64,000 nucleotides of DNA from Candidatus Poribacteria bacterium (GTDB taxonomy: Bacteria > Poribacteria > WGA-4E > WGA-3G), in the NCBI GenBank assembly GCA_026706025.1, contig JAPOZO010000084.1:62001-126000 (forward strand). Direction: 5' to 3'. This document shows, in pieces, positions 1 through 64,000 of this stretch. The position numbers were made by a program, and so were the translations under genes. Below the pieces are notes generated by a model, which did no database searches, was not told the DNA's origin, and worked only from the letters and a program-made list of their open reading frames with translations. Every line of letters starts with the position of its first letter. Position 1 is the stretch's first letter.

Positions 1-892
1 CCTGTTTTTCTCTGTTTTTCGTGCTGATTAAGGACATCCCAACCACAGCAACGACAAATCCAATAACTGTGCCCCACAAGCCAAATTCAGGTGTATGCGC
101 ACTTATTTGTATGCCAGTTTTGTTTACAATATGGTAGGTATAAAAATAATTGATATAGTGTGACAAAAGAACACCCAATCCAATGCCACTGCCAATGAAA
201 ATCGGTACCTTGGATTTCCAGAGAGTTTGCCGCCACAGCATGTAGAAGTTAATCCCAACGATGGTGATCGTTGCAATCAAAGCAATTGTAATAAGCAGAT
301 GCCATTTCGCAAGATCAAAACCTGAAAAGGAACTTCCAGCACCTATTCCCTCCCACGGTAGGAAGAAGCAAGCAAGCGCACCAATCGCTGCAGCATGTGC
401 GATAAACCATGCGTATCGTTCATCCACAAACATTTCAGATTGCTCTTCTGTCTTTTCTGATCTGGTTAAGAATACGCCAACACCGGCAACGACGAATCCA
501 ATAACTGTCCCCCAAACACCAAATCTGAGAATGAGTTGAAGATTTTCAGTCTCCGCTATATACGACCTTTCAACCAACCTTGTATAAACAGAGTATTCCG
601 ACCATAGCACCCCAAATCCGATAATGCTATTAATGAGAATTAACACTCTGGATTTCCATGGCGTTCCTCGGATTATCATATAGAGACTTGAACAGATAAT
701 TAGTAGACACGCAACGAAAGCGATTGCAATAAGTGGGTTGTTATGGATGCCCATCAATCCTGAGAAAGTTTCGCTCATCGGACGACTGTCCACTTTTATT
801 TTCACCCACGGCAAGAAGAAACAAGCAAGCGCAATAATCCCACCGAGTGGCGTGATAAATTGTGTCCATCGCGTTGCTTGATGCGTGTCCAT
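1..892 (-). CDS. Multi-pass membrane protein with an internal duplication (partial)
   Basis: Family not recognised. The ATG at 892 is preceded by AGGAGA, and the reading frame stays open to the window edge, giving 297 codons with the C-terminus missing. The protein is two copies of a unit of about 150 residues. Each unit starts with an ALACFFLPW segment (around residues 21-29 and 172-180), continues with two hydrophobic helices and a TPWKSRV/TLWKSKV linker, and ends with WGTVIGFVVA followed by a charged linker. The protein is almost entirely hydrophobic and must sit in the membrane. It begins 8 bases after the slipin gene, so the two are probably cotranscribed and the protein may be a slipin partner (inference from position). 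Confidence 0.75.
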   Translation of the reverse strand, partial: MDTHQATRWTQFITPLGGIIALACFFLPWVKIKVDSRPMSETFSGLMGIHNNPLIAIAFVACLLIICSSLYMIIRGTPWKSRVLILINSIIGFGVLWSEYSVYTRLVERSYIAETENLQLILRFGVWGTVIGFVVAGVGVFLTRSEKTEEQSEMFVDERYAWFIAHAAAIGALACFFLPWEGIGAGSSFSGFDLAKWHLLITIALIATITIVGINFYMLWRQTLWKSKVPIFIGSGIGLGVLLSHYINYFYTYHIVNKTGIQISAHTPEFGLWGTVIGFVVAVVGMSLISTKNREKQ

Positions 893-900
893 ATTCTCTC

Positions 901-1665
901 CTAATCTGTCAGTTTTTCGAGGAACGGACTCAGCAAATCAATCGGGATTGGGAAGACGACGGTTGAGTTTTTCTCTGCACTGACCTCCACCAATGCCTGT
1001 AGGAACCGCAGCTGCACCGCTGTTGGCGTTTTGCTGAGGATTTCAGCGGCATCGGTTAACACTTGTGCCGATTCAAATTCACCTTCGGCGTGTGTGACTT
1101 TGGCGCGGCGTTCACGCTCCGCTTCCGCCTGTTTCGCCATGGCGCGTTGCATTTCGACGGGGAGGTCTACGTGTTTAATCTCCATCGCCAGCACTTCAAC
1201 ACCCCACGGTTCACAATGCTTTTTGATAATATCTTCCAAATCCTGATTCAGCTTTTCGCGTTCGGAGAGTAGGTCGTCGAGTTCGGCGCGTCCGAGCACG
1301 CTACGGAGTGTCGTCTGTGCGACTTGGGAAATCGCGAAACCGAAGTCCTCGACTTCAATCACTGCCCTATCCGCTTCAGTTACCCTGAAGCTAAGAACGG
1401 CATTGACACTCACGGAAACGTTATCTTTTGTAATAACATCTTGTGGGGTGACATCGTTGACGATAACACGGAGGCTGATTTTCTGCATCCGCTCAATCCA
1501 GAACGGAATCATAAACACGAGGCCGGGACCGCGAGTCCCTGTCAATCGTCCGAGACGGAAAATAACGGCGCGCTCGTATTCTTTGAGGATCCTAACGCTT
1601 GTCGCCAACAGAATAACGACAAATACGGTAATGGCAAAATAGATTGGCTCAATTTGTGGTAGCAT
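901..1665 (-). CDS. Slipin / stomatin-like SPFH-domain membrane protein
   Basis: Members of this family form membrane-anchored oligomers that organise membrane microdomains and often pair with proteases. One N-terminal transmembrane helix (about residues 8-25 from the chosen start) is followed by the SPFH domain with the stomatin-type stretches [23 protein letters not shown] and [16 protein letters not shown] charged helix, [18 protein letters not shown], follows. A GTG start at 1740 is possible, but the ATG at 1665 has AAGGA upstream and puts the helix at the N-terminus as the family has it, so I prefer it. The length of about 254 residues is normal. No NfeD-type protease is seen next to it; instead the duplicated membrane protein follows 8 bases downstream. 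Confidence 0.9.
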
Positions 1666-1788
1666 ATTTTTAATTTTCCTTGCGGTTCGTTGAGGTGAAT
1701 TTGAATATTGACGATCCTCTACGTAGAATTGAAGAAACACCCAAGCAAAAACCCTTCCACTTCGTTTCAGGCTTGGTTTCTGATGTTA

Positions 1789-2946
1789 TCAAGTGGAGTA
1801 GCCAGTAATGTCGCGAGCCTTCTGGAAAAAATCACGTTTACGCGATGTGTTGATCTGCCATTGCACCGGTACGGATTGGTAACCGTGGTAATAATCGTTT
1901 TCACCCGGGTCAAAGTATCCCCACGATGCGTATTGGCTGACAGCAGCGACGAAGTTGTTCAAGGGTTTATCGAAATCGAAATGATCGTCTTCGTTGAAAA
2001 GGATCGGCATCGGACGGTATCCCGGTACCTCGCGGGTCTGTTGGACCATCTCAATAATGCGGTTCGGGTCCTTGACACCGTTGCCATGCACGAGCAGAAA
2101 ATCTGAGGAACGCACAACATTTTCCAGTGGCACCTTACCACCCCCGTAACTCGTTCCAACGAGGAATCTATTACCGTTATGTGTCGTCGCTTTGACCTGT
2201 TCAATCAATTCGTGTACCCGTTGTGGCATTAGAATTTCATGGGTATATGCCCTGACGTTGCATTCGTTGTTCACCTCAATGATAACGTTGGTATACCCCT
2301 TGTCGAAGAGCCAGCCCGTTGCATTGTCCACAGCACGTTTGACGGCGTTCTCGTCTTCAACCCGTTGGTCCTGCCCGAAATAGAAATAACCGAGAATGAC
2401 AACCATGCCGAGCGTGTCGGCAAAATCAATGATGCGTTCAAGTCGCGATAGATAATCAGGGTTCAGGCTGCCATCGGCTTCAATACCGGAGTTGTGCCAC
2501 GGCTGTGCTTTGGAGTAACCTTCGGGACTACCGCCTTGGAGGTTGATCGTGAACGCCAATACGCCGTGCGCGCGCCATGTCGGCATCGCGGCTAAAAATT
2601 CGCGGGTATTGCGTTCGGGGTCCCATTCTCCAGTGTCCGGGTATTCCCAGAGATGTATAGTCTCTGGGTTCCTGTCATCAAAGATACCCTGCACCATGCG
2701 GGTGTTGATGAGCAACCCTTCGATTTTGTTATCTTGGTAGAAACGCCCTGGGTAGGTAATTTCGCCGTTAATGTAAAATGCATCGTCAACGATACTAACT
2801 GCAGTCTTCATTTCTGCTTCCTTTTCGTTCATACGCTTATTAATATGAGTTTCATGGTTGTCCGCGTATAGTTGCTTGGGATTCTTAACGAGAAACATTC
2901 CCGCCAACGCGGTGCTTCCGTTAATCAAAAAATGTCTACGGTTCAT
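1789..2946 (-). CDS. Secreted GH5-like glycoside hydrolase family protein
   Basis: The N-terminus MNRRHFLINGSTALAG looks like a twin-arginine export signal. The rest reads as a TIM-barrel hydrolase of the cellulase-like superfamily. A strand ending IIEVNNECN supplies the likely acid/base glutamate, and ILFNEDDH near the C-terminal third the likely nucleophile, as in clan GH-A (family knowledge plus inference). The substrate cannot be told. I chose the ATG at 2946 over the GTG at 2961 because GGTGG lies just ahead of it and the RR motif then sits at the end. The gene follows the DUF4175 gene by 17 bases and is probably its operon partner, so the enzyme may act at the cell envelope. Confidence 0.75.
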   Translation of the reverse strand: MNRRHFLINGSTALAGMFLVKNPKQLYADNHETHINKRMNEKEAEMKTAVSIVDDAFYINGEITYPGRFYQDNKIEGLLINTRMVQGIFDDRNPETIHLWEYPDTGEWDPERNTREFLAAMPTWRAHGVLAFTINLQGGSPEGYSKAQPWHNSGIEADGSLNPDYLSRLERIIDFADTLGMVVILGYFYFGQDQRVEDENAVKRAVDNATGWLFDKGYTNVIIEVNNECNVRAYTHEILMPQRVHELIEQVKATTHNGNRFLVGTSYGGGKVPLENVVRSSDFLLVHGNGVKDPNRIIEMVQQTREVPGYRPMPILFNEDDHFDFDKPLNNFVAAVSQYASWGYFDPGENDYYHGYQSVPVQWQINTSRKRDFFQKARDITGYST

Positions 2947-2963
2947 GAATTTTTCCACCACGC

Positions 2964-5900
2964 TTACTGGGTCTTCTGCGAAAGTGCTTTAAAATAGCGT
3001 CGCAATTGTTCTCGATACTGGAACGGAATGTCCTCAAGTTCCTTTGCGTCAGGTGTAACTTCTAACTTCTGAACGATTTCGAGGAGTTCGGGATGCAGAG
3101 GTGGTACCTCCTGTGCAGGCGTTTCAGGCTTTTTCGCCACCTCGGCTTTGCGCTGTTTACCGACGTCCCGTTTTTGCAACGATTTTAAGCTGTCAAGCAT
3201 CCGTGTCAGGATTTGCGCCTGCCTATTGAGCACTTGCTCGTCGAGTTCACCTTGCCGGAGTGCTTGTTCAACTTCTGTCATGTCCTCAGCGACGTCTTCA
3301 AGACTTCCCAACATTTGTGCCATCTGTTCTGCGCGCTCAGCGAGGCGTTCGGTGGCTTCCCTGATGAGCTGCTGTTGGGCGGCGAGTTGACGCATCATCT
3401 GTTCAAACCCCGGCGTTTGTCCCTGTTCTCGCATCTGCTGACTCAGATTTTGCGCCATTTGATTCAACTGTTCCTGACTCTCGGCAAGCTGCTGGAGCTG
3501 CTCCAACAGGTTTTCCATCCCACTGGCACCCATCTGTTGGTTCATCTGTGCCATTGCGTCAAGGAGTTCAAAGATCGCCTGATTCAGATCGGCAAGTGCG
3601 GTTCTCTGAATTGGTGTAGCGAGGCTGGGTTGCCTGTCCTCCAAGGCACGCGCCGCACGCGCAAGCGCGTCATTTGAGGCATTCAGATGCCACACAACCT
3701 CAGGTGGGACTTCCATTTGTCGGTTACCGAGTTCCCAAAGCTTGTTGGCAAGTTGCGCGATACCTTCTGCGGTACTGAGTTCATCCGCTGCCAGATTCTG
3801 CAATTGTAAGATCTCACTCGGCATATAAGCCTCTGTCTGTCCAGCAATGATGAGGTCGTTCGTTTTAGAAAGCACTTCCTCATGGAGATGTGAGAGGTGC
3901 AGTCCGCTTTGAACGGCTTCACGCATCGCGGTCAAGGTTTCGTTCGCGTTCGCGCCTTCCATAAATTCCAAGGCGTTATCCAAACCTTGTGCGAGTTCTG
4001 TCAGCGTCTGTTCCGCCTCTCTGCCAGATTCAAGAGCCTCTCTGTTCTGTCCGCTTCGGAGATTTTCACTGGTCGTTTCAAGCGTTTCCGATAGGTTATG
4101 ATCCTTGGTAAACTGGTTGAGACGTTTGATTTCATCTGCGAGACGTTCTATCTGCGGTGGCGCGTTCTCCTTGTTCTCGGCGAGTGCTTTCATCTCGGTA
4201 CCGAGTTCGTCTAAGTCTCCGCTGAGCTTGTCGAATTCTTCACCGACGCGATCCTCCTTTTGTGCCAGTTCATTTGCGGGTGCGGTGTCGGGAGATGTCT
4301 CCAAAGTATCCATCAGTTCCTTCTGCTGTTCAGCGAGTGCCTTCGCCTGTTTCGCGGCGGCTTCGAGTTCCTGTTGGAGAAGAATCTGTTCATAGAGCGA
4401 TTTGGCGCGTTCCAACTGCTGTAAGAACCGTTCTTGGCTGAGGTTCGCCTCCATCATTGATCTCTCCTGTTCACTCACCTGCTGCTTCGCCAATGCCTCA
4501 GATAACTTCCGCAGGATCTCTTTATGTTCCTCGGAGAGTGCCTGCTCCATCAGTTCCTGCAGTTCCTGATACTTCTGTATCGTCTCAGTGTCAAAGAGTT
4601 GCTTCTGCTCCATATCCTCTGCTGTCCGCTGCATATCTTCGACTAACCGCTTTGCCTCCTGTTCAATCTGTTTCTGGTTTTCAAGCACCTGTTGCATCAA
4701 GTTTTCATCGTTGAAAGTGAGTTCTTGGCTTTTCCTAATTTTACCGAGGAGCGTATCAATTAAACCTGTTGCATCTGCTTGCTCATCGACGAGTTCCTCA
4801 AGACCTTGCTGCTCTGTTTCCTGTTCAGCCGCAACTGAATCGTATAATTCGGAGAGCGATGGGAAGCGGAGTGTATAGGTAGGCGACTTGCCGATATTTG
4901 GACCTGAAACATTGTCGTTATCCAGAGCCTGGACGTAATAAGCAAGCACTTCACCCGGGAAAATGCCAATCCGATCTACATCCCACCTGTATGCGACAGA
5001 GACGGATCTACGTATAGGCACGTTCTCCACACCCCACCGCTTTAAAGGCACGTTCGCTTCTTCGGCACCCTCTGCCTCAACACGATATACCAATTGGAGT
5101 GCTTGTATACCGTAGTCATCCGTCGCCTCCGCCTTTAGGTCCACCAACATGGCATTATCCAAAACGGTATCCCGCGCCGGTGAAACGATATTGACATCAG
5201 GTACGGCATCTTTGAAAACGGTAAGCGTATAACTAATAGGGTCACGATTTTTAAAACCCTCAATATCGGTAATTTGGATACGGTAGTTTCCGCTCTGCTG
5301 GGCAATGAAGCTGCCTCGCATTGTCCGAGGGATAGGATTCGCTTCCGGCAGCTGCCCATCTGCACCCGGCTGCGGAATCGTTTCCGGTAGGTGTCGCGCT
5401 GTAATCTCTAATTCGACATCATCGGATTCTTCAAATGCGAGGGATGCCGCCGTAAGGGGTTTGTTACTTTCACCTGTAAATACGATCTCCGTTCCGAAGA
5501 GCACCTGTATATCACCGGTGTTTGCTGGAAACGTCTGCGATTGCAGTTGTGTGTAGGCGGGGTAGTTAAGCCGATACTGGAATTGGGTAACAATCGGTTC
5601 GTCGCTGATCGTCACTTGATACTGTGACGATGCTACCGCTTCGGCAGAAATATAGTATTGTAGGGGACGGGTAACATTTTCGAGCGTCAGATGATAGGAA
5701 GAGGCAGTGCCGGGAACTTGTTGATCACTGGCGCGTTGCATCGGCATCGATTGCCATTCTACGGCTGCCGTTTGCGCATTACCGTCACCGATGCGGTAGT
5801 AAAGTGTAACGGGCGCGCCGAGGTGTCCGCTCACTTTTGCGGCGACGTTAACATCGGTGCCGCGTTCGACTTGCGTGCTACCGGGATGGATTTCTGTAAT

Positions 5901-6554
5901 CTGAATGGCTTTCTTCAGGTTCTCTTGAGCGTTTGGTAGTGTCCGTGGCAAAGTCTGGAAGGTCGCAGCAAAACCGTTGAATGCGTTGGGTAAAAGAAAA
6001 TGGGTAATAAGCAGAAGTCCTACGCCAGCGACAGCGATACCCGCGTTCCGTTTAATTTTTTGAAATTCGGATTGAAACACCTCTCTCCGCTGAATGTGTT
6101 CCATATCTTGATCGGTCTGGATGATGAGATGTTCAATAAATTCTGGGGCATAGCCGAGCCGATTATCTGTCAAGTTCTTCCAAAGTTGTACGGCACTGAG
6201 AATCCGGTTCTCTGACGCGAGTTCGCTCTGGCCTTGTGTCGATTCGAGACGCGATGCGACCGCAGCGTCTGTGAACCTTTTGCAGAGCGGTATAATAAGC
6301 GAGCGGATCACTATGTAGACAGCAACCCCGATTGACAATAAAAGGATCCCGATACGTACCCAGCGTAAGAACGGAGCCTGCCCTATTTGGAAACTGACGT
6401 TTAGAATGGCGAGCACACCGACCATAACAAGTGTTAGCATACCGACGCACTTCAGCACGCCTTCAGAGAAAGTGAGCCACCACCACTGTCGCCGGGTGGT
6501 CTGCAACTGAGCAATGAGGCTTTCGTAGGCATTGTTTACATTTTGTCTGTCCAT
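2964..6554 (-). CDS. DUF4175-family giant membrane-anchored coiled-coil protein
   Basis: This 1196-residue protein has three hydrophobic segments near the N-terminus (roughly residues 20-50, 65-90 and 170-195). A beta-rich, Ig-like extracytoplasmic region follows to about residue 570, with stretches such as YYISAEAVAS and YYVQALDNDNVSGPN. The remaining half is Gln/Glu-rich coiled coil. This layout, and the DUF4159 and VWA genes directly upstream, fit the DUF4175 family, whose function is unknown. AAGGAC lies ahead of the ATG. The coiled-coil half suggests a scaffold or tether spanning the periplasm (inference). Repeats of QMREQG and EQLNQMAQ type make this half low-complexity. I am confident of the architecture, less so of any role. 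Confidence 0.85.
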   Translation of the reverse strand: MDRQNVNNAYESLIAQLQTTRRQWWWLTFSEGVLKCVGMLTLVMVGVLAILNVSFQIGQAPFLRWVRIGILLLSIGVAVYIVIRSLIIPLCKRFTDAAVASRLESTQGQSELASENRILSAVQLWKNLTDNRLGYAPEFIEHLIIQTDQDMEHIQRREVFQSEFQKIKRNAGIAVAGVGLLLITHFLLPNAFNGFAATFQTLPRTLPNAQENLKKAIQITEIHPGSTQVERGTDVNVAAKVSGHLGAPVTLYYRIGDGNAQTAAVEWQSMPMQRASDQQVPGTASSYHLTLENVTRPLQYYISAEAVASSQYQVTISDEPIVTQFQYRLNYPAYTQLQSQTFPANTGDIQVLFGTEIVFTGESNKPLTAASLAFEESDDVELEITARHLPETIPQPGADGQLPEANPIPRTMRGSFIAQQSGNYRIQITDIEGFKNRDPISYTLTVFKDAVPDVNIVSPARDTVLDNAMLVDLKAEATDDYGIQALQLVYRVEAEGAEEANVPLKRWGVENVPIRRSVSVAYRWDVDRIGIFPGEVLAYYVQALDNDNVSGPNIGKSPTYTLRFPSLSELYDSVAAEQETEQQGLEELVDEQADATGLIDTLLGKIRKSQELTFNDENLMQQVLENQKQIEQEAKRLVEDMQRTAEDMEQKQLFDTETIQKYQELQELMEQALSEEHKEILRKLSEALAKQQVSEQERSMMEANLSQERFLQQLERAKSLYEQILLQQELEAAAKQAKALAEQQKELMDTLETSPDTAPANELAQKEDRVGEEFDKLSGDLDELGTEMKALAENKENAPPQIERLADEIKRLNQFTKDHNLSETLETTSENLRSGQNREALESGREAEQTLTELAQGLDNALEFMEGANANETLTAMREAVQSGLHLSHLHEEVLSKTNDLIIAGQTEAYMPSEILQLQNLAADELSTAEGIAQLANKLWELGNRQMEVPPEVVWHLNASNDALARAARALEDRQPSLATPIQRTALADLNQAIFELLDAMAQMNQQMGASGMENLLEQLQQLAESQEQLNQMAQNLSQQMREQGQTPGFEQMMRQLAAQQQLIREATERLAERAEQMAQMLGSLEDVAEDMTEVEQALRQGELDEQVLNRQAQILTRMLDSLKSLQKRDVGKQRKAEVAKKPETPAQEVPPLHPELLEIVQKLEVTPDAKELEDIPFQYREQLRRYFKALSQKTQ

Positions 6555-6621
6555 TCTATTTGTCCTTTTGTTAGAGGCATTTAGTTTTAAGAAATCCTTG
6601 AATTTGATGTCTTTTTTGCCA

Positions 6622-6720
6622 ATCCGGTGCGGTTGGGAATGCAGATCGCATGAATCAACGGTATGAATGCCTTATGGGCATTCCCCGAGGTGTGTACACC
6701 GCAAAACCGCACCTACCGGG
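6622..6720. repeat. Small palindromic intergenic element (family R2), copy 1
   Basis: The 98-base element starts with CCGGTGCGGTT and ends with AACCGCACCTACCGG, so its ends are inverted repeats. Two internal blocks recur at 14892-14995 in the same relative arrangement but the opposite orientation. Block b is ATCCGGTGCGGTT followed by GGGAATGCAGATCGC (6622-6649). Block a is GCGGTTTTGCGGTGTAC, read on the minus strand (6688-6712). It lies between the DUF4175 and DUF4159 genes, so it sits inside an operon. It has no coding capacity and looks like a tiny non-autonomous element. Confidence 0.7.
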
Positions 6721-6733
6721 TTGGTTACTTCTT

Positions 6734-7426
6734 TTAATGTGTTAGCGCGTACACAGCAATATTAACCGCCATCTTTGCAGCGAGCTCCCGTACCTGTGGC
6801 GTATCCTCTGGGTGTACATCGGCATCTTCAAGTCCATCACCGATATCGGAACTGTAAACGTAGTAGACAACCATTCGTCCATCGTGAAAGAGTCCAAATC
6901 CTTGTGCTGGCTCGCCATCGTGTTCATGAATTTTCGGTAACCCTTTCAACTCGTAGAAACACCGGTAAATTAGATGTGTATTCGGTATCGGTTGCAATTC
7001 TTGTTCGGGAAACACCCTTTGCATTTCACGCCTAAAGCTCTCGTCGAGTCCGTAATCATCGTTGGCAAAGAGAAATCCACCGTTCATCAAGTAGTCTCGT
7101 AATGCTTCAACCTCCGCTTCGGTCAGTTGAATATTGCCGTGTCCTACAAGGTATAGCATCGGATACTGGTAAAGCGTATGATCCGTTAGTTTCAGAATTA
7201 CACGAGCCTCAGCGGTCTCAATATCCGCCCGCGTTCGGAGGAGTCTGAGCCAATTTTTAATAACAGTTGCGTCTCCGTACCAATCACCACCGCCGCTATA
7301 ATGCACCTGAGCGATGGTCATTGGAACCTCGGAGGCGAGCAGCCTTTGTCCTATAAACAGACCCACTGCTGTGCAAAATAGGAGGCAGCCGATAAAAAAA
7401 GGATTCCATCTTATGAATCGTATCAT
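6734..7426 (-). CDS. DUF4159-domain protein
   Basis: An N-terminal signal or anchor helix (WNPFFIGCLLFCTAVGLFIG) is followed by a DUF4159 domain. This is recognised from GGFLFANDDYG, the stretch GLPKIHEHDG and the ending FGLFHDGRMVVYYVYSSDIGD, which are characteristic of the family. The fold is related to class I glutamine amidotransferases, but the biochemical role is unknown. The ATG at 7426 has GGAG nine bases upstream and lies 14 bases after the VWA gene's stop, so I prefer it to a more upstream start that would overlap that gene. DUF4159 proteins usually sit in MoxR/DUF58/VWA (Bat-like) clusters. Here only the VWA protein and DUF4175 flank it. Confidence 0.88.
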   Translation of the reverse strand: MIRFIRWNPFFIGCLLFCTAVGLFIGQRLLASEVPMTIAQVHYSGGGDWYGDATVIKNWLRLLRTRADIETAEARVILKLTDHTLYQYPMLYLVGHGNIQLTEAEVEALRDYLMNGGFLFANDDYGLDESFRREMQRVFPEQELQPIPNTHLIYRCFYELKGLPKIHEHDGEPAQGFGLFHDGRMVVYYVYSSDIGDGLEDADVHPEDTPQVRELAAKMAVNIAVYALTH

Positions 7427-7440
7427 GGCATACTGCTCCG

Positions 7441-9807
7441 CTAAGTCAACCCAATCCGTTTCCGTAAAAACCATTCTGTGCCTAACAATCCGACGACCAT
7501 AATGAGAATCAACGGATGGCTCCAGAGTTCCCGTTCTGCATCAACAAATACCTGATTTTGGACCTTGACAACATTTTCGGGTAATGATTCTGCATCCGCC
7601 ATTGCAAAATAGGCACCACCGGTTTCCGATGCGAGTTTCTTCAAAAGGGCTTCGTTGAGTTGCGGTGCCTCTAATTCGGCGAGTTGTGGATGAACGTGGA
7701 TATCAATTTGATCTTCGCCCAACGTCTGATGCGTAGTTCTCGCTGTTGCCCGGATCCGGTAAGTGCCATTTTGTAGTAACGAAAATTGGGTGCTATAGAG
7801 ATTACCGGTTTCAGTAGCGGTCTCGGTTGCGCGCTCGGTTATACCGCGGATTTGGAGTTGGAAGGGCGCGCCTTCAGGCGGAACAACTTCAAATTGAACG
7901 GTTGCATCTGTCTGTGTTGCGCGGTAGGCTTCAGAATATAGATACGCCGTAACCGTGGCTGTGTCGCCGATAGCATAACTGTTGGCATCCGTGGTAAGGT
8001 GCAATTGATCGTCATCGGTATTTGTTGCCATCCATCGCAGGACCTGCGCCCAGAAGCGTAAATAAATGTCTTGATAACGGGTATCTTTAAAAGTATTGAC
8101 CCCGAAATCCCAATTCCAGAGTCCTTCTGCTGCGATCAATAGGCTTTTTCCCAAGCCCGTTCGCTGCAGCATCAGGATAGGCACCCCTTTTCCGCTTTCC
8201 ATGAGAGCGGTGGCACCACCTCTCAAACGAAACCCACTAAAGGATCGAGACAATGCTGGCATATTTCGCCACGTAGATACGTTATTATCGGCTAAGGACG
8301 AAACTTGATTTGATTGCGTGTCCATAAGCTGCAACATCGGGTGAAATATACCGGATGCGGTCGGTTGTACAATGAATTCAGTATCGTGTCTACGACAGCC
8401 GTTTCGTGGAATCTCAATCGGCAGCAGCTGCGCCAATTCCGTATTTCGTAGCCCATTGGTCCCGAGCATCCTGCGAGACGGGAGAAATATAATCGGTTTT
8501 CCTTGTACCTCAACGAAATCAACAATTGCGCGTTGCTGTGCAGCGGTCAGATGTTCGCTCCCTAAGTCGCCTAAAATCAATACATCGTATTTGGCAAGCT
8601 GCAGCCGTGTTTCAGGGAATCGCGCGGTTTCCGATGCTGGCGTCGTTTGTGGGTAATACCCATCTAAGCGACTGAGCAGACTACCCGCTGGTGGAAACCG
8701 CTTCGCGCTGTTCTTTAACAAGATGGCACAAGTCGCCTCAATATCAGGGTCTCGTTGGAGGGCACGTTTCAGGTATGTGTATTCCCATCTGGGTCTACCT
8801 TCGAGATAGAAAACATTGAGCTTTGCTTTCACAACTTTCACGGAAAATGTTTTTTGATTGTTCGCCGCTGTCAATTCACCATCAAGCACTGGAAACTCGA
8901 CGGTATATTGAAAGTTTCCTTCAACTTGCGGTGTCAATTTCAGCTCAACGACCTGTTTTGTGGTAGCACTCGCGGAAGTTGCGTCCTGAGGTTTGTCAAA
9001 GATGAGTGTCGCACTATCTACAAGCGTTTTACGCGTCATCTCCCGCAAAGAGAGTTGTGCCGTTTTACCAGTATATCCGGCTTGTGCAACTGTTACACGG
9101 ATGATACTCTCATGGTTTGTATAGGCAATCGGTGGATAATCAATATGTTGGATCTGAACGTCTTTGGGTGGTTCCGCAGAACCGACACCTATTGCATAAA
9201 CAGGCACCCCTAACCCGGTAATATCTTCTAAAGGGAATTGCCCAGAGTTATGTCCGCCATCTGTAACAAGCAGCATCCCTGCGGTGTTTTGCCCCTTCCA
9301 GGCTGCTGCCGCTTCCCGTATAGCCGTTCCAATATCAGTGAGCGTTCCGTTCGGTTCAAACTGTGGCAGTGCTTCGGCATCAAGGTCTTGTGGTAACACC
9401 GTGCTTTGATGGAGTCCCGTATCGAAAGGATAAAGATGCACCTCGAACCGGTCGCGTAAAGCCTGTAGGAATTGCTTTTCCCCATTGAACAGCAATTGAT
9501 TCACCTGACTCAGCCGAGAGACAGATGTTTCACCCATAGAAGCATCAACAAGGTTCATGCTTTTCGAGGTATCCACTAAAATGGAAAGATGCGTCGGTGG
9601 TGTAATGTCCTTCTTTTCAATGATGACGGGTGCTAAGAGACAACAGAGCAAGATCGACGCTGCACAGATGCGCATTGCGATGAGTAAAAATCGATACCTC
9701 GGATGCATAGGCTGTGTCACCCGTAGGTAAACAAATACAGTTACACCGATGACAATACCGATACCGAGTACAACTGCCCACCCGGGCAAAAAATAGGTGA
9801 ATCGCAT
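7441..9807 (-). CDS. VWA-domain / glutamine-amidotransferase-like membrane protein
   Basis: This 788-residue protein has two N-terminal helices (about residues 7-28 and 42-62), then a von Willebrand A domain with the MIDAS sequence DTSKSM and a VTDGGHNSG loop. A beta-rich linker follows, then a GATase-like domain (FYLEGRPRWEYTYLKRAL, LILGDLGSEHLTAAQ) that lacks an obvious catalytic Cys. A C-terminal helix (LILIMVVGLLGTEWFL) ends it. Proteins of this build occur in Bat-like/DUF4159 clusters in several phyla. The bulk is predicted to face the periplasm, where the VWA domain could bind a metal-dependent partner. It is the first gene of the minus-strand operon and has a near-consensus promoter directly upstream. 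No catalytic function can be assigned. Confidence 0.88.
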   Translation of the reverse strand: MRFTYFLPGWAVVLGIGIVIGVTVFVYLRVTQPMHPRYRFLLIAMRICAASILLCCLLAPVIIEKKDITPPTHLSILVDTSKSMNLVDASMGETSVSRLSQVNQLLFNGEKQFLQALRDRFEVHLYPFDTGLHQSTVLPQDLDAEALPQFEPNGTLTDIGTAIREAAAAWKGQNTAGMLLVTDGGHNSGQFPLEDITGLGVPVYAIGVGSAEPPKDVQIQHIDYPPIAYTNHESIIRVTVAQAGYTGKTAQLSLREMTRKTLVDSATLIFDKPQDATSASATTKQVVELKLTPQVEGNFQYTVEFPVLDGELTAANNQKTFSVKVVKAKLNVFYLEGRPRWEYTYLKRALQRDPDIEATCAILLKNSAKRFPPAGSLLSRLDGYYPQTTPASETARFPETRLQLAKYDVLILGDLGSEHLTAAQQRAIVDFVEVQGKPIIFLPSRRMLGTNGLRNTELAQLLPIEIPRNGCRRHDTEFIVQPTASGIFHPMLQLMDTQSNQVSSLADNNVSTWRNMPALSRSFSGFRLRGGATALMESGKGVPILMLQRTGLGKSLLIAAEGLWNWDFGVNTFKDTRYQDIYLRFWAQVLRWMATNTDDDQLHLTTDANSYAIGDTATVTAYLYSEAYRATQTDATVQFEVVPPEGAPFQLQIRGITERATETATETGNLYSTQFSLLQNGTYRIRATARTTHQTLGEDQIDIHVHPQLAELEAPQLNEALLKKLASETGGAYFAMADAESLPENVVKVQNQVFVDAERELWSHPLILIMVVGLLGTEWFLRKRIGLT

Positions 9808-9833
9808 ATATGTTCTAATCCCTTCTACAACAT

Positions 9834-9863
9834 ATTATAGTGTACTTAGCGGATTGATGTCAA
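9834..9863 (-). promoter_or_regulatory. Sigma70-type promoter of the VWA/DUF4159/DUF4175 operon
   Basis: On the minus strand TTGACA (9858-9863) and TATAAT (9834-9839) are separated by 18 bases. Transcription would start about 20 bases before the ATG at 9807. Confidence 0.75.
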
Positions 9864-9871
9864 ACGGAATT

Positions 9872-9986
9872 TAGTTATCAGTCGTCAGTCGTCAGTTGCC
9901 TCACAGTGAGAGTAAAGTTATCAACTTCACAACTTTAGCACACTTTCTAAACTGACTGCTGATGACTAATGGCTGATGGCTGACTC
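9872..9986. repeat. Dispersed 'CAGTTATCAGTCGTCAG' repeat (family R1), copy A
   Basis: The stretch is a run of degenerate TCAGT/CTGA units (AGTTATCAGTCGTCAGTCGT, GACTGCTGATGACTAATGGC) around a core GCCTCACAGTGAGAG. The same core recurs at about 26800 and, inverted, at about 38360. It lies between the divergent VWA operon and the gene at 10063, and is non-coding. Confidence 0.75.
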
Positions 9987-9995
9987 GAAATAAGT

Positions 9996-10025
9996 TTGAC
10001 AATGCGCGATTTGCTGTGTTAAAAT
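9996..10025 (+). promoter_or_regulatory. Promoter of the gene at 10063
   Basis: TTGACA (9996-10001) and TAAAAT (10020-10025) are spaced by 18 bases. The ATG at 10063 lies about 30 bases beyond the expected start point and has GGGG six to seven bases upstream. Confidence 0.65.
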
Positions 10026-10062
10026 ATGTTTAAAATAAATTGCGACAAAAGTGGGGTAAAGC

Positions 10063-10434
10063 ATGGCGGAACAAAACGGCAACGAAAATGTAGCCGAAAC
10101 GCAAGGTCAGACTGAGGCAGCGAGTGGTGTTATCATTAACGCTTCGCAGCTGCAGTCGATTGATATTAGCGAACGGTTCACACGGACGAAAACAGAGACG
10201 GGTTGGCGGATTCAATTGGGAGCATCCGCCCGCGTCGTTGTCAACTTTATGACGAGTATGCGGAAACTTGAAATTACACTCATGCAGGACGATTGTATTG
10301 AACGTGACGGCGACGACCTAATTCTGATACGGAATCAATCTGCTGACGCGTATCGCTCACAAAGAGGCGTATCTTCATCACCGCTCGCGCGGAGCAATGA
10401 ACGCCCATCGGCTTCTGACGCGTCTGAGAATTAG
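10063..10434 (+). CDS. Small protein of unknown function
   Basis: Not recognised. The 123-residue product has a polar N-terminal tail, then a compact middle (residues about 25-95) with predicted strands: GVIINASQLQSIDI, WRIQLGASARVVVNF, KLEITLMQDDCIERDGDD. It ends in a low-complexity Ser/Ala tail. There is no signal peptide or membrane helix. A good promoter and a GTGGGG ribosome site support translation. The zinc-ribbon gene begins about 95 bases downstream on the same strand and may be cotranscribed. Confidence 0.6.
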   Translation: MAEQNGNENVAETQGQTEAASGVIINASQLQSIDISERFTRTKTETGWRIQLGASARVVVNFMTSMRKLEITLMQDDCIERDGDDLILIRNQSADAYRSQRGVSSSPLARSNERPSASDASEN

Positions 10435-10528
10435 ACGCTCTGATGCGTCTTTCATCAGGAAATACAGGGGGTGATTGCCCATTCTGGAACGTATCTATCG
10501 GCTTCTCTCAAGTTTAAAGGGTGGGACA

Positions 10529-11011
10529 ATGATCCCTACAGGAGTAGTGCTGAGTCCACAAAGCTATGCACAAATTGTCTCGGAGCTTGCTGAGGTGCTT
10601 GGTTACGAAGGTGTATCGCATTTGCAGCTTGCACATCATCTCGCCTTAAGCGTTTCCATCCAACAAGAAAATACAGATCTGGTTGTCCTGAAGGAGTTGA
10701 GTCCTAACCCGTGTCCAATCTGTCACCGTCGGCTAACATTCCTTCGGGAAACAATGGATCGTTTTGAAAGCGACGGTTCCCAACAGGTTCGTTGTCCTAT
10801 GGGACACCGCTATCCGGGTGAACTGAAAGTGTACTACTTGGACATTTTCCAACACGCTGCGGGCAGCGAATTGGAGAAGCCGGTGAAAGTGTGTCCAGAG
10901 TGTCAAGGTGGAAACATCCAGTATTTAGCAGTGAATGTGATGTTTTGCCTTGACTGTGATTGGGATAGCGGGATGGAGCCGCGGTATCAGATACAGCGTG
11001 TCGGAGATTGA
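10529..11011 (+). CDS. Zinc-ribbon protein of unknown function
   Basis: Cysteine pairs stand out. CPICHRR and, later, VRCPMGHRYPG make one four-ligand cluster (C, C, C, H). VCPECQGG and FCLDCDWDSG make a second, rubredoxin- or zinc-ribbon-like cluster. The N-terminal third is helical (SELAEVLGYEGVSHLQLAHH). Such double-ribbon proteins may bind nucleic acid or act as adaptors, but nothing points to a specific role. I chose the ATG at 10529 because AAAGGGTGGG lies just upstream; a TTG at 10475 would add 18 residues. The gene converges on groEL with a 9-3-9 hairpin between them. Confidence 0.65.
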   Translation: MIPTGVVLSPQSYAQIVSELAEVLGYEGVSHLQLAHHLALSVSIQQENTDLVVLKELSPNPCPICHRRLTFLRETMDRFESDGSQQVRCPMGHRYPGELKVYYLDIFQHAAGSELEKPVKVCPECQGGNIQYLAVNVMFCLDCDWDSGMEPRYQIQRVGD

Positions 11012-11040
11012 TAGCGGAATTGCGTTGAGAAAAATCGGAT

Positions 11041-11061
11041 GGCGCGCTTATAAAGCGCGCC
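11041..11061. repeat. 9-3-9 hairpin between convergent genes (family R4)
   Basis: GGCGCGCTT, ATA, AAGCGCGCC form a perfect 9-base stem with a 3-base loop between the zinc-ribbon gene and groEL. It has no T-run. Stems of the same geometry and related sequence lie at 13690 and 42691. Confidence 0.7.
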
Positions 11062-11113
11062 AACATAGATCATGATTTGGTGTGCTTGGCAGTACACCCA
11101 ATTCAGAATAGGC

Positions 11114-12766
<1,653 letters not shown>

Positions 12767-12827
12767 TTAATTTGAGTGTTGTTATATTGAGACCTAAAAA
12801 GCGTTGCGACCATAAATCGCTTCCATA

Positions 12828-12856
12828 ATTATAGCATACACGCTCGGTAAAGTCAA
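12828..12856 (-). promoter_or_regulatory. groEL promoter
   Basis: On the minus strand TTGACT (12851-12856), a 17-base spacer and TATAAT (12828-12833) form a near-consensus sigma70 promoter. The leader to the ATG at 12751 is about 70 bases. Confidence 0.85.
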
Positions 12857-12894
12857 TTTTTTATGATTGCTGAATGCTGTTCAGAATCCAAAAC

Positions 12895-12923
12895 TTGACA
12901 CCAGCGCGCGAATAAGATATAAT
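12895..12923 (+). promoter_or_regulatory. Perfect consensus sigma70 promoter of the 12962 cassette
   Basis: TTGACA (12895-12900), exactly 17 bases, TATAAT (12918-12923). It stands back to back with the groEL promoter, with the two -35 boxes 38 bases apart, so one regulator could affect both. Confidence 0.88.
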
Positions 12924-12961
12924 ACCCATAAAAATCCAGATACAAAATGGTTATTTGAAAC

Positions 12962-13255
12962 ATGTTAACCAATCGAATTAGGGAAAGCCCTCTACTTTTA
13001 CGGGAAGGCAGGAAAACACTAATAGCTCTACATGGCGAAATTAAGAAAATTACTGACCAGTTGAAAAGAGGGAATATGAATCCCGGAATAGGAAACAAAT
13101 CGATTGGTAACAGAATCATCGAATCACGAACCCGCGGTGGTGCGCGAGTCTATTGGAGAATTAGAGGCAGTCAATTTGAAATCTTAGGGATCTCTGGTAA
13201 AGATAACCAGCAGAAGGTCATTGATGAGGTCCTAAAACATTTTGGAGATAAATAA
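12962..13255 (+). CDS. Small basic protein, possibly RelE/ParE-like
   Basis: This 97-residue protein is rich in Lys/Arg. The C-terminal half, GGARVYWRIRGSQFEILGI followed by a KDNQQKVIDEVLKHF helix, has the strand-strand-helix pattern and the R-Y-x-R centre of RelE/ParE-type toxins. The match is weak, and the N-terminal half (IRESPLLLREGRKTLIALHG) does not clearly fit. No good ribosome site precedes the ATG, but the consensus promoter about 35 bases upstream supports expression. It is followed after two bases by a second gene, as in toxin-antitoxin modules. The function is a guess. Confidence 0.6.
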   Translation: MLTNRIRESPLLLREGRKTLIALHGEIKKITDQLKRGNMNPGIGNKSIGNRIIESRTRGGARVYWRIRGSQFEILGISGKDNQQKVIDEVLKHFGDK

Positions 13256-13257
13256 AA

Positions 13258-13659
13258 ATGGATAAATCTTACATAACTTTACAACATAACGGTTATAGAC
13301 TAACAATCTATAGCGGAATTGCCTCTCTGGATCCGGATAACGATAATGTCGATGTTCAGGTTACTTTTCCGAACGGTGACAACTTCTCTGCCACCTTTTT
13401 TACCCTCCAAAACATTAACACCTTGATGCAACACTATACAAAAACTGGCGAATGTGCTGCCGGTTCGTACTTCTGGGCATCTAACATGATCATCGTCCAA
13501 AAACTTACAGAACAGACGATCTGTGAAGCCATTGATGATTTGTTAGCAGGAGAGGAATTTACGTCTATTTTTTCAAAAAATTCGGAGCCCACAATTGTTT
13601 CTCCCAAAGATGGAGAGGCACTCTTCAAACGTTTTGATGAATCTTTACAGAACTCCTAA
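13258..13659 (+). CDS. Small acidic partner protein of unknown function
   Basis: This 133-residue acidic protein starts two bases after the preceding stop, so it is almost certainly cotranslated. A strand-rich first half (HNGYRLTIYSGIASLD, VDVQVTFPNGDNFSATFF) is followed by NINTLMQHYTKTGECAAGSY, FWASNMIIV and a helical stretch EQTICEAIDDLLAGEEF. No DNA-binding motif is visible, which is unusual for an antitoxin. If the first gene is a toxin this would be its neutralising partner; equally, both could be subunits of something else. It ends about 30 bases before a 9-3-9 hairpin. Confidence 0.6.
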   Translation: MDKSYITLQHNGYRLTIYSGIASLDPDNDNVDVQVTFPNGDNFSATFFTLQNINTLMQHYTKTGECAAGSYFWASNMIIVQKLTEQTICEAIDDLLAGEEFTSIFSKNSEPTIVSPKDGEALFKRFDESLQNS

Positions 13660-13689
13660 TCTGAAATGCAAAGTTTGTGCGTAATATCC

Positions 13690-13710
13690 GGCGAGGTTAG
13701 AAACCTCGCC
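13690..13710. repeat. 9-3-9 hairpin between convergent genes (family R4)
   Basis: GGCGAGGTT, AGA, AACCTCGCC form a perfect stem between the ends of two convergent genes, without a T-run. The stem equals that at 42691 and differs from 11041 by paired changes. Confidence 0.7.
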
Positions 13711-13759
13711 AGCAACGTCAAATGTTTAATATTACAAGGCTTCCCTACGCGACTTACAA

Positions 13760-14482
13760 TCAACGGGAAGCCTTCAGACTGCCCCACGTAACTGCTAATT
13801 TCTGTGCGGGTTCAACTGCGAGTGTCGCTTCGCCTAAGGTAATCGCTGGGATTATAGGTACCGATCCTAATTCCAAAGAGACGATGTCTATCGTTTCAAT
13901 CCAGTCATCGGGACGTGGGTTCTCCCATTTCGTGGTAATCAAGCCTGCGTGTCCACAGGGACCGCCTTCTTTCAAAATCCATCCCCAGACAGAGTTATCG
14001 TCTTCAAGATTGGCACCGTCGTGGCACCAGTCGTCGGAGTTAAAACCTGAAGTCAGCTCCAGTTCTTCCTTTTTCCCGGTCCGGTAGTGCATGACGAACT
14101 TGTAGCTTGGTACGCCGTTCTGCTCCCACCCCGTTGCGTGAAAAAAATAGACGAACTTCGCTTTGCCACCAACTTCAATGTCCTCGACTGCCTTGGGCCA
14201 TTTCGCCGCATTCGTTCCGAAGACAACGATGGCCCCATCAATGATCTGAAATTCAACCTTTCCGTCTGGTCCCTCAAATTCATCGACTTCGCCAATGGGT
14301 AGGCGCGAGAGTGTACTGTCGCCTGGGTTCAGCGTCCACCATTGGTGTTCGACCAGTTTTGTGTTTGAATAGGGTTCAATATCAATATGCACCCATTCAT
14401 CTAACGCATCGGCAATTCCTACTGCAAAAAGACTGACAGCAGAGAAAATAGCCATCAGCCTGAACAATTTAACCAATTTCAT
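13760..14482 (-). CDS. Secreted protein with C-terminal VEPxxKLAxxW motif
   Basis: A classical signal peptide (MKLVKLFRLMAIFSAVSLFA, cleavage near GIADA) leads into a beta-rich secreted domain of about 200 residues with many Trp and Asp (DEWVHIDIEPYSNT, DNSVWGWILKEGG). The family is not recognised. The C-terminus AVEPAQKLAVTWGSLKASR closely parallels PVEPKGKLATQWADIKRQ at the end of the otherwise different secreted protein at 29990-30718, so the ending looks like a shared module. The gene converges with the 12962 cassette. It probably acts in the periplasm or at the cell surface. Confidence 0.7.
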   Translation of the reverse strand: MKLVKLFRLMAIFSAVSLFAVGIADALDEWVHIDIEPYSNTKLVEHQWWTLNPGDSTLSRLPIGEVDEFEGPDGKVEFQIIDGAIVVFGTNAAKWPKAVEDIEVGGKAKFVYFFHATGWEQNGVPSYKFVMHYRTGKKEELELTSGFNSDDWCHDGANLEDDNSVWGWILKEGGPCGHAGLITTKWENPRPDDWIETIDIVSLELGSVPIIPAITLGEATLAVEPAQKLAVTWGSLKASR

Positions 14483-14599
14483 AAACGGTTTCCTCCTATG
14501 TCGATTTGTGGGGATAGTATAGCAGAATTATAAAGGATGTCTATAAATTTTGGTAGGTGAGTCAGAGACATTCAGTTTTCCATTTTTCGCTCTAATTTT

Positions 14600-15000
14600 T
14601 GCCCAGACCCAGTAGGTGCGGTTTCCTAACGGAATTATAGGTGTCAATTTAAGAAAAATAACCGTCGGTCCCCCAGGCCCGGTAGGTTCGGTTTCCTAAC
14701 CGAACCGGCTCCTACGCGAAAACCTTGAGGACTTCAAAAATACTCTTCAGTCCCGTAGGGTTTATTTGCTGGGGTGTTTCTTCACAACGTTTATAGCAGG
14801 GTCATTTTATAACCCTTTAGCCCTGTAAGGGCGGCATGTTTATTACATCCGTTATAAAACGCTGCGAAAATCCCTAAAATGATACCTATAGCGCGGTTTT
14901 GCGGTGTACTCACCTGCCCCCCTGATAAGGGGGGATAAAGGGGGGTGTTTTTGCTGGGGTGTTTCTTGCGATCTGCATTCCTAACCGCACCGGATCATCA
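14600..15000. repeat. Repeat-rich intergenic island (families R2 and R3)
   Basis: No gene is supported between 14483 and 15088. The stretch is a mosaic of repeats. AGTAGGTGCGGTTTCCTAAC lies at about 14613. CCCGGTAGGTTCGGTTTCC lies at about 14678. A full R2 element spans 14892-14995, inverted with respect to 6622-6720. The R3 hairpin block (GATAAGGGGGG) is at 14917-14947. An 18-base direct repeat, TTTGCTGGGGTGTTTCTT, lies at 14765-14782 and 14950-14967. The layering suggests successive insertions of short elements. Confidence 0.7.
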
Positions 15001-15088
15001 AAAGACGGCACGAAACCCAACAATTTCTTAAAATTGAATGGCTCTAGTAGGTTAGCATGGAGGTGTTCGTAGTGTGTGGGAATCAGCA

Positions 15089-15460
15089 TCAATTACCGGT
15101 ATGTTTTTTATAGGCGAATTCAAGGACAGGGAAAAGGGTTGACATATCTTCAGGAATATCGTAATAGATAAAATCTACTAATTTACCTTTCTGAACACCA
15201 CATAACTTACATCCATCATGTTTAAGTTCCAATTGCTCTGCTTCTGCGTCGTCTATCCGGACAAAGAGTCTCGGTAACATAAATGCTTTAGGTTTTCTCT
15301 TAATTAATTCGCCATCCTTACCTACAACAACCTCTTCAACTGGTGGAAAGAGACCTTCAGGCAGAATTCCAAATATTCTTTTTATTTTTCCTATAACGCT
15401 CCTATCGGTTAGCCAAAAGCCACAAGCATCTTTGAAAATTTTGGAGGATTTAGCCCCCAT
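15089..15460 (-). CDS. Hypothetical protein, possibly a frameshifted tail of the nuclease gene
   Basis: Not recognised. The 123 codons overlap the 3' end of the nuclease gene by 52 bases in another frame. The ATG at 15460 has AGAGGG immediately against it, too close for a normal ribosome site. The protein reads KIKRIFGILPEGLFPPVEEV, then LPRLFVRIDDAEAEQLE, and has one CKLC pair. The codon pattern looks genuine. Either it is a separate overlapping gene read by coupling, or a frameshift has split a longer protein whose C-terminal domain this is. Confidence 0.5.
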   Translation of the reverse strand: MGAKSSKIFKDACGFWLTDRSVIGKIKRIFGILPEGLFPPVEEVVVGKDGELIKRKPKAFMLPRLFVRIDDAEAEQLELKHDGCKLCGVQKGKLVDFIYYDIPEDMSTLFPVLEFAYKKHTGN

Positions 15461-16227
15461 CCCTCTTTATTTATCAAATTCTGTATATCGGCAACTCCTC
15501 CATAAAACAATTTGAGATTTTCTTCAGTGTATCTTTTTTTGAAGAAGTCTATAAGTTCTTCGGAAAGTGAATTTCTAACCATCTCCCTTGTCCACTCAAC
15601 ATCTGACTCAGGAAGAGTCGTAATTGGTCTTTCTTCCGAAAGGCTATCAATTGCGTCGTCAGTTGAATTAGAATTCGGAGCAATTGGACTAATTTCGGAA
15701 GTGCTCGTTTTCCCTTTTTCTTCCAATGCGATTTCAGCGTTCAACTCTGCCTCACCCGATATTACATTGGATTTTAGGAAATATTTCTCCAAATTAGTGA
15801 CAGATCCTTCTCGATCTTCGTCAATATCAGTTTCACAAAAAATCCTGTCGCTCAAACTTGAGGCTTCCCATCGAGAAAGGTAAAACCGCCAGAGCTTGCC
15901 GTTTGTAATTATCGCAAGTGGTACGTTCCCGCTATAGGCGTAAAAACAGATTTGCTCTTCGTTTTTTCCGATTGGTTGATCCCAGCGTTTACACTCAATC
16001 AGCACTACAGGGTTTTGATTCCGTTTGGTATGTAAGGCATAATCGGCTCTTCTACTTTCAACCTTATATTCAGGTATAATTTCCATAGACGCTAAATTGG
16101 TATCGTCCCATCCTAACGTCCGCAGAATCGGTAAAACGACATATTGTTGGATAGTCGCCTCATTGGCTTCTGCTAAGTGTTGCTTGTGTTCAAGGATGTG
16201 TGCGATAGTATTTCTCAAATCGGTCAT
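15409..16227 (-). CDS. Restriction-type endonuclease domain protein (HsdR N-terminal-like)
   Basis: Residues 1-130 look like the PD-(D/E)XK nuclease domain of type I restriction HsdR N-termini: a helix with LPILRTLGWDD, RADYALH (D62), VVLIECKRW (E78, K80), then QICFYAYSG and ITNGKLWRFY. A Ser/Thr-rich linker (about 165-215) and a helical C-terminal region follow. No HsdM, HsdS or helicase is adjacent, so it is not a type I enzyme as it stands. Such solitary proteins are common and of unknown role. The next gene downstream overlaps it in another frame. The orphan HicB lies 32 bases upstream on the same strand. Confidence 0.75.
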   Translation of the reverse strand: MTDLRNTIAHILEHKQHLAEANEATIQQYVVLPILRTLGWDDTNLASMEIIPEYKVESRRADYALHTKRNQNPVVLIECKRWDQPIGKNEEQICFYAYSGNVPLAIITNGKLWRFYLSRWEASSLSDRIFCETDIDEDREGSVTNLEKYFLKSNVISGEAELNAEIALEEKGKTSTSEISPIAPNSNSTDDAIDSLSEERPITTLPESDVEWTREMVRNSLSEELIDFFKKRYTEENLKLFYGGVADIQNLINKEGWGLNPPKFSKMLVAFG

Positions 16228-16259
16228 GCAAAATTTCCTGACTGCTCATAAAGCCGCTG

Positions 16260-16586
16260 CTATGCCAAAGCAGCCTTTTCCAAAACCTTTTGAAGGTAAA
16301 CATCAAAATCTAAGTGAAGCTGTTCGGCATTCAAAGCAAGTTTGCAATGTGTCTCGGGACTTATGTGGATCATAAACTCACCAGAAAAAGGTTTATCCGG
16401 TATTTTACCTTGTTCCTTGCAGAATTCAATGTACCCCTCAATGGACGTTTGCATCTCTTTTCGCAGTTCGGCTACAGATGCACCATAGAACGTGATTACA
16501 TCATTGGTGTTAATTACTGTTCCATGGAAAAGGTCAATTTCTGGGTCAAAATTGACAGCACCGATATAACCATTGTATTCAATCAT
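16260..16586 (-). CDS. HicB-family antitoxin-like protein without HicA
   Basis: The 108-residue protein has the HicB layout: a partial RNase-H-like fold (NGYIGAVNFDPEIDLFHGTV, TFYGASVAELRKEMQTSIEG, YIEFCKEQGKIPDKP), then a ribbon-helix-helix-like tail (GEFMIHISPETHCKLALNAE) of HicB proteins. HicB normally binds and neutralises the HicA mRNA interferase. No HicA-sized frame is found on either side: 27 bases upstream lies the rqcH stop and 32 bases downstream the nuclease. Solitary HicB proteins exist as DNA-binding regulators, which is the simplest reading. Confidence 0.8.
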   Translation of the reverse strand: MIEYNGYIGAVNFDPEIDLFHGTVINTNDVITFYGASVAELRKEMQTSIEGYIEFCKEQGKIPDKPFSGEFMIHISPETHCKLALNAEQLHLDFDVYLQKVLEKAALA

Positions 16587-16613
16587 AACATAATCCTAAC
16601 AGAAGCAAGATTT

Positions 16614-18323
16614 TTATTCTTTCGACGACGGGACAGCGGGTTCGACGTATAATGTCTTCTCACGCGTGTAATGCACATACCCAGCGACGTTGCCCTTCCG
16701 TTTTACGACATACCGCGCCCACGTATAGTCAACTGGCACATTACTCGCATGATGCGCTTTGCTGTAGTAGGCGGCGAGTTGCGCGGCTTGTAATAACGTC
16801 GGCATCGGGATGTCCGGACGGTTTTCTGGGTTGCGGATGATGACGTGCGAACCGTGGATCTGTTTGGTATGGAGCCACATATCACTCGGTTTGGCAATCT
16901 GACGTAGGAGCAGATCGTTCGACTGGCTGTTCTTGCCGACATACATCTGGAAACCGTTGGTAGAGGTGTATCTTCGGAAGGGACCCTCGCCTGCTTCCTG
17001 CTTCTGCTTTCTGCTTTGCGGAACCTTGAGATAGCCGTTGGCGACGAATTCAGTCCGAAGTCGCTGGAGTGCTTCCAAAGTATCAGCGGATTCCAACTTA
17101 GATGTATACAGCTGGAGCGTCTCCTGATCCGCGTCCAAGTCTGCTATCAGCTGCTGGATGCGCGAACGTCCGCGCTTCGCCTTCGTGTATTTCTTAAAAT
17201 AAGCCTGGGCGTTGTCGGAAGGGGTCTGCTCTGGATTAAGCGGTATCAACATCTTTTCGAGTTCAGGACTATAGTAGTTCTGGAGCTCCACCTGTTGCTG
17301 TCCGCGGGTGATCGTGTGTAGGTTGGCGAGGATTAATTCACCTTGAATGCGGTAATCTTCGGCTTTCTCTGCGCGTTCCAAATCGGTTTGTAGTGCCTTC
17401 GCCTTTCGACGGAGTATCCCCTTCTGTTTCTTCAACGCCTGCGTCAGCGTCCGGCGTTCCGAAGCGATGTTCTCCTTCAAGGTAATCGCGTCGTAGTAGG
17501 CGCAGAAGGCATCGCTCATCGTGTCGAATGTTTGAGAGGTGGCAGTCGGAAATTGCTGCAGCGGTAGTGCCGATACTGCGATTGGCGCGTTGCCATCCGT
17601 GAAGAGTTGTGGTGAAGCGTGCTTCGGATCGAAATAGGCGATAACCTGCTGATAGGCATCCCAGAGTTCTGTCTCAGCCGCGCGTGCGACGACCTCTTTC
17701 GCGAGTGCCGGACTGAAACCGTCAATCTTGTTAAAGAGCTGTCGCCAACTCACCTCTGCTTGTCCATCCATCAGTTCCGTAAACGCTGCCTTGTCTAACG
17801 TCAAAGGGTCCACTTTCCCCTGTTGCGGTGGTAAAGTGTAAGTCTCACCGGGCAAAATTTCTCGGTGTCGGCTCATTGTCTCATCAATACGTTTGAGGCT
17901 TTCCAGAATCCTGTCGTCGGTCGCATCTATGAGGATGATGTTGCTATGTTTGCCCATCATCTCTGCGATAACGGCTTTCGGGGAGGGTTGTATCGGTTCA
18001 TCGGAGACGGGTTGGACGGTTATTTTAAGGATGCGATCCCAACCGAGTTGTTCAATCTCGGTAATCGTGCCGCCTCTGAGATGTGTTGTGAGGAAGTCTC
18101 CCAAATAGGACTGTCTTTGTCCGGGTGGCGGCTTGTCAATGAGATGGATACGGGCATGCACCGAGTGTGCTGATACCGTGAGCCAGTGCGTCTCGGCAGC
18201 ATGACTCATCCTGAATGAAAAGGCGTGTGCATTCGCTTGTTCGATGTGCCGAATTGTGCTGCCTAAAAGGGTCTCGCGGAGTTCTTGCGTAACAATGCGG
18301 AGTGCTAAAGAATCAAAAGACAT
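16614..18323 (-). CDS. rqcH: NFACT-family ribosome quality control protein RqcH
   Basis: RqcH binds obstructed 50S subunits and adds alanine tails to stalled chains. The N-terminal NFACT-N domain is clear (SFDSLALRIVTQELRETLLG, then AVIAEMMGKHSNIILID), followed by a long coiled coil (about residues 280-420) and the C-terminal NFACT-R RNA-binding domain (YTSTNGFQMYVGKNSQSNDL, PSDMWLHTKQIHGSHVIIRN). The 569-residue length is typical. It is the fourth gene of a run starting at 21245 and begins 8 bases after the DapA-like gene. The context offers no functional link, but housekeeping genes are often placed this way. Confidence 0.9.
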   Translation of the reverse strand: MSFDSLALRIVTQELRETLLGSTIRHIEQANAHAFSFRMSHAAETHWLTVSAHSVHARIHLIDKPPPGQRQSYLGDFLTTHLRGGTITEIEQLGWDRILKITVQPVSDEPIQPSPKAVIAEMMGKHSNIILIDATDDRILESLKRIDETMSRHREILPGETYTLPPQQGKVDPLTLDKAAFTELMDGQAEVSWRQLFNKIDGFSPALAKEVVARAAETELWDAYQQVIAYFDPKHASPQLFTDGNAPIAVSALPLQQFPTATSQTFDTMSDAFCAYYDAITLKENIASERRTLTQALKKQKGILRRKAKALQTDLERAEKAEDYRIQGELILANLHTITRGQQQVELQNYYSPELEKMLIPLNPEQTPSDNAQAYFKKYTKAKRGRSRIQQLIADLDADQETLQLYTSKLESADTLEALQRLRTEFVANGYLKVPQSRKQKQEAGEGPFRRYTSTNGFQMYVGKNSQSNDLLLRQIAKPSDMWLHTKQIHGSHVIIRNPENRPDIPMPTLLQAAQLAAYYSKAHHASNVPVDYTWARYVVKRKGNVAGYVHYTREKTLYVEPAVPSSKE

Positions 18324-18331
18324 AGTAAAAT

Positions 18332-19270
18332 CTAATGGTAACGCTTCAAGTCTTGTGTTATCCCGCGGAGTTGGGCTTGGATTTCTGCAGGGACACGTGG
18401 ATTAAAGGGACCGCCGGTGCCTGCAGCAATATCGTCGAAACCGCTTAAGATCATCGCCTCAACGACGGCAGAATAGTTATAGACCCGCTCGTTCATGAAA
18501 CGGATCTCCTCAAGCGGTGCGATGTCGGCTTCAATCTGTGCAGAGGTCTCGTAATCACCACGGCGTTGTGCGTTGTTAATTTCGTCTGAGGCACGCGCGA
18601 ACGCGACGGCTATGCCGGAGGTGTGTCCTTTTGTGCCTAACTGTGCCGGTTGCGTACACCTGTCCCCGATCCCCCACATCACAATCCCACTATCACCGAC
18701 ACCTTCAACGAGTGGCTCAACATCTTCTTCTCCGGTGCCGATCTTCACACCAATGAAATGCGGGGAGTCGTTTAGGAGACGGATGACTGCTGCCAAGTCG
18801 CGCTTCTGACGGAAGTAGTAGAGAAACCGCGCGCCACAAGCAGTGCCGTATTTCTCTCCGAATTCCATGTATTGTTGGTAGACACCCTCTGGATTCGAGA
18901 TCCCCGTCAGCGGCATAAGTAGATACGCATCTGGGGGTCTACTGAGCTCCGTTTGTGCTTCAATAAGTTGACCGGCTTGGCGGATGGGGTTGGGAACAAT
19001 ACCGGATATGAGGATACCGTCGTCGCCGATTTGCTGTCCGGTTTTGTCAATGAGGCGCAGCTGCTCGGTCTCACTGATGTGGTGAATCAGGCTTGTTCCG
19101 GCGATTGCAATGACGCGCTGCCGTCCCTCGTCCAAGTAATTGTTGCGCATCAAATAGTCGATATTTTTGGCATGTCCTGTCCAATCAATCTTGTCCGCTT
19201 TGAAAGGGACGATAGGAATCGCAGTAACCGAGTTAAGCGCATCCAGTAGTTGTGGTATCTCTAATGACAT
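18332..19270 (-). CDS. Dihydrodipicolinate synthase / N-acetylneuraminate lyase family protein
   Basis: A class I aldolase TIM barrel. The Schiff-base lysine is in GVKIGTGEED and the catalytic tyrosine in RFLYYFRQ. The N-terminus VTAIPIVPFKADKIDW and the AGTSLIHHISETEQ loop are of the family, though the loop departs from the GTTGE of lysine-pathway enzymes. The substrate is therefore more likely a sugar acid or similar ketoacid than aspartate semialdehyde (inference). AGAAGGAG precedes the ATG. It sits 11 bases after the DUF5683-like gene and 8 before rqcH. Confidence 0.85.
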   Translation of the reverse strand: MSLEIPQLLDALNSVTAIPIVPFKADKIDWTGHAKNIDYLMRNNYLDEGRQRVIAIAGTSLIHHISETEQLRLIDKTGQQIGDDGILISGIVPNPIRQAGQLIEAQTELSRPPDAYLLMPLTGISNPEGVYQQYMEFGEKYGTACGARFLYYFRQKRDLAAVIRLLNDSPHFIGVKIGTGEEDVEPLVEGVGDSGIVMWGIGDRCTQPAQLGTKGHTSGIAVAFARASDEINNAQRRGDYETSAQIEADIAPLEEIRFMNERVYNYSAVVEAMILSGFDDIAAGTGGPFNPRVPAEIQAQLRGITQDLKRYH

Positions 19271-19281
19271 AGTTTCTCCTT

Positions 19282-20106
19282 CTAAAATCTTTTCCGCAGG
19301 ACAAGCATGCCTGTCATTGCCCCTGTTGAACTGTCCGTCCGGACATCTATATCAAATGTGCGAGTTCGTGACTGGGAAATCGGATTTTGCAAGCGGGTAT
19401 TGAAGCGTTTGGTTGTGATGCGCGCTTCCACTGCACTCACAACATGGTTTAAGATCGCAAATCCCAAGAAGTGTATCGCGCGTTTACCGGTATTGTTGGA
19501 TTTTTGGCGTAAATCAAGAGCCCCCAACCGGTATTTTGAAATGATAGCCCTATCCTTAAGATCCTGAGAATTCTCATTTTTTAGATCGGGATCAAGATCC
19601 TTCCAATACCATTTGCCGGTGCGCTTTTGGGTTGCCTCCGAATCATATCTGTGGTTCCACGTTTCATAGTCCGTGGCATGTTCATAATCTTCATTATTCC
19701 AATCTTCAAAGGAGCCAGCACCGATAAAAACAACGTTTTCTCTGACAGCCTCATAGCAATCATCAAGTATGTTTGAACCGGAGTTTCGCAAGATAAAAAA
19801 AGCTGTGAGGAAACCGACCTCTGCCGCGGCATAGATATACCCGCGCTTGGCTCCTGTGTAGAGTTGCCCCATACCGGGAATAACAAGTGAATAGAGAAAC
19901 GCTTCATTCGGGGATTTCCGAGGTTGAAGTGCTTGGCTTGTCGCCATGGGGACAGACGATTGGTTCGCGAGTGAGCGGGTACCGAGTTTAGAATCAAGCG
20001 CGAAAGCCGTGAACGGCTGCGCCTTGAAAACATCAGCAGCAAGGCAGACACCAGACGACAAACACAATAATAGTATAAGTATCAAAATTTGGGTATGAAA
20101 TTTCAC
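19282..20106 (-). CDS. DUF5683-like membrane protein
   Basis: A signal peptide (MKFHTQILILILLLCLSSGV) is followed by a Ser/Pro-rich linker, then SPNEAFLYSLVIPGMGQLYT and a hydrophobic stretch YIYAAAEVGFLTAFFIL. This P-G-x-G-Q-x-Y signature is typical of DUF5683 and related small membrane proteins. A second amphipathic region lies near IHFLGFAILNHVVSAVEA. It starts with GTG behind AGAGGG, 14 bases after the PorV-like gene, so the two are cotranscribed and probably both act at the cell envelope. The function is unknown. Confidence 0.75.
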   Translation of the reverse strand: MKFHTQILILILLLCLSSGVCLAADVFKAQPFTAFALDSKLGTRSLANQSSVPMATSQALQPRKSPNEAFLYSLVIPGMGQLYTGAKRGYIYAAAEVGFLTAFFILRNSGSNILDDCYEAVRENVVFIGAGSFEDWNNEDYEHATDYETWNHRYDSEATQKRTGKWYWKDLDPDLKNENSQDLKDRAIISKYRLGALDLRQKSNNTGKRAIHFLGFAILNHVVSAVEARITTKRFNTRLQNPISQSRTRTFDIDVRTDSSTGAMTGMLVLRKRF

Positions 20107-20120
20107 TTTTAGTGTCCCTC

Positions 20121-21245
20121 TTAAAAGATGATTATGCCAGTCATTTCGATAAGCCGCTGATTGTTTGGACCGAAACTGGGACCGTAACTCAGATCAAGGT
20201 TGAAGAGATATATCTTCACGCCGATACCACCCGTAAAATAATCTGTCAAATTCGGTAGGTTGATACCGGGTTCAATCTTATAGCCGACCCGGATCGCAAG
20301 AATATCGCCGAGCCAGTACTCCAAACCGAGATTCTTTTGAAGATGTCGCCACTCAAATGCCCGGATACCGACACCACGATCAGAGAGCAGTTGTTCCCGC
20401 GTCAGTTTTTCCTCTCTTTCGGCGTTAAGCCGTTCCAAATCAACCGCTAATTCGTGTTCATCTTCTGCCAATTTATCAATGTATGCGGTGATACCGCTGA
20501 CAAAGCGGACGTGATTATACTTACCGCGATAAAGGCTCATAGACGTACCGAGACGTAGAAACCGAGGTAACGGGTCTGCTTGGTTTTCATCAATAAAAGA
20601 GATACCGGGTCCGATGTTCTGAATTGCGGCACCGACTGTTGTCGGTATGAGATCAAATGGTAAGAGGTATTGCATGCCGAAATCAACGGCATAAGAACTG
20701 CCGTTCTCACGTCCGAGTACCATCCGAATCATTTTGCCGTTAATGCCTGCCGATAAGGACTCCGTAATCCGATCTGCGTAGGAGAATGTCAAGGCGAAGT
20801 TGGTGCCAAGGCTCTCTTCGCGAAGGATTTCGGGAGAATCTGTCGTAACAGGGATAGTGCCCTGTCCTTGCATCTGAAGCGTTGCGCCGACAGTTCCGAA
20901 ATCGCCGAGCGGCATCGCACCAGAGAGGAAAGTATAGTACAATCCTTCACCGGCTTCCCCGAAGGGTCCGCTGTAATCTGTATAGAACATTGAGGCTTGC
21001 GCCGCTTTTTTACCGGAGCGGAGTCTGCTTTCAGGCAAATCTGCAAGCCCGCTTGGATTCCAGAGGGATGCCGTCACATCGCCAGACATCGCAGAAAAAG
21101 CATCACCGAGGGCTCTTGCGCGCGCGCCACCGCCGAGGTTCAATATCTGCGCGCCGGTGCGCCCGGGTCCCGCAAGTACCGGAACCGGCAGCAAGACGGT
21201 CAGCAATAAAAGTAGTATCACGGTTTTTCGTATAGAAACGTACAC
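20121..21245 (-). CDS. PorV/PorQ-family outer-membrane barrel protein
   Basis: After a signal peptide (hydrophobic core VILLLLLTVLLPVPVLA) the mature protein begins with the family's hallmark GGGARARALGDAFSAMSGDV and ASLWNPSGLA. Alternating beta-barrel strands follow to a terminal phenylalanine (EMTGIIIF). PorV-like proteins are outer-membrane shuttles or barrels used in secretion and envelope biogenesis. Presence of one implies an outer membrane. I prefer the GTG at 21245 because AAGAGGAG stands ten bases upstream; a TTG at 21272 would add nine residues ahead of the signal. It is the first gene of a four-gene run. Confidence 0.88.
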   Translation of the reverse strand: MYVSIRKTVILLLLLTVLLPVPVLAGPGRTGAQILNLGGGARARALGDAFSAMSGDVTASLWNPSGLADLPESRLRSGKKAAQASMFYTDYSGPFGEAGEGLYYTFLSGAMPLGDFGTVGATLQMQGQGTIPVTTDSPEILREESLGTNFALTFSYADRITESLSAGINGKMIRMVLGRENGSSYAVDFGMQYLLPFDLIPTTVGAAIQNIGPGISFIDENQADPLPRFLRLGTSMSLYRGKYNHVRFVSGITAYIDKLAEDEHELAVDLERLNAEREEKLTREQLLSDRGVGIRAFEWRHLQKNLGLEYWLGDILAIRVGYKIEPGINLPNLTDYFTGGIGVKIYLFNLDLSYGPSFGPNNQRLIEMTGIIIF

Positions 21246-21272
21246 TGAATTGTAGCTCCTCTTGTCAATCAA

Positions 21273-21549
21273 ATTTTAATTCTAACCTTATTATATATTT
21301 GTTTGCCATATAGTATATAATAACGCATTTGACCTTAAAAACGCAAATCGGTTTAATTTGTTTACCAGAAGCACTTAGTTTTATACTATAGTTTGGACAA
21401 TTTTTGAGAATTCTTATGGGATTTATAAGATAAAGACAACGCAATACCTAAAGCGTTTATCACACCGCATCCCTCCAATTCACTAAAATTGACACTTATG
21501 CTTCTTTTTTACCCGCACCTACCAATCTGGAGAATACAATTTGCGGCAC
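21273..21549. other. AT-rich intergenic stretch
   Basis: No gene is supported. The stretch is very AT-rich and holds TATAAT-like sequence (21280-21320) that could serve as promoter for the PorV-like operon, but no confident -35 partner was found. Confidence 0.4.
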
Positions 21550-21582
21550 AAAAAAAAAGGGACTGGTAAAACCAGTCCCTTT
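21550..21582 (-). terminator. Rho-independent terminator of the STAS gene
   Basis: On the minus strand a 12-base stem (AAAGGGACTGGT with ACCAGTCCCTTT, 3-base loop) is followed by a run of at least eight T. It lies 25 bases past the STAS stop. Confidence 0.92.
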
Positions 21583-21606
21583 CGACGTTCTACTGAGCGT
21601 TAGACG

Positions 21607-21948
21607 CTATGCGGAGAGTGCCGCAACGGCATCAGCCTCGCTGTCGAAGTGTTCAAACTCAGTTATAATCCGAGTCATAACGAGTATGTTTCTTATATTT
21701 GTTCCGACATTGATAACCCCAATGCGACCATTCTTTCGCTTTGTCATGGCACGTGCGTCCAGAAGTGCGCCAAGCCCTGCACTATCAATCTTATTGACTT
21801 TCCCAAAATTGATGAGAATGCGGGGTGTGTCGTAATCCTCTATTTGGGGTGAGAGTGTTTCCCATAATCCTAATATTGAGGCTCCGACAATCTTTCCATT
21901 GGGTTCCAAAATCGAAATACCATTTTGCTGGCGAATTTGTGTAGTCAT
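21607..21948 (-). CDS. STAS-domain anti-sigma-factor antagonist
   Basis: A 113-residue stand-alone STAS domain of the SpoIIAA/RsbV type. It binds an anti-sigma kinase and is switched by phosphorylation of a serine, here in VNKIDSAGLGALLDARA. ILEPNGKIVG and GRIGVINVG complete the fold. The partner kinase and sigma factor are not in the window, but a RsbU-type phosphatase (57706-61689) that could dephosphorylate such a protein is present 36 kb away. It is monocistronic, with its own terminator. Confidence 0.92.
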   Translation of the reverse strand: MTTQIRQQNGISILEPNGKIVGASILGLWETLSPQIEDYDTPRILINFGKVNKIDSAGLGALLDARAMTKRKNGRIGVINVGTNIRNILVMTRIITEFEHFDSEADAVAALSA

Positions 21949-22006
21949 TTTTTTGCTCCCTATGTTTTTTAGATCACAATTTAGTTTGCTTAATTTTTTT
22001 CATCGT

Positions 22007-22029
22007 TTGAACGTTATTTAACCGTTCAA
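22007..22029. promoter_or_regulatory. Inverted repeat upstream of the STAS gene
   Basis: TTGAACG and CGTTCAA are separated by nine bases in a very AT-rich region between two divergent genes. A regulator site is possible but unproven. Confidence 0.35.
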
Positions 22030-22211
22030 TGTGAGTATTTGTTACTTTAGACTCCTTAAATCAAAAAAAGTTCAATATTTTTTAAAATTTATTGGTAAAT
22101 TATCAAAATATGTAAATATTTATGGGTAGATGTGCCAATAGCGAAGTGTTCAAAATATCCTTGATAAGGAGGTTAAAGTCGTTAACTTGGCACTCGCGCT
22201 GCAAAATATGT

Positions 22212-22217
22212 TATAAT
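22212..22217 (+). promoter_or_regulatory. Extended -10 element ahead of the metallopeptidase gene
   Basis: TGTTATAAT is an extended -10 hexamer. A weak TTGGCA lies 19 bases upstream. The ATG is 62 bases downstream and has AAGGA in front. Confidence 0.5.
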
Positions 22218-22279
22218 TTTACCAACCCTGAAAATCTATAAATAAAATAGCACAAGTTAACCAAGAAGGACTCTCAAAA

Positions 22280-22942
22280 ATGCGAACACCAAACGTTTCG
22301 GAAGCAAAAGAAAAAATTCAAGTCATAAAATACCTCGATGTCGGCGAGATGACGATCACAGGTTCGGGTAAGGTGAATGATAAGGCTTTTTACGCGGCGA
22401 AGGAAATTGTTTTGACAATCACTGCCAAACGCCCAGAGATCCTGAGTAAACTCTCAGGTTATGAATTTATCCTTATCGCGCCCGGTGAGAGCATCACAGC
22501 CTCGCTCGGATGGGAGGAGAGCAAGTCGCGTCTCAGGGGTCTCGCTTTAACACCGCAAGAGTCCCTGGGGTTCCCAGGTCGTTTCGCCGCTTATATTGAA
22601 AGGAAAAAGAAGCCGAGCATGGACACATTCGTTCACGAGTTCGGGCATGCAGTCCATTCTGTCGCTTCAAAGATGGACCCAGAATTCAATCCCTCATTAA
22701 ATCGTGCTTACCATCAGGCGATGAAACTCGGATTATGGAGAGACAAGTATTTTTCTGTAGATAACTGGAAGTTAGAATCCTCGCCAGTAGGTGAGTATTG
22801 GGCAGAAGGTGTCCGTATGTGGTATTATGTCGGCAAAAATCAAGAATTTAAAACCAGAAATGCGTTCAAGAAATACGATCCAGGGATTACGGACTTGATT
22901 GGTCTCTGGCTGTCGGAAGAGAAAATCCCACACGGATACTAA
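22280..22942 (+). CDS. Putative zinc metallopeptidase (HExxH)
   Basis: A 220-residue soluble protein with DTFVHEFGHAVH (His119, Glu120, His123), the zinc-binding signature of the zincins. GEYWAEGVRMWYY about 50 residues on offers a glutamate as third ligand, as in gluzincins. The N-terminal part (YLDVGEMTITGSGKVNDKAF) is mixed alpha/beta. There is no signal peptide, so it appears cytoplasmic or exported by another route. The substrate is unknown. The neighbours give no hint: STAS lies divergent upstream and a repeat-filled gap downstream. Confidence 0.75.
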   Translation: MRTPNVSEAKEKIQVIKYLDVGEMTITGSGKVNDKAFYAAKEIVLTITAKRPEILSKLSGYEFILIAPGESITASLGWEESKSRLRGLALTPQESLGFPGRFAAYIERKKKPSMDTFVHEFGHAVHSVASKMDPEFNPSLNRAYHQAMKLGLWRDKYFSVDNWKLESSPVGEYWAEGVRMWYYVGKNQEFKTRNAFKKYDPGITDLIGLWLSEEKIPHGY

Positions 22943-22964
22943 TGGTTCCAAGGTTCGGTAATCC

Positions 22965-23025
22965 TCAGGCCCGGTAGGTGCGGTTTTGCAGCGTGTCATA
23001 AGCGTCAATTTTAGAAAAAACAACC
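22965..23025. repeat. R2-type repeat, single-ended copy
   Basis: CAGGCCCGGTAGGTGCGGTT, then a GTCAATTTTAGAAAAAACAACC tail, matches the arrangement at 14609-14667 (GTAGGTGCGGTTTCC, then GTCAATTTAAGAAAAATAACC). The rest of 23026-23382 holds no supported gene; only another GGTTTCCTAACG fragment at 23051 was noticed. Confidence 0.6.
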
Positions 23026-23382
23026 CTCTCGGCACCCTGACTCGGACAGGCGGTTTCCTAACGCTTTACACTTTTGCTTTCTGAACTCTGATTTCTCTGA
23101 TGGTTATGATTTCCATGATAAGAGAACCCATCACAAGCAACTGAATACTGAAAATCCATGCATGGCGACTCAGCAATTCCGCAGGAACGCCCTCTCTGTA
23201 GCAACTTCAACACCACAATCAAAACCTTATTTTTCATCACTGACCCTTTCGCTTTCCCTGTAAGACGGATTTCCAAATCTCGAATTCTTTGACACAACCG
23301 ATTCTAATGACAACTGAAAACGACAACATTTGATTGCCACCCACACCATAAATCTGCTATACTTGTCTGAAAAAGTCACACA

Positions 23383-24240
23383 ATGCGCACTACGATACTT
23401 GAACCCCGCACAAAAATCCTGACGATGCTTATCGCTGGGTGTCTCGTCATTTTGCTGGACAGCCCGACGGCATTGCTCGCCTGTTTCCTCGGTAGCCTGA
23501 CGCTCATTGCGCTGTCGGGACCGACGTGGCGGCAGATTGGGTTGCTTTGTGCGTTTCTCTTTTTCACAACGTGGGGACTCATTTACAGTCAAGCGATCTT
23601 CTATAACGAATTTCCGCGCACCGCGCTATTCACGCTCGTGCCACCGGAATTTCCACTCATAGGAAAGATGACAGGTGGGATTCGGGTCTATCGGGAAGGG
23701 CTATTCCACGGGATTATTCAATCGCTCCGTTTCAACACGACGCTCGCCATCGGGTGTTTTATCGTCTGGACGACGCAACCCCGGGACCTGCTCCTCGCCT
23801 TGTCGCAGTTACGCGTACCAGCAACGCTCGCCTTTATGGTGACGACGGCATTGCATTTTATTCCGGTTGTTGCGAATGAAGCGTCGGCTGTGTTTCGGTC
23901 GCAACGGTTAAGAGGGTTCCGCTATTTTCGGCTCAATCTACTCGCTACGTGCCGCGGTGTGATCAATAGTTTCCGTCCTATTTTGGCAGGGAACATTCGG
24001 CACGCGACGCATCTCGGTGAATCGGTTGAGAGTCGAGGGTTCTCACCGGAGACGGCAGGGCAGCGTACTTCGCTGCGGACGCTGAAGATGGGCGCGTGGG
24101 ATTTTGGGCTTCTTGCGGTGTTGACTGCTTGTTTAATCAGTATTATTGGGTTGAAACTGCTCTATTTCTGTTATGCGAACGGGTTTTATTACGCATCATG
24201 GTTGCGGCATGTGTATACCTTTACGCGCGAAGTATTGTGA
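23383..24240 (+). CDS. EcfT/CbiQ-type ECF transporter transmembrane subunit
   Basis: The T subunit of energy-coupling-factor transporters links the substrate-binding membrane subunit to two ATPases. The protein has five or six membrane helices (for example LIAGCLVILLDSPTALLACF and IGLLCAFLFFTTWGLI) and the two conserved Arg-rich coupling motifs near the C-terminal third, QRLRGFR and SVESRGFSPE. The length (285) suits the family. No EcfA ATPase or S component lies beside it in the window, so it is either a solitary T unit using shared ATPases or part of a scattered system. The ribosome site is weak. Confidence 0.85.
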   Translation: MRTTILEPRTKILTMLIAGCLVILLDSPTALLACFLGSLTLIALSGPTWRQIGLLCAFLFFTTWGLIYSQAIFYNEFPRTALFTLVPPEFPLIGKMTGGIRVYREGLFHGIIQSLRFNTTLAIGCFIVWTTQPRDLLLALSQLRVPATLAFMVTTALHFIPVVANEASAVFRSQRLRGFRYFRLNLLATCRGVINSFRPILAGNIRHATHLGESVESRGFSPETAGQRTSLRTLKMGAWDFGLLAVLTACLISIIGLKLLYFCYANGFYYASWLRHVYTFTREVL

Positions 24241-24242
24241 TC

Positions 24243-24388
24243 GACTATTAGCCATCAGTTGTCAGCAAGAATAGCCATCAGCCATTAGCAATCAGCAAAG
24301 AAGTATTTGATTTAATCAGAAACTCTTTTACTGACGGCTGACAGTTTTTTCGGAGAAAAAAACGCCCTAACTGCTGACGGCTAATCCC
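24243..24388. repeat. Dispersed repeat family R1, copy B
   Basis: Runs such as GCCATCAGTTGTCAGCAAGA and ACTGACGGCTGACAG flank the hairpin TTTTTTCGGAGAAAAAA. It fills the gap between the convergent ecfT-like and moaB genes. Confidence 0.75.
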
Positions 24389-24400
24389 TTGACAACTATT

Positions 24401-24922
24401 TTACCGTCCGACTTCCCATGCGAGATGTTGCAATTCGGGTCCGATCAATTTTTCCCATGCGAGTTGTACAGCCGCGGTTGATCCCGGTGTAGAAATAACC
24501 ACTTTGCCACGATAGACACCCGCCGTTGCTCTTGATAGCATCGCCGCTGCACCGACCTGATCATAACTGAACATCCGAAAGAGCTCCCCAAATCCGGGCA
24601 ACGTCTTTTCCAATTTGCGATTCAGAATGTCAAACGTCGTGTCGCGTGGGGCGATCCCTGTACCACCGTTGAACAGGATGACTTGTGCGTCGCTTTCTGC
24701 CATTTGATCTAATACTGCGGCGACTTGGTCGGGTTCGTCTTTTATGATTTGGTAGGCAGTGACGCTGTTCCCGTCTGCGGCGAGCTGTTCGCGTAGGAAC
24801 GCAGCGTTTTTGTCTGTTTCCGGCGTGCGGGTGTCACTGACGGTAACGATCGCGACGGCGACAGGTCCTTCTTCGGTCGCCATTTCTCGGTGTTGTTGTG
24901 TACTTGTAGAAGTTGTTGACAT
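24401..24922 (-). CDS. moaB: Molybdenum cofactor biosynthesis protein B (MoaB/MogA family)
   Basis: Acts in molybdopterin adenylylation. The diagnostic [12 protein letters not shown] loop is intact, with [11 protein letters not shown] at the N-terminus and a closing [19 protein letters not shown]. The length (173) is normal. AAAGGAATAATA precedes the ATG. No other moa genes are near, so the molybdenum pathway must be encoded elsewhere. R1 repeats lie on both sides, which suggests the gene sits alone as a transcription unit. Confidence 0.92.
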
Positions 24923-24935
24923 TATTATTCCTTTC

Positions 24936-24995
24936 AGTTAATAGTTAACAGTTACCAGTTGTGAGTACGATTTTTCTGCGAAAAATCTTTCAGTT
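24936..24995. repeat. Dispersed repeat family R1, copy C
   Basis: CAGTTAATAGTTAACAGTTA and TCAGTTTCAG surround a hairpin GATTTTTCTGCGAAAAATC. The repeat touches the last codons of the DprA-like gene. Confidence 0.75.
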
Positions 24996-25958
24996 TCAGA
25001 AAAGTGGTATTTGCTCAGCAGAATTCTGATTTGAGATTGGAATAGGTTCCGTTGTTTTGACAAAGGCACGTTCAACAATTTCCTTTGCACCATTGGTGGG
25101 ATCGAGGCTATGACCTCCCAACTCAATCAGCGCGGCGTTCCCTTCCGGAGCATTGTCAAGGCAATTGGGGTTGAGTACAAAAAGCGGTAAACCCATACTG
25201 AGAGCCGTTTTCGCAGCGTTGAAAGTCCCGCTCATTTTACCTTGCGCATCTCGTTCAGGTCCCGATTCAATGACAACAACTGCTTTAGAGAGTGCACACA
25301 CAAGTTTGTTTCGTGCCATTGCGTTGCGTGCAATCCATTTGGTATCTGGATCAAACTGTGAAACCGCGAGGACATCTCGGTCCCAATTGAATTTTTTAAA
25401 TGCGTTTTTCTGACGCAGTTGGTTGATGCCATTCGGAAGGACAAGAGTCGTTGTTCCCTCTGCCTCTAATGCACCTAAGTGTGCTTCTGAGTCAACACCT
25501 TTGGCATATCCAGAGACAACGTTTATGCTTTCGCTTGCAAGATCATTGGCAAGTTTTCTTGCAATACGAATTCCTTTACCCGACACGTTCCGTGCACCCA
25601 CGATTGCGACGCTATCCGATATGAGACGTTTTTGCTGCCCTTTAACAAATAGGATCGGGGCAATTTCAAGGAGATGTGGCGGAAAATCTGGGTGACCGGG
25701 ATAAATAATATCAATTCCCTGCTTTTTAAGTTGCTCGTAAGCCGTAGTCACCTTTTCTCTCTCTTCTGCCCGGATTTTTCCATTAAGAATTTTCGCTAAT
25801 TTGGGAAACTTTGCCGAGAGATCGCTTTGACTGCGCGGCAGCATTTCTGGGTTTAGGTTTTCTGCCTCTAATGTTTTAGCAACAGATACCAGAAGTTTGG
25901 GCCCTATGCCTCGTGTCTTAAAGAGCCGAAACCAGAAATAATCTCTATTAATGTTCAT
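24996..25958 (-). CDS. DprA/Smf-like Rossmann-fold protein
   Basis: DprA loads RecA on incoming single-stranded DNA. This 320-residue homologue has an N-terminal helix-hairpin-helix-like region (RLFKTRGIGPKLLVSVAKTL) and the SMF core: VAIVGARNVSGKGIRIARKL, VVSGYAKGVDSEAHLGALEA, TTLVLPNGI and SALSKAVVVIESG. The usual DprA C-terminal winged helix is absent. It follows the ComF-like PRTase gene by 48 bases on the same strand. Both relatives are competence proteins, but SMF/PRTase pairs also occur in nucleotide-based conflict systems as I recall, so either role is open. Confidence 0.82.
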   Translation of the reverse strand: MNINRDYFWFRLFKTRGIGPKLLVSVAKTLEAENLNPEMLPRSQSDLSAKFPKLAKILNGKIRAEEREKVTTAYEQLKKQGIDIIYPGHPDFPPHLLEIAPILFVKGQQKRLISDSVAIVGARNVSGKGIRIARKLANDLASESINVVSGYAKGVDSEAHLGALEAEGTTTLVLPNGINQLRQKNAFKKFNWDRDVLAVSQFDPDTKWIARNAMARNKLVCALSKAVVVIESGPERDAQGKMSGTFNAAKTALSMGLPLFVLNPNCLDNAPEGNAALIELGGHSLDPTNGAKEIVERAFVKTTEPIPISNQNSAEQIPLF

Positions 25959-26006
25959 CTTCCTGTCCTTATTTGGTCAGTTTTAGTAACGCTGCAATTC
26001 ATATCT

Positions 26007-26615
26007 TTAATTGCCGCCTGTCCGTGTTCGGGTAAGTGTTAGAACAAGCACATGTTGAACACCGCCCTGTTCGTAGAGAACTTTGGATACCTCTGTCAAA
26101 GTTGTTCCTGAGTCATAGAGGTCATCAACTAACAAAACGCATTGATCCTTTAAATCCTGGGATCGGACAACAAACGCTCCGCGGAGTTGTTCGCTCTTAC
26201 TTTTCACATCTGGCAAATTCTTAAGAGGAACCGTCCGTTTTACTTTCGTCAGATAATCTGTACGTACCGGCACACTTAGGAGTTTCCCTATGTCTTGTGC
26301 GACTTCAGTAACAGGCTGAAAATCCCGATTTTGATCTGAGGGTGGAATCGGAAGAATCGCCTTTAGATATGGCAGGATCGGATGTCCATCAACAGCAAAT
26401 TTCTCTTTACTAAAATTGGCAGCAACCTCTGCTATCGGTTGAATTTTCGTCCTATCATGACGATATTTCAACAGGAAAACCAATTCGCCAAATTCAGTTC
26501 GCTCCGTATCATACCCTCCACTCGGTAACGGACGACTTGATAATGTATGAGTATCCAAAGCCCAACCTGCCCGCCAATTGCCGTAAATTTCTTGTGGATT
26601 AATATTCATTTCCAT
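26007..26615 (-). CDS. ComF-like phosphoribosyltransferase
   Basis: A 202-residue PRTase. The PRPP-binding loop is VLLVDDLYDSGTTLTEVSKV and the N-terminus reads YGNWRAGWALDTHTLSS with a FGELVFLLKYRHD strand, as in ComF-type proteins. The Cys-rich zinc finger of classical ComF is missing. The start ATG at 26615 is in frame with a WD40-repeat fragment that runs into it without a stop (26616-26741). The DprA-like gene follows, so the pair forms one unit. The substrate is unknown. Confidence 0.8.
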   Translation of the reverse strand: MEMNINPQEIYGNWRAGWALDTHTLSSRPLPSGGYDTERTEFGELVFLLKYRHDRTKIQPIAEVAANFSKEKFAVDGHPILPYLKAILPIPPSDQNRDFQPVTEVAQDIGKLLSVPVRTDYLTKVKRTVPLKNLPDVKSKSEQLRGAFVVRSQDLKDQCVLLVDDLYDSGTTLTEVSKVLYEQGGVQHVLVLTLTRTRTGGN

Positions 26616-26741
26616 GTGAATATAAGAAGCAAAATTCCATAAAAGAACGGTGCCGTCGTCGCCTCCGGTTGCGATTATGTGGCCATCAGGACTATACGCA
26701 AAACTAATTAAACTTCCGAAATGTCCGTGGGTAAGGGTAGT
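26616..26741 (-). pseudogene. WD40-repeat remnant fused in frame to the PRTase
   Basis: The minus strand reads LTHGHFGSLISFAYSPDG then HIIATGGDDGTVLLWNF, a textbook WD40 blade, and runs without a stop into the PRTase methionine. It has no start codon of its own and is cut at TAA (26742-26744). An R1 repeat begins eight bases beyond, so the upstream part of a WD40 protein, or of a WD40-PRTase fusion, seems to have been lost there. Confidence 0.75.
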
Positions 26742-26751
26742 TTACATTCTC

Positions 26752-26832
26752 CAGCGACTGATAACTGAGTACCGACAACTGATAACTGAAAGATTTTTCA
26801 TGCCTCGCAGTGAGAGAAAATCGTACTGACAA
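26752..26832. repeat. Dispersed repeat family R1, copy D
   Basis: GACTGATAACTGAGTACC and ACAACTGATAACTGAAAG are followed by the core GCCTCGCAGTGAGAG. It lies between the WD40 remnant and the double-VWA gene. Confidence 0.75.
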
Positions 26833-26837
26833 CTAAT

Positions 26838-29042
26838 TTATTGGTTCGGATAGGTTTTGCTTAGATGCTTCGGCATCGTAAAAAAGATGCCACCTGTCTG
26901 TTCCACGAGGGTTTTCTGAAAATCTGCCGCTCGCGGATGACCGATCACATAGGCGCGGACCCCTAACGATTGACATACGTCAAGCGCACGTTCCGGTGGA
27001 TACTTGCCGGTTGTCGGTTCGTCTGTCAGGATGAGCAGGATCCGGCTGGCGTACGGACTGAATTTCACCTTTGGCAGGCCTTCCACAACTGCGTCAATAA
27101 GGTGCTCGTCGCCACCGAACGGGTCTTCCATATAACTCTTTAACATCGACTCGTTGAGCGGCATCTGTGTAACGACCGCGCCGTTGATGACCTTAATCGC
27201 ATCCTTGGCTTCCGCGAAACGGATAAGCCCAATCCGATACTTGATAGGGAGGATGTCTAACCTACCGATAAGCGTGCTGAGTCCGAGCATAATCGCTTCA
27301 GATTTCCCGCCCATACTCCGACTGTAATCGAGCATGACAACAATATCCACAAAAGTCCCGAACCCCTTTTCAGGCGAGGCACCGGGGGTTCCACCGGCGT
27401 AGATGTTTAATTTATTTTTTTCACTTCGGACGGTGTACATCCGTCTGCTACTCCGGTCATTTATAAGCCATCTATTTCCACGCTGTTGTGTCATCGCGTT
27501 GAAGTTTTCGGCGAGCCCCCAACTTTCGGGAAAAATACCCGCATAAACGTTGAGTCTGTCGCCTGCTTTCCGGATTGTGTAGGTGTGTCCACTTGAGTAG
27601 TCCGTAATCACCCACAAATCGCCTTTTTCCTTCTCCCAGACCTTGGCATTATTAAAGAGGCTACCGCCCATGGATAAAGAGATTCCATTTTCTTCAAACA
27701 TACGTTCCAATTTCTTGGCGGGTATATCACCATCTTCGAGATGCACCTCAAATTTCGATTCCATGCTGAACAGCAATTGGCCCCCGCTGCGACGAATATC
27801 TTTAACGATGTCCCGGAAGACCTTGATAAATGCGCTATTGCCAGCGTGCGTGCTGGGGAGTGCAGTTGCACTGCCGATGTCTCCCGGAATCCGCTGCCAG
27901 AGTCCGCCTGTCTCTTCGGCGAGTCGTGGCTGAAAGGGTTCTGTATGTCCGAGGACGTTGACCCGGATCTCTTGAAGTTGATATTCTTTAATAGCCTTCT
28001 CCCGCATCATTTTATAGGAATCCTCTTTCTTAAAAGCCGTCGATGCGGGTTCGTCGGTTACGAGGACGATAAATTTATCGGCATCGGCATGAAAATCGAT
28101 CCGGTGTAGTGTGTCTACTAAAGCATCAAGTGCGTGTTCATTGCCGCTGAGTAAGACTTTCTGCATCCGTCTCCGTAGCATCGCAACATCGGGTAACAGG
28201 GTGCGGACTTCGAGTCTTTGTCCTTCATGTCGTACACTGAATTCAGACATCCCGAGGTGGTATTCGATATTAACGAGATCAAACGCGTCGGTTAAGGCAT
28301 ACAGATTCGCTGCGACTTGTTGGATGTTGTCGCGCATACTCGCGCTGGTGTCGAGTACAAAGACAACGTTCACCTTGTCGAGTTCTCGTGTCGCGATGAT
28401 ATGGTTAGCGATGTTTTTAAGTGCTTCAGCAAATGGGTTGGTGCTATCTCCGTTGCCGGTGCCTTCGCCTTCACCGTCGCCATCGCCGTCCCCGATCATC
28501 CCAACGTCGGAAGTCCCTGTCGATTCGAGTTTGTGAAAACCGTAAGCCCCATCGCCTTTAACGCGTTGCCGTGGGCTATTAACACCTTCACCTGCGGTCG
28601 TTTGAAAAGGACTTGCTACGGATTTATGAATCGGAGCGGCGCGGCTATTGAATGGACGTGCTTCTGTCATCACATCCGGCAGTGCTGTCTCTGTCTCCGA
28701 GACAGATTTCGTCGCGCTATGCAGCAGTTCTGCTTCTGATTGTCGCACAGTCTCATTGATTAAATTGGCGGAGGCAGCCAAGTCTAAATGGCGTTGGCTC
28801 GACTCAGTAGATGGATCCGTCTGCTGTGGGACCCGTAGTTTCTTCGGTGGCGGCGGTTTAAGTCTGCGCCGTTGTTTCGGTGCCTCTTTTGGGTTTATCA
28901 AATCTGCAGCGATCACGTCTTGAATATTGGTCGGTCTCTGGACATAGAAAGAGAACATAAAGACAATAGCAAGGCAAAGGTGAACAACACCTGCAAAAAG
29001 TAGTGCGCGTATAGAGCGATTTCGCCTTTGGGAACGGTTCAT
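26838..29042 (-). CDS. Membrane-anchored protein with two VWA domains
   Basis: An N-terminal anchor (IRALLFAGVVHLCLAIVFMF) and a proline-rich stretch (RRLKPPPPKKLRV) recall TonB-type proteins. A Gly/Asp-rich linker (DGDGDGEGEGTGNGD) leads to a first VWA domain (VVFVLDTSASM). Next come two related segments (GDLWVITDYSSGHTYTIRK and RGNRWLINDRSSRRMYTVR, each ending in LNxYAG), then a second VWA domain (VVMLDYSRSMG). Both MIDAS motifs look intact, so both could bind metal. The bulk faces the periplasm. The 734-residue product has no recognised pathway, and nothing nearby identifies its ligand. Confidence 0.85.
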   Translation of the reverse strand: MNRSQRRNRSIRALLFAGVVHLCLAIVFMFSFYVQRPTNIQDVIAADLINPKEAPKQRRRLKPPPPKKLRVPQQTDPSTESSQRHLDLAASANLINETVRQSEAELLHSATKSVSETETALPDVMTEARPFNSRAAPIHKSVASPFQTTAGEGVNSPRQRVKGDGAYGFHKLESTGTSDVGMIGDGDGDGEGEGTGNGDSTNPFAEALKNIANHIIATRELDKVNVVFVLDTSASMRDNIQQVAANLYALTDAFDLVNIEYHLGMSEFSVRHEGQRLEVRTLLPDVAMLRRRMQKVLLSGNEHALDALVDTLHRIDFHADADKFIVLVTDEPASTAFKKEDSYKMMREKAIKEYQLQEIRVNVLGHTEPFQPRLAEETGGLWQRIPGDIGSATALPSTHAGNSAFIKVFRDIVKDIRRSGGQLLFSMESKFEVHLEDGDIPAKKLERMFEENGISLSMGGSLFNNAKVWEKEKGDLWVITDYSSGHTYTIRKAGDRLNVYAGIFPESWGLAENFNAMTQQRGNRWLINDRSSRRMYTVRSEKNKLNIYAGGTPGASPEKGFGTFVDIVVMLDYSRSMGGKSEAIMLGLSTLIGRLDILPIKYRIGLIRFAEAKDAIKVINGAVVTQMPLNESMLKSYMEDPFGGDEHLIDAVVEGLPKVKFSPYASRILLILTDEPTTGKYPPERALDVCQSLGVRAYVIGHPRAADFQKTLVEQTGGIFFTMPKHLSKTYPNQ

Positions 29043-29302
29043 AATGTTTCCTCCGCTGTATCTAATTTAACTGGTAGCAGACCAACCTATATATTAATAT
29101 TGTATGTAAGTCAACGAGCAATTTTTGTGCCAATCTGAGCAATACCGTACTGGCGGGTTTACTGCGCGCCCTGCACCAAATAGGGCATTTTTTACACTCG
29201 CTTGCACGAAATCGGGCATATTTGATAATCCAAGTCGGCGATTATAACTTTTTAGGTAGCAACTTATAGTAAATCCCATAATTATTTGCACACACGGTAA
29301 CT
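29043..29302. other. Intergenic stretch without a supported gene
   Basis: A 65-codon minus frame exists (29094-29291), but its composition is not gene-like and no ribosome site precedes it. Nothing else was recognised. Confidence 0.5.
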
Positions 29303-29330
29303 CGTAGGGGCTGGGTTACCCAGCCCTACG
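29303..29330. repeat. REP-like palindrome
   Basis: CGTAGGGGCTGGGT pairs with ACCCAGCCCTACG apart from one bulged G, forming a 13-base stem in non-coding DNA. Confidence 0.65.
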
Positions 29331-29424
29331 AAGATGCGAAGTGTAAACACATTTTCCGATTTTACTATAATGTTTATTTCCTTGAAAATCAAATCTTATT
29401 TAAAAAGTTTGGTCTAATTCACAA

Positions 29425-29467
29425 GAGCGGTTTTTCCTCCCAAGTCTAAAGACTTGGGCTTCCAAAC
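29425..29467. mobile_element. Lone hairpin resembling an IS200/IS605 right end
   Basis: GGTTTTTCCTCCCAAGTC, TAAA, GACTTGGGCTTCC: a perfect 8-base hairpin with a 4-base loop in the sequence context typical of IS200/IS605-type ends next to tnpB genes (remembered pattern). No transposase or tnpB frame is present, so it would be a remnant or a non-autonomous end. Confidence 0.45.
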
Positions 29468-29648
29468 CGTAAATTTAGGTGATAAGCATTGAACACAAGT
29501 CAGGTGGGACATAACACGCTGCTGACGTAACGGAACGCGTTTAGCACATAATCTACGGCAGACGTGATAGATTGTGTCAGTTCCGTTGAATCCTTAAACG
29601 CAAACTTACGTTATTATAGCACAAAAAACGGAGTTGTTCAAATTAAAC

Positions 29649-29677
29649 TTGACAAATTCTGTGCTTTATGATACACT
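29649..29677 (+). promoter_or_regulatory. Possible upstream promoter
   Basis: TTGACA (29649-29654), 17 bases, TACACT (29672-29677). Confidence 0.45.
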
Positions 29678-29710
29678 TTTATGAATTCCATAGGACTTTG
29701 CACTTTTTTC

Positions 29711-29740
29711 TTGCAATTTATATTTGAAAAGTGCTATAAT
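29711..29740 (+). promoter_or_regulatory. Promoter of the secreted-protein gene at 29990
   Basis: TTGCAA (29711-29716), 18 bases, TATAAT (29735-29740). It predicts a leader of about 240 bases. Confidence 0.7.
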
Positions 29741-29746
29741 TTACTA

Positions 29747-29989
29747 AATGTGTTCTTTAATGCCTCGCGGTGCCGTATACAACACTGCGAAAAGTTAAAG
29801 AATCACATCGCTGACAAAAACCGACATCGGTTCGGTTTACCGATGTAACGTCAGCATTCACATGCGTGATTGCATGCAGTACTGCTATCACCGAAAGTTA
29901 AATCAGGCAAGGTGACGCTTTGGGAAGCGCGCTTTTCGCTCAAAGTTCAGAACCTTGTGTACATTTTTGAAGAAGGAGAATTCATAGCT
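29747..29989 (+). promoter_or_regulatory. Long structured leader, candidate cis-regulatory RNA
   Basis: Nested hairpins are visible. GCTGAC (29810-29815) pairs with GTCAGC (29850-29855) and encloses an ACATCGGT/ACCGATGT stem (29824-29846). Then come CATGC/GCATG near 29870 and CGCTT/AAGCG near 29925. It matches no riboswitch class I recognise. The ribosome site AGAAGGAG of the downstream gene ends the leader. Confidence 0.45.
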
Positions 29990-30718
29990 ATGAAAAAAGT
30001 CGCAATCTTTATTGCACTTGCCTGCGTTGTGATGCTTGCGCCAATGGCACTCGCACAAAATTGGCAACCGGCAGGTGATAACTGGATTGAAAAATGGTGG
30101 GGCCTCGACCTGGTAACGGAGACCGGTGGTTTCAGCACATCAGCGGAACTTGACTATCTTTCATTAGGTAGCGAGGGTGCTATTTCAAATGCCTCCGTTT
30201 CCACACGCGATGGTGTCGGAAAAACGGCAAATATCATCATCAAATCGGACTCGAACGGTGCCTTACTCGGTTGGTCAATTGTTGACATTGATATCGAAGA
30301 CCAGTACAATATCTCATCCAGCCACGGTGTGGATGGAGCCGTCATCAGAGATGTAACGTGGCACGGCATTATTGCGATCATCTCGCCGGATGACCGGACA
30401 ACAACGATGCATCCTGCACACGATGATCACGCCCAAATCTGGCTTAACGGCGAAAAGATTTATGATAATCCTACGTGGACAGGTGGTGCTCAGGTCGTTA
30501 CAACACCGACTGAGATTCAACTCAGGAAGGGTGAAAATTTCTTACACTACAAGTGTGGTGAATCGGGTGGCGCGGATTACGTCAACCTCCGCTTTGAACC
30601 GACTGACACCGACCTCCTCATTGCACCCACAACGGATAACCTCTTTTTGAATGTCCTGACACCTGTTGAACCGAAAGGCAAACTGGCGACGCAGTGGGCA
30701 GATATCAAACGGCAGTAG
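29990..30718 (+). CDS. Secreted protein with C-terminal VEPxxKLAxxW motif
   Basis: The real start is the ATG at 29990. AGAAGGAG lies upstream and a clean signal peptide follows (MKKVAIFIALACVVMLAPMA, cleaved near ALA-Q). An in-frame ATG at 29870 would bury the signal. The mature part of about 220 residues is beta-rich (SAELDYLSLGSEGAISNASV, HAQIWLNGEKIYDNPTW, NFLHYKCGESGGADYVNL), resembling carbohydrate-binding or jelly-roll folds; HDDHAQIWLNG is typical of such sandwiches. The C-terminus PVEPKGKLATQWADIKRQ matches the end of the protein at 13760. A long structured leader and a strong terminator show that it is its own transcription unit. Confidence 0.78.
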   Translation: MKKVAIFIALACVVMLAPMALAQNWQPAGDNWIEKWWGLDLVTETGGFSTSAELDYLSLGSEGAISNASVSTRDGVGKTANIIIKSDSNGALLGWSIVDIDIEDQYNISSSHGVDGAVIRDVTWHGIIAIISPDDRTTTMHPAHDDHAQIWLNGEKIYDNPTWTGGAQVVTTPTEIQLRKGENFLHYKCGESGGADYVNLRFEPTDTDLLIAPTTDNLFLNVLTPVEPKGKLATQWADIKRQ

Positions 30719-30732
30719 TTCTTATTGCTAAT

Positions 30733-30769
30733 GAAAAACCCGTATCCCAAACCGGATACGGGTTTTTTG
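30733..30769. terminator. Rho-independent terminator
   Basis: AACCCGTATCC and GGATACGGGTT form an 11-base stem with flanking A and T runs, so it can work for both the plus gene ending at 30718 and the minus gene ending at 30848. Confidence 0.93.
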
Positions 30770-30847
30770 TTGTCTATTATTTCTCTTACTTTCAACACCG
30801 TTCACTCCAACCTACAGGTTAAATTGACTCATGGCGTTTGAAATCCT

Positions 30848-32500
30848 TCACTGTTGCGACTCCATAATCGTTAAAATCTGATTGATAGCCACATTTTCCA
30901 ACGCCTGTGTTGTACCACCTTGCCAGACAATCGTAATCTTCTCAATATGTTGGTTCTCTGCCAAACCGAACAGCAATCGCGTATCGCTGCCTGATGCGTA
31001 ACTCGAACCGCTTTTTACCTCTCTTATTTGTGTCAGGTCCCCTGTGGAAATCGTAACCTTCGCGCCAATACCATCTCGATTGCTTCGGCTACCGATCAAC
31101 TTAATACCGAGCCAATTTTTTTGGTTTCCACCGTCGTTGCGAAGCAAAACGGCGCGCTGGTTGGAATTCATGATGACGACATCGGTGTCCCCATCATTGT
31201 CATAGTCAGCCGTAGCGGCAGCTCTACCGACGAGCGTCTCCATGAAATAAGTCCCAGCGGTCTCTGATACGTCCGTGTAAGTGCCATCGCCGTTGCTTTG
31301 AAACATCTGATCGCGTTGGGCGTAGGTTTCGTGGTCCATCAAGATTTCGATGACATCTTGTGGATGTCCGTTTGCACAGAACAGATCAAGATGTCCATCG
31401 TTATCGTAATCCAAGAAGAGTGGACTAAAACCGACGTAGGGGAGTGTTGGTTGCTGTAACCCACTGTTCACGGTTGCGTCAAGAAAGAAAAGTCCTCCCT
31501 CGTTCTTATAAAGGGTCGCTTTCTCGGAATTTGCGACGATGAAGTCAAGCCACCCATCCCCGTTATAATCGCCACAATCCACCCCCATAGAACCTTCCGC
31601 GACACCGTTTTCGTCATAACCGATGCCGATAAACAGGCTTTCATCGGTGAAAGTGCCATCACTGTTGTTATGATAGAGAAAATTACGATTCGTATCGTTG
31701 GTGACGTAAATATCAGGAAACCCGTCATTATCGTAGTCACAGGCAACAGCAGCCATCCCTCTACCCTCAGCAGGATTTGTCACGCCCGCGGTTTCTGCGA
31801 TGTTAGTGAAAGTGCCGTCGCCGTTGTTTCGGTAAAGCACATCAGGTGTTCCCTCGTAGCTGCGCGGATGCCCGTAACCGATAATACCTTTAAAGGTTGT
31901 AACTGGCATCGACAATTCGTAGACGAGATAATTGACGACGAAAATATCCAAATCGCCATCACCATCGAAATCGAGATAGATGACAGCGATCCCCCAAAGT
32001 GTGTTATCAATCCCTGCGGATTCGGTGATGTCAGTGAAGGTGCCGTCGCCGTTGTTTTGGTAAAGCACGTCCTGTCCAAAGTTGGCGACATAAAGGTCGG
32101 CATCACCGTCGTTATCAATATCTCCAGCGGCAGCTGCCATCCCGTACCCTGTGTCCCCTGTTCCAGACGGCTCAGTAACATCTGTAAAAAGTCCATTGCC
32201 TTCGTTGCGATAGAGCACATTTCCGAGTTGTGCCTGCTGCGTGTCCTGTCCAGTTTGTGGCATGCTACCACTGTTGACAAAATAAAGATCAGCATCGCCA
32301 TCGGCATCGTAATCAAAAAAGACGACACCGGAACCCATTGTCTCGATGATGTGCTTATGTTCGGTTTTACCGTTGCTATGTTTGAAGTGGATACCCGCCT
32401 CTTCAGTAACATCTACAAAGACAGGCAGTTGCGCAGCAGCACGACCTATAAATGTGAGAGAGAGAAGTAAGAGGAATCGTGGAATCAGGTTGGAAGGCAT
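30848..32500 (-). CDS. CRTAC1-like FG-GAP/VCBS protein with ASPIC/UnbV domain
   Basis: After a signal peptide (LLLLSLTFIGRAAA) comes VFVDVTEEAGIHFKHSNGK. Repeated D-x-D-x-D-G propeller loops follow (FFDYDADGDADLYFVN, AAGDIDNDGDADLYVA, LDFDGDGDLDIFVVN), typical calcium-binding FG-GAP/VCBS blades. The C-terminal ASPIC/UnbV domain is plain in NWLGIKLIGSRSNRDGIGAK and a closing TIVWQGGT. Such secreted propellers are abundant in marine Poribacteria- and Planctomycetes-type genomes and are thought to mediate adhesion or ligand binding. The gene starts before the SUMF1 gene's end, separated by only 9 bases, so the two may be cotranscribed. Confidence 0.92.
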   Translation of the reverse strand: MPSNLIPRFLLLLSLTFIGRAAAQLPVFVDVTEEAGIHFKHSNGKTEHKHIIETMGSGVVFFDYDADGDADLYFVNSGSMPQTGQDTQQAQLGNVLYRNEGNGLFTDVTEPSGTGDTGYGMAAAAGDIDNDGDADLYVANFGQDVLYQNNGDGTFTDITESAGIDNTLWGIAVIYLDFDGDGDLDIFVVNYLVYELSMPVTTFKGIIGYGHPRSYEGTPDVLYRNNGDGTFTNIAETAGVTNPAEGRGMAAVACDYDNDGFPDIYVTNDTNRNFLYHNNSDGTFTDESLFIGIGYDENGVAEGSMGVDCGDYNGDGWLDFIVANSEKATLYKNEGGLFFLDATVNSGLQQPTLPYVGFSPLFLDYDNDGHLDLFCANGHPQDVIEILMDHETYAQRDQMFQSNGDGTYTDVSETAGTYFMETLVGRAAATADYDNDGDTDVVIMNSNQRAVLLRNDGGNQKNWLGIKLIGSRSNRDGIGAKVTISTGDLTQIREVKSGSSYASGSDTRLLFGLAENQHIEKITIVWQGGTTQALENVAINQILTIMESQQ

Positions 32501-32509
32501 CGTGTAGGG

Positions 32510-33388
32510 CTATTTTGATGTTTTTTCGGCGGTTTTTGCTAATCGGAAGCCGACAAAGGAGGTTTTGAGATTTGGGTAGAGGTAAAACCGAAATGTCGTG
32601 CTGCATCGGGCGATTTTATCGATCCAAGAACCGCCGCGGATGACACGCCAACTACCGACAGTCGGGCCCGTCGGATTCTTCTTCGGACGTTTCGCTGCAG
32701 CGCGTGAACTGTACCCGTAATAGACATCGCTGTACCAATCCGCTGTCCATTCCCAAACATTACCTGCCATATCCATGATGCCATAGTAACTTTTACCCTT
32801 CGGAAAACTCCCGACGGGCGCGAGGCGATTCTCGTAGCCGTCATCGTTGGCGGCGGTATTGGCGTGCGGTTCGATTGCATTGCCCCAGGGCCATATTCTA
32901 TCGGTGTAGCCGCGTGCTGCTTTCTCCCATTCCGCTTCGGTTGGCAGCCGCATCCTTTTCCACACTGCATAAGCCTTTGCATCGTGCCATGAAATCCCAA
33001 CGACTGGATGGTTCGGGAACTCCTTTGCGCGGGCGGGCCAGGCACCAATTTGTGGGAGATGTGAGAAACTTTCCGGCGTGTGTTTTGACCCATCCTGTCG
33101 GGCATCCGCTTGAAGTTTCCAAAATTCGTAGTACTCGGCGTTGGTTACTTCATATTTGCTGATGTAATAAGCGTCAAGATAGACTTTATGCTTCGGTTTT
33201 TCATCAGCGGCGCGGTTGTCGCTCCCCATTGTGAAGGTACCGGCAGGAATTAGGATCATATTCTCCGCTTTTTGTGCGAATACGATCGGACAGGCGCAGA
33301 TACTGAAAAGCAGTGTGAAAAGAGACAGTAATATGATATTGCGATGACTATTTCTGTTTCGCTTTCTGTTCAGACAAAAAGTGTTCAT
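32510..33388 (-). CDS. SUMF1-domain protein, probably not an active formylglycine enzyme
   Basis: The domain reads MILIPAGTFTMGSDNRAADE, then DAYYISKYEVTNAEYYEFW, RLPTEAEWEKAARGYT, MDMAGNVWEWTADW and RVIRGGSW, all of the formylglycine-generating family. In true enzymes two cysteines follow GGS at the +3 and +8 positions. Here they read Asp and Cys (GGSWIDKIARC), so one is missing. The ATG at 33388 overlaps the TPR gene by 41 bases and yields a signal-like helix (NIILLSLFTLLFSICACPIV). A more upstream start would overlap 196 bases. A sulfatase 5 kb away would need a different activator. Confidence 0.85.
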   Translation of the reverse strand: MNTFCLNRKRNRNSHRNIILLSLFTLLFSICACPIVFAQKAENMILIPAGTFTMGSDNRAADEKPKHKVYLDAYYISKYEVTNAEYYEFWKLQADARQDGSKHTPESFSHLPQIGAWPARAKEFPNHPVVGISWHDAKAYAVWKRMRLPTEAEWEKAARGYTDRIWPWGNAIEPHANTAANDDGYENRLAPVGSFPKGKSYYGIMDMAGNVWEWTADWYSDVYYGYSSRAAAKRPKKNPTGPTVGSWRVIRGGSWIDKIARCSTTFRFYLYPNLKTSFVGFRLAKTAEKTSK

Positions 33389-34526
33389 AGGCGCGATAAT
33401 GCTCCTGCGCAAGTTGCTGGTTGCCGAGACTCTGATATAATTTTGAAAGATTAAGGTGATAATAGGGTTGCTCGCTGTCAAGTTCAACCGCTTTTTGGAA
33501 TGCTGCAATTGCCTTTTGTGTGTCGCCTTGCATCGCATAAGCACTTCCGAGTGTATTATAGAGGATAGATTCGTTCGGACGCAACTGAATGGCTCTTTTG
33601 GCAGCTTCGGCGGAGTGTTTAGGATAGTTCAAATTCATAAATGCTCGGCTTAAACCGTGATGAAGGGTGGCATCGTTCGGGGCAAGCTCAATACATCTCT
33701 GAAACGCCTGAACGGCTTGACCATAGTTTTTTTGGTTCATCAACAAGGTGGCTAAGCCTGTCCAAGCATCAAGGTTATTCGGTTCGGCGCGCGTCAGACG
33801 CATCAGGCGTTCGTATTCGGCGAACTCCTTTTGTAACTGCTGATAAATTTGCATCTCGGCTCTACTTTTCTCGCGGTCGCCGGATCGGAGATATGCCATA
33901 CCGAGTCCATAGTGTGGCTCCGCGTAACGTCCCGGTCCGAACGCTAATGCCTGTTTGAAGCTTTCTATCGCTTCTGGATATGCTTTCAAATTGAGGTGCG
34001 CCGTGCCGAGTTCTTGATACGTCCCCGCTGCCTGCGGTTTCAGTTCAAGAGCCTGCCTCAAAACTGAGATCGCCTCTGTATACCGACGGAGTTTGATGAA
34101 CGACTTGCCGAGTACTTCGTATCCGCGTGCGTGTTGTGGTGAAAGTTCAACGACGCGCGCTAATGCCGGTACCGCGTCTGCCCACTTATCCAGTCTAAAA
34201 TACACAACGCCGAGCGAGTAGAGTGCCTCAATGTTGTCGGGCATCAACGTTAGAGAACGCTGATAACTTTCGGCGGCTTTGTTCCAGAATTGTTCTTGGG
34301 CATAAGCCATGCCGAGATAGTGCAAGATTTCATAGTGATCAGGTTCAATCGTCAGCGCGGCTTCAAATGCGGAGATAGCCTTCTGATTGTTGCCCCGGAA
34401 CATGAAAGCAAAGCCTTGTTCTACGTGTTGCACATATCCACTATGGTCATCAGATTTTTCACCAACAACATTAGAGAACGGCAAACAGAGCCAAAGCATG
34501 ATGCCAATTTTCAACCAATTTCGCAT
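33348..34526 (-). CDS. Secreted TPR-repeat protein
   Basis: A signal peptide (MRNWLKIGIMLWLCLPFSNV) precedes about ten tetratricopeptide repeats filling residues 30-385: repeated patterns such as AYAQEQFWNKAAESYQRSL, ALYSLGVVYFRLDKWADAV and LGKSFIKLRRYTEAISVLR. TPRs form superhelical scaffolds for protein contacts, here in the periplasm or anchored outside. The 3' end overlaps the SUMF1 gene by 41 bases, which implies coupled translation. TPR, SUMF1 and FG-GAP genes in a row may form a surface complex (inference). No catalytic domain is present. Confidence 0.9.
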   Translation of the reverse strand: MRNWLKIGIMLWLCLPFSNVVGEKSDDHSGYVQHVEQGFAFMFRGNNQKAISAFEAALTIEPDHYEILHYLGMAYAQEQFWNKAAESYQRSLTLMPDNIEALYSLGVVYFRLDKWADAVPALARVVELSPQHARGYEVLGKSFIKLRRYTEAISVLRQALELKPQAAGTYQELGTAHLNLKAYPEAIESFKQALAFGPGRYAEPHYGLGMAYLRSGDREKSRAEMQIYQQLQKEFAEYERLMRLTRAEPNNLDAWTGLATLLMNQKNYGQAVQAFQRCIELAPNDATLHHGLSRAFMNLNYPKHSAEAAKRAIQLRPNESILYNTLGSAYAMQGDTQKAIAAFQKAVELDSEQPYYHLNLSKLYQSLGNQQLAQEHYRAYEHFLSEQKAKQK

Positions 34527-34554
34527 TGGGTTATCCTAAAATTTCGTGTACAGA

Positions 34555-34648
34555 ACTTACGCAAATTTAGCATGCAGGGCGATATTTTAGTACACTTAAC
34601 CCCCTAAATCCCCCTTATCAGGGGGACTTTAAGGAAAAATGCGTAAGT
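34555..34648. repeat. Short element with 9-base inverted ends (family R3)
   Basis: ACTTACGCA (34555-34563) and TGCGTAAGT (34640-34648) bound 94 bases that contain the CCCCCTTATCAGGGGG hairpin block also found, inverted, at 14917-14947. One end-like TGCGTAAGT recurs at 51199. Confidence 0.6.
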
Positions 34649-34810
34649 CCTAGTGTATTTATATCAACAGTTCAAATCCTGCTAACACGGAAAGTTGTTT
34701 AAATGTTAACGCCACTCCCGAAAAAAGTCAAGTTTTTCATAGTGAAAAACGGAAGTCGGTGTTATACTGTGCAGAAATTATCAAACAAGAAATGAGGCAT
34801 AAAAATAAAA

Positions 34811-35899
34811 ATGCGACAGGTTACAATCTATCGAGAGCCAGGGCGTTATGCGGGCTGGCCAGCAAATTACGGTATCTGGTCATGGGACAACGAGATCGTT
34901 GTCGGTTTTACCGTTGGGTATCACAAGTCGGATGCGGGTTTCCACCGTCGCGACCGAGATAAACCGTTTATAGGGATGCAGGCACGAAGTTTAGATGGCG
35001 GCGAGACGTGGCGCGTTTCGGAGACCCCATGTCGTCTACCAGCAAGAGGCACACTCTCCGCAGATGAGCATGTAGAAGAACGGCATCGGCAGGAAGCAGG
35101 TGTCTCGTTTGAGACCCCACAACGCGTCGATTTTTCACACCCAGATTTTGCGATGATGTGCAGCAGAACCGGACTGAGAGCCGGAGCATACTCATGGTTT
35201 TATACCTCTACAGATCGGTGCAAAAGTTGGGGAGGACCGTTTAAGCTGCCGATGTTCGGGTACACCGGTATCGCAGCACGCACGGATTACTTGGTCTCAA
35301 GTTCGGATGAATGCTTGGTGTTTCTTACCGCGTCAAAAGCGGATGGTGAAGAGGGATTGATATTCTGTGCACAAACAACCGATGGCGGCGCGTCTTTTTC
35401 GTTGTTATCTCAGATCGGACCGGAACCTGAAGGGTTTGCTATTATGCCTGCAAGCGTTCGGTTGTCGGCGTCGCAAATTTTAGTCGCGGTTCGATGCCGC
35501 GGCAAAGGTAATGCTTCAGGTTCAGACTGGGAAGAGCGGTTAAACTGGATTGATCTCTACAGTTCAAATGATAACGGACAGACATGGGACTACATGAACC
35601 GTCCTGCGGAAAACACCGGACGTGGTGGGAATCCGCCAACCCTAACGCTTCTTCATGATGGCAGATTATGCCTTATCTATGGATACCGGGATGCGCCGCA
35701 CCAAATCTGTGCGAAGTTGAGCAGGGACGCTGGCAAAACCTGGGGTGAGGAAATCGTCTTACGCGATAATGGTGGTGACCACGACATCGGCTACCCTCGC
35801 ACGATCCAACGTCCCGATGGAACTCTGGTAACTGCCTACTATTTTGATGAAGAACCGGATGGTGAACGGTTCATTGAGGCGACGTTGTGGAAACCGTAG
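34811..35899 (+). CDS. Sialidase-superfamily (BNR repeat) protein
   Basis: A six-bladed propeller of the sialidase superfamily. Asp-box motifs SLDGGETW, TTDGGASFS, SNDNGQTWD and SRDAGKTW occur at regular spacing. Other propeller landmarks are GYTGIAARTDYLVSSSDE and GYPRTIQRPDGTLVTAYYF. No signal peptide is seen, so the protein is cytosolic or the export signal is unusual. The substrate cannot be told; the Arg triad of true sialidases is not obvious. It lies opposite to the PQQ propeller and uronate gene pair, 5 bases from its end, in a glycan-related neighbourhood. Confidence 0.85.
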   Translation: MRQVTIYREPGRYAGWPANYGIWSWDNEIVVGFTVGYHKSDAGFHRRDRDKPFIGMQARSLDGGETWRVSETPCRLPARGTLSADEHVEERHRQEAGVSFETPQRVDFSHPDFAMMCSRTGLRAGAYSWFYTSTDRCKSWGGPFKLPMFGYTGIAARTDYLVSSSDECLVFLTASKADGEEGLIFCAQTTDGGASFSLLSQIGPEPEGFAIMPASVRLSASQILVAVRCRGKGNASGSDWEERLNWIDLYSSNDNGQTWDYMNRPAENTGRGGNPPTLTLLHDGRLCLIYGYRDAPHQICAKLSRDAGKTWGEEIVLRDNGGDHDIGYPRTIQRPDGTLVTAYYFDEEPDGERFIEATLWKP

Positions 35900-35903
35900 C
35901 GGT

Positions 35904-37244
35904 TTAATTGGTGCCTGAACGCAGATCGAAGCATACAAGGCGATCTTTGCCACGGATATAGAGATAACCATCTGCCAATACAGGGGCTGCCCAAGCAGGA
36001 TATTTCACTAACTGGCGACCGTTTTTATCTCTCAGTGAGGACACCTGAGAAATTACCTCTAATTTCTCAGGTGTGCATTTAAGGAGCATCAAACGTCCGT
36101 ACTCACCGAGATAAATAAAGTAGTTGTTCACCCAAAGCAGCGAGGCACGTTCATCAACGCGTTGTGACCACCTGACCTTACCCGTTTTGAGTTCCACACA
36201 GCGGAGTTCTGCCCCGTTGGGACGTTGCCCACTACAGGCATAGAGGTAACCCTCATGGTGGATTGCAGTGTTCCAGTGCAACTCCATGGACTTGTTCCTG
36301 CGCGTCGCGCGATCTTTCCAAACGACCTCGTAGCTGCCCGGACGCACCTTGAGTACTGAACTACCAATGCCGTAGGACTCGCTAATAAAGACGAAATCGT
36401 CGGCAATGACCGGACTCGAAGCGTTGACGGATTCAATTTTGGAATGCCGCCACGGATAGTGGAAATCAATTGCGCCTGATGCCGGTTCAAAGCCGACGAG
36501 TCCACCGCGTAGGAAGGCGAACCCCCACCGTCTATCATCAATCGTTGTAAAGATAGGACTCGCGTAACTCGCGAGCTCATCTGCGATTTGGTAGACGACT
36601 TCGCCGGTGTGCTTGTTAAAGGCGACAATACCACTCCCGTTCGGATCGGGGCTGCCGTTCGCGCCCCAAATATCTTTCGGACTGCCCGGTGGCGAACCGC
36701 CAATCTGAACGATGAGCAGCTCACCTTCGACAGCGGGTGCTGAAGCGACACCGAAAAAGTTTTGGACGACGTGAAACTGCGCCATCGTGTCAATTTTCCA
36801 CAAACCTTTACCATCCGAAACGCGAACACAGTGTAGTATCCCGTCTGCCCCAAAAATATAGACACGGTCATCGTCAACAACTGGACAGCACCGGGGTCCG
36901 TTATTGTAGCCGTACATATCCGTATAATCTGTCGGGTATTCAAACCGCCAGCGTTCGTTGCCGGTCATACTATCAAAACAGGTGAGACGCGCCATATCAC
37001 CGTGGCGTGCGAAAATAAACAATTGTCCATTAGCGACGATCGGTGCCCCGTAACTCGTGCCGATCTGCTTATGCCAGACGACCGGTGGTCCCGTTTTTCC
37101 CCACGGTGCGATGTCTATCTTTTCCTGAGACTTGCCGTCCCGTTCTGGTCCGAGGAAGTCGTTCCAGTCGGCAGCAAACGTCGCTACCAACCCTACCCAG
37201 GAGAAAATTAGGGTTAGAAAGACAACGCGCGGGAAATTTCTCAC
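35904..37244 (-). CDS. Secreted PQQ-type propeller protein
   Basis: A GTG start lies in GTGA over the stop of the mannonate dehydratase-like gene, with GAGGAGG seven bases upstream. The signal peptide (FLTLIFSWVGLVATFA) precedes WNDFLGPERDG, a start typical of secreted quinoprotein-like propellers in Planctomycetes-type genomes. Repeats such as CFDSMTGNERW, RVSDGKGLWKI, FNKHTGEVVYQI and ELKTGKVRW mark a PQQ-like beta-propeller. No dehydrogenase residues can be assigned, so it may be a scaffold rather than an enzyme. The 4-base overlap ties it translationally to the upstream gene. Confidence 0.88.
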   Translation of the reverse strand: MRNFPRVVFLTLIFSWVGLVATFAADWNDFLGPERDGKSQEKIDIAPWGKTGPPVVWHKQIGTSYGAPIVANGQLFIFARHGDMARLTCFDSMTGNERWRFEYPTDYTDMYGYNNGPRCCPVVDDDRVYIFGADGILHCVRVSDGKGLWKIDTMAQFHVVQNFFGVASAPAVEGELLIVQIGGSPPGSPKDIWGANGSPDPNGSGIVAFNKHTGEVVYQIADELASYASPIFTTIDDRRWGFAFLRGGLVGFEPASGAIDFHYPWRHSKIESVNASSPVIADDFVFISESYGIGSSVLKVRPGSYEVVWKDRATRRNKSMELHWNTAIHHEGYLYACSGQRPNGAELRCVELKTGKVRWSQRVDERASLLWVNNYFIYLGEYGRLMLLKCTPEKLEVISQVSSLRDKNGRQLVKYPAWAAPVLADGYLYIRGKDRLVCFDLRSGTN

Positions 37245-38260
37245 GCAGCGACCTCCTCATTGGCGCGCTTCACAAGGGCGTTCATATAGGCGATCGTGTA
37301 TGCTGTGCCGACGCGGTGATCGCCCGCCATGCTCGGAATATGATCCGGGATCAACACACCGTTGAAATCTACTTCACGGAGGGCTTTAGCGACGTGGTAC
37401 ATATCCTGATAGCCGTTGTCAACGAAGGTCTCAACGAAATGCGGGAGCGGTTGATCGACGTTGCGGAAGTGGACTTTGAAAATCTTGTCCCGTTCGCCGA
37501 AATAGCGGATCGACTCAATCACATCTCTGCCCATGAGTTCGCCGCCTTCTAACCAACAACCGACGCAGAAACACATCCCGACATTCGGGCTATCGGCGAT
37601 TTCGAGGGCGCGTTTGTAGCCTTCAAAACTGCTGAAGATACATCTCGGAATTCCTGCGAGATGCAGTGCGGGTGGGTCGTCGGGGTGGATACCGATCATC
37701 ACACCGGCTTCCTCAGCGACAGGTGCCGCCTGCTTGATGAAATACGTGTAGTTATCCCAGAGTTCCTCTTCGCTGTATTCGCGTCCGTGTGAGAGCGGCA
37801 TTTTATATAGATTGCCACCCCAATGTCCCTCTTGCGCAGTCTCAAGGTTGAATCCCCTTGCACTGGCACCGCCACGGGTCGTTTCGCGCTCAGTGCTCCA
37901 AATACCGTTCCCCATGTGCGCGTATGTGGTATATGGGATTCCGGCTCTACCGAGATCACGGATGTACCGCTTGTACTGTTCGACTTTCGCGTCGCGGTTC
38001 TCCAAGTTAAGCACAATCCCGTCTTGATTGTGGACATCACTGTTGCCGAACCCGTAAATCTTGAGCCCTGCGTTCTCGAAAATCTCGCGGCGGCTCATGA
38101 AATAATCGTAATTTGCATTTTCGCCGTTCGTCCAGAGGACGACATATTCAACATCCATCTGCTTGGCAAACTGCAAGTCTGCCTCACTCGGTTCCGGCGA
38201 CATCTGTGCCGTAACTTTCATTCCAGGTTCAATATTTTTTAATGGACTGTGATTTGCCAT
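37241..38260 (-). CDS. Mannonate dehydratase family protein (UxuA-like)
   Basis: UxuA dehydrates D-mannonate to 2-keto-3-deoxygluconate in glucuronate breakdown. The barrel shows family sequence: MIGIHPDDPP, RCIFSSFEGYKRALEIA, VGMCFCVGCWLEGG (metal-site region), KVHFRNV and VLIPDHIPS. ATG at 38260 is preceded by GGAGG and is preferred to a start 13 codons earlier. The substrate may be another sugar acid, since the family is broad. The sulfatase, Gfo/Idh and PQQ genes around it fit uronate scavenging (inference). Confidence 0.85.
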   Translation of the reverse strand: MANHSPLKNIEPGMKVTAQMSPEPSEADLQFAKQMDVEYVVLWTNGENANYDYFMSRREIFENAGLKIYGFGNSDVHNQDGIVLNLENRDAKVEQYKRYIRDLGRAGIPYTTYAHMGNGIWSTERETTRGGASARGFNLETAQEGHWGGNLYKMPLSHGREYSEEELWDNYTYFIKQAAPVAEEAGVMIGIHPDDPPALHLAGIPRCIFSSFEGYKRALEIADSPNVGMCFCVGCWLEGGELMGRDVIESIRYFGERDKIFKVHFRNVDQPLPHFVETFVDNGYQDMYHVAKALREVDFNGVLIPDHIPSMAGDHRVGTAYTIAYMNALVKRANEEVAA

Positions 38261-38277
38261 TTCGTGCCTCCATTTTC

Positions 38278-38393
38278 TGTAGCCATCAGCAGTCAGCAAT
38301 CAGTTAAGATTTCTTTGTAGCAGGTAGAATGTTCACAGCCTCCAGAACAAATAACCGACAACTCTCACTGCGAGGCAAACTGATAACCGGCAA
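38278..38393. repeat. Dispersed repeat family R1, copy E
   Basis: GCCATCAGCAGTCAGCAATC and CAACTCTCACTGCGAGGC carry the R1 units and its core in inverted orientation. It separates the sulfatase and UxuA-like genes. Confidence 0.75.
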
Positions 38394-39827
38394 CTACTCT
38401 TCGTCTCCTGCTTCTGTTTTGAGTCGATATAACTCTTGCGTTAATTCAGTGACAATATCTGCGTACGCTGGGTCGTCGTAGACACTACACATCTCATTCG
38501 GATCTTTCTCCAGGTCGAAAAGTTCCCATTCCGGTGCTTTCGATTCATCGAGGGATCCAGTTGTGCCAAGTGCCTCGCCGTAGTAATAGATGAGTTTATA
38601 GCGATCCGTCCGTATCCCGTAGTGCGCGGGTACATAGTGGTGCGCGAGGTGCATCCAGTAACGGTAATACATGGACGTTCGCCAATCGTCAGGTGTCTCA
38701 CCATTGAGGATTGGCCGTAGACTCGTGCCCTGCATGTCATCAGGAATTGATACGCCTGCGTAGTCGAGCCAAGTCTCTGCGAAATCTATGTTTAAGGACA
38801 TGGCATCGGACGCGCTGCCGGGTTGAATCTCGCGCGGATAGCGGACGAGGAACGGCATTCGTAATGATTCCTCATACATAAACCGCTTGTCATACCAACC
38901 GTGGTCGCCTAAGAAGAATCCTTGGTCAGAGGTATAAATCACGAGCGTGTCGTCTGCGATACCGTCTTCATCAAGGTAGTCGAGCATCCGACCTACATTG
39001 TCATCAATTGAGGCAACACAGCGGAGATATTCTTTGATATATCGTTGATAATTCCAATTTGCCATCTCTTCCTCTGACAACCCTTCAGGTGGTGGACCGA
39101 GTTTATCAATCTTGAGGTCCCTTTCGGTCATGTGCCCGAAGACGCGCATCTTCGCTTCCTTTGCGGCGTTTGAACGGTTGGCGTAATCGTCGAAAAAGTT
39201 GTCCGGCATCGGAACATCGCCGTCCTCGAACATGTCGGCGTGTTTCTCATCGGAGTCCCATGGACGGTGCGGTGCCTTGTGGTGACACATCATGAAGAAA
39301 GGTCTATCCTTGTCACGATTCTGGAGCCACTCCAATGAGAAGTCGGTAATGATGTCGGTAGTATAACCTTTGTGGGTTTTCCGACCGTCAGGTTCAATCA
39401 TGACTGGATCGTGATAGAGGCCTTGCCCGGGCAGCACGTTCCAATAGTCAAACCCTGTTGGGTCGGCATCACCGCCGTGTCCGAGGTGCCATTTACCGAC
39501 CATCGCGGTTTGGTAGCCGTCCGCCTGTAGCATCTTGGCAACATTCGGTATTCTGCCATCAAAATGATCCCCTATGGTCTTCACTCCGTTAAGGTGGCTG
39601 TGTTTGCCGGTCAAAATATTCGCACGGCTCGGTGTACAGATGGAGTTAACACAGAAACAGTTATGGAGAATCATACCGCCGTCTGCGATACGATCAAGGT
39701 GGGGTGTTTGATTAATTCGACTCCCGTAGCTGCTAATCGCGTGTGATGCGTGGTCGTCGGACATGATGAATAGGATATTAGGTCTGCTCAATTGTGGCTC
39801 CTTTAAATTTATGATTTCCCTTATCAT
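38394..39827 (-). CDS. Type I sulfatase
   Basis: The sulfatase core is clear. PNILFIMSDDHASHA carries the metal-binding Asp pair (24-25). CTPSRANILTGKH carries the Cys64 that must be converted to formylglycine. Then come GKWHLGHGG, PHRPWDSD and YTSDQGFFLGDHGWYDK, and the C-terminal ELFDLEKDPNEM region. At 477 residues it is a normal arylsulfatase. No signal peptide is visible, so it would be cytosolic unless exported atypically. It cleaves sulfate esters, likely from sulfated glycans. The SUMF1 protein 5 kb away looks incompetent, so activation depends on an enzyme outside the window. Confidence 0.93.
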   Translation of the reverse strand: MIREIINLKEPQLSRPNILFIMSDDHASHAISSYGSRINQTPHLDRIADGGMILHNCFCVNSICTPSRANILTGKHSHLNGVKTIGDHFDGRIPNVAKMLQADGYQTAMVGKWHLGHGGDADPTGFDYWNVLPGQGLYHDPVMIEPDGRKTHKGYTTDIITDFSLEWLQNRDKDRPFFMMCHHKAPHRPWDSDEKHADMFEDGDVPMPDNFFDDYANRSNAAKEAKMRVFGHMTERDLKIDKLGPPPEGLSEEEMANWNYQRYIKEYLRCVASIDDNVGRMLDYLDEDGIADDTLVIYTSDQGFFLGDHGWYDKRFMYEESLRMPFLVRYPREIQPGSASDAMSLNIDFAETWLDYAGVSIPDDMQGTSLRPILNGETPDDWRTSMYYRYWMHLAHHYVPAHYGIRTDRYKLIYYYGEALGTTGSLDESKAPEWELFDLEKDPNEMCSVYDDPAYADIVTELTQELYRLKTEAGDEE

Positions 39828-39900
39828 ATTCTATTCTTTATCAAAAGTCAATCTTTTTTCCGGTGAGACCAAAGGGCATTTGATTTTCTCTACCCAGCAT

Positions 39901-40143
39901 CGTAGGTTGGGTTGAATGGATTCTATAGAACCACGAAAAAGAAACAAGAAAGCGAAGTTCTCCCCATACATACTACATCAAACAGAGACCGAGTGAAACC
40001 CAACGCTTTTGCCGTTTCCGAGACGCTGAAGGTGTGAAGTTGGGTTTCACGGCGTTCTTGAGCGTATACGACGGTATGTTGGGTTTCACTGGTATTTGGA
40101 ACAACACATTCGCCTTCTCAGTTCCGTTCAACCCAACCTACAG
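39901..40143. mobile_element. Probable MITE-like element with 18-base inverted ends
   Basis: GTAGGTTGGGTTGAATGG (from 39902) and CCGTTCAACCCAACCTAC (40124-40141) are inverted repeats with one mismatch, bounding about 240 non-coding bases. Inside, GTGAAACCCAAC (39993-40004) and GTTGGGTTTCAC (40039-40050) form a perfect inverted pair, and GTTGGGTTTCAC recurs at about 40079. No transposase is encoded. Confidence 0.7.
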
Positions 40144-40229
40144 GACTGACAAAACGAAACGCACCAGCAGTTAATCTGGTGCGTTCAGGAATAGAGGCTG
40201 TGAATTGTAGTGTCTCCTATCGGGAGCAC

Positions 40230-41651
40230 TCAACCAGCGTTTAGCGATGGTGGCAGCTCGGCGAGCGTGTAACCTTGTGCTTTCGCTTCAGTTTGCCGTT
40301 GATACCACTTTGTCCAGATTTCTCCTTCTTTAGCAGTGCCTTTTACAGTGCCTCTCGCCTCTTGGTAACTGGAGATCAGGATGGGTATGAACACCAAAAG
40401 GATTGGCATAGAACTCCCTATTTCACCGAAGAAAAAAATAACAATAAGAACCCAAAAGATAAAATGAATCATAAGGCGCGTCGGATTAAGTAGCATCAAT
40501 AATATTGCCTTTTGTGCTATCCTGAAATAAGAATTCGCTTGCGTATTTTCCAATGGTGGCGGTTCCTCAAAAATCTCTCCGCGGTTTACGGTTTCTTGTT
40601 GCCCTTGGTACCACTGCATCCATACTTGTTGCGCATTGGTAACACCTCTTAGGTTGCCTCTTGCCTCCCGGTAACTGATGACGAAAACGATTAGAAAAAT
40701 CCAAAGAAGCAATTGTCCAAAGAATCCTATTATCTCAAATATTTCAAAAATATCTTCAGGCGTTTCTGAGGGTGGAAGTGTCGTGAAGAATAAAAGCGCG
40801 CATGTGAAAATCCAACATGTAAGATGAATGATAAATGGCTTCAGGTTACGCACCATGAAAAACAGCGTTTCTGGAATTTCTCCGATATAGGAATAGTCTC
40901 GCACGTTTTCCGATGCTGGCGGCTCTTCAAAGGAACTTTCCTGCACAATCGCTTTGATTTGTCGGTAGTACCACTTCGTCCAGATGTCTCTCTCTATCGC
41001 CACTCCTTTCAAGTTGCTTCTCGCCTCGCGGTAGCTAAGTATGAGCGTGAATATAACAGTGAGGATAACGATTTCGGGAAGTGATCGCACAAAATCGCTT
41101 GGGTCAAATAGGGTAGGAAGCGCGAACAGTGTAAACCAAAATATGAAATGCCCTGCAGGAAGTACCAGGTGCCGAAACATGAATAGCACCGTTTTGCGTG
41201 CGGATATGAAATAGGAACCGCCCGGTATATGTTCTAATAATGGCGGTGTCTCATAAGTGCCTCGCTGAACCTTTATTAACTCTTGGCGGTCGTACCACTG
41301 CATCCATGTCTGTCGCTCTGTAGTAATACCTTTCCGGCTGCTCCTCGCCTCCCTGTAACTAAATGTGAGTGCGATAGGGATAATAAACAGGCATAACCTA
41401 TAAGAAAAGATGAAATCGCGACTGATTTCTTCAATGATGAAAGAAAAGGCTGTGACTAATTTCCAGAGGGACCCAGGCAAATCCTCAAAAGCACCTTCTG
41501 CTGCCGCAACCACATACGGCCATGTGCCGTATCTGAACGGTTCGTCCCATATAGTGAGTATAGCAGAAAACAGGATCCAACATGCGAGAAAATAGACGAT
41601 AAAAGTTGTCGGGTTCCACAGCATAAATAACAGTGTTTTTCGGGCTTTCAT
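40230..41651 (-). CDS. Membrane protein with four tandem two-helix repeats
   Basis: No known family is recognised. The protein is four copies of a unit of about 110 residues. Each has a first helix near an LxxNPxxxxIHxxxW start, a second helix, the cytoplasmic-looking signature S-Y-[RQ]-E-A-R (residues 98, 206, 326 and 428), an [SG]xxKG pattern, W-x-x-W-Y about 17 residues later, and a Glu/Pro-rich tail ending in SYF/SYI. The final unit reads SSYQEARGTVKG. A paralogue with two units lies 49 bases upstream. Eight membrane helices are predicted, and all signatures would lie on one side of the membrane. Confidence 0.75.
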   Translation of the reverse strand: MKARKTLLFMLWNPTTFIVYFLACWILFSAILTIWDEPFRYGTWPYVVAAAEGAFEDLPGSLWKLVTAFSFIIEEISRDFIFSYRLCLFIIPIALTFSYREARSSRKGITTERQTWMQWYDRQELIKVQRGTYETPPLLEHIPGGSYFISARKTVLFMFRHLVLPAGHFIFWFTLFALPTLFDPSDFVRSLPEIVILTVIFTLILSYREARSNLKGVAIERDIWTKWYYRQIKAIVQESSFEEPPASENVRDYSYIGEIPETLFFMVRNLKPFIIHLTCWIFTCALLFFTTLPPSETPEDIFEIFEIIGFFGQLLLWIFLIVFVISYREARGNLRGVTNAQQVWMQWYQGQQETVNRGEIFEEPPPLENTQANSYFRIAQKAILLMLLNPTRLMIHFIFWVLIVIFFFGEIGSSMPILLVFIPILISSYQEARGTVKGTAKEGEIWTKWYQRQTEAKAQGYTLAELPPSLNAG

Positions 41652-41700
41652 GATATATCCTTATGTGCAAGATTTTCCGTGAAATCGTGTTTCGTATCTG

Positions 41701-42495
41701 TTAATACATGCGGAACAATGGCGGAGACACGTCAAAAGGGACACCTTGTACTTTCGCTTCTTGCTGTTGGCAATACCACTCCGTCCACGTCTGTTGTACT
41801 TTGGCGACTCCTTTCACAGTCCCTCTTGTTTCTTGGTAACTGGAAATGAGACCGAATATAGCAGCGACTATCGCGAGAAAAGATACAGCCGACAAAAAAT
41901 CGCGAGCGAAGTTCTCGGTTGTCCGAACCACATCAGCAAAATCTGGAAATACTGTTATGAGGATTAGTAAGAGGATTAGTAAAAAGCAAGTCAGAAACCA
42001 GTATAGAAAATGAATGATCGGTAGTTTTGGGTTACGAATCATGAATGACAACGTTTTTTGTGCTTTCCTGAAATAGGAGTTGACTCGCATGTTTTTCAAT
42101 GGCGGTGCGGGTTCCACGAAATTGTCGCCTTCTGCTGTCGTTTCCTGTTGTCGGTGATACCATTTCATCCATATCCGATGCTCATCGCTAATGCCTTTTA
42201 GGTTGCCGACTGCTTCGCGGTAAGATATAAGGAAAGGTGGCATAACGACAAGCACCCAAGATCCAGTTCTCGTTAAATCTTCTATGATTTCATCCCAAAT
42301 AATTGAGGCAGCTTTTAGAAAATCTCCGATAGACGCAGGAGATTCCACAATAACTTTAATATAGGGCAACGTCCCTTCTATGAATGGATCGTCCGACACG
42401 ATTCCCCAAGCAGCAAGCAAAAACCAGCACGTTAAATGAACGATGAGAGGTATGGGGTTGCGAAGCATGAATAACAGCACTTCTAAGACCTTCAT
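41701..42495 (-). CDS. Membrane protein with two tandem two-helix repeats (paralogue)
   Basis: This 264-residue protein has two units of the same family. The first (SYREAVGNLKG, residue 91) shares DDPFxxGTxPY with the first unit of the neighbour, which reads DEPFRYGTWPY. The last (SSYQETRGTVKG, residue 218) shares SSYQExRGTVKG with the neighbour's last unit. So the two proteins match in their end units, and the middle units were gained or lost. W-x-x-W-Y appears at 109-113 and 237-241. It is transcribed ahead of the four-unit gene. Function unknown; the neighbours (sulfatase, PotD) do not help. Confidence 0.75.
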   Translation of the reverse strand: MKVLEVLLFMLRNPIPLIVHLTCWFLLAAWGIVSDDPFIEGTLPYIKVIVESPASIGDFLKAASIIWDEIIEDLTRTGSWVLVVMPPFLISYREAVGNLKGISDEHRIWMKWYHRQQETTAEGDNFVEPAPPLKNMRVNSYFRKAQKTLSFMIRNPKLPIIHFLYWFLTCFLLILLLILITVFPDFADVVRTTENFARDFLSAVSFLAIVAAIFGLISSYQETRGTVKGVAKVQQTWTEWYCQQQEAKVQGVPFDVSPPLFRMY

Positions 42496-42684
42496 GACAT
42501 TACCTTCTTACATACGAGTTTTTTATTTCAACCTTTGGAACATTACGGAGAGATTTTCATCTTTAGTTGAAACCGTTCCGATTTTCTTCAAAAAAGCAGC
42601 TTCTATATGGATGCCGTTCCGATAGAACTCAAGGAGGGGTTTGGAAGAATAAGCCGTTTTTTTTAATCGGACGAACTGCGAAAT

Positions 42685-42711
42685 AAAAAAGGCGAGGTTA
42701 AAAACCTCGCC
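42685..42711 (-). terminator. Terminator after potD, using an R4 hairpin
   Basis: GGCGAGGTT, AAA, AACCTCGCC (42691-42711) is followed on the minus strand by TTTTTTATTT. It lies 21 bases past the PotD stop. Confidence 0.85.
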
Positions 42712-42732
42712 AACCTTAATCAGTGATAACAG

Positions 42733-43761
42733 TTATTTCGCTTTGACTTCTTCCCACGCGCGGTCGTAGTGCCTTGTAAAATCGCCGGGATCTCGCAACC
42801 ATTCAAGGGATTCCAGGACCTCTTTTGGTGGATAGATAAACTTGTGTTCCCGTAGATTTTCGGGTAAGAATTCTTTCGCTGTCGGGACGCAGGTACCGTA
42901 TTTCGTGAAAGCGGTGATCTTGGCGTTGACTTCGGGACGGAGAAGGTAGTTGATAAACTGTTCTGCAAGTGCCTTATGCGGTGCGGATTTCGGGATGCAG
43001 ACAGCATCAATAAACTGGCTCGATCCTTCTTTCGGGATGACGTACCGGATCGTCGGACGCGTCTCAGTCGCGCGGAAAGCATCACCACTCCAGCAGTGCG
43101 CCATAACGACATCCCCGGCGATAAGGAGCTCTTCCGCCTCGCTTTTATACTGTTTCACAAGCGGTTTCTGCGCGATGAGTTTCTCTTTCGCCGCTTTGAT
43201 TTCATCCGGATCGGTCGTGTTGAGACTGTATCCGAGGAATTTTAGTGCGGCACCGATGGTTTCACGTTGGTCGTCTAACATGCTGAACTGGTTTTTATAT
43301 TCTGCATCCCAGAGCACTGCCCAACTATCCGGTGCTGGTGAAACAACAGCCGAATCGTAGGCGATCCCTGCCGTGCCGAATGTATAAGGAATAGAATATT
43401 GGTTTTCAGGGTCGAAGTATTTACCGAGAAACAACGGACTAATGTTCTGGAAGTTGGGAATATTGTCGCGGTTGAGTTCTGCTAACAGGTTTTGCTTAAT
43501 TAGGATGGATACCATATAGTCGGATGGCATAATGATGTCGTATCCTGTCGCACCCGCTAATAGTTTCGTGAGCAGATCTTCGTTACTGGCATAGGTATCA
43601 ACGAGAACGGTAACCCCAAACGCCTTTTCAAAGCCTTCACGGATGTCATCACTGACGTACCCTGCCCATGTAAAGACGTTGAGTTGTTTCTTCTGCCCAA
43701 TACCATCGCCGATGAAAAGTGTGAGGAGTATAAGTACTAAGAGGATGTATCTGTTGCGCAT
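42733..43761 (-). CDS. Spermidine/putrescine-binding periplasmic protein (PotD-like)
   Basis: Substrate-binding lipoprotein-like protein of polyamine ABC transporters. After a signal peptide (YILLVLILLTLFIGDGIG) comes LNVFTWAGYVSDDIREGFEK, then YDIIMPSDYMVS, IPYTFGTAGIAYDS and a closing YDRAWEEVKA. These are all hallmark PotD/PotF stretches. The length (342) is right. The ABC membrane and ATPase genes are absent from the window, so it is solitary or its partners lie elsewhere. It ends at a strong terminator. Confidence 0.9.
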   Translation of the reverse strand: MRNRYILLVLILLTLFIGDGIGQKKQLNVFTWAGYVSDDIREGFEKAFGVTVLVDTYASNEDLLTKLLAGATGYDIIMPSDYMVSILIKQNLLAELNRDNIPNFQNISPLFLGKYFDPENQYSIPYTFGTAGIAYDSAVVSPAPDSWAVLWDAEYKNQFSMLDDQRETIGAALKFLGYSLNTTDPDEIKAAKEKLIAQKPLVKQYKSEAEELLIAGDVVMAHCWSGDAFRATETRPTIRYVIPKEGSSQFIDAVCIPKSAPHKALAEQFINYLLRPEVNAKITAFTKYGTCVPTAKEFLPENLREHKFIYPPKEVLESLEWLRDPGDFTRHYDRAWEEVKAK

Positions 43762-43892
43762 ATTTTCTCCATTGGTATCTATGCTATGCGTATTATGAAC
43801 GGGACGATTGCGTTTAGGGGAAACAGCGTCGCCCCGACTGCGATGTAAGATATTGACAATGTCTGCTATCTATGCTAATGTAACAACACTAT

Positions 43893-44258
43893 TTATTCAT
43901 CAGACTTTTCGGTGGGGAGTCCCTCAGCTTTCCAGCCCCGGAAACCGCCAGTGAGAACTGAGACGTTTTCATAACCCATGTTTTTTAACGTGTGTGCGGA
44001 GAGTGTCGCACGGGTACCACCACCGCAATAGGTAACGATGTGTGTGTCTGCGTCAGAGGCGATCTCATCAATATCAAGTTCGAGATAGCCGCGTGGCAGT
44101 GAAACGGCATTCGGTAGATGTTCCTCGTCGTAGTCGGGCTCGTCCCGAACATCTAAGAGGATGATTGTGTCTGTAACCTCTGTGAGTTCGTCGGGCGATA
44201 TGTGTCCAACGTTTGCTTTCGCTTCGGTAACTAATTGTTCAAGGGTTTTCAGTGGCAT
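43893..44258 (-). CDS. Rhodanese-like domain protein
   Basis: A single rhodanese domain that could carry sulfur on the cysteine in IVTYCGGGTRATLSA. LLDVRDEPDYDEEHLPNA and a closing GGFRGWKAEGLPTE complete the family pattern. At 121 residues it is a stand-alone domain and is cytosolic. It is monocistronic with a near-consensus promoter. Sulfur transfer or a signalling role cannot be told apart. Confidence 0.9.
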   Translation of the reverse strand: MPLKTLEQLVTEAKANVGHISPDELTEVTDTIILLDVRDEPDYDEEHLPNAVSLPRGYLELDIDEIASDADTHIVTYCGGGTRATLSAHTLKNMGYENVSVLTGGFRGWKAEGLPTEKSDE

Positions 44259-44374
44259 CGTTATCCTCCAATTTTTTTTAACTATTGGTTATCTGGGCGA
44301 ATTTTGAACGATTTTCAAAATTCGGTTTCTGTCACACCCGTACCTTACAGGGTAGGTTGCATAAGGTTTTTAGA

Positions 44375-44404
44375 ACTATAGCATAAGACGAGTTGACGTG
44401 TCAA
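44375..44404 (-). promoter_or_regulatory. Promoter of the rhodanese gene
   Basis: On the minus strand TTGACA (44399-44404), 18 bases, TATAGT (44375-44380). The -35 box lies in a 7-2-7 palindrome AGTTGACGTGTCAACT (44391-44406), which may be an operator. Confidence 0.65.
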
Positions 44405-44471
44405 CTTTTTTTGTCGGTTACAGACCGGATTATGATGATAACGAAATTGATTCTATAGGAAGAGGAGAAAA

Positions 44472-44915
44472 ATGGAATTGCTTAAAAAATCGGTTCAATC
44501 TGTGCTTGAGAAAGAACGGATCGGGAGTCCAGTGTTCCTGCGGTGTGTACTACACGTAGCGGGTGATACAGCGAATCTGCTGCCATCGGCGGCAGAAGTG
44601 ACCGCGCTCGCGAATGCGTGGATACCCTCCACACCGGCGCGCGTCTATGCACAGGGCGACGCAAGGGGGACACAGGTTACGGTAGCGGTTCATTATGCCG
44701 GAGGGCAGATGGCACTGTTGAGTGTCAATCGAGTCGATATTGAGACGGCAGTTGACATCATGTTGGTCGGTAATAAAGGTGTTATCTATCATGAAACGCC
44801 AGTCGGTAGACACTACCAGAACGCGATCGCGCCAGAATTCGGTGGAACAGGTGAACTGGCAGCGACTATCACGCAATCGCTTGAAAGCGGTCAGCCTATA
44901 GTATTGGGGGGTTGA
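44472..44915 (+). CDS. Small protein coupled to the Gfo/Idh oxidoreductase
   Basis: Family not recognised. The 147-residue product reads SVQSVLEKERIGSPVFLRC, then HYAGGQMALLSVNRVDIE and IMLVGNKGVIYHETPVGRHY. Parts (a strand-rich sheet and GNKGVIYHE) resemble the C-terminal half of Gfo/Idh proteins, as if a detached sheet domain. It has GGAAGAGGAG ahead of the ATG. Its stop lies two bases before the oxidoreductase start, so the two are coupled and may form one complex. Confidence 0.65.
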   Translation: MELLKKSVQSVLEKERIGSPVFLRCVLHVAGDTANLLPSAAEVTALANAWIPSTPARVYAQGDARGTQVTVAVHYAGGQMALLSVNRVDIETAVDIMLVGNKGVIYHETPVGRHYQNAIAPEFGGTGELAATITQSLESGQPIVLGG

Positions 44916-44917
44916 AC

Positions 44918-46060
44918 ATGCAACAAGATGGAAAATATGGAGTTCTTTTGCTCGGTGGGCATCGTACGCATCAAGAGAATTACGCCTCAAACTTTGCACA
45001 GGATGCGCGTTGTCGGTTAGTGGCGTTCGCTGATGAACCGGACGCACCGACCGAACGAATTGAATTGGCACGTTCACTGGCTGAATCAATGGATTTGCCA
45101 TTCATAGATATCGACGCAGCCTTGGCGCGCGAAGATGTGCATATTGTGAGTCTCTGTACAGATGTGGAACGTCGCGGACGTATAGGTGCAAAATGCGCTG
45201 AGGCGGGAAAACACGTCTATCTCGATAAACCGATGGCACTTAATCCAGAAGATACGAAAGGGATCATCGCTGCAGTAGCAAAAAGCGGTGTCCGAACCCA
45301 GATGTTTAGCAATATTCATAGCACTTGGGCACGCACCGTTCAGCAGGCATTGGCGAGTGGACATATCGGCGAACTTCAGGCGATTCATTGCGACGTGCTC
45401 TTCTCCAAAGGACATCCCGGCACCGCACCCGTCGGCGAGAAAAGAGTCCAAAACTCCACGCTGGAACGTTACAGTTTCGTTGAAGCCAAACCTGAGATGT
45501 TCGATGTCGGTGTCTATGCCGTGTCAATGGTGAATTGGTTGACCCAGAAACGCGTGCAGCGTGTTTTCGGTGGAACGGCGAACTATTTCTTCAAAGAGCA
45601 TCGCGACTGTGGACTTGAAGACTTCGGTGCTTTAGTCCTGACATTGGAAGATGGGATTACAGCGACAATTGTGGGTGGACGCTACGGGTGGCAGAGCCAC
45701 GCCCAAGGTGGCATTCGGAAGGTGCATCTCGTCGGTACTGAGGCGACCATGACCTTTGACGCGTCAGCGAACCGTTTGGAAGTTTTTGCCGCGGAACCGG
45801 CGTTTGAACCGCCGACCCCACATCCGCTGGATCCGATGGGAATGTGGAGCAGCACGCAAGCAGAGATCAAGATGCAACCGAAGCAACAATGGATAGATGT
45901 CGGTAGTGGAGACGATGGACAGCGAGAATTTAGTGCGTTTATAGATTGTATTGAGAACGGTGTAGAGAGTGAGATGAACGCTGAATTTGCGGCGCATTCC
46001 GTGGAGATTATCTGCGCGGGGTATCGTTCAGCGGCAAGTGGCGAGATTATCAACCTGTAG
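44918..46060 (+). CDS. Gfo/Idh/MocA-family oxidoreductase
   Basis: An NAD(P)-dependent sugar or inositol dehydrogenase family protein. The Rossmann region is YGVLLLGGHRTHQENYA, and VHIVSLCTDVERRG leads into GKHVYLDKPMAL, the family's EKP motif with Asp in place of Glu. The C-terminal sheet holds the FDVGVYAVSMVNWL stretch. I prefer the ATG at 44918 (GGGGGG six bases upstream) to the TTG two codons earlier. Its substrate is unknown. The location next to sulfatase, sialidase and uronate genes hints at sugar use. Confidence 0.88.
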   Translation: MQQDGKYGVLLLGGHRTHQENYASNFAQDARCRLVAFADEPDAPTERIELARSLAESMDLPFIDIDAALAREDVHIVSLCTDVERRGRIGAKCAEAGKHVYLDKPMALNPEDTKGIIAAVAKSGVRTQMFSNIHSTWARTVQQALASGHIGELQAIHCDVLFSKGHPGTAPVGEKRVQNSTLERYSFVEAKPEMFDVGVYAVSMVNWLTQKRVQRVFGGTANYFFKEHRDCGLEDFGALVLTLEDGITATIVGGRYGWQSHAQGGIRKVHLVGTEATMTFDASANRLEVFAAEPAFEPPTPHPLDPMGMWSSTQAEIKMQPKQQWIDVGSGDDGQREFSAFIDCIENGVESEMNAEFAAHSVEIICAGYRSAASGEIINL

Positions 46061-46332
46061 GGATAGTCTTCAAATCGCAGCACTACTATTTTACGATAGT
46101 AAGGTTTACAATTTCGTTTCTCCTTTTTCATGGATGCCGTCTTTTATATCGACCAAAGCGTTTATCAATGTAGAAAATAATTTGGTTTTTAGGGTCGGAA
46201 TATGCTACACTAAAATATAGTCTGCTGGACATGATTCGACCTTATCATAGAAATAGATTGAACGTGCGTATACTAAAACAATGTGCCATGATCTAAGAAG
46301 AAAGTAAACTGACAAGCTTTGGAGGATGCAGA
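46061..46332. other. Intergenic stretch, likely left flank of the restriction cassette
   Basis: No gene is supported. TTGGTT, 18 bases and TACACT near 46181-46210 could be the promoter of the restriction operon. Confidence 0.4.
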
Positions 46333-47250
46333 TTGGGAGTTAATAAAAATAAACCAGATAGATGGAAAACAGATATTGCACAGTCTGTTGATTTCTACAA
46401 TGACTGGTTTTTGCGATCTGCACCGCAGGTTTTCAAGGAAACACGTCTGAAAACTAGCACACAGGTTGAGCAAGTACTGAAGTTAACAGCCAACTTCACA
46501 CGACTAAATTCTGAAGTTTTACAGGAATACCCGACTATTCTGCCTGTACTGCGAATGGCAACTTGTCCACCAATAGCAAGGGATAGATTAATAGGACTCG
46601 CTGGAGTCCCACGAAATCTTGTGAAATCTATGGAAGATAATGAACGTGTGCCACCGCTTATGAAACCTTTGCAACTTCAAGAAAACTTGAAGCAGATTGA
46701 AAAGGTTATCCGGAACTTACTTGACTCTGATATTTTCGTTTGGCTTGATCGAGGCGATGAGGGGAAAATAGAAGAAATTCGCCGTGCTGCAACGATTATT
46801 GCCGATAGACTTTGTGGTGCTGAGGCGAATCCGATTCTTAGAAATGCTCAAGAAAAGCGTCAATTAATGTCTATCCAGCGTTGGCTCCAAGAACGTGGTT
46901 ACATGTTTGACGAAAGGGTTGGTAGCAGAAAATTTGATGAACTTTCTCCTGGCACATTTGTGTTTCATCTCAACGTTCCAGTACGCCGGGCAACTACAAA
47001 TAGGGAAATAAAAATGCCTATTGATGTTGTTATTATGCCCCTTAAAGCACAGTTAAGTGATTTTCCGTTGTTGATTGAGGCAAAGTCAGCAGGCGACTTC
47101 ACTAATACGAATAAACGCAGAAAAGAGGAGGCAACCAAGGTTTCCCAATTGCGCAGCACCTATGGTGACAGTATACGTTTCATACTTTTCTTATCTGGTT
47201 ATTTCGACAGTAATTATCTTGAATATGAGGCGGATGAGGGCATAGACTGA
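46333..47250 (+). CDS. XamI-like type II restriction endonuclease, ended early by TGA
   Basis: The product begins with DRWKTDIAQSVDFYNDWFLR and continues with TCPPIARDRLIGLAG and LLIEAKSAGDFTNTNKRRKE, the pattern of the XamI family (GTCGAC-cutting enzymes, by family knowledge). A D near 231 and E-x-K near 249-251 fit a PD-(D/E)XK site. The TTG start has GGAGG seven bases upstream. The TGA at 47248 follows EYEADEGID. The same frame then continues for 14 codons (VWEHRINDLAEFGL) to TAA at 47293, three bases before the methylase, so the TGA looks like a late nonsense change. Confidence 0.85.
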   Translation: MGVNKNKPDRWKTDIAQSVDFYNDWFLRSAPQVFKETRLKTSTQVEQVLKLTANFTRLNSEVLQEYPTILPVLRMATCPPIARDRLIGLAGVPRNLVKSMEDNERVPPLMKPLQLQENLKQIEKVIRNLLDSDIFVWLDRGDEGKIEEIRRAATIIADRLCGAEANPILRNAQEKRQLMSIQRWLQERGYMFDERVGSRKFDELSPGTFVFHLNVPVRRATTNREIKMPIDVVIMPLKAQLSDFPLLIEAKSAGDFTNTNKRRKEEATKVSQLRSTYGDSIRFILFLSGYFDSNYLEYEADEGID

Positions 47251-47298
47251 GTCTGGGAACATCGTATTAATGATCTGGCAGAGTTTGGATTATAAAGT

Positions 47299-48915
47299 AT
47301 GTCTGTAGACAAACGACTTGCAAAAATTCATCGAATTGAGTCAGAACGTTTAAAACTTCAGGCTCAATTAAATATAAAAAAATCCCAAGAAAAACGCAAT
47401 AAATTAGGTCAATTTGCGACCCCACCAAAACTGGCGATGGACATTATGGAAGTGTCAAAAGAATTAATTGGACCTTCCAAAGGAATTCGTTTTCTTGACC
47501 CAGCGTTTGGGACCGGAGCATTCTATTTTTCTTTCTTGAAATGTTTTTCGGATTTACACCTCAATTGGGCACGAGGGTATGAAATAGATCCTCACTGTGG
47601 AAACGAGACGGTCAAGCTATGGAATAATACCGGACTTGACCTAAAAATCGCTGATTTTACGAAATCTAATCCACCAAGTTTTCAACAAGATAAAGCCAAC
47701 TTTCTAATTTGTAACCCACCTTATTCCAGGCATCATCATTTACCCTCTGATGAGAAGTTAAGGTTACAGAAACTCGCCAACCAAATAACAAGTATTAAGG
47801 TAAGTCAGTTGTCAGGTTTATACTGCTACTTCATGCTTATTTCACATAGTTGGTTGGCAGATAATGGCTTGGCCTGTTGGCTTGTGCCAAGCGAGTTTAT
47901 GGATGTAAACTATGGTCAGCAACTAAAGGAATATCTAACAACTCATGTAACTTTATTGCGTGTTCACCGCTTTTCACCTAAGGAACTACAGTTTGGAGAC
48001 GCTCTTGTTTCTTCATCTGTAATTTGGTTTAGAAAGACCAAACCGTCAACGGGTTATGAAGTTGACTTCACTTATGGCGGGACAATAACGGAACCAGAAA
48101 AGCGTTGTGTTTTGTCTATTGACTCGCTGCGAGATATGAGAAAGTGGAATCATCTCTCAAACATTGTGAGAACTTCTAATGCTAACACGACAGGTAAGTC
48201 TGAGGGAGCCAAATTATCGGACTTTTTTCATGTGAAACGTGGTTTAGTAACAGGTGCGAACAAGTTTTTTATACTTTCCCCCGCCCAGATTTCTGAATAT
48301 AATCTACCGACTGAGTTTCTAACGCCAGTATTACCAAGTCCGCGATACTTATTATCCGATGAAATTCAGGCTGATGATGCAGAAAACCCCATCCTGAAAC
48401 AGGCTCTGTTTTTGTTAAATTGTTCCTTACCGGAGCACATCATTCAACGTAATTATCCATCACTTTGGGAATATCTACAATCGGGAACTCGGATGGGAAT
48501 TCATGAGCGTTATCTCTGTCGGCATCGTTCACCATGGTACCTGCAAGAGAAGCGCAAACCGAGTTTGTTTCTCTGCACATACATGGGACGGGAATCTGTT
48601 AAAAATCCAAAACCCTTCCGCTTTATTTTAAACCATTCTAAAGCAGTCGCTGCCAACGGATATTTAATGTTATATCCGACTCCTCGTTTGGAAAAGGCAT
48701 TTAGAACAGATCCGGAACTAATTCATACAACGTGGGAAGCTTTAAACGCAATTACATCACAGGATTTAGTAAGTGAAGCACGGGTTTACGGCGATGGACT
48801 CTATAAACTTGAGCCAAAAGAATTAGCTAACGTTTCTGTTGGTGATATATTCTCAGCACGATTAAGTTTGGAGAAACATCTCACAGCACAGCAGATGGAA
48901 TTCACATGGCACTAA
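47299..48915 (+). CDS. N6-adenine DNA methyltransferase of the restriction-modification pair
   Basis: An N6-adenine class enzyme. The SAM-binding stretch is RFLDPAFGTGAFYFS and the catalytic motif is NPPYSR near residue 140. After that comes a target-recognition region of about 250 residues (HVKRGLVTGANKFF, CRHRSPWYLQEKRKPS). The 538-residue length fits a type II methylase that protects the XamI-like site. It begins three bases after the restored end of the nuclease frame. The region is clearly more AT-rich than the genes on either side, as expected of acquired DNA. Confidence 0.9.
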   Translation: MSVDKRLAKIHRIESERLKLQAQLNIKKSQEKRNKLGQFATPPKLAMDIMEVSKELIGPSKGIRFLDPAFGTGAFYFSFLKCFSDLHLNWARGYEIDPHCGNETVKLWNNTGLDLKIADFTKSNPPSFQQDKANFLICNPPYSRHHHLPSDEKLRLQKLANQITSIKVSQLSGLYCYFMLISHSWLADNGLACWLVPSEFMDVNYGQQLKEYLTTHVTLLRVHRFSPKELQFGDALVSSSVIWFRKTKPSTGYEVDFTYGGTITEPEKRCVLSIDSLRDMRKWNHLSNIVRTSNANTTGKSEGAKLSDFFHVKRGLVTGANKFFILSPAQISEYNLPTEFLTPVLPSPRYLLSDEIQADDAENPILKQALFLLNCSLPEHIIQRNYPSLWEYLQSGTRMGIHERYLCRHRSPWYLQEKRKPSLFLCTYMGRESVKNPKPFRFILNHSKAVAANGYLMLYPTPRLEKAFRTDPELIHTTWEALNAITSQDLVSEARVYGDGLYKLEPKELANVSVGDIFSARLSLEKHLTAQQMEFTWH

Positions 48916-49066
48916 AAAAGAGGAAATGAATTAAAAACCCTGGTAGTGTCAGATAGCCGGTAAATCCGGTATCAAGAGTTGCTTCAATTTTCGCGCGTTG
49001 ATTTAATCCGATCACTTCCACTTCAATGATAGCTACGCGTTCGTCTCTAATTTTCCCTGTTATCAT
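48902..49066 (-). pseudogene. Truncated clan AA aspartic protease gene
   Basis: The minus strand encodes MITGKIRDERVAIIEVEVIG and then EATLDTGFTGYLTLP, the N-terminal part of the small clan AA aspartic protease family with its catalytic DTG. It breaks off right after TLP and runs into unrelated codons to a TGA inside the methylase tail. The C-terminal half is not on the other side of the cassette. Confidence 0.75.
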
Positions 49067-49345
49067 TATAGTATTCCACATTACATTTCACGAAGCTAAA
49101 GCCGATACCGTGGGTGGCTGGGTATCCAATTCGCACACCATAAGTCATAGCCTTGGGATTCTTAGCAAGCAGACGTTTTGTAGCTTCCAAATCCTCATCG
49201 GCGATTTCATAGTTTTCCGTTTCAATGTCAACTACAAAAAACTGACCTTTGTATTGAACTTCGAGTTCTTCGCGGTACTGCTGATAGATTTCTTCGCCGC
49301 GGGCGGCGATGGTTTCAGAGGCAGCATTTTTCTTCCTACCCTCTA
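49047..49345 (-). pseudogene. Remnant of a small partner gene of the aspartic protease
   Basis: The frame reads AARGEEIYQQYREELEVQYK, then GQFFVVDIETENYEIADEDL and AKNPKAMTYGVRIGYPATHG. Small proteins of this kind commonly precede clan AA proteases in cyanobacteria- and Poribacteria-like genomes (remembered pattern). It has no start codon in its own frame: the only ATG near is out of frame. It ends in TAG at 49047 and overlaps the protease ATG at 49064-49066. Confidence 0.6.
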
Positions 49346-51180
49346 ATACCTATCGCTTCAAGTTGAGCAATCTGCTTCACCCAAGAGTCTCGAATTTCTG
49401 GAGAGTAGTCGCCAGGGAGTAGCGATTTACGTGTGCAATTGAGAAGTGCCTGTAAGGTTTGATACTGTCTTATGGGTCCGATATTGGGAAGGATTCGATC
49501 TTCGGCGACAGCAATAATTTCATCTAATGTGAGTTTACCCGTTGTTTCCGAATCTTTCTTGAGCAAACTGGCGGCTTCAAGATCAGAACGTAGTGATGCG
49601 AAACTCGCTGCAGAGTAGGCCTCAGTTACTTTTAAGAGCCGTTCAACTGCATCGTCCGGGAGGGAACCGCGGAAAACTTTGGCAATCGTCCAGCGGAGGA
49701 AAGCCTCACGGTCTTCGCCACTTGGATCAAGCACTGGAACCACTATATCTCCGACCCTACCCTCGCGTCGCAGGTCAGGAGATAGATTGTAGATGCGGGC
49801 AGTCATCAGAAGCCATGTGATATTACCACGCAGCTGCGGGTCTGACATCATCGCCTGTATTTTCCCAGTCAAACGCCGCTCTGTACTGTGTGCATCCTGC
49901 CCGACACCACCGAATTGCGTATCCGCCTCATCAACGAAGATCAACACCTTCACGAGTGCCATCAGCAATCGCCGGAGCCGTTCAAAAATGACATCTGTCT
50001 GTCCGAACCACATGCTCCGGATGTTCTTGAGGACGAGGACAGGGATATCGAGTTCCCCGGCGAGTCCCTCAAAAATAAAAGTTTTTCCACTCCCGATAGG
50101 ACCACAGACACTCATCCCTGGAATTGCGTCGGAACCGGTTGAAGTAATACGCCGGATCAGGTGCGTCTTGAGAAAATCCACCAGTTTTTGGTTACCAACG
50201 ATGTCCTTTAGACTGTGCGCCGGTTTTTTGAACTCTACAACATCTTCACCTAATTGTGCTTGGATAAATTCAGAGACTTTCTCAATAACATCCTCAGGTT
50301 GAAGTTTTTCACCGGAGTAGCAGGAAGAGAGCAACATCTGGCGGAGTGCTTGTAATGATAACCCCGCAGTGAGCATGGCGAGTTGTGCTTGTGAACCCCA
50401 AAGGTTTAAAGGCTTTTCTATGAGTTTCGGCGTGTTATTAAACCATGAAATAAAGTGCTGGCGTTCTGCCATCCCCGGGGCTGGGATTTCAACAGTAACA
50501 ACCTGCGGCAACCTAATAATTCGAGAGTTCACGAGACTTGGAGATTCCGCGATAAAGACGACGGTATCATTGCCGTTCATGAAATTGGAATCGGAGATCC
50601 AGTCTTGAACGATGCTGACGCGGTGTCTGTCTGGCTGGGACAGACTCCGAATTTCGCCTTCCGGGAGCAACATGTCCGCCGCTTCTATCAGGATAATCAG
50701 TTTTTCGGGCAGCAGTTTTTCGCCTTGTGCGTTTGTGCTTCGGGAGAGCAGGCAAAACTGCCGAAGGAGTTCAAGTGCTAACGTCGGGCTGCCGATAGCA
50801 TCGTTCATGTACTGCGAGAAAGAGGCATCGGGTGGCTCTGGAACGGCATCAAGGTATATCGGAGGTGTCCTTCGAGAGGAGGTCGATGCCTGTGTAGCCC
50901 CCGGTGTACCAGCACTCGTATTTATATCAAGATCTGGCTCAGTTGTGCCGCGCCATAGGTTGAACGCTTGTTTAACCTTTTCGCGTTCCGTTTCTTGTGC
51001 GAATCTTATGGGGCCATTGAGTTCATAAACGATTAGGATAAACCCGGGTATGTCCCAACTGCGGCTTAAAAAGGGGACAAGTGGAATATAATCCATATCA
51101 TCTTCTTCGCGTCTAAAGAAGAGATCATGGATATTTCCGGACAGGACGAGACTACGAGACGTTCCTGAATTAATGAGCAT
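49336..51180 (-). CDS. AAA+ ATPase with an inactive N-terminal AAA-like domain
   Basis: The C-terminal AAA+ module is complete: Walker A GPIGSGKT (360-367), Walker B VLIFVDEAD (412-420), a second-region WLLMTAR and an Arg-finger stretch RREGR (471). Before it lies an AAA-like region without a P-loop but with a Walker-B-like LIILIEAADMLLP, reminiscent of Ycf46-like ATPases. The Ser/Pro-rich linker of 90-110 joins them. Next to PspA it may remodel membranes as AAA+ Vps4 does for ESCRT-III; this is inference from gene pairing. It starts 95 bases after the PspA gene. Confidence 0.85.
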   Translation of the reverse strand: MLINSGTSRSLVLSGNIHDLFFRREEDDMDYIPLVPFLSRSWDIPGFILIVYELNGPIRFAQETEREKVKQAFNLWRGTTEPDLDINTSAGTPGATQASTSSRRTPPIYLDAVPEPPDASFSQYMNDAIGSPTLALELLRQFCLLSRSTNAQGEKLLPEKLIILIEAADMLLPEGEIRSLSQPDRHRVSIVQDWISDSNFMNGNDTVVFIAESPSLVNSRIIRLPQVVTVEIPAPGMAERQHFISWFNNTPKLIEKPLNLWGSQAQLAMLTAGLSLQALRQMLLSSCYSGEKLQPEDVIEKVSEFIQAQLGEDVVEFKKPAHSLKDIVGNQKLVDFLKTHLIRRITSTGSDAIPGMSVCGPIGSGKTFIFEGLAGELDIPVLVLKNIRSMWFGQTDVIFERLRRLLMALVKVLIFVDEADTQFGGVGQDAHSTERRLTGKIQAMMSDPQLRGNITWLLMTARIYNLSPDLRREGRVGDIVVPVLDPSGEDREAFLRWTIAKVFRGSLPDDAVERLLKVTEAYSAASFASLRSDLEAASLLKKDSETTGKLTLDEIIAVAEDRILPNIGPIRQYQTLQALLNCTRKSLLPGDYSPEIRDSWVKQIAQLEAIGIRG

Positions 51181-51275
51181 TCCGGCTTCTGTCCGAAATG
51201 CGTAAGTCGGGCTTTTAACGGCTATGAGTGCTCGCCCCCTTCCAATTTAAATAGCACACCTACTTTGATAGCACT

Positions 51276-52112
51276 TTAGAGCGGCAGCTCAGAATCAGAA
51301 TCCTCTGTCTTCTTAGCGGGTTCTGTCTCCGTTTTCGTGTCCGTCTGCTGAGCACCGAAAATTAATGCATCAAATTCGTCGGAGGCGTTGGATGAGCGCG
51401 CTGCAGCGAGGAATTCCTCCTCTTCGCTTTTTGAGTCGGTGCCAGCTAATTCCTGTGCGACTTTTGAACGTCCTTTCGCTTTCTCGCGAATTTCCCGCAT
51501 CCGGGACAATTCAGCGGAAGTTCCGTCCATGCTGATGCCGGAAAGCATATCGGCGATTTCCTCTTGCTCTCGCGCCGTGATTAGATCGGCGACTGCCTCA
51601 GACTGCTCGCTCTTAATCTTATCTAAATCGCGATGGAGGCTGGTAATCTGAATTTTATGGGAATCAATATCCGCCTGCGCATTTTCGATCTCGCCTTCGA
51701 GTTCATCGATGCGCCCCTCTTTCTCTTGTAGATTGGAATTGAACTCTTGGTAAGCGGTAACGCATCGCGTGTATTCGCCGTGCTGCTTGACTTCTTCTGC
51801 TGCCATTCCCTCTTTTTGCAAATCAGCAGCGGTCTGCTGTGCTTTAGCGATCGCCCCAGCTTTTAATTCTTCCAAATTTTCGACTTCGCCGGTAAGAGTC
51901 TTTAGTTGTGACCTCTTCTGTTCAACAAGTGCGATCAGCTGTCCGATTGCTTGCTTATAGCGTTGGATATTCCCTTTCTTATCGCTGATGATGTCTTCGT
52001 AAGCCCCTCTAACGGCTTCGGGGTTTTCCATCATCCGATCCGCTGTTTCGTGGGCGCGGCCCGTCAACGTATACCAGATAGCCTTGAAAAATCGTGTGAA
52101 TCCGTTTGCCAT
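51276..52112 (-). CDS. PspA/IM30-family membrane-remodelling protein
   Basis: ESCRT-III-superfamily coiled-coil protein. The N-terminal amphipathic helix GFTRFFKAIWYTLTG precedes long coiled coils (ADRMMENPEAVRGAYEDIIS to about residue 170, then a further helix with QSEAVADLITAREQEEIADM). A Ser/Glu-rich, probably disordered, acidic tail follows, which PspA lacks in E. coli. AGGAG precedes the ATG at 52112; a start 34 codons upstream lacks such a site. It is followed by the AAA+ gene. Together they resemble a bacterial ESCRT-III/Vps4-type pair. Confidence 0.9.
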   Translation of the reverse strand: MANGFTRFFKAIWYTLTGRAHETADRMMENPEAVRGAYEDIISDKKGNIQRYKQAIGQLIALVEQKRSQLKTLTGEVENLEELKAGAIAKAQQTAADLQKEGMAAEEVKQHGEYTRCVTAYQEFNSNLQEKEGRIDELEGEIENAQADIDSHKIQITSLHRDLDKIKSEQSEAVADLITAREQEEIADMLSGISMDGTSAELSRMREIREKAKGRSKVAQELAGTDSKSEEEEFLAAARSSNASDEFDALIFGAQQTDTKTETEPAKKTEDSDSELPL

Positions 52113-52413
52113 TTCAGTTTCTCCTGTTGCGTCGTGTCTTATAAGTGCGACCTTATTGTATTGGTTTGCGAGTCGTACCAATATTACTTTGCACGGTTTT
52201 GATCCGCGCCGCAAAACTTATCACATCGTATTTTAACATATTTTATCTAAAACTGCAAGAAAATTCTGCATACACCGCAGCGGCGTTTAGCTTTCCGAAA
52301 TTTTAGATTTACGGTTCGCGTGGATCCCTATAGGAACGACCTTCATTTCCCAGCAACGGGTAGGAACCCGGTCGAGACTTTTCGACAACCTCGCACAAAA
52401 AGCCTAAAACTGC

Positions 52414-52442
52414 TTGACATAAAGGAGATATCTGAATAAAAT
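52414..52442 (+). promoter_or_regulatory. Promoter of the membrane gluzincin gene
   Basis: TTGACA (52414-52419), exactly 17 bases, TAAAAT (52437-52442). The ATG at 52475 is about 30 bases on. The stretch 52113-52413 holds no other supported feature. Confidence 0.8.
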
Positions 52443-52474
52443 AGGCAATAAACACGACTTTCAATTAGCAGAAG

Positions 52475-54817
52475 ATGCACATACAACCGACAATACACAA
52501 GACATTTTCATACTGGCTGTGGTTTACTGCATTCGGTGTATTGGCATTGATACTCGCCAATGTGCCGCTGTTCAATATCCTTGCGTTTGAGTTTTGTGCT
52601 GTGTTGGCACTCGGTATCTCTTTCGCGGGTGCGCATGTAACACTAACAATGGTGCAGCAGATGAAGCGGCAACCCGCTGCACTGATGGGTTCACCCCGAC
52701 AAATTGTTACTCGGTGTTTCCGGAATGCGCTGATATTTAACTTCGGACTGCTCGTACTACCGCTCGGTATCATTCTGCTGAACGCGCTTCGTATCAAAAA
52801 CTGTAATTTCAGTGAAGGATTTATCTTTTTTTTTCTATTGTCCGTAATCAGTTGTGTATACGCGACAGCAGGAGGAACATTTTTCGGGTTCTGGATTAAG
52901 AGGCGATGGTTGGCATTTTTGGCATATATCGGATTTCTCTTGCTTACGTGTGTTCCGGTGGTTATCAACCTGATATTCCATCCGCCGGTATTCGCATATC
53001 ACGCAACGTTTGGATATTTTCCGGGCCCGATATACGATTTTGTCATTCCGATAACAAGCACACTGCTCATCGCTCGCGCAGAAACGCTACTGTGGGCACT
53101 CCTATTTTTGGGGCTTACCGTCAGTCTATGTGAAATAAGTAGGCACACAGACTTGATGCCTCAGTTGAGGTGGCGTAAACTGTTCAGTTCGCTTACAAAA
53201 CGTGTCTGGTTGTATCTGTTAGCCGTCTGCCTACTCGGTTTCCAAGTCTATGCAGGTGCGTTAGGCATCCGCCCAACGCGCAGCGATATTGCTCAGAAAC
53301 TTGGTGGCTTTCGTGAAACTGAACATTTTGAAATTTTCTACGCTCGCGCACTTGAAGGAGAGATTGCAAATATCGTTGAGGATTGTGAATTCCAGTATGC
53401 CCAATTGTCCGCTTATCTCATGCCAGACGGGGATGAACTCTCTCAGAAAGTACGTGCTTATGTCTACGCGTCTCCTGAGCAGAAAAAGCAATTAATTGGT
53501 GCGGGCAACACATCTGTGGAAGATCCGTTCGGGTATGGGTTTCACATCCACGCCCAAGGCTTTCCGCATCCAGTCTTGAAACACGAATTGGCGCATGTCT
53601 TTACCGTGCCTTGGTCGCCTCTGAAAGTGAGCCTGAAGATTGGACTTCATGAAGGGATTGCAGTCGCAGCGGATTGGAGTGAAGGTAGACTGACAGCACA
53701 TCAGTGGGCAAAAGCGATGCGCAAGATGGAGATCGCGCCCCCATTGTCAGCCATTATGGGAATCGGATTTTGGGGGCATGCAGGTTCGCGAAGTTATCTG
53801 CTGGCGGGTTCCTTCGTGCGGTTTCTTGTGGATACCTACGGTATCGAAAAGTTTAAAGGTGTCTTCCGGACGGGTAATTTTGTGAAACATTATGGGAAGG
53901 ATCTCCAGTCGCTTGAAACGGAGTGGATTGATTTTTTGGAGAGTGTCCCTTTGCGGGATGCCGATATAAACTACACTGCGTACCGTTTAAAGCGGCGGAG
54001 TGCTTTTGAACAGGTCTGCACACATGAGATGGCTGCGCTGCGGGATACTGCATGGCAGGCATACTACCGAAAAGATTTTGTCACCGCTGTGAAGACTTTT
54101 GGGACAATGCTATCAGATGAACCCGATAACTTAAGCACGTTACGAGGACTTATGTACAGTGCGTATCGGATGCAGGATTACGAGAAAGCGTTATCCTTAG
54201 CGAATCGTATTGCAAGCGCGGAAGACACTCGATTCAGTCCAGAGGCATCGCTGCTGATAGGTGATATTTATTGGCTAAAGAACGAATATGAAAAAGCGAT
54301 GGATGCCTACGTTTCTATTGAAACAGAATATGAAACATTTGAGCGACGGCGTATGAAGCGAATCGCAGCGTTATCTTATCCTGATACAGTCCAGAGCCAA
54401 CCGAATAGGGCAATGCCAGAAGAACGTTCGCTTCGCCAACTGCTTAGGGATGTACTGGTTGCGTCGAAACCTGTGTCAGAAAAAATGGCACTTTTATCGG
54501 TATGTATACAAATAGCACCAGAGCGTTGGTTACCCTATTTCTTAACAGGTGAACTACTTCAGAAAGAAAAGGCGTGGCAGATCAGCAACAAATACCTTCA
54601 TCAAGCACTGGAACGTTTGATGCCGCAACAGCACGGAAAACTAATATTAGAAGTTCGGAGGTTAATCGGTATCAATGCTTATCAACAAAAAGATTATGAG
54701 ACTGCACAAACCGCATTTCGGTCAATAGCAGAGAACACAGCACTGCCATTGGGAACCGTACTTTCAGCAGAGAACTGGATACAACGATGCCAATGGGCAC
54801 AAAGCCGAACGCAGTGA
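52475..54817 (+). CDS. Membrane protein with gluzincin peptidase and TPR-like domains
   Basis: A 780-residue protein with about seven N-terminal membrane helices (residues 10-270). A peptidase region follows with HPVLKHELAHVFT (His369, Glu370, His373) and LHEGIAVAADW 20 residues on, giving a Glu third ligand. TPR-like helices close it (AALRDTAWQAYYRKDFVTAV, ALSLANRIASAEDT, IGINAYQQKDYETAQTAF). The peptidase domain would be periplasmic or cytoplasmic depending on topology, which I cannot settle. Related membrane gluzincin/TPR fusions are known in several phyla, but no substrate is assigned. It is a single gene with its own consensus promoter. Confidence 0.8.
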   Translation: MHIQPTIHKTFSYWLWFTAFGVLALILANVPLFNILAFEFCAVLALGISFAGAHVTLTMVQQMKRQPAALMGSPRQIVTRCFRNALIFNFGLLVLPLGIILLNALRIKNCNFSEGFIFFFLLSVISCVYATAGGTFFGFWIKRRWLAFLAYIGFLLLTCVPVVINLIFHPPVFAYHATFGYFPGPIYDFVIPITSTLLIARAETLLWALLFLGLTVSLCEISRHTDLMPQLRWRKLFSSLTKRVWLYLLAVCLLGFQVYAGALGIRPTRSDIAQKLGGFRETEHFEIFYARALEGEIANIVEDCEFQYAQLSAYLMPDGDELSQKVRAYVYASPEQKKQLIGAGNTSVEDPFGYGFHIHAQGFPHPVLKHELAHVFTVPWSPLKVSLKIGLHEGIAVAADWSEGRLTAHQWAKAMRKMEIAPPLSAIMGIGFWGHAGSRSYLLAGSFVRFLVDTYGIEKFKGVFRTGNFVKHYGKDLQSLETEWIDFLESVPLRDADINYTAYRLKRRSAFEQVCTHEMAALRDTAWQAYYRKDFVTAVKTFGTMLSDEPDNLSTLRGLMYSAYRMQDYEKALSLANRIASAEDTRFSPEASLLIGDIYWLKNEYEKAMDAYVSIETEYETFERRRMKRIAALSYPDTVQSQPNRAMPEERSLRQLLRDVLVASKPVSEKMALLSVCIQIAPERWLPYFLTGELLQKEKAWQISNKYLHQALERLMPQQHGKLILEVRRLIGINAYQQKDYETAQTAFRSIAENTALPLGTVLSAENWIQRCQWAQSRTQ

Positions 54818-54905
54818 ATTCTGTAGCGTCCATTCTGCGTTCTTGAGATGCTTATTGGTGAAAACTGGGTTGACCTACGGATTAACTTCATAATATAATA
54901 TAAGT

Positions 54906-55730
54906 ATGGCGATTGAGATTTCTTTTAGCGATGATGCAAGTACCGTATTGGACAAAGCAGGTGGATTTCTGAATTCAAAACCGGTCCACCATAATCTGAT
55001 TCTTACGCTTTTACACGCCCGAGTTGCGCACTTTGAACCCGGCCGCTACTGGGTAGCGACGGATGGAAATGCTGTTGTTGGTGTCGTCTTCCAGTCTCCG
55101 TTGAGTTTTCGCGCAGTTGTCACACCGATGGTGCCTGAAGTAGTGCTACCAGTAGTGGATGCAATATCAGACGCAGGCGTAAAGTTGCCCGGGGTGGTCG
55201 GAGATGCCGCGACAGCAGCATATTTTGCGGGACAGTGGGCAGAACGGCAAAAGTCGGTAGTGGCTCCGTTCATGGGACAGCGACTTTATGAAGTAGATAA
55301 AGTGGAAGAACCTACTACAGTTGAAGGCCACTTTCGCAAAGCAGTTCCTGATGACCGAGAACGCCTCGTTGATTGGGTTCATCGCTTTTACGCTGATATA
55401 GGTGTGGGAGAAATCGACGCCGAAGTTATTGTTGATAGCAGGCTCCCTGCTGAACAGATTTGGCTATGGGAGAGTGCTGGACCTGTGTCAATGGCAGCGC
55501 GTACAGTACCTGTTGAAGGTGTAATGCGAGTACAACTCGTATATACACCCCCTGAAAGTCGGAACAAGGGATATGCGAGTGCGTGCGTTGCGAGTCTCTC
55601 AAAGCAAATTCTCAGTGAAGGGTACCGTTGTATTCTCTACACGGACTTGGGTAATCCTACTTCTAACACTATCTACCGTCGAATAGGTTACCGTGCTATT
55701 GCCGAAGCAATCCAATATCGATTTGAGTAA
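54906..55730 (+). CDS. GNAT-family N-acetyltransferase
   Basis: A 274-residue acyltransferase. The C-terminal GNAT domain is clear: motif A VQLVYTPPESRNKGYASA with the R-x-x-G-x-A pyrophosphate loop, LSKQILSEGYRCI and DLGNPTSNTIYRRIGYRAI. The first half (VLDKAGGFLNSKPVHHNLI, ATDGNAVVGVVFQSPLSFR) is a second, degenerate GNAT-like domain, so it is a double-domain type. The substrate is unknown. The gene sits 46 bases before the kinase fusion on the same strand and may be cotranscribed. Confidence 0.85.
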   Translation: MAIEISFSDDASTVLDKAGGFLNSKPVHHNLILTLLHARVAHFEPGRYWVATDGNAVVGVVFQSPLSFRAVVTPMVPEVVLPVVDAISDAGVKLPGVVGDAATAAYFAGQWAERQKSVVAPFMGQRLYEVDKVEEPTTVEGHFRKAVPDDRERLVDWVHRFYADIGVGEIDAEVIVDSRLPAEQIWLWESAGPVSMAARTVPVEGVMRVQLVYTPPESRNKGYASACVASLSKQILSEGYRCILYTDLGNPTSNTIYRRIGYRAIAEAIQYRFE

Positions 55731-55776
55731 GACGCTGGTAAGCATCTTTATTTTCTAAAATTTATAAGGACACACT

Positions 55777-57696
55777 ATGAAACTTTTCGTGCCGGGAAGA
55801 ATTTGTCTATTCGGAGAACACAGCGATTGGGCAGCGAGGTACCGGCAAAATAACTCAGAAATTGAAAAGGGCTATACTTTAATAACCAGCACAAACCAAG
55901 GCGTATATGCCGAGGTTAAGCCGAATCCAACCCAGCTGATTTTGAATACAACTCTCAGTGATGGCACGCGCCACGGCCCCTATAGCCTACCTATGGAGCG
56001 GAGTGCCCTGCTCACCGAGGCTGAAAAAGGCGGATTTTTTAGTTATGCTGCCGGGGTCGCATATCAAATTTTAACCAACTACCGGGTACAAGGGCTGGAA
56101 ATCGATAATTATCTCACCGATTTACCCGTCAAAAAAGGATTGTCTTCAAGTGCAGCTATCAGTGTGTTGGTCGCGCGTGCCTTCAACCGCACTTATGATC
56201 TCAAGATGACAACACGCGACGAAATGGAATACGCCTACCGCGGTGAGACGACAACACCTTCACGTTGTGGACGGATGGACCAAGGGTGTGCCTACCAACG
56301 GCCTATCCTGATGACGTTCGATGGCGACAATGTTGATATCCGAGAACTCAGTGTGCCGAAAGACTTATACCTTGTGATTGTTGATCTCGGTGCTGGTAAA
56401 GATACACTTCTAATATTGAACCAATTAAATCACTGTTATCCGTTCGCTGAGAGCGAATTAGAGAAAAATGTACAACACTACCTCGGCCCCATAAGCGCAC
56501 AGATTACACAAGAGGCATATCAAGCACTCCGAGACGGAGACGCAGAAACAGTAGGCAAACTAATGACACGCGCGCAAACTGAGTTTGACAAACATCTGAT
56601 TCCGGCATGCCCCTCACAATTAACGGCACCTGTCCTTCACAAAGTCCTCAATTATGAACCGATTCAACCTTATATCTGGGGTGGCAAGGGGGTCGGGTCA
56701 CAAGGTGACGGATCTGCTCAATTTATTGTGAAGGATGAAGAGTGTCAGGAACGTGTTATTGAAATTATTGAACAGGATTTGGAGATGTCGTGTCTGAAAC
56801 TGGTTATTGAGGCGAGCAGCCACGTCCGAAAAGCCGTCATTCCTGCTGCTGGGTTTGGGACTCGGTTATTCCCTGCTTCAAAAGCGATGAAGAAAGAATT
56901 GTTTCCTGTAATTGACAGTTCTGGACAGGCAAAACCAGCGATTATGGCAATTGTTGAAGAGGCGATCAACGCTGGTATTGAGGAAGTGTGTCTCATTGTT
57001 CAAAGCGGGGATACCGAACTCTTTGAGTCGTTTTTCAAAACGCCGCCGCCGATTGAACATTACAATAAACTCAGCAAAGAGAATAAGGCGTATTGCGATT
57101 ATCTGCTGGAATTAGGGAGTCGGGTGACGTTCGTCACACAGGACGTTCAAGAAGGTTTTGGGCATGCCGTTTATTGTGCAAGAGAATGGGTTGGAAACGA
57201 ATCCTTTTTATTGATGCTCGGTGACCATCTCTACGGTTCAGATGAGGAAAGATGTTGCGCACGACAAGTCGTAGAGGCTTATGAACAGGTAGGACACAGC
57301 GTCGTAGGACTTAAAAAGACACCGATTGAGCTGTTGTCAAACTTCGGATGCGTTACCGGCGTATGGAAAGAAAAGGACGCGTTGCTATCGGTAACAGAGT
57401 TTTACGAGAAGCCGGACCCTGAGTATGCGATGGAGCATTTACACATCGATGGAATGGAGGTAGACGAGTTCTTGACGGTGTTCGGGATTTATGTAATACA
57501 ACCGCAGATTTTTGATTTTCTCGAACAGAACATTTCTCATAATCTGCGCGAGCGCGGCGAATTTCAACTCACATCCTGTTTAGACGAATTACGCAAGGCA
57601 GATGGGTTTTCAGGATATGTCGTCAAAGGCAGACGGTTTGACATCGGTCTCCCTGAAGAGTATCGACAAACAGTTATTGATTTCAGAAATGCCTAA
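55777..57696 (+). CDS. GHMP-family sugar kinase fused to a GalU-like nucleotidyltransferase
   Basis: Residues 1-345 form a GHMP kinase: GRICLFGEHSDW (start), LPVKKGLSSSAAISVLVARA (ATP loop, 121-127) and a late IWGGKGVGSQGDGSAQF glycine-rich stretch. Residues 350-639 form a UTP--glucose-1-phosphate uridylyltransferase-like domain: AVIPAAGFGTRLFPASKAMK, LLMLGDHLYG, TEFYEKPDPEYA and a closing GRRFDIGLPEEYRQ. Together they could turn a free sugar or uronate into a nucleotide sugar in two steps (inference). In FKP-type fucose salvage enzymes the two activities are in reverse order. This order and a GalU-type partner are less usual. Confidence 0.85.
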   Translation: MKLFVPGRICLFGEHSDWAARYRQNNSEIEKGYTLITSTNQGVYAEVKPNPTQLILNTTLSDGTRHGPYSLPMERSALLTEAEKGGFFSYAAGVAYQILTNYRVQGLEIDNYLTDLPVKKGLSSSAAISVLVARAFNRTYDLKMTTRDEMEYAYRGETTTPSRCGRMDQGCAYQRPILMTFDGDNVDIRELSVPKDLYLVIVDLGAGKDTLLILNQLNHCYPFAESELEKNVQHYLGPISAQITQEAYQALRDGDAETVGKLMTRAQTEFDKHLIPACPSQLTAPVLHKVLNYEPIQPYIWGGKGVGSQGDGSAQFIVKDEECQERVIEIIEQDLEMSCLKLVIEASSHVRKAVIPAAGFGTRLFPASKAMKKELFPVIDSSGQAKPAIMAIVEEAINAGIEEVCLIVQSGDTELFESFFKTPPPIEHYNKLSKENKAYCDYLLELGSRVTFVTQDVQEGFGHAVYCAREWVGNESFLLMLGDHLYGSDEERCCARQVVEAYEQVGHSVVGLKKTPIELLSNFGCVTGVWKEKDALLSVTEFYEKPDPEYAMEHLHIDGMEVDEFLTVFGIYVIQPQIFDFLEQNISHNLRERGEFQLTSCLDELRKADGFSGYVVKGRRFDIGLPEEYRQTVIDFRNA

Positions 57697-57705
57697 GGAC
57701 GATGT

Positions 57706-60700
57706 CTATGCGTCAGAATGCCGCTTAATCACAACGATTGTAAGGTCGTCGTATTGTTCCGCCTCACCGACGAATCTGTGGACATCATCAACCAGGTGTT
57801 GAACCGTTTCTGCTGCACTGGCAGCATCAGGAATTCGCGAAACCGTTTCCTTTAAACGTTCGGTTCCATACATCTCGCTCTCTACGTTGAGTGCTTCAAT
57901 GAGACCGTCAGTATGAAAGATCAGAAAATCGCCCTCGTTTAGATCGAAGGTTGTGGATTCATATTCTACTCTTTTCATACTGCCAAGCGGTAAATCACCA
58001 CTTTCAATCTCAATTATATCCGCGCCGCTTTTGAGAATCGGATAAGGTTGCCCGCCGTTGGCATAGTCAATGCGTTGTTCAGTTTCATCAAGGATAGCGA
58101 GATTAAGTGCGATGAAACTCGGACCGTACATCCGTGGTGCTAACCCTATATTGAGGTCTCTAAGGATAACTGCAGCTTCGGATTTGAAACGCGAGACTTC
58201 ATACAACATCCCGTTCGTCAACACAGCGTTCATCGCGCCGCGCAGCCCTTTTCCTGCAGCGTCTGCTACTGCGATAGCGGTCTGTCCGTTCTCTACAGTG
58301 AGATAATCGTAGAAATCACCACCGACCTGTGTTGCGGGGACCGACATCCCTGCAATATCAAACGCCTTCGTGTCGGGTGCCTCCGTAGGCAGCAGCCCCA
58401 TCTGAATATTCTGCGCCTCACTCAATTCAGCACGGATACGTTGCATCTCCGCTTCTTCCTGCTGTCGCATCGCATTGCGTAGCTGCAATGTGTGCCGTCG
58501 GTTAACAATAAGACGACCAATCAGAGAGAATACGACCGTTATAAAAATAAGCGTCGGTAAATAAGTTCGCCAGCGCGTCCAGATCGGTGGCGGGATACTA
58601 AAATCTACAGCTGCGGGTGGGGCGGTGTACGCCCAATCTTTACGGAACGCTTTAATGAGGAAACTGTAATTCCCCGCCTTAAGACCCGTATATCGGATAC
58701 GCAGAATACCGTTTTGATTCTGAAATGCCTGCGTAACTCCACTGTTGTCCATAGCCTGTTGGTTCGCCAATCCAGGGGCTGAAAGCGGCACCCATTGGTC
58801 AGATGGTATACCAGAACCGGTAGGCAAAAGTGCGAATTCCTCCGTTGAGAGTGTTGTCCAAGCAGGTGTATCCAATCCGATTAATTTAAACTCATAGGAA
58901 AGTCCCTCTCGAAGCGAGCTGATCCCTCGGACATTGAAAATTTTAGCACCCCGCGCAGATAGGACTAAGTTGGACGAGAGATCCGTATAAGGTTTATCCG
59001 CCTCTAAGGCGGTTATTCGACACTCCGGCAGCCCACCACGCGTGGGTGTGTATTGTGTAACACCCCTTTCAGTTGCAAACCAAATATCTTTATCGGAGGA
59101 TTCAAGGATTTTTGAGATGTTGTTATGTGCCCAACCGTTTTTTGTAGTTCGGTTGTGGAAGATTTCACCATCGTAGCGGACGGTACCGCCGCCTCTCGTT
59201 GCGAACCATATATTTCCGCGACTATCCTCTATTACGTCGCGTACATTGTCCACCAGAAATCCGTCTTCTTTTGTTGTGTAAGTTGTCAGGTTCATCCCAT
59301 CGTAGCGGACTGCACCACGAGATGTTGCGAGCCAAAGGATTCCTTCCTGAGAAGTCACGGAGGCGTTTGCTGTACCGAGTTCATTAATAGTCTGAGTCTC
59401 TTCTAAGACCGTACCGCGATATGTCTTAAGGGCATCTGGAAAGATGAAAGTAAGCTCTTCGTTTTCTTCTGCTGGGTTCTGCCATACTGCGAGCGGGGCA
59501 GAAGTAGATTCGCCGTCAAGCACAACCGGTTCACTGGTTTCGATGTTATTCCAGCGGATCAACCTGCCTGTCACCGCATTGAAAAACCATTTACCTGTTG
59601 GTGTCGTTTTGAGAAGTGTTGTTGCCTTAAGGTTAAGCACATCCGGCACGATAGGGCGCGTCGTAGATGCTGCGCGATCAATATTCTGCGGGTAACGCTT
59701 CACGTTTCCGTTCCCAAAATGCACCCATAGTCTATTTTTAGAATCTCTGTATAAGTCAGTAATCGCAACCGCTCCGGGTTCCATTTCCCGATCTCTTGTG
59801 CCTTGGCGAATTTCCATGGTTTTTTCAAACAGAATTCTTTGTGAACCTTTTTCTGTAAGCCATACAAGTCCTGTTGCGTCCGCTTTGAAAAGATGTCCGC
59901 CAAAAGCCAGCCATACATGTTCACCCTCGGCAACAAGGACCTCGGTATTGCTATCCGAACGTTCCCCACCGGGTCCGGTTTTTGTCCGAATACGGATGGA
60001 AATTTGATGACCGAAACTTGCGTTTGCGTACCGGAAGAATGTATATCGTGTGGAACCGAAATGAGATTCTGGCTCGTTTATGAACCAGATATCTCCGCCG
60101 ACCTCAAATATTTTCACGATTTCAGACTGCGAACGTCCACTGTGGATGTCTTGCGCCGCCGAGGTAGCCATGTTTTGGGCACGGTCTAACCTTAATGGAT
60201 CTGTGAAAATGTTTTCACTTCTTATCGGCATACCGATAGGCAGGGCACGGTCTAACCTTAATGGATCTGTGAAACTTTCGTCTGTTTTCGTATTATAACG
60301 AGTGACACTCCCTGGAACACTCAACCAGAGGTAGCCTCGACTATCCTCATACATCGTGCGAATCCTTTTAGTGCCAAGCCCGGCATGTGTGCTAACAGCG
60401 GGGGTCGGATCAAACACTGTCACGCCATTATTGTGTCCGAACCATAATTTACCATCAACGGCTTCAAAAATCGTCCGAACCTCGTCATTTCCAAGCCCGC
60501 TATTAACAGTGCTCGGAATTTCATTGAGGTCTGGATCATATTGATGCATCCCGTGTCCTTCAGTGAACCATAGATTGCCCGATTTATCCTCCAGTTCAAG
60601 AATCCCTCGTAGATTTCTGTGCCGCTGCAGCCGGGAACCATTCCATTGTCTGGTGGAGCGGCCATCACTAAACCAGAGTCGATCTTTTGTATCAATTTGG

Positions 60701-61689
60701 ATTGCGGTGGGTCTTCCTATGGCTGTAGGTACGCCTCTTGAAGCTCTACTTCTTCTGGGTACGGTATAAGTCGAAGTTGGAAGAATCTGTTCAAAGTCTT
60801 TTCCATCAAACCGCAGGAGCAGGTTATCGCCGCCGAGCCAAAGGTTCCCAGAGACATCTTCAGCTATCGTCTCAATTGGGGTGTCAGCATTTAGGTCGGA
60901 CATATCGGGTCGCGTGAATCCAGCATTCGGATGGATACGCGGTGTTCCATCGTCCATTTCATCATCAGTATCACCGCCGCCAAGTTCTGTGCGAACCCAC
61001 GGGTTCTCTCGGAAACTCAGAAGTACGCCGGTCTTTTCCTCTTCTCCTTCGCTCCCACCGAGCCAGAGTGTCCCATCTGTGCTTTGAAAAATAACGCTTA
61101 TTGTTAAACTTGTAGAACGTATCAGATCTTCACCGATAATTTCATGCGGCTGTGCCTGCGGTAGTCTTTGAACCCCCTGAGCCACGTACTTCGTTAGTAC
61201 CTGATTTTCACCGACCCATATATCACCCTGCTGATCCGCGATGAGTGCATTCCCAGTACCGATAAAACTGATTGAGCTGCCATCAAACCGACTAATTCTG
61301 CCCGATTTTTCTGAAGGATCCTTTGAGAGAAACCAGATGTGTCCCCATTTATCCTCAACGATTTGTTGCGTCTGTCCGAGCAGTCCACCGGCTTCGACAT
61401 CCTCGGACCCGTCCACTGATCCGGCGTAGGGTTTAAAAGTGTTTTCATAAAACTGACTTACGCCACCCCGATCAGAACCGAACCAGAGAACACCGCGACT
61501 GTCTTGGAAAATGACAGGGACAATGGGGCCTACCAGTCCATCAGCAACGGTATAAGTTTGAATTTGCTCAGCTCTGGTATCACCACACACAAGAAACGCA
61601 GCAGAAGTTATACTAACGATTAAAATAAGATTTTTAACCGTAGTTTTCAGGTTTCTGAAACTTGCTAAACAGAGGTTAGTATGTATCAT
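57706..61689 (-). CDS. Transmembrane propeller sensor with a SpoIIE/RsbU-type phosphatase
   Basis: A 1327-residue one-piece sensor. A signal peptide (LILIVSITSAAFLVCGDTRA) leads into some 14 Reg_prop-type propeller repeats with patterns like GVLWFGSDRGGVSQF and GNIWFATRGGGTVRYDG. A Y_Y_Y-like module follows (YSFLIKAFRKDWAYTAP), then one membrane helix near residue 1050 and a short coiled coil. The C-terminal PP2C phosphatase has VGGDFYDYLT, AVADAAGKGLRGAM and HTDGLIEALN. It probably senses an extracellular ligand and dephosphorylates an anti-sigma antagonist. A 66-base duplication lies at 60177-60274. Confidence 0.93.
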   Translation of the reverse strand: MIHTNLCLASFRNLKTTVKNLILIVSITSAAFLVCGDTRAEQIQTYTVADGLVGPIVPVIFQDSRGVLWFGSDRGGVSQFYENTFKPYAGSVDGSEDVEAGGLLGQTQQIVEDKWGHIWFLSKDPSEKSGRISRFDGSSISFIGTGNALIADQQGDIWVGENQVLTKYVAQGVQRLPQAQPHEIIGEDLIRSTSLTISVIFQSTDGTLWLGGSEGEEEKTGVLLSFRENPWVRTELGGGDTDDEMDDGTPRIHPNAGFTRPDMSDLNADTPIETIAEDVSGNLWLGGDNLLLRFDGKDFEQILPTSTYTVPRRSRASRGVPTAIGRPTAIQIDTKDRLWFSDGRSTRQWNGSRLQRHRNLRGILELEDKSGNLWFTEGHGMHQYDPDLNEIPSTVNSGLGNDEVRTIFEAVDGKLWFGHNNGVTVFDPTPAVSTHAGLGTKRIRTMYEDSRGYLWLSVPGSVTRYNTKTDESFTDPLRLDRALPIGMPIRSENIFTDPLRLDRAQNMATSAAQDIHSGRSQSEIVKIFEVGGDIWFINEPESHFGSTRYTFFRYANASFGHQISIRIRTKTGPGGERSDSNTEVLVAEGEHVWLAFGGHLFKADATGLVWLTEKGSQRILFEKTMEIRQGTRDREMEPGAVAITDLYRDSKNRLWVHFGNGNVKRYPQNIDRAASTTRPIVPDVLNLKATTLLKTTPTGKWFFNAVTGRLIRWNNIETSEPVVLDGESTSAPLAVWQNPAEENEELTFIFPDALKTYRGTVLEETQTINELGTANASVTSQEGILWLATSRGAVRYDGMNLTTYTTKEDGFLVDNVRDVIEDSRGNIWFATRGGGTVRYDGEIFHNRTTKNGWAHNNISKILESSDKDIWFATERGVTQYTPTRGGLPECRITALEADKPYTDLSSNLVLSARGAKIFNVRGISSLREGLSYEFKLIGLDTPAWTTLSTEEFALLPTGSGIPSDQWVPLSAPGLANQQAMDNSGVTQAFQNQNGILRIRYTGLKAGNYSFLIKAFRKDWAYTAPPAAVDFSIPPPIWTRWRTYLPTLIFITVVFSLIGRLIVNRRHTLQLRNAMRQQEEAEMQRIRAELSEAQNIQMGLLPTEAPDTKAFDIAGMSVPATQVGGDFYDYLTVENGQTAIAVADAAGKGLRGAMNAVLTNGMLYEVSRFKSEAAVILRDLNIGLAPRMYGPSFIALNLAILDETEQRIDYANGGQPYPILKSGADIIEIESGDLPLGSMKRVEYESTTFDLNEGDFLIFHTDGLIEALNVESEMYGTERLKETVSRIPDAASAAETVQHLVDDVHRFVGEAEQYDDLTIVVIKRHSDA
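60177..60274. repeat. In-frame duplication inside the sensor gene
   Basis: GGGCACGGTCTAACCTTAAT (and 12 more bases) occurs at 60177-60208 and again at 60243-60274, offset by 66 bases. The protein therefore repeats FTDPLRLDRA after 22 residues. Confidence 0.85.
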
Positions 61690-61735
61690 AATCTTTTTTG
61701 ACCAGAGCCATTGCGTCGAAGATTTTGATTAATGA

Positions 61736-62911
61736 TTAATGGGCGAAATCTCGAATACGTGAAATTGCTTCCTTTATGACTTCATCTGGATACGTTAAGG
61801 AAATTCTGCAGTACCCTTCACTCCATTGCCCATAGCCGAGTCCGGGTGTTACGACAACGCCTACCTCCTCAAGTAGTGCTGTAGCAAAAGCGCGACTTGA
61901 ACCGTTGAAGCGATCAGGAACAGGTGCCCAGATGTACATCGTTGCCTTCGGTCTCTCAATCGCCCACCCACCAGCCGTAAGTGAATCCACTACCATGTCT
62001 CGGCGTTTCTGATAAACTGCATTTATCGCAGGCGTGACTTCGTCTGCTATTGAGAGTGCCTTTGCACCGGCGAACTGAAGTGCACGGAGTGATCCGTTAT
62101 CTACATTATCTTTAACAGTTTTAACTGCGTTAACAGCGGTTGGGTTACCAACAACAAACCCTAATCGCCATCCGGTCATATTAAATGCTTTACTCAATGA
62201 GAAAAATTCAACGGCTACTTCGGCGGCACCGTCTACTTGCAGGATACTTGGTGAACGATAGCCGTCATAGGTATTTTCGCTATAGGCGTTGTCGTGCGCA
62301 ATGAGGATACTGTTTTGTCTCCCAAATTCCACGGCGCGCTTGAAGAAATCAAGGTCAGCAGTGGCAGTTGTCGGGTTGTTTGGATAATTGATCCAGAGGA
62401 CTTTGGCAAGACGTTTTATCTCATCGGGGATAGCATCAAAGTCAACATAGAAATCGTTTTCTCGCAGAAGCGGGGCATAGTAGGTCGTCGCACTCGCACA
62501 GACGTGTCCGATGTTATAGGTCGGGTAACCCGGACTTGCTGCAATGCCGATGTCGCCAGGGTTGAGTATGCCAAGTGCCAGTTTAACGATTGCATCTTTA
62601 CTTCCGAGTGTCGTAGCGACCTGATCATCGGATAGGGAGACGCCGTAACGCCGTTGATAGAAATCAAGAACTGCCTGTGGAAAATCCTCAACGGGGATGT
62701 CACATCCGTATCGGTGCCGATCCGGGTCTTCGGGATTCTGGATTGCTTGCACCAGTGTATCGACAACTGGATCCGGTGTTGGGATATCTGGATCACCGAT
62801 GCCGAGGCTGATGACATCAACACCTCGCGCTTTCGCTGCTTGTATCTTTTGGCGCAAATCCACAAAGAGATAAGGTGGAAGTTTCTGTAACCGTTCTGCG
62901 ATTGTAATCAA
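61736..62911 (-). CDS. dapL: LL-diaminopimelate aminotransferase (DapL type)
   Basis: A class I PLP aminotransferase. DapL makes LL-DAP directly from tetrahydrodipicolinate in the lysine/peptidoglycan pathway. The start ERLQKLPPYLFVDLRQKIQA and ISLGIGDPDIPTPD are typical of this family. SLSKAFNMTGWRLGF carries the PLP lysine and NYPNNPTTA the substrate loop. The 391-residue length is right. The DapA-like gene at 18332 is too far away to form an operon. An R1 repeat follows the gene's start. Confidence 0.9.
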   Translation of the reverse strand: MITIAERLQKLPPYLFVDLRQKIQAAKARGVDVISLGIGDPDIPTPDPVVDTLVQAIQNPEDPDRHRYGCDIPVEDFPQAVLDFYQRRYGVSLSDDQVATTLGSKDAIVKLALGILNPGDIGIAASPGYPTYNIGHVCASATTYYAPLLRENDFYVDFDAIPDEIKRLAKVLWINYPNNPTTATADLDFFKRAVEFGRQNSILIAHDNAYSENTYDGYRSPSILQVDGAAEVAVEFFSLSKAFNMTGWRLGFVVGNPTAVNAVKTVKDNVDNGSLRALQFAGAKALSIADEVTPAINAVYQKRRDMVVDSLTAGGWAIERPKATMYIWAPVPDRFNGSSRAFATALLEEVGVVVTPGLGYGQWSEGYCRISLTYPDEVIKEAISRIRDFAH

Positions 62912-62925
62912 AATTTTCTCCTTTA

Positions 62926-63045
62926 ATAGTTACCAGTAAGAATAGTTGTCAGTCGTCAGTCCGATTTTTTTCTGCGAAAAAAATCTTTCAGTCGTCAGAA
63001 AGAGGTTTTGGGATACTCGAAAACCTCTTAACTGATAACTGATAA
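62926..63045. repeat. Dispersed repeat family R1, copy F
   Basis: TTGTCAGTCGTCAGTCC, then a hairpin GATTTTTTTCTGCGAAAAAA, then AACTGATAACTGATAACT. This is the best-formed copy and sits between dapL and the PhyH-like gene. Confidence 0.8.
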
Positions 63046-63789
63046 CTATTTAAGATGAAGGATTGCCTGCTGAACTTCACTCAGGCTCTTCATAACGTTT
63101 GGACTAAAATGCAAACCTTGACCGCCCCAATCTGGCATATAACCGATACTATAACAGTAATAGAGCGTCCGTCTCGGATTGCCAGAGACATTGATGACAG
63201 AACCGTGTGTCAATGCCTCTGTAAAGATGATAGCATCACCCGCTTTCGCCGGAATCGGGGTTAGCACAGGATTTTCATCCGGATGACCTCCCCACGGTTT
63301 AGGGAAATTGCTCTTATGTGCCCCCGGTATAACAGCGAAACACCCGTCTTCGACATCACAATCTAACATCGGAAAAACAGCCTTTGTCAAGGTCGAGACC
63401 ATCTCTCCGTTTTTGCAATGATACTGACATTTCGGAATAATCGGTGTGCCGTGCATGTGCAAGCCTGTATAACCACCACCCCATCGGTAAATCGTGTAGG
63501 TATGGTTGAGACGGTAGGGACCACCGGTTACGCCTTGAATCACATCCAACACCTCTGGAATATCAATCAGCGCGTTGAAGGTGCTGTCGGCTTCCATAAT
63601 ATTGGAGATGTAGAGTTCCTTTTCCGTCCGCTCTGTTCCAAGACACAAGGGCGACGGATAGTCTTCGGGCGGCATATTTTCGTACTGATCCAAGACAGCA
63701 TTGCATGCCTTGACCACTTCTTGTGGAATAACGCCCTTCAGCACGATAAAACCTTGCAAGTCGAATAGATATTTTTGTTCGTCTGTCAT
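63046..63789 (-). CDS. Phytanoyl-CoA dioxygenase (PhyH)-like protein
   Basis: Belongs to the Fe(II)/2-oxoglutarate-dependent dioxygenase family. The distal iron histidine and 2-oxoglutarate arginine are plain in FTEALTHGSVINVSGNPRRT. RLNHTYTIYRWGGGYTGLHM leads to H-M-H-G where the proximal HxD is expected, so the aspartate is not where it should be. GCFAVIPGAHKSNFPKP is the family's gating loop. The 247-residue length is normal. The family is strongly expanded in Poribacteria-like genomes. The substrate is unknown. It lies 81 bases after the end of a YCF48-like gene. Confidence 0.85.
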   Translation of the reverse strand: MTDEQKYLFDLQGFIVLKGVIPQEVVKACNAVLDQYENMPPEDYPSPLCLGTERTEKELYISNIMEADSTFNALIDIPEVLDVIQGVTGGPYRLNHTYTIYRWGGGYTGLHMHGTPIIPKCQYHCKNGEMVSTLTKAVFPMLDCDVEDGCFAVIPGAHKSNFPKPWGGHPDENPVLTPIPAKAGDAIIFTEALTHGSVINVSGNPRRTLYYCYSIGYMPDWGGQGLHFSPNVMKSLSEVQQAILHLK

Positions 63790-63870
63790 GTCGATATTCC
63801 TTGCGATGTGTGGTTGTCTGTTGGATATGGGTTTGCAGCGTTTAGCCTGCGGGAACCTTTTACCGCGTGC

Positions 63871-64000
63871 CTACGGAACAGCTTCATATTTGAGAATCGT
63901 CCCATTTTGACCAACCACCCATCCGCTGTTTGTGCTACTTATGTAAATAGCTTTCAGGTCCGTTCGAGTATCTGTACGCTGAGGTCTCCAATTTTGTCCG
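63871..64000 (-). CDS. YCF48/BNR-type propeller protein (C-terminal end only)
   Basis: The minus strand frame, open to the window edge, encodes GQNWRPQRTDTRTDLKAIYI then SGWVVGQNGTILKYEAVP and a TAG stop. GWxVGxxGTILK is the signature of YCF48-like propeller repeats (photosystem-II-assembly-like and related secreted proteins). Only 43 codons are inside the window, so domain count, signal peptide and start are unknown. Confidence 0.65.
   Translation of the reverse strand, partial: GQNWRPQRTDTRTDLKAIYISSTNSGWVVGQNGTILKYEAVP

Follow-up and report, generated by a model that had tools for sequence, protein, structure and literature searches.

In FliH/YscL a segment of the form AxxxG(xxxG)mxxxA has been discussed as a helix-helix dimerisation element (PMC2674601), and glycine also recurs at every fourth residue in the deca-GX3 proteins Yae1 and Lto1 (Yae1_N, PF09811; PMC4523923). 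Here we set beside these systems a pair of adjacent genes, A and B, found in a 64,000-nucleotide window (the whole stretch of DNA analysed) from a sponge-associated member of Candidatus Poribacteria. In uncultured phyla, membrane families that are undescribed and specific to one lineage are met with frequently. The initial annotation of the window had proposed that these genes hold six copies of one two-helix membrane unit, four in A and two in B, and both open reading frames were recovered exactly where it had placed them (Table 1), on the minus strand and separated by 49 bp.

Table 1. Positions in the window of genes A and B, their units and the genes on either side
Feature	Coordinates	Strand	Description
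Rhodanese-domain protein	43893..44258	-	Upstream syntenic neighbour
PotD-like extracellular solute-binding protein (SBP_bac_8)	42733..43761	-	Upstream syntenic neighbour
Gene B	41701..42495	-	264 aa, two tandem units
Unit B1	42079..42495	-	Residues 1-139; with DDPFIEGTLPY
Unit B2	41701..42078	-	Residues 140-264 and stop; with SSYQETRGTVKG
Gene A	40230..41651	-	473 aa, four tandem two-helix units
Unit A1	41217..41651	-	Residues 1-145; loop with DEPFRYGTWPY; clusters with B1 and almost every other first unit
Unit A2	40893..41216	-	Residues 146-253; clusters with second units of other four-unit genes
Unit A3	40533..40892	-	Residues 254-373; clusters with third units from two genera
Unit A4	40230..40532	-	Residues 374-473 and stop; with SSYQEARGTVKG; clusters with last units
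Sulfatase (PF00884 and SGSH_C)	38394..39827	-	Downstream syntenic neighbour
UxuA-like TIM-barrel protein	37241..38299	-	Downstream syntenic neighbour

The six units are homologous, all 15 unit pairs aligning with scores of 110-216, where shuffled sequences averaged 26-30 (z 17-38 from 300 shuffles per pair). Their alignment gave a common order of interfacial segment, helix 1, loop, helix 2, signature, WxxWY and Pro-rich end, the signature reading S-Y-[RQ]-E-[AT]-x-G-x-x-K-G. The motifs proposed earlier stood up well: S-Y-[RQ]-E-[AT] is present at residues 98, 206, 326 and 428 of A and at 91 and 219 of B, and W-x-x-W-Y at 116, 224, 344 and 446 of A and at 109 and 237 of B, always 18 residues after the Ser where approximately 17 had been claimed. 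The first units share D-[DE]-P-F-x-x-G-T-x-P-Y, as DEPFRYGTWPY in A1 and DDPFIEGTLPY in B1, and the last units likewise share a motif, SSYQEARGTVKG in A4 and SSYQETRGTVKG in B2. A conserved interfacial segment that had not been recorded before, SYF..AQKTLLFM.RNP....H..CW, opens each unit, and helix 1 carries the conserved His, Cys and Trp of H..CW.

Searches of Pfam, NCBIfam, PHROGs and PADLOC, using curated cut-offs where these exist, gave no convincing score for A or B, PDB or fold searches gave no match explaining either protein, and Foldseek with the moderate B model returned nothing at E ≤ 0.001 in PDB or BFVD. A literature search found no description of poribacterial membrane repeats. 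The view that the family was unrecognised was thus borne out, the SYREAR/WxxWY region having matched no domain described so far. The dN/dS of A and B was 0.25-0.35 (~0.3), approximately 8-fold higher than the 0.03-0.045 of neighbour genes, and, since such values denote purifying selection, genes A and B are real. The A/B family is real and new; its function is inferred.

Two helices per unit had been claimed, and a hydropathy scan detected 7/8 in A and 3/4 in B, whilst an AlphaFold2 model of B of moderate confidence (mean pLDDT 72, pTM 0.54) has both helices in both units and shows helix 2 and the signature as single continuous helices (residues 80-122 and 186-250). The AlphaFold2 model of A, built with three orthologues, was of low confidence (pLDDT 37); the gene A alignment was kept free of B fragments, MAFFT having split units across the gap when the two were mixed. 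Across 102 units the mean net charge per 10 residues was +1.4 before helix 1, -1.0 in the loop and +0.7 in the signature, a pattern which predicts that the signature is cytoplasmic and agrees with the earlier suggestion that it always lies on one side of the membrane.

That the layout is confined to such gene pairs was not supported: the signature is common to many single two-helix proteins of the phylum, where it comes after a long GxxxG run, and SYxEAR..KG...WxxWY forms a tail, not noticed in the initial annotation, that is also found in many single 2-TM paralogues. Gene A alone reached the tail of the single-unit proteins at E 8e-6 to 2e-4, and the six-unit profile reached these proteins at E down to 1e-10, both searches being non-circular. 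The tail profile matched 62 of the phylum's 85 genomes, every one of them in the window's order, with up to 33 matches per genome, which puts a name to an uncatalogued module of uncultured sponge-associated bacteria; there was no match in the listed genomes of the class's other families or of the rest of the phylum. In phage and plasmid records a search for the tail yielded, apart from Rpn-type EG repeats, no significant match, two Rhizobium plasmid matches (E 3 and 5) being set aside as chance.

Many of the matches away from the syntenic site of A and B are single proteins of ~150-180 residues with two helices, E-G-x-A-type repeats, WxxW and EPPP; glycine occupies every fourth residue of their repeats, and the WxxW partner is sometimes changed. 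The G(xxxG)m run has m = 2-10 in the single-unit proteins and m = 1 in the tandem units, and the first Trp comes 8 residues after its last Gly in 95/95 units with GxxxG and in 32/39 single-unit proteins (22/117 scored units have no GxxxG upstream of the Trp pair). Given this near-fixed Gly-Trp register, we read the 'xxKG' pattern, from sequence, as the final step of a glycine ladder cut to one rung. Ala stands four residues before the first Gly in 29 of the 39 single-unit proteins and at +4 in 12 of them, and the tandem units carry Arg/Gln at -4 of the glycine step. A Pro pair or PPP follows ~21 residues after the first Trp in 87/126 WxxW occurrences and, with the spacing of 8 and the Pro-rich end, the tandem units belong by their tail with the poribacterial GxxxG-WxxW proteins. 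That the Pro-rich end serves as a translation pause timed to the emergence of helix 2 is not favoured, the remaining 39/126 WxxW occurrences having no Pro pair; the pair is steady at 21 residues past Trp in tandem units, and in single-unit proteins the helix-to-Pro distance varies with m, which counts against such a pause. No homologous membrane hairpin was detected between tandem and single-unit proteins (hhalign probability 7% for the helices alone), and the tail may therefore have been acquired separately in the two groups and need not serve one function.

Two clusters of at least five near-identical single two-helix genes (L089:2962-5778, L093:2771-6175) differ in their numbers of 4-residue glycine repeats, which suggests recent duplication and repeat slippage. 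A 222-residue frame in the window's genome (L106:2377-3042) has irregular long IEQGI/IAKDIEK repeats, a W...W..PFxxPPP end and at most one N-terminal hydrophobic stretch, and judging from this frame the tail may extend beyond two-helix proteins.

We tentatively favour a reading, put as a whole at somewhat under an even chance, in which A and B are a self-associating inner-membrane scaffold family produced by intragenic unit duplication, the tandem-unit family being on this best reading fast-evolving and dispensable. One unit would have been duplicated within a gene to give the inner-membrane proteins A and B, each unit passing through an interfacial helix, membrane helix 1, an acidic periplasmic loop and membrane helix 2, and the latter would reach into the cytoplasm as part of a single long helix (SYxEARGxxKG...WxxWYxRQ) before a Pro-rich turn. 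The cytoplasmic part would be the minimal, one-GxxxG form of the tail that has 2-10 steps in single two-helix proteins, and the glycine steps and aromatic pairs on a helix that runs from the membrane into the cytoplasm could plausibly provide a surface for packing. If FliH/YscL and their GxxxG helices are taken as a guide, the tails may pack helix to helix, and the unit proteins would self- or hetero-associate as scaffolds with several tails side by side per chain, two or four tails in one chain fixing their number. A single GxxxG is a weak predictor of association, which counts against the scaffold reading, as do its absence upstream of the Trp pair in 22/117 scored units and the low (A) to moderate (B) confidence of the models; membrane topology, oligomerisation and the scaffold role are all features that we infer.

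The way in which the genes have grown and shrunk bears on this reading, whole-unit gain and loss with kept ends suiting a modular structural protein better than a fixed-fold transporter or enzyme. A 118-unit tree, resolved in part as the units are short, needed 9 position-label changes compared with 57 when labels were shuffled, and 0/200 shuffles were as low. First units of two- and four-unit genes cluster together, as do last units, so that the predicted grouping of first and last units across both genes was confirmed. The related proposal, that the ends were kept and the middle expanded or lost, was right as well, with middle units 2 and 3 clustering across genera and several independent shortenings: the third units of the window's genus and of another genus cluster together, and second units fall in the same part of the tree. 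Since this clustering of units 2 and 3 spans two genera, a four-unit gene most likely existed in the common ancestor, predating the split of the two genera, and was later shortened. In genome G011 an internal deletion leaves only the A1 start and the A4 end, in G002 the downstream gene begins with a type-3 unit, and G071 has its four-unit gene divided into two. Six further genomes (G007, G009, G012, G013, G024 and G035) have a second unit whose end resembles that of unit 4, with post-Trp scores of 50-71 versus 8-28 for other positions, its membrane part being in most cases closer to unit 2 or 3 than to 4, and the second units of G007, G013, G024 and G035 have a second KW[YH] after WxxWY; this points to deletion by recombination inside the repeated motif, with parent units that are ambiguous given the close membrane-part scores.

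The gene order rhodanese, PotD-like, units, sulfatase and UxuA-like is kept in three genera, hence the site is orthologous and the unit genes are most simply regarded as vertically inherited. The site holds 1-3 unit genes, with 2 to 8 units in total per genome. The close relatives found on searching genome contigs with gene B were all from Candidatus Poribacteria, and gene A had a match in 25 of 60 related genomes, nearly all of the window's genus. Unit absences need five changes on the sulfatase tree, well-supported branches forcing at least four, and, as other genera also carry units, repeated loss rather than gain is the simpler reading. PotD sits 17-76 bp from the sulfatase without units in five genomes (distances from tblastn matches); genome completeness was 61-98%, and these direct PotD-sulfatase joins are firmer evidence of absence than a missing match in a fragmented genome. 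The locus offers an unusually clear natural series at one syntenic site, running from an empty site through two and four units to more, in which the growth and shrinkage of membrane proteins by whole units can be studied. Taken alone, this account of the anatomy and evolution of A and B is one that we hold with high confidence.

In two genomes the units are replaced by an unrelated gene of ~360 aa between PotD and the sulfatase (L141:1366-2534, L142:1417-2666), called kelch-like by eye from its repeats (IYxIGG), and given its presence there the PotD-sulfatase interval is a possible cargo site. A diverged unit gene (L143:1675-2586) occupies the same site in G082, within a 4-kb PotD-sulfatase gap. 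In another genus the last gene of the cluster encodes a 122-residue single unit ending CPRC (L094:4825-5190, L096:1585-1950, L097:2170-2535), and this end is possibly half of a zinc ribbon.

Since a PotD-like solute-binding gene adjoins the units in all three genera, and since helix 1 has its conserved His, Cys and Trp and the first-unit loop is acidic, A and B might take part in transport or form a channel, their tandem units building a pore of 4 to 12 helices that works with the PotD-like protein or its absent permease. We consider this unlikely: the persistence of PotD without units in five genomes, and with the kelch-type gene instead in two, weakens a transporter role, the number of units differs between genomes (2 to 8), and no transporter-like structure was found for the B model (best E 0.7, probability 0.08). 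Improbable too is a sensor or stress-response function, in which the periplasmic DDPFxxGTxP loop would bind a ligand or cell-wall component and signal through the long helix; the DDPF loop is conserved among first units across genera and the best-predicted stretch of the B model, residues 41-70, lies just behind it (block-mean pLDDT 88-92), but the loop motif is missing from most non-first units and no signalling domain or partner regulator adjoins the genes.

The raised dN/dS relative to the neighbours, the repeated loss of units and the widely varying copy number of single-unit relatives, which reaches 33 matches in one genome, would suit a membrane protein with an effector or defence-type role, for instance in abortive infection or a contact-dependent system, that evolves fast and is maintained under turnover. 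To this we assign a low probability, as neither A nor B had a PADLOC match, no toxin, immunity or nuclease gene adjoins them, the surrounding genes resemble conserved metabolic ones, and the chromosomal site is fixed and vertically inherited. Weak PADLOC 'putative invertase' matches on relatives were rejected as a sign of defence and fall on the EG repeat. Near-neutral lineage-specific repeat proteins, held by drift and freely lost, would account for the repeated loss, shortening and chimaeras but make a poor candidate, dN/dS being well below 1 in every comparison and the reading frame being retained across three genera.

The scaffold reading concerns A and B. An extension to which we attach only a slight probability is that the G(xxxG)m-WxxWY-Pro tail serves many membrane hairpin proteins in each genome, single and tandem alike, as a common docking code, by which they would plug into one cytoplasmic assembly, with the four- and two-unit genes acting as multivalent hubs. 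If true, the phylum would have an undescribed membrane-organising system; should the tail act as a code for docking or oligomerisation, many genes in each genome that now lack annotation would be accounted for together.

Compared with FliH/YscL, the single-unit relatives have a similar Ala-x3-G(x3-G)m run, with m = 2-10 and Glu/Ala-rich spacers, and the NCBIfam FliH model matches one of them below threshold on the repeat only (E 2e-8, best 33.6 bits versus a cut-off of 293), with no full-length match for A or B. The differences are that the rest of FliH is unmatched, there is no flagellar context, the proteins are membrane-anchored, a WxxWY/Pro-rich tail follows and the tandem units have one step; the resemblance is a low-complexity helix likeness and not membership, and such repeats can arise independently. 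Yae1 and Lto1 share the glycine spacing of the single-unit relatives but are soluble eukaryotic adaptors for iron-sulfur insertion; the best Yae1_N score on these relatives was 22.6 bits, below the Pfam gathering value of 27.5, and Yae1_N had no match in A or B. A and B resemble internally duplicated multi-unit membrane proteins in general in the intragenic duplication of a helical hairpin, and differ from the described ones in having no sequence or fold match to any. With the poribacterial single-unit proteins (L033, L039, L101, L105) they share two helices, G(xxxG)m, 7 residues, WxxW, Gly, Phe and a Pro-rich end, whereas those proteins have one unit with a long glycine run, lie at scattered loci or in tandem gene clusters, and have membrane helices that are either non-homologous to those of the tandem units or diverged past recognition.
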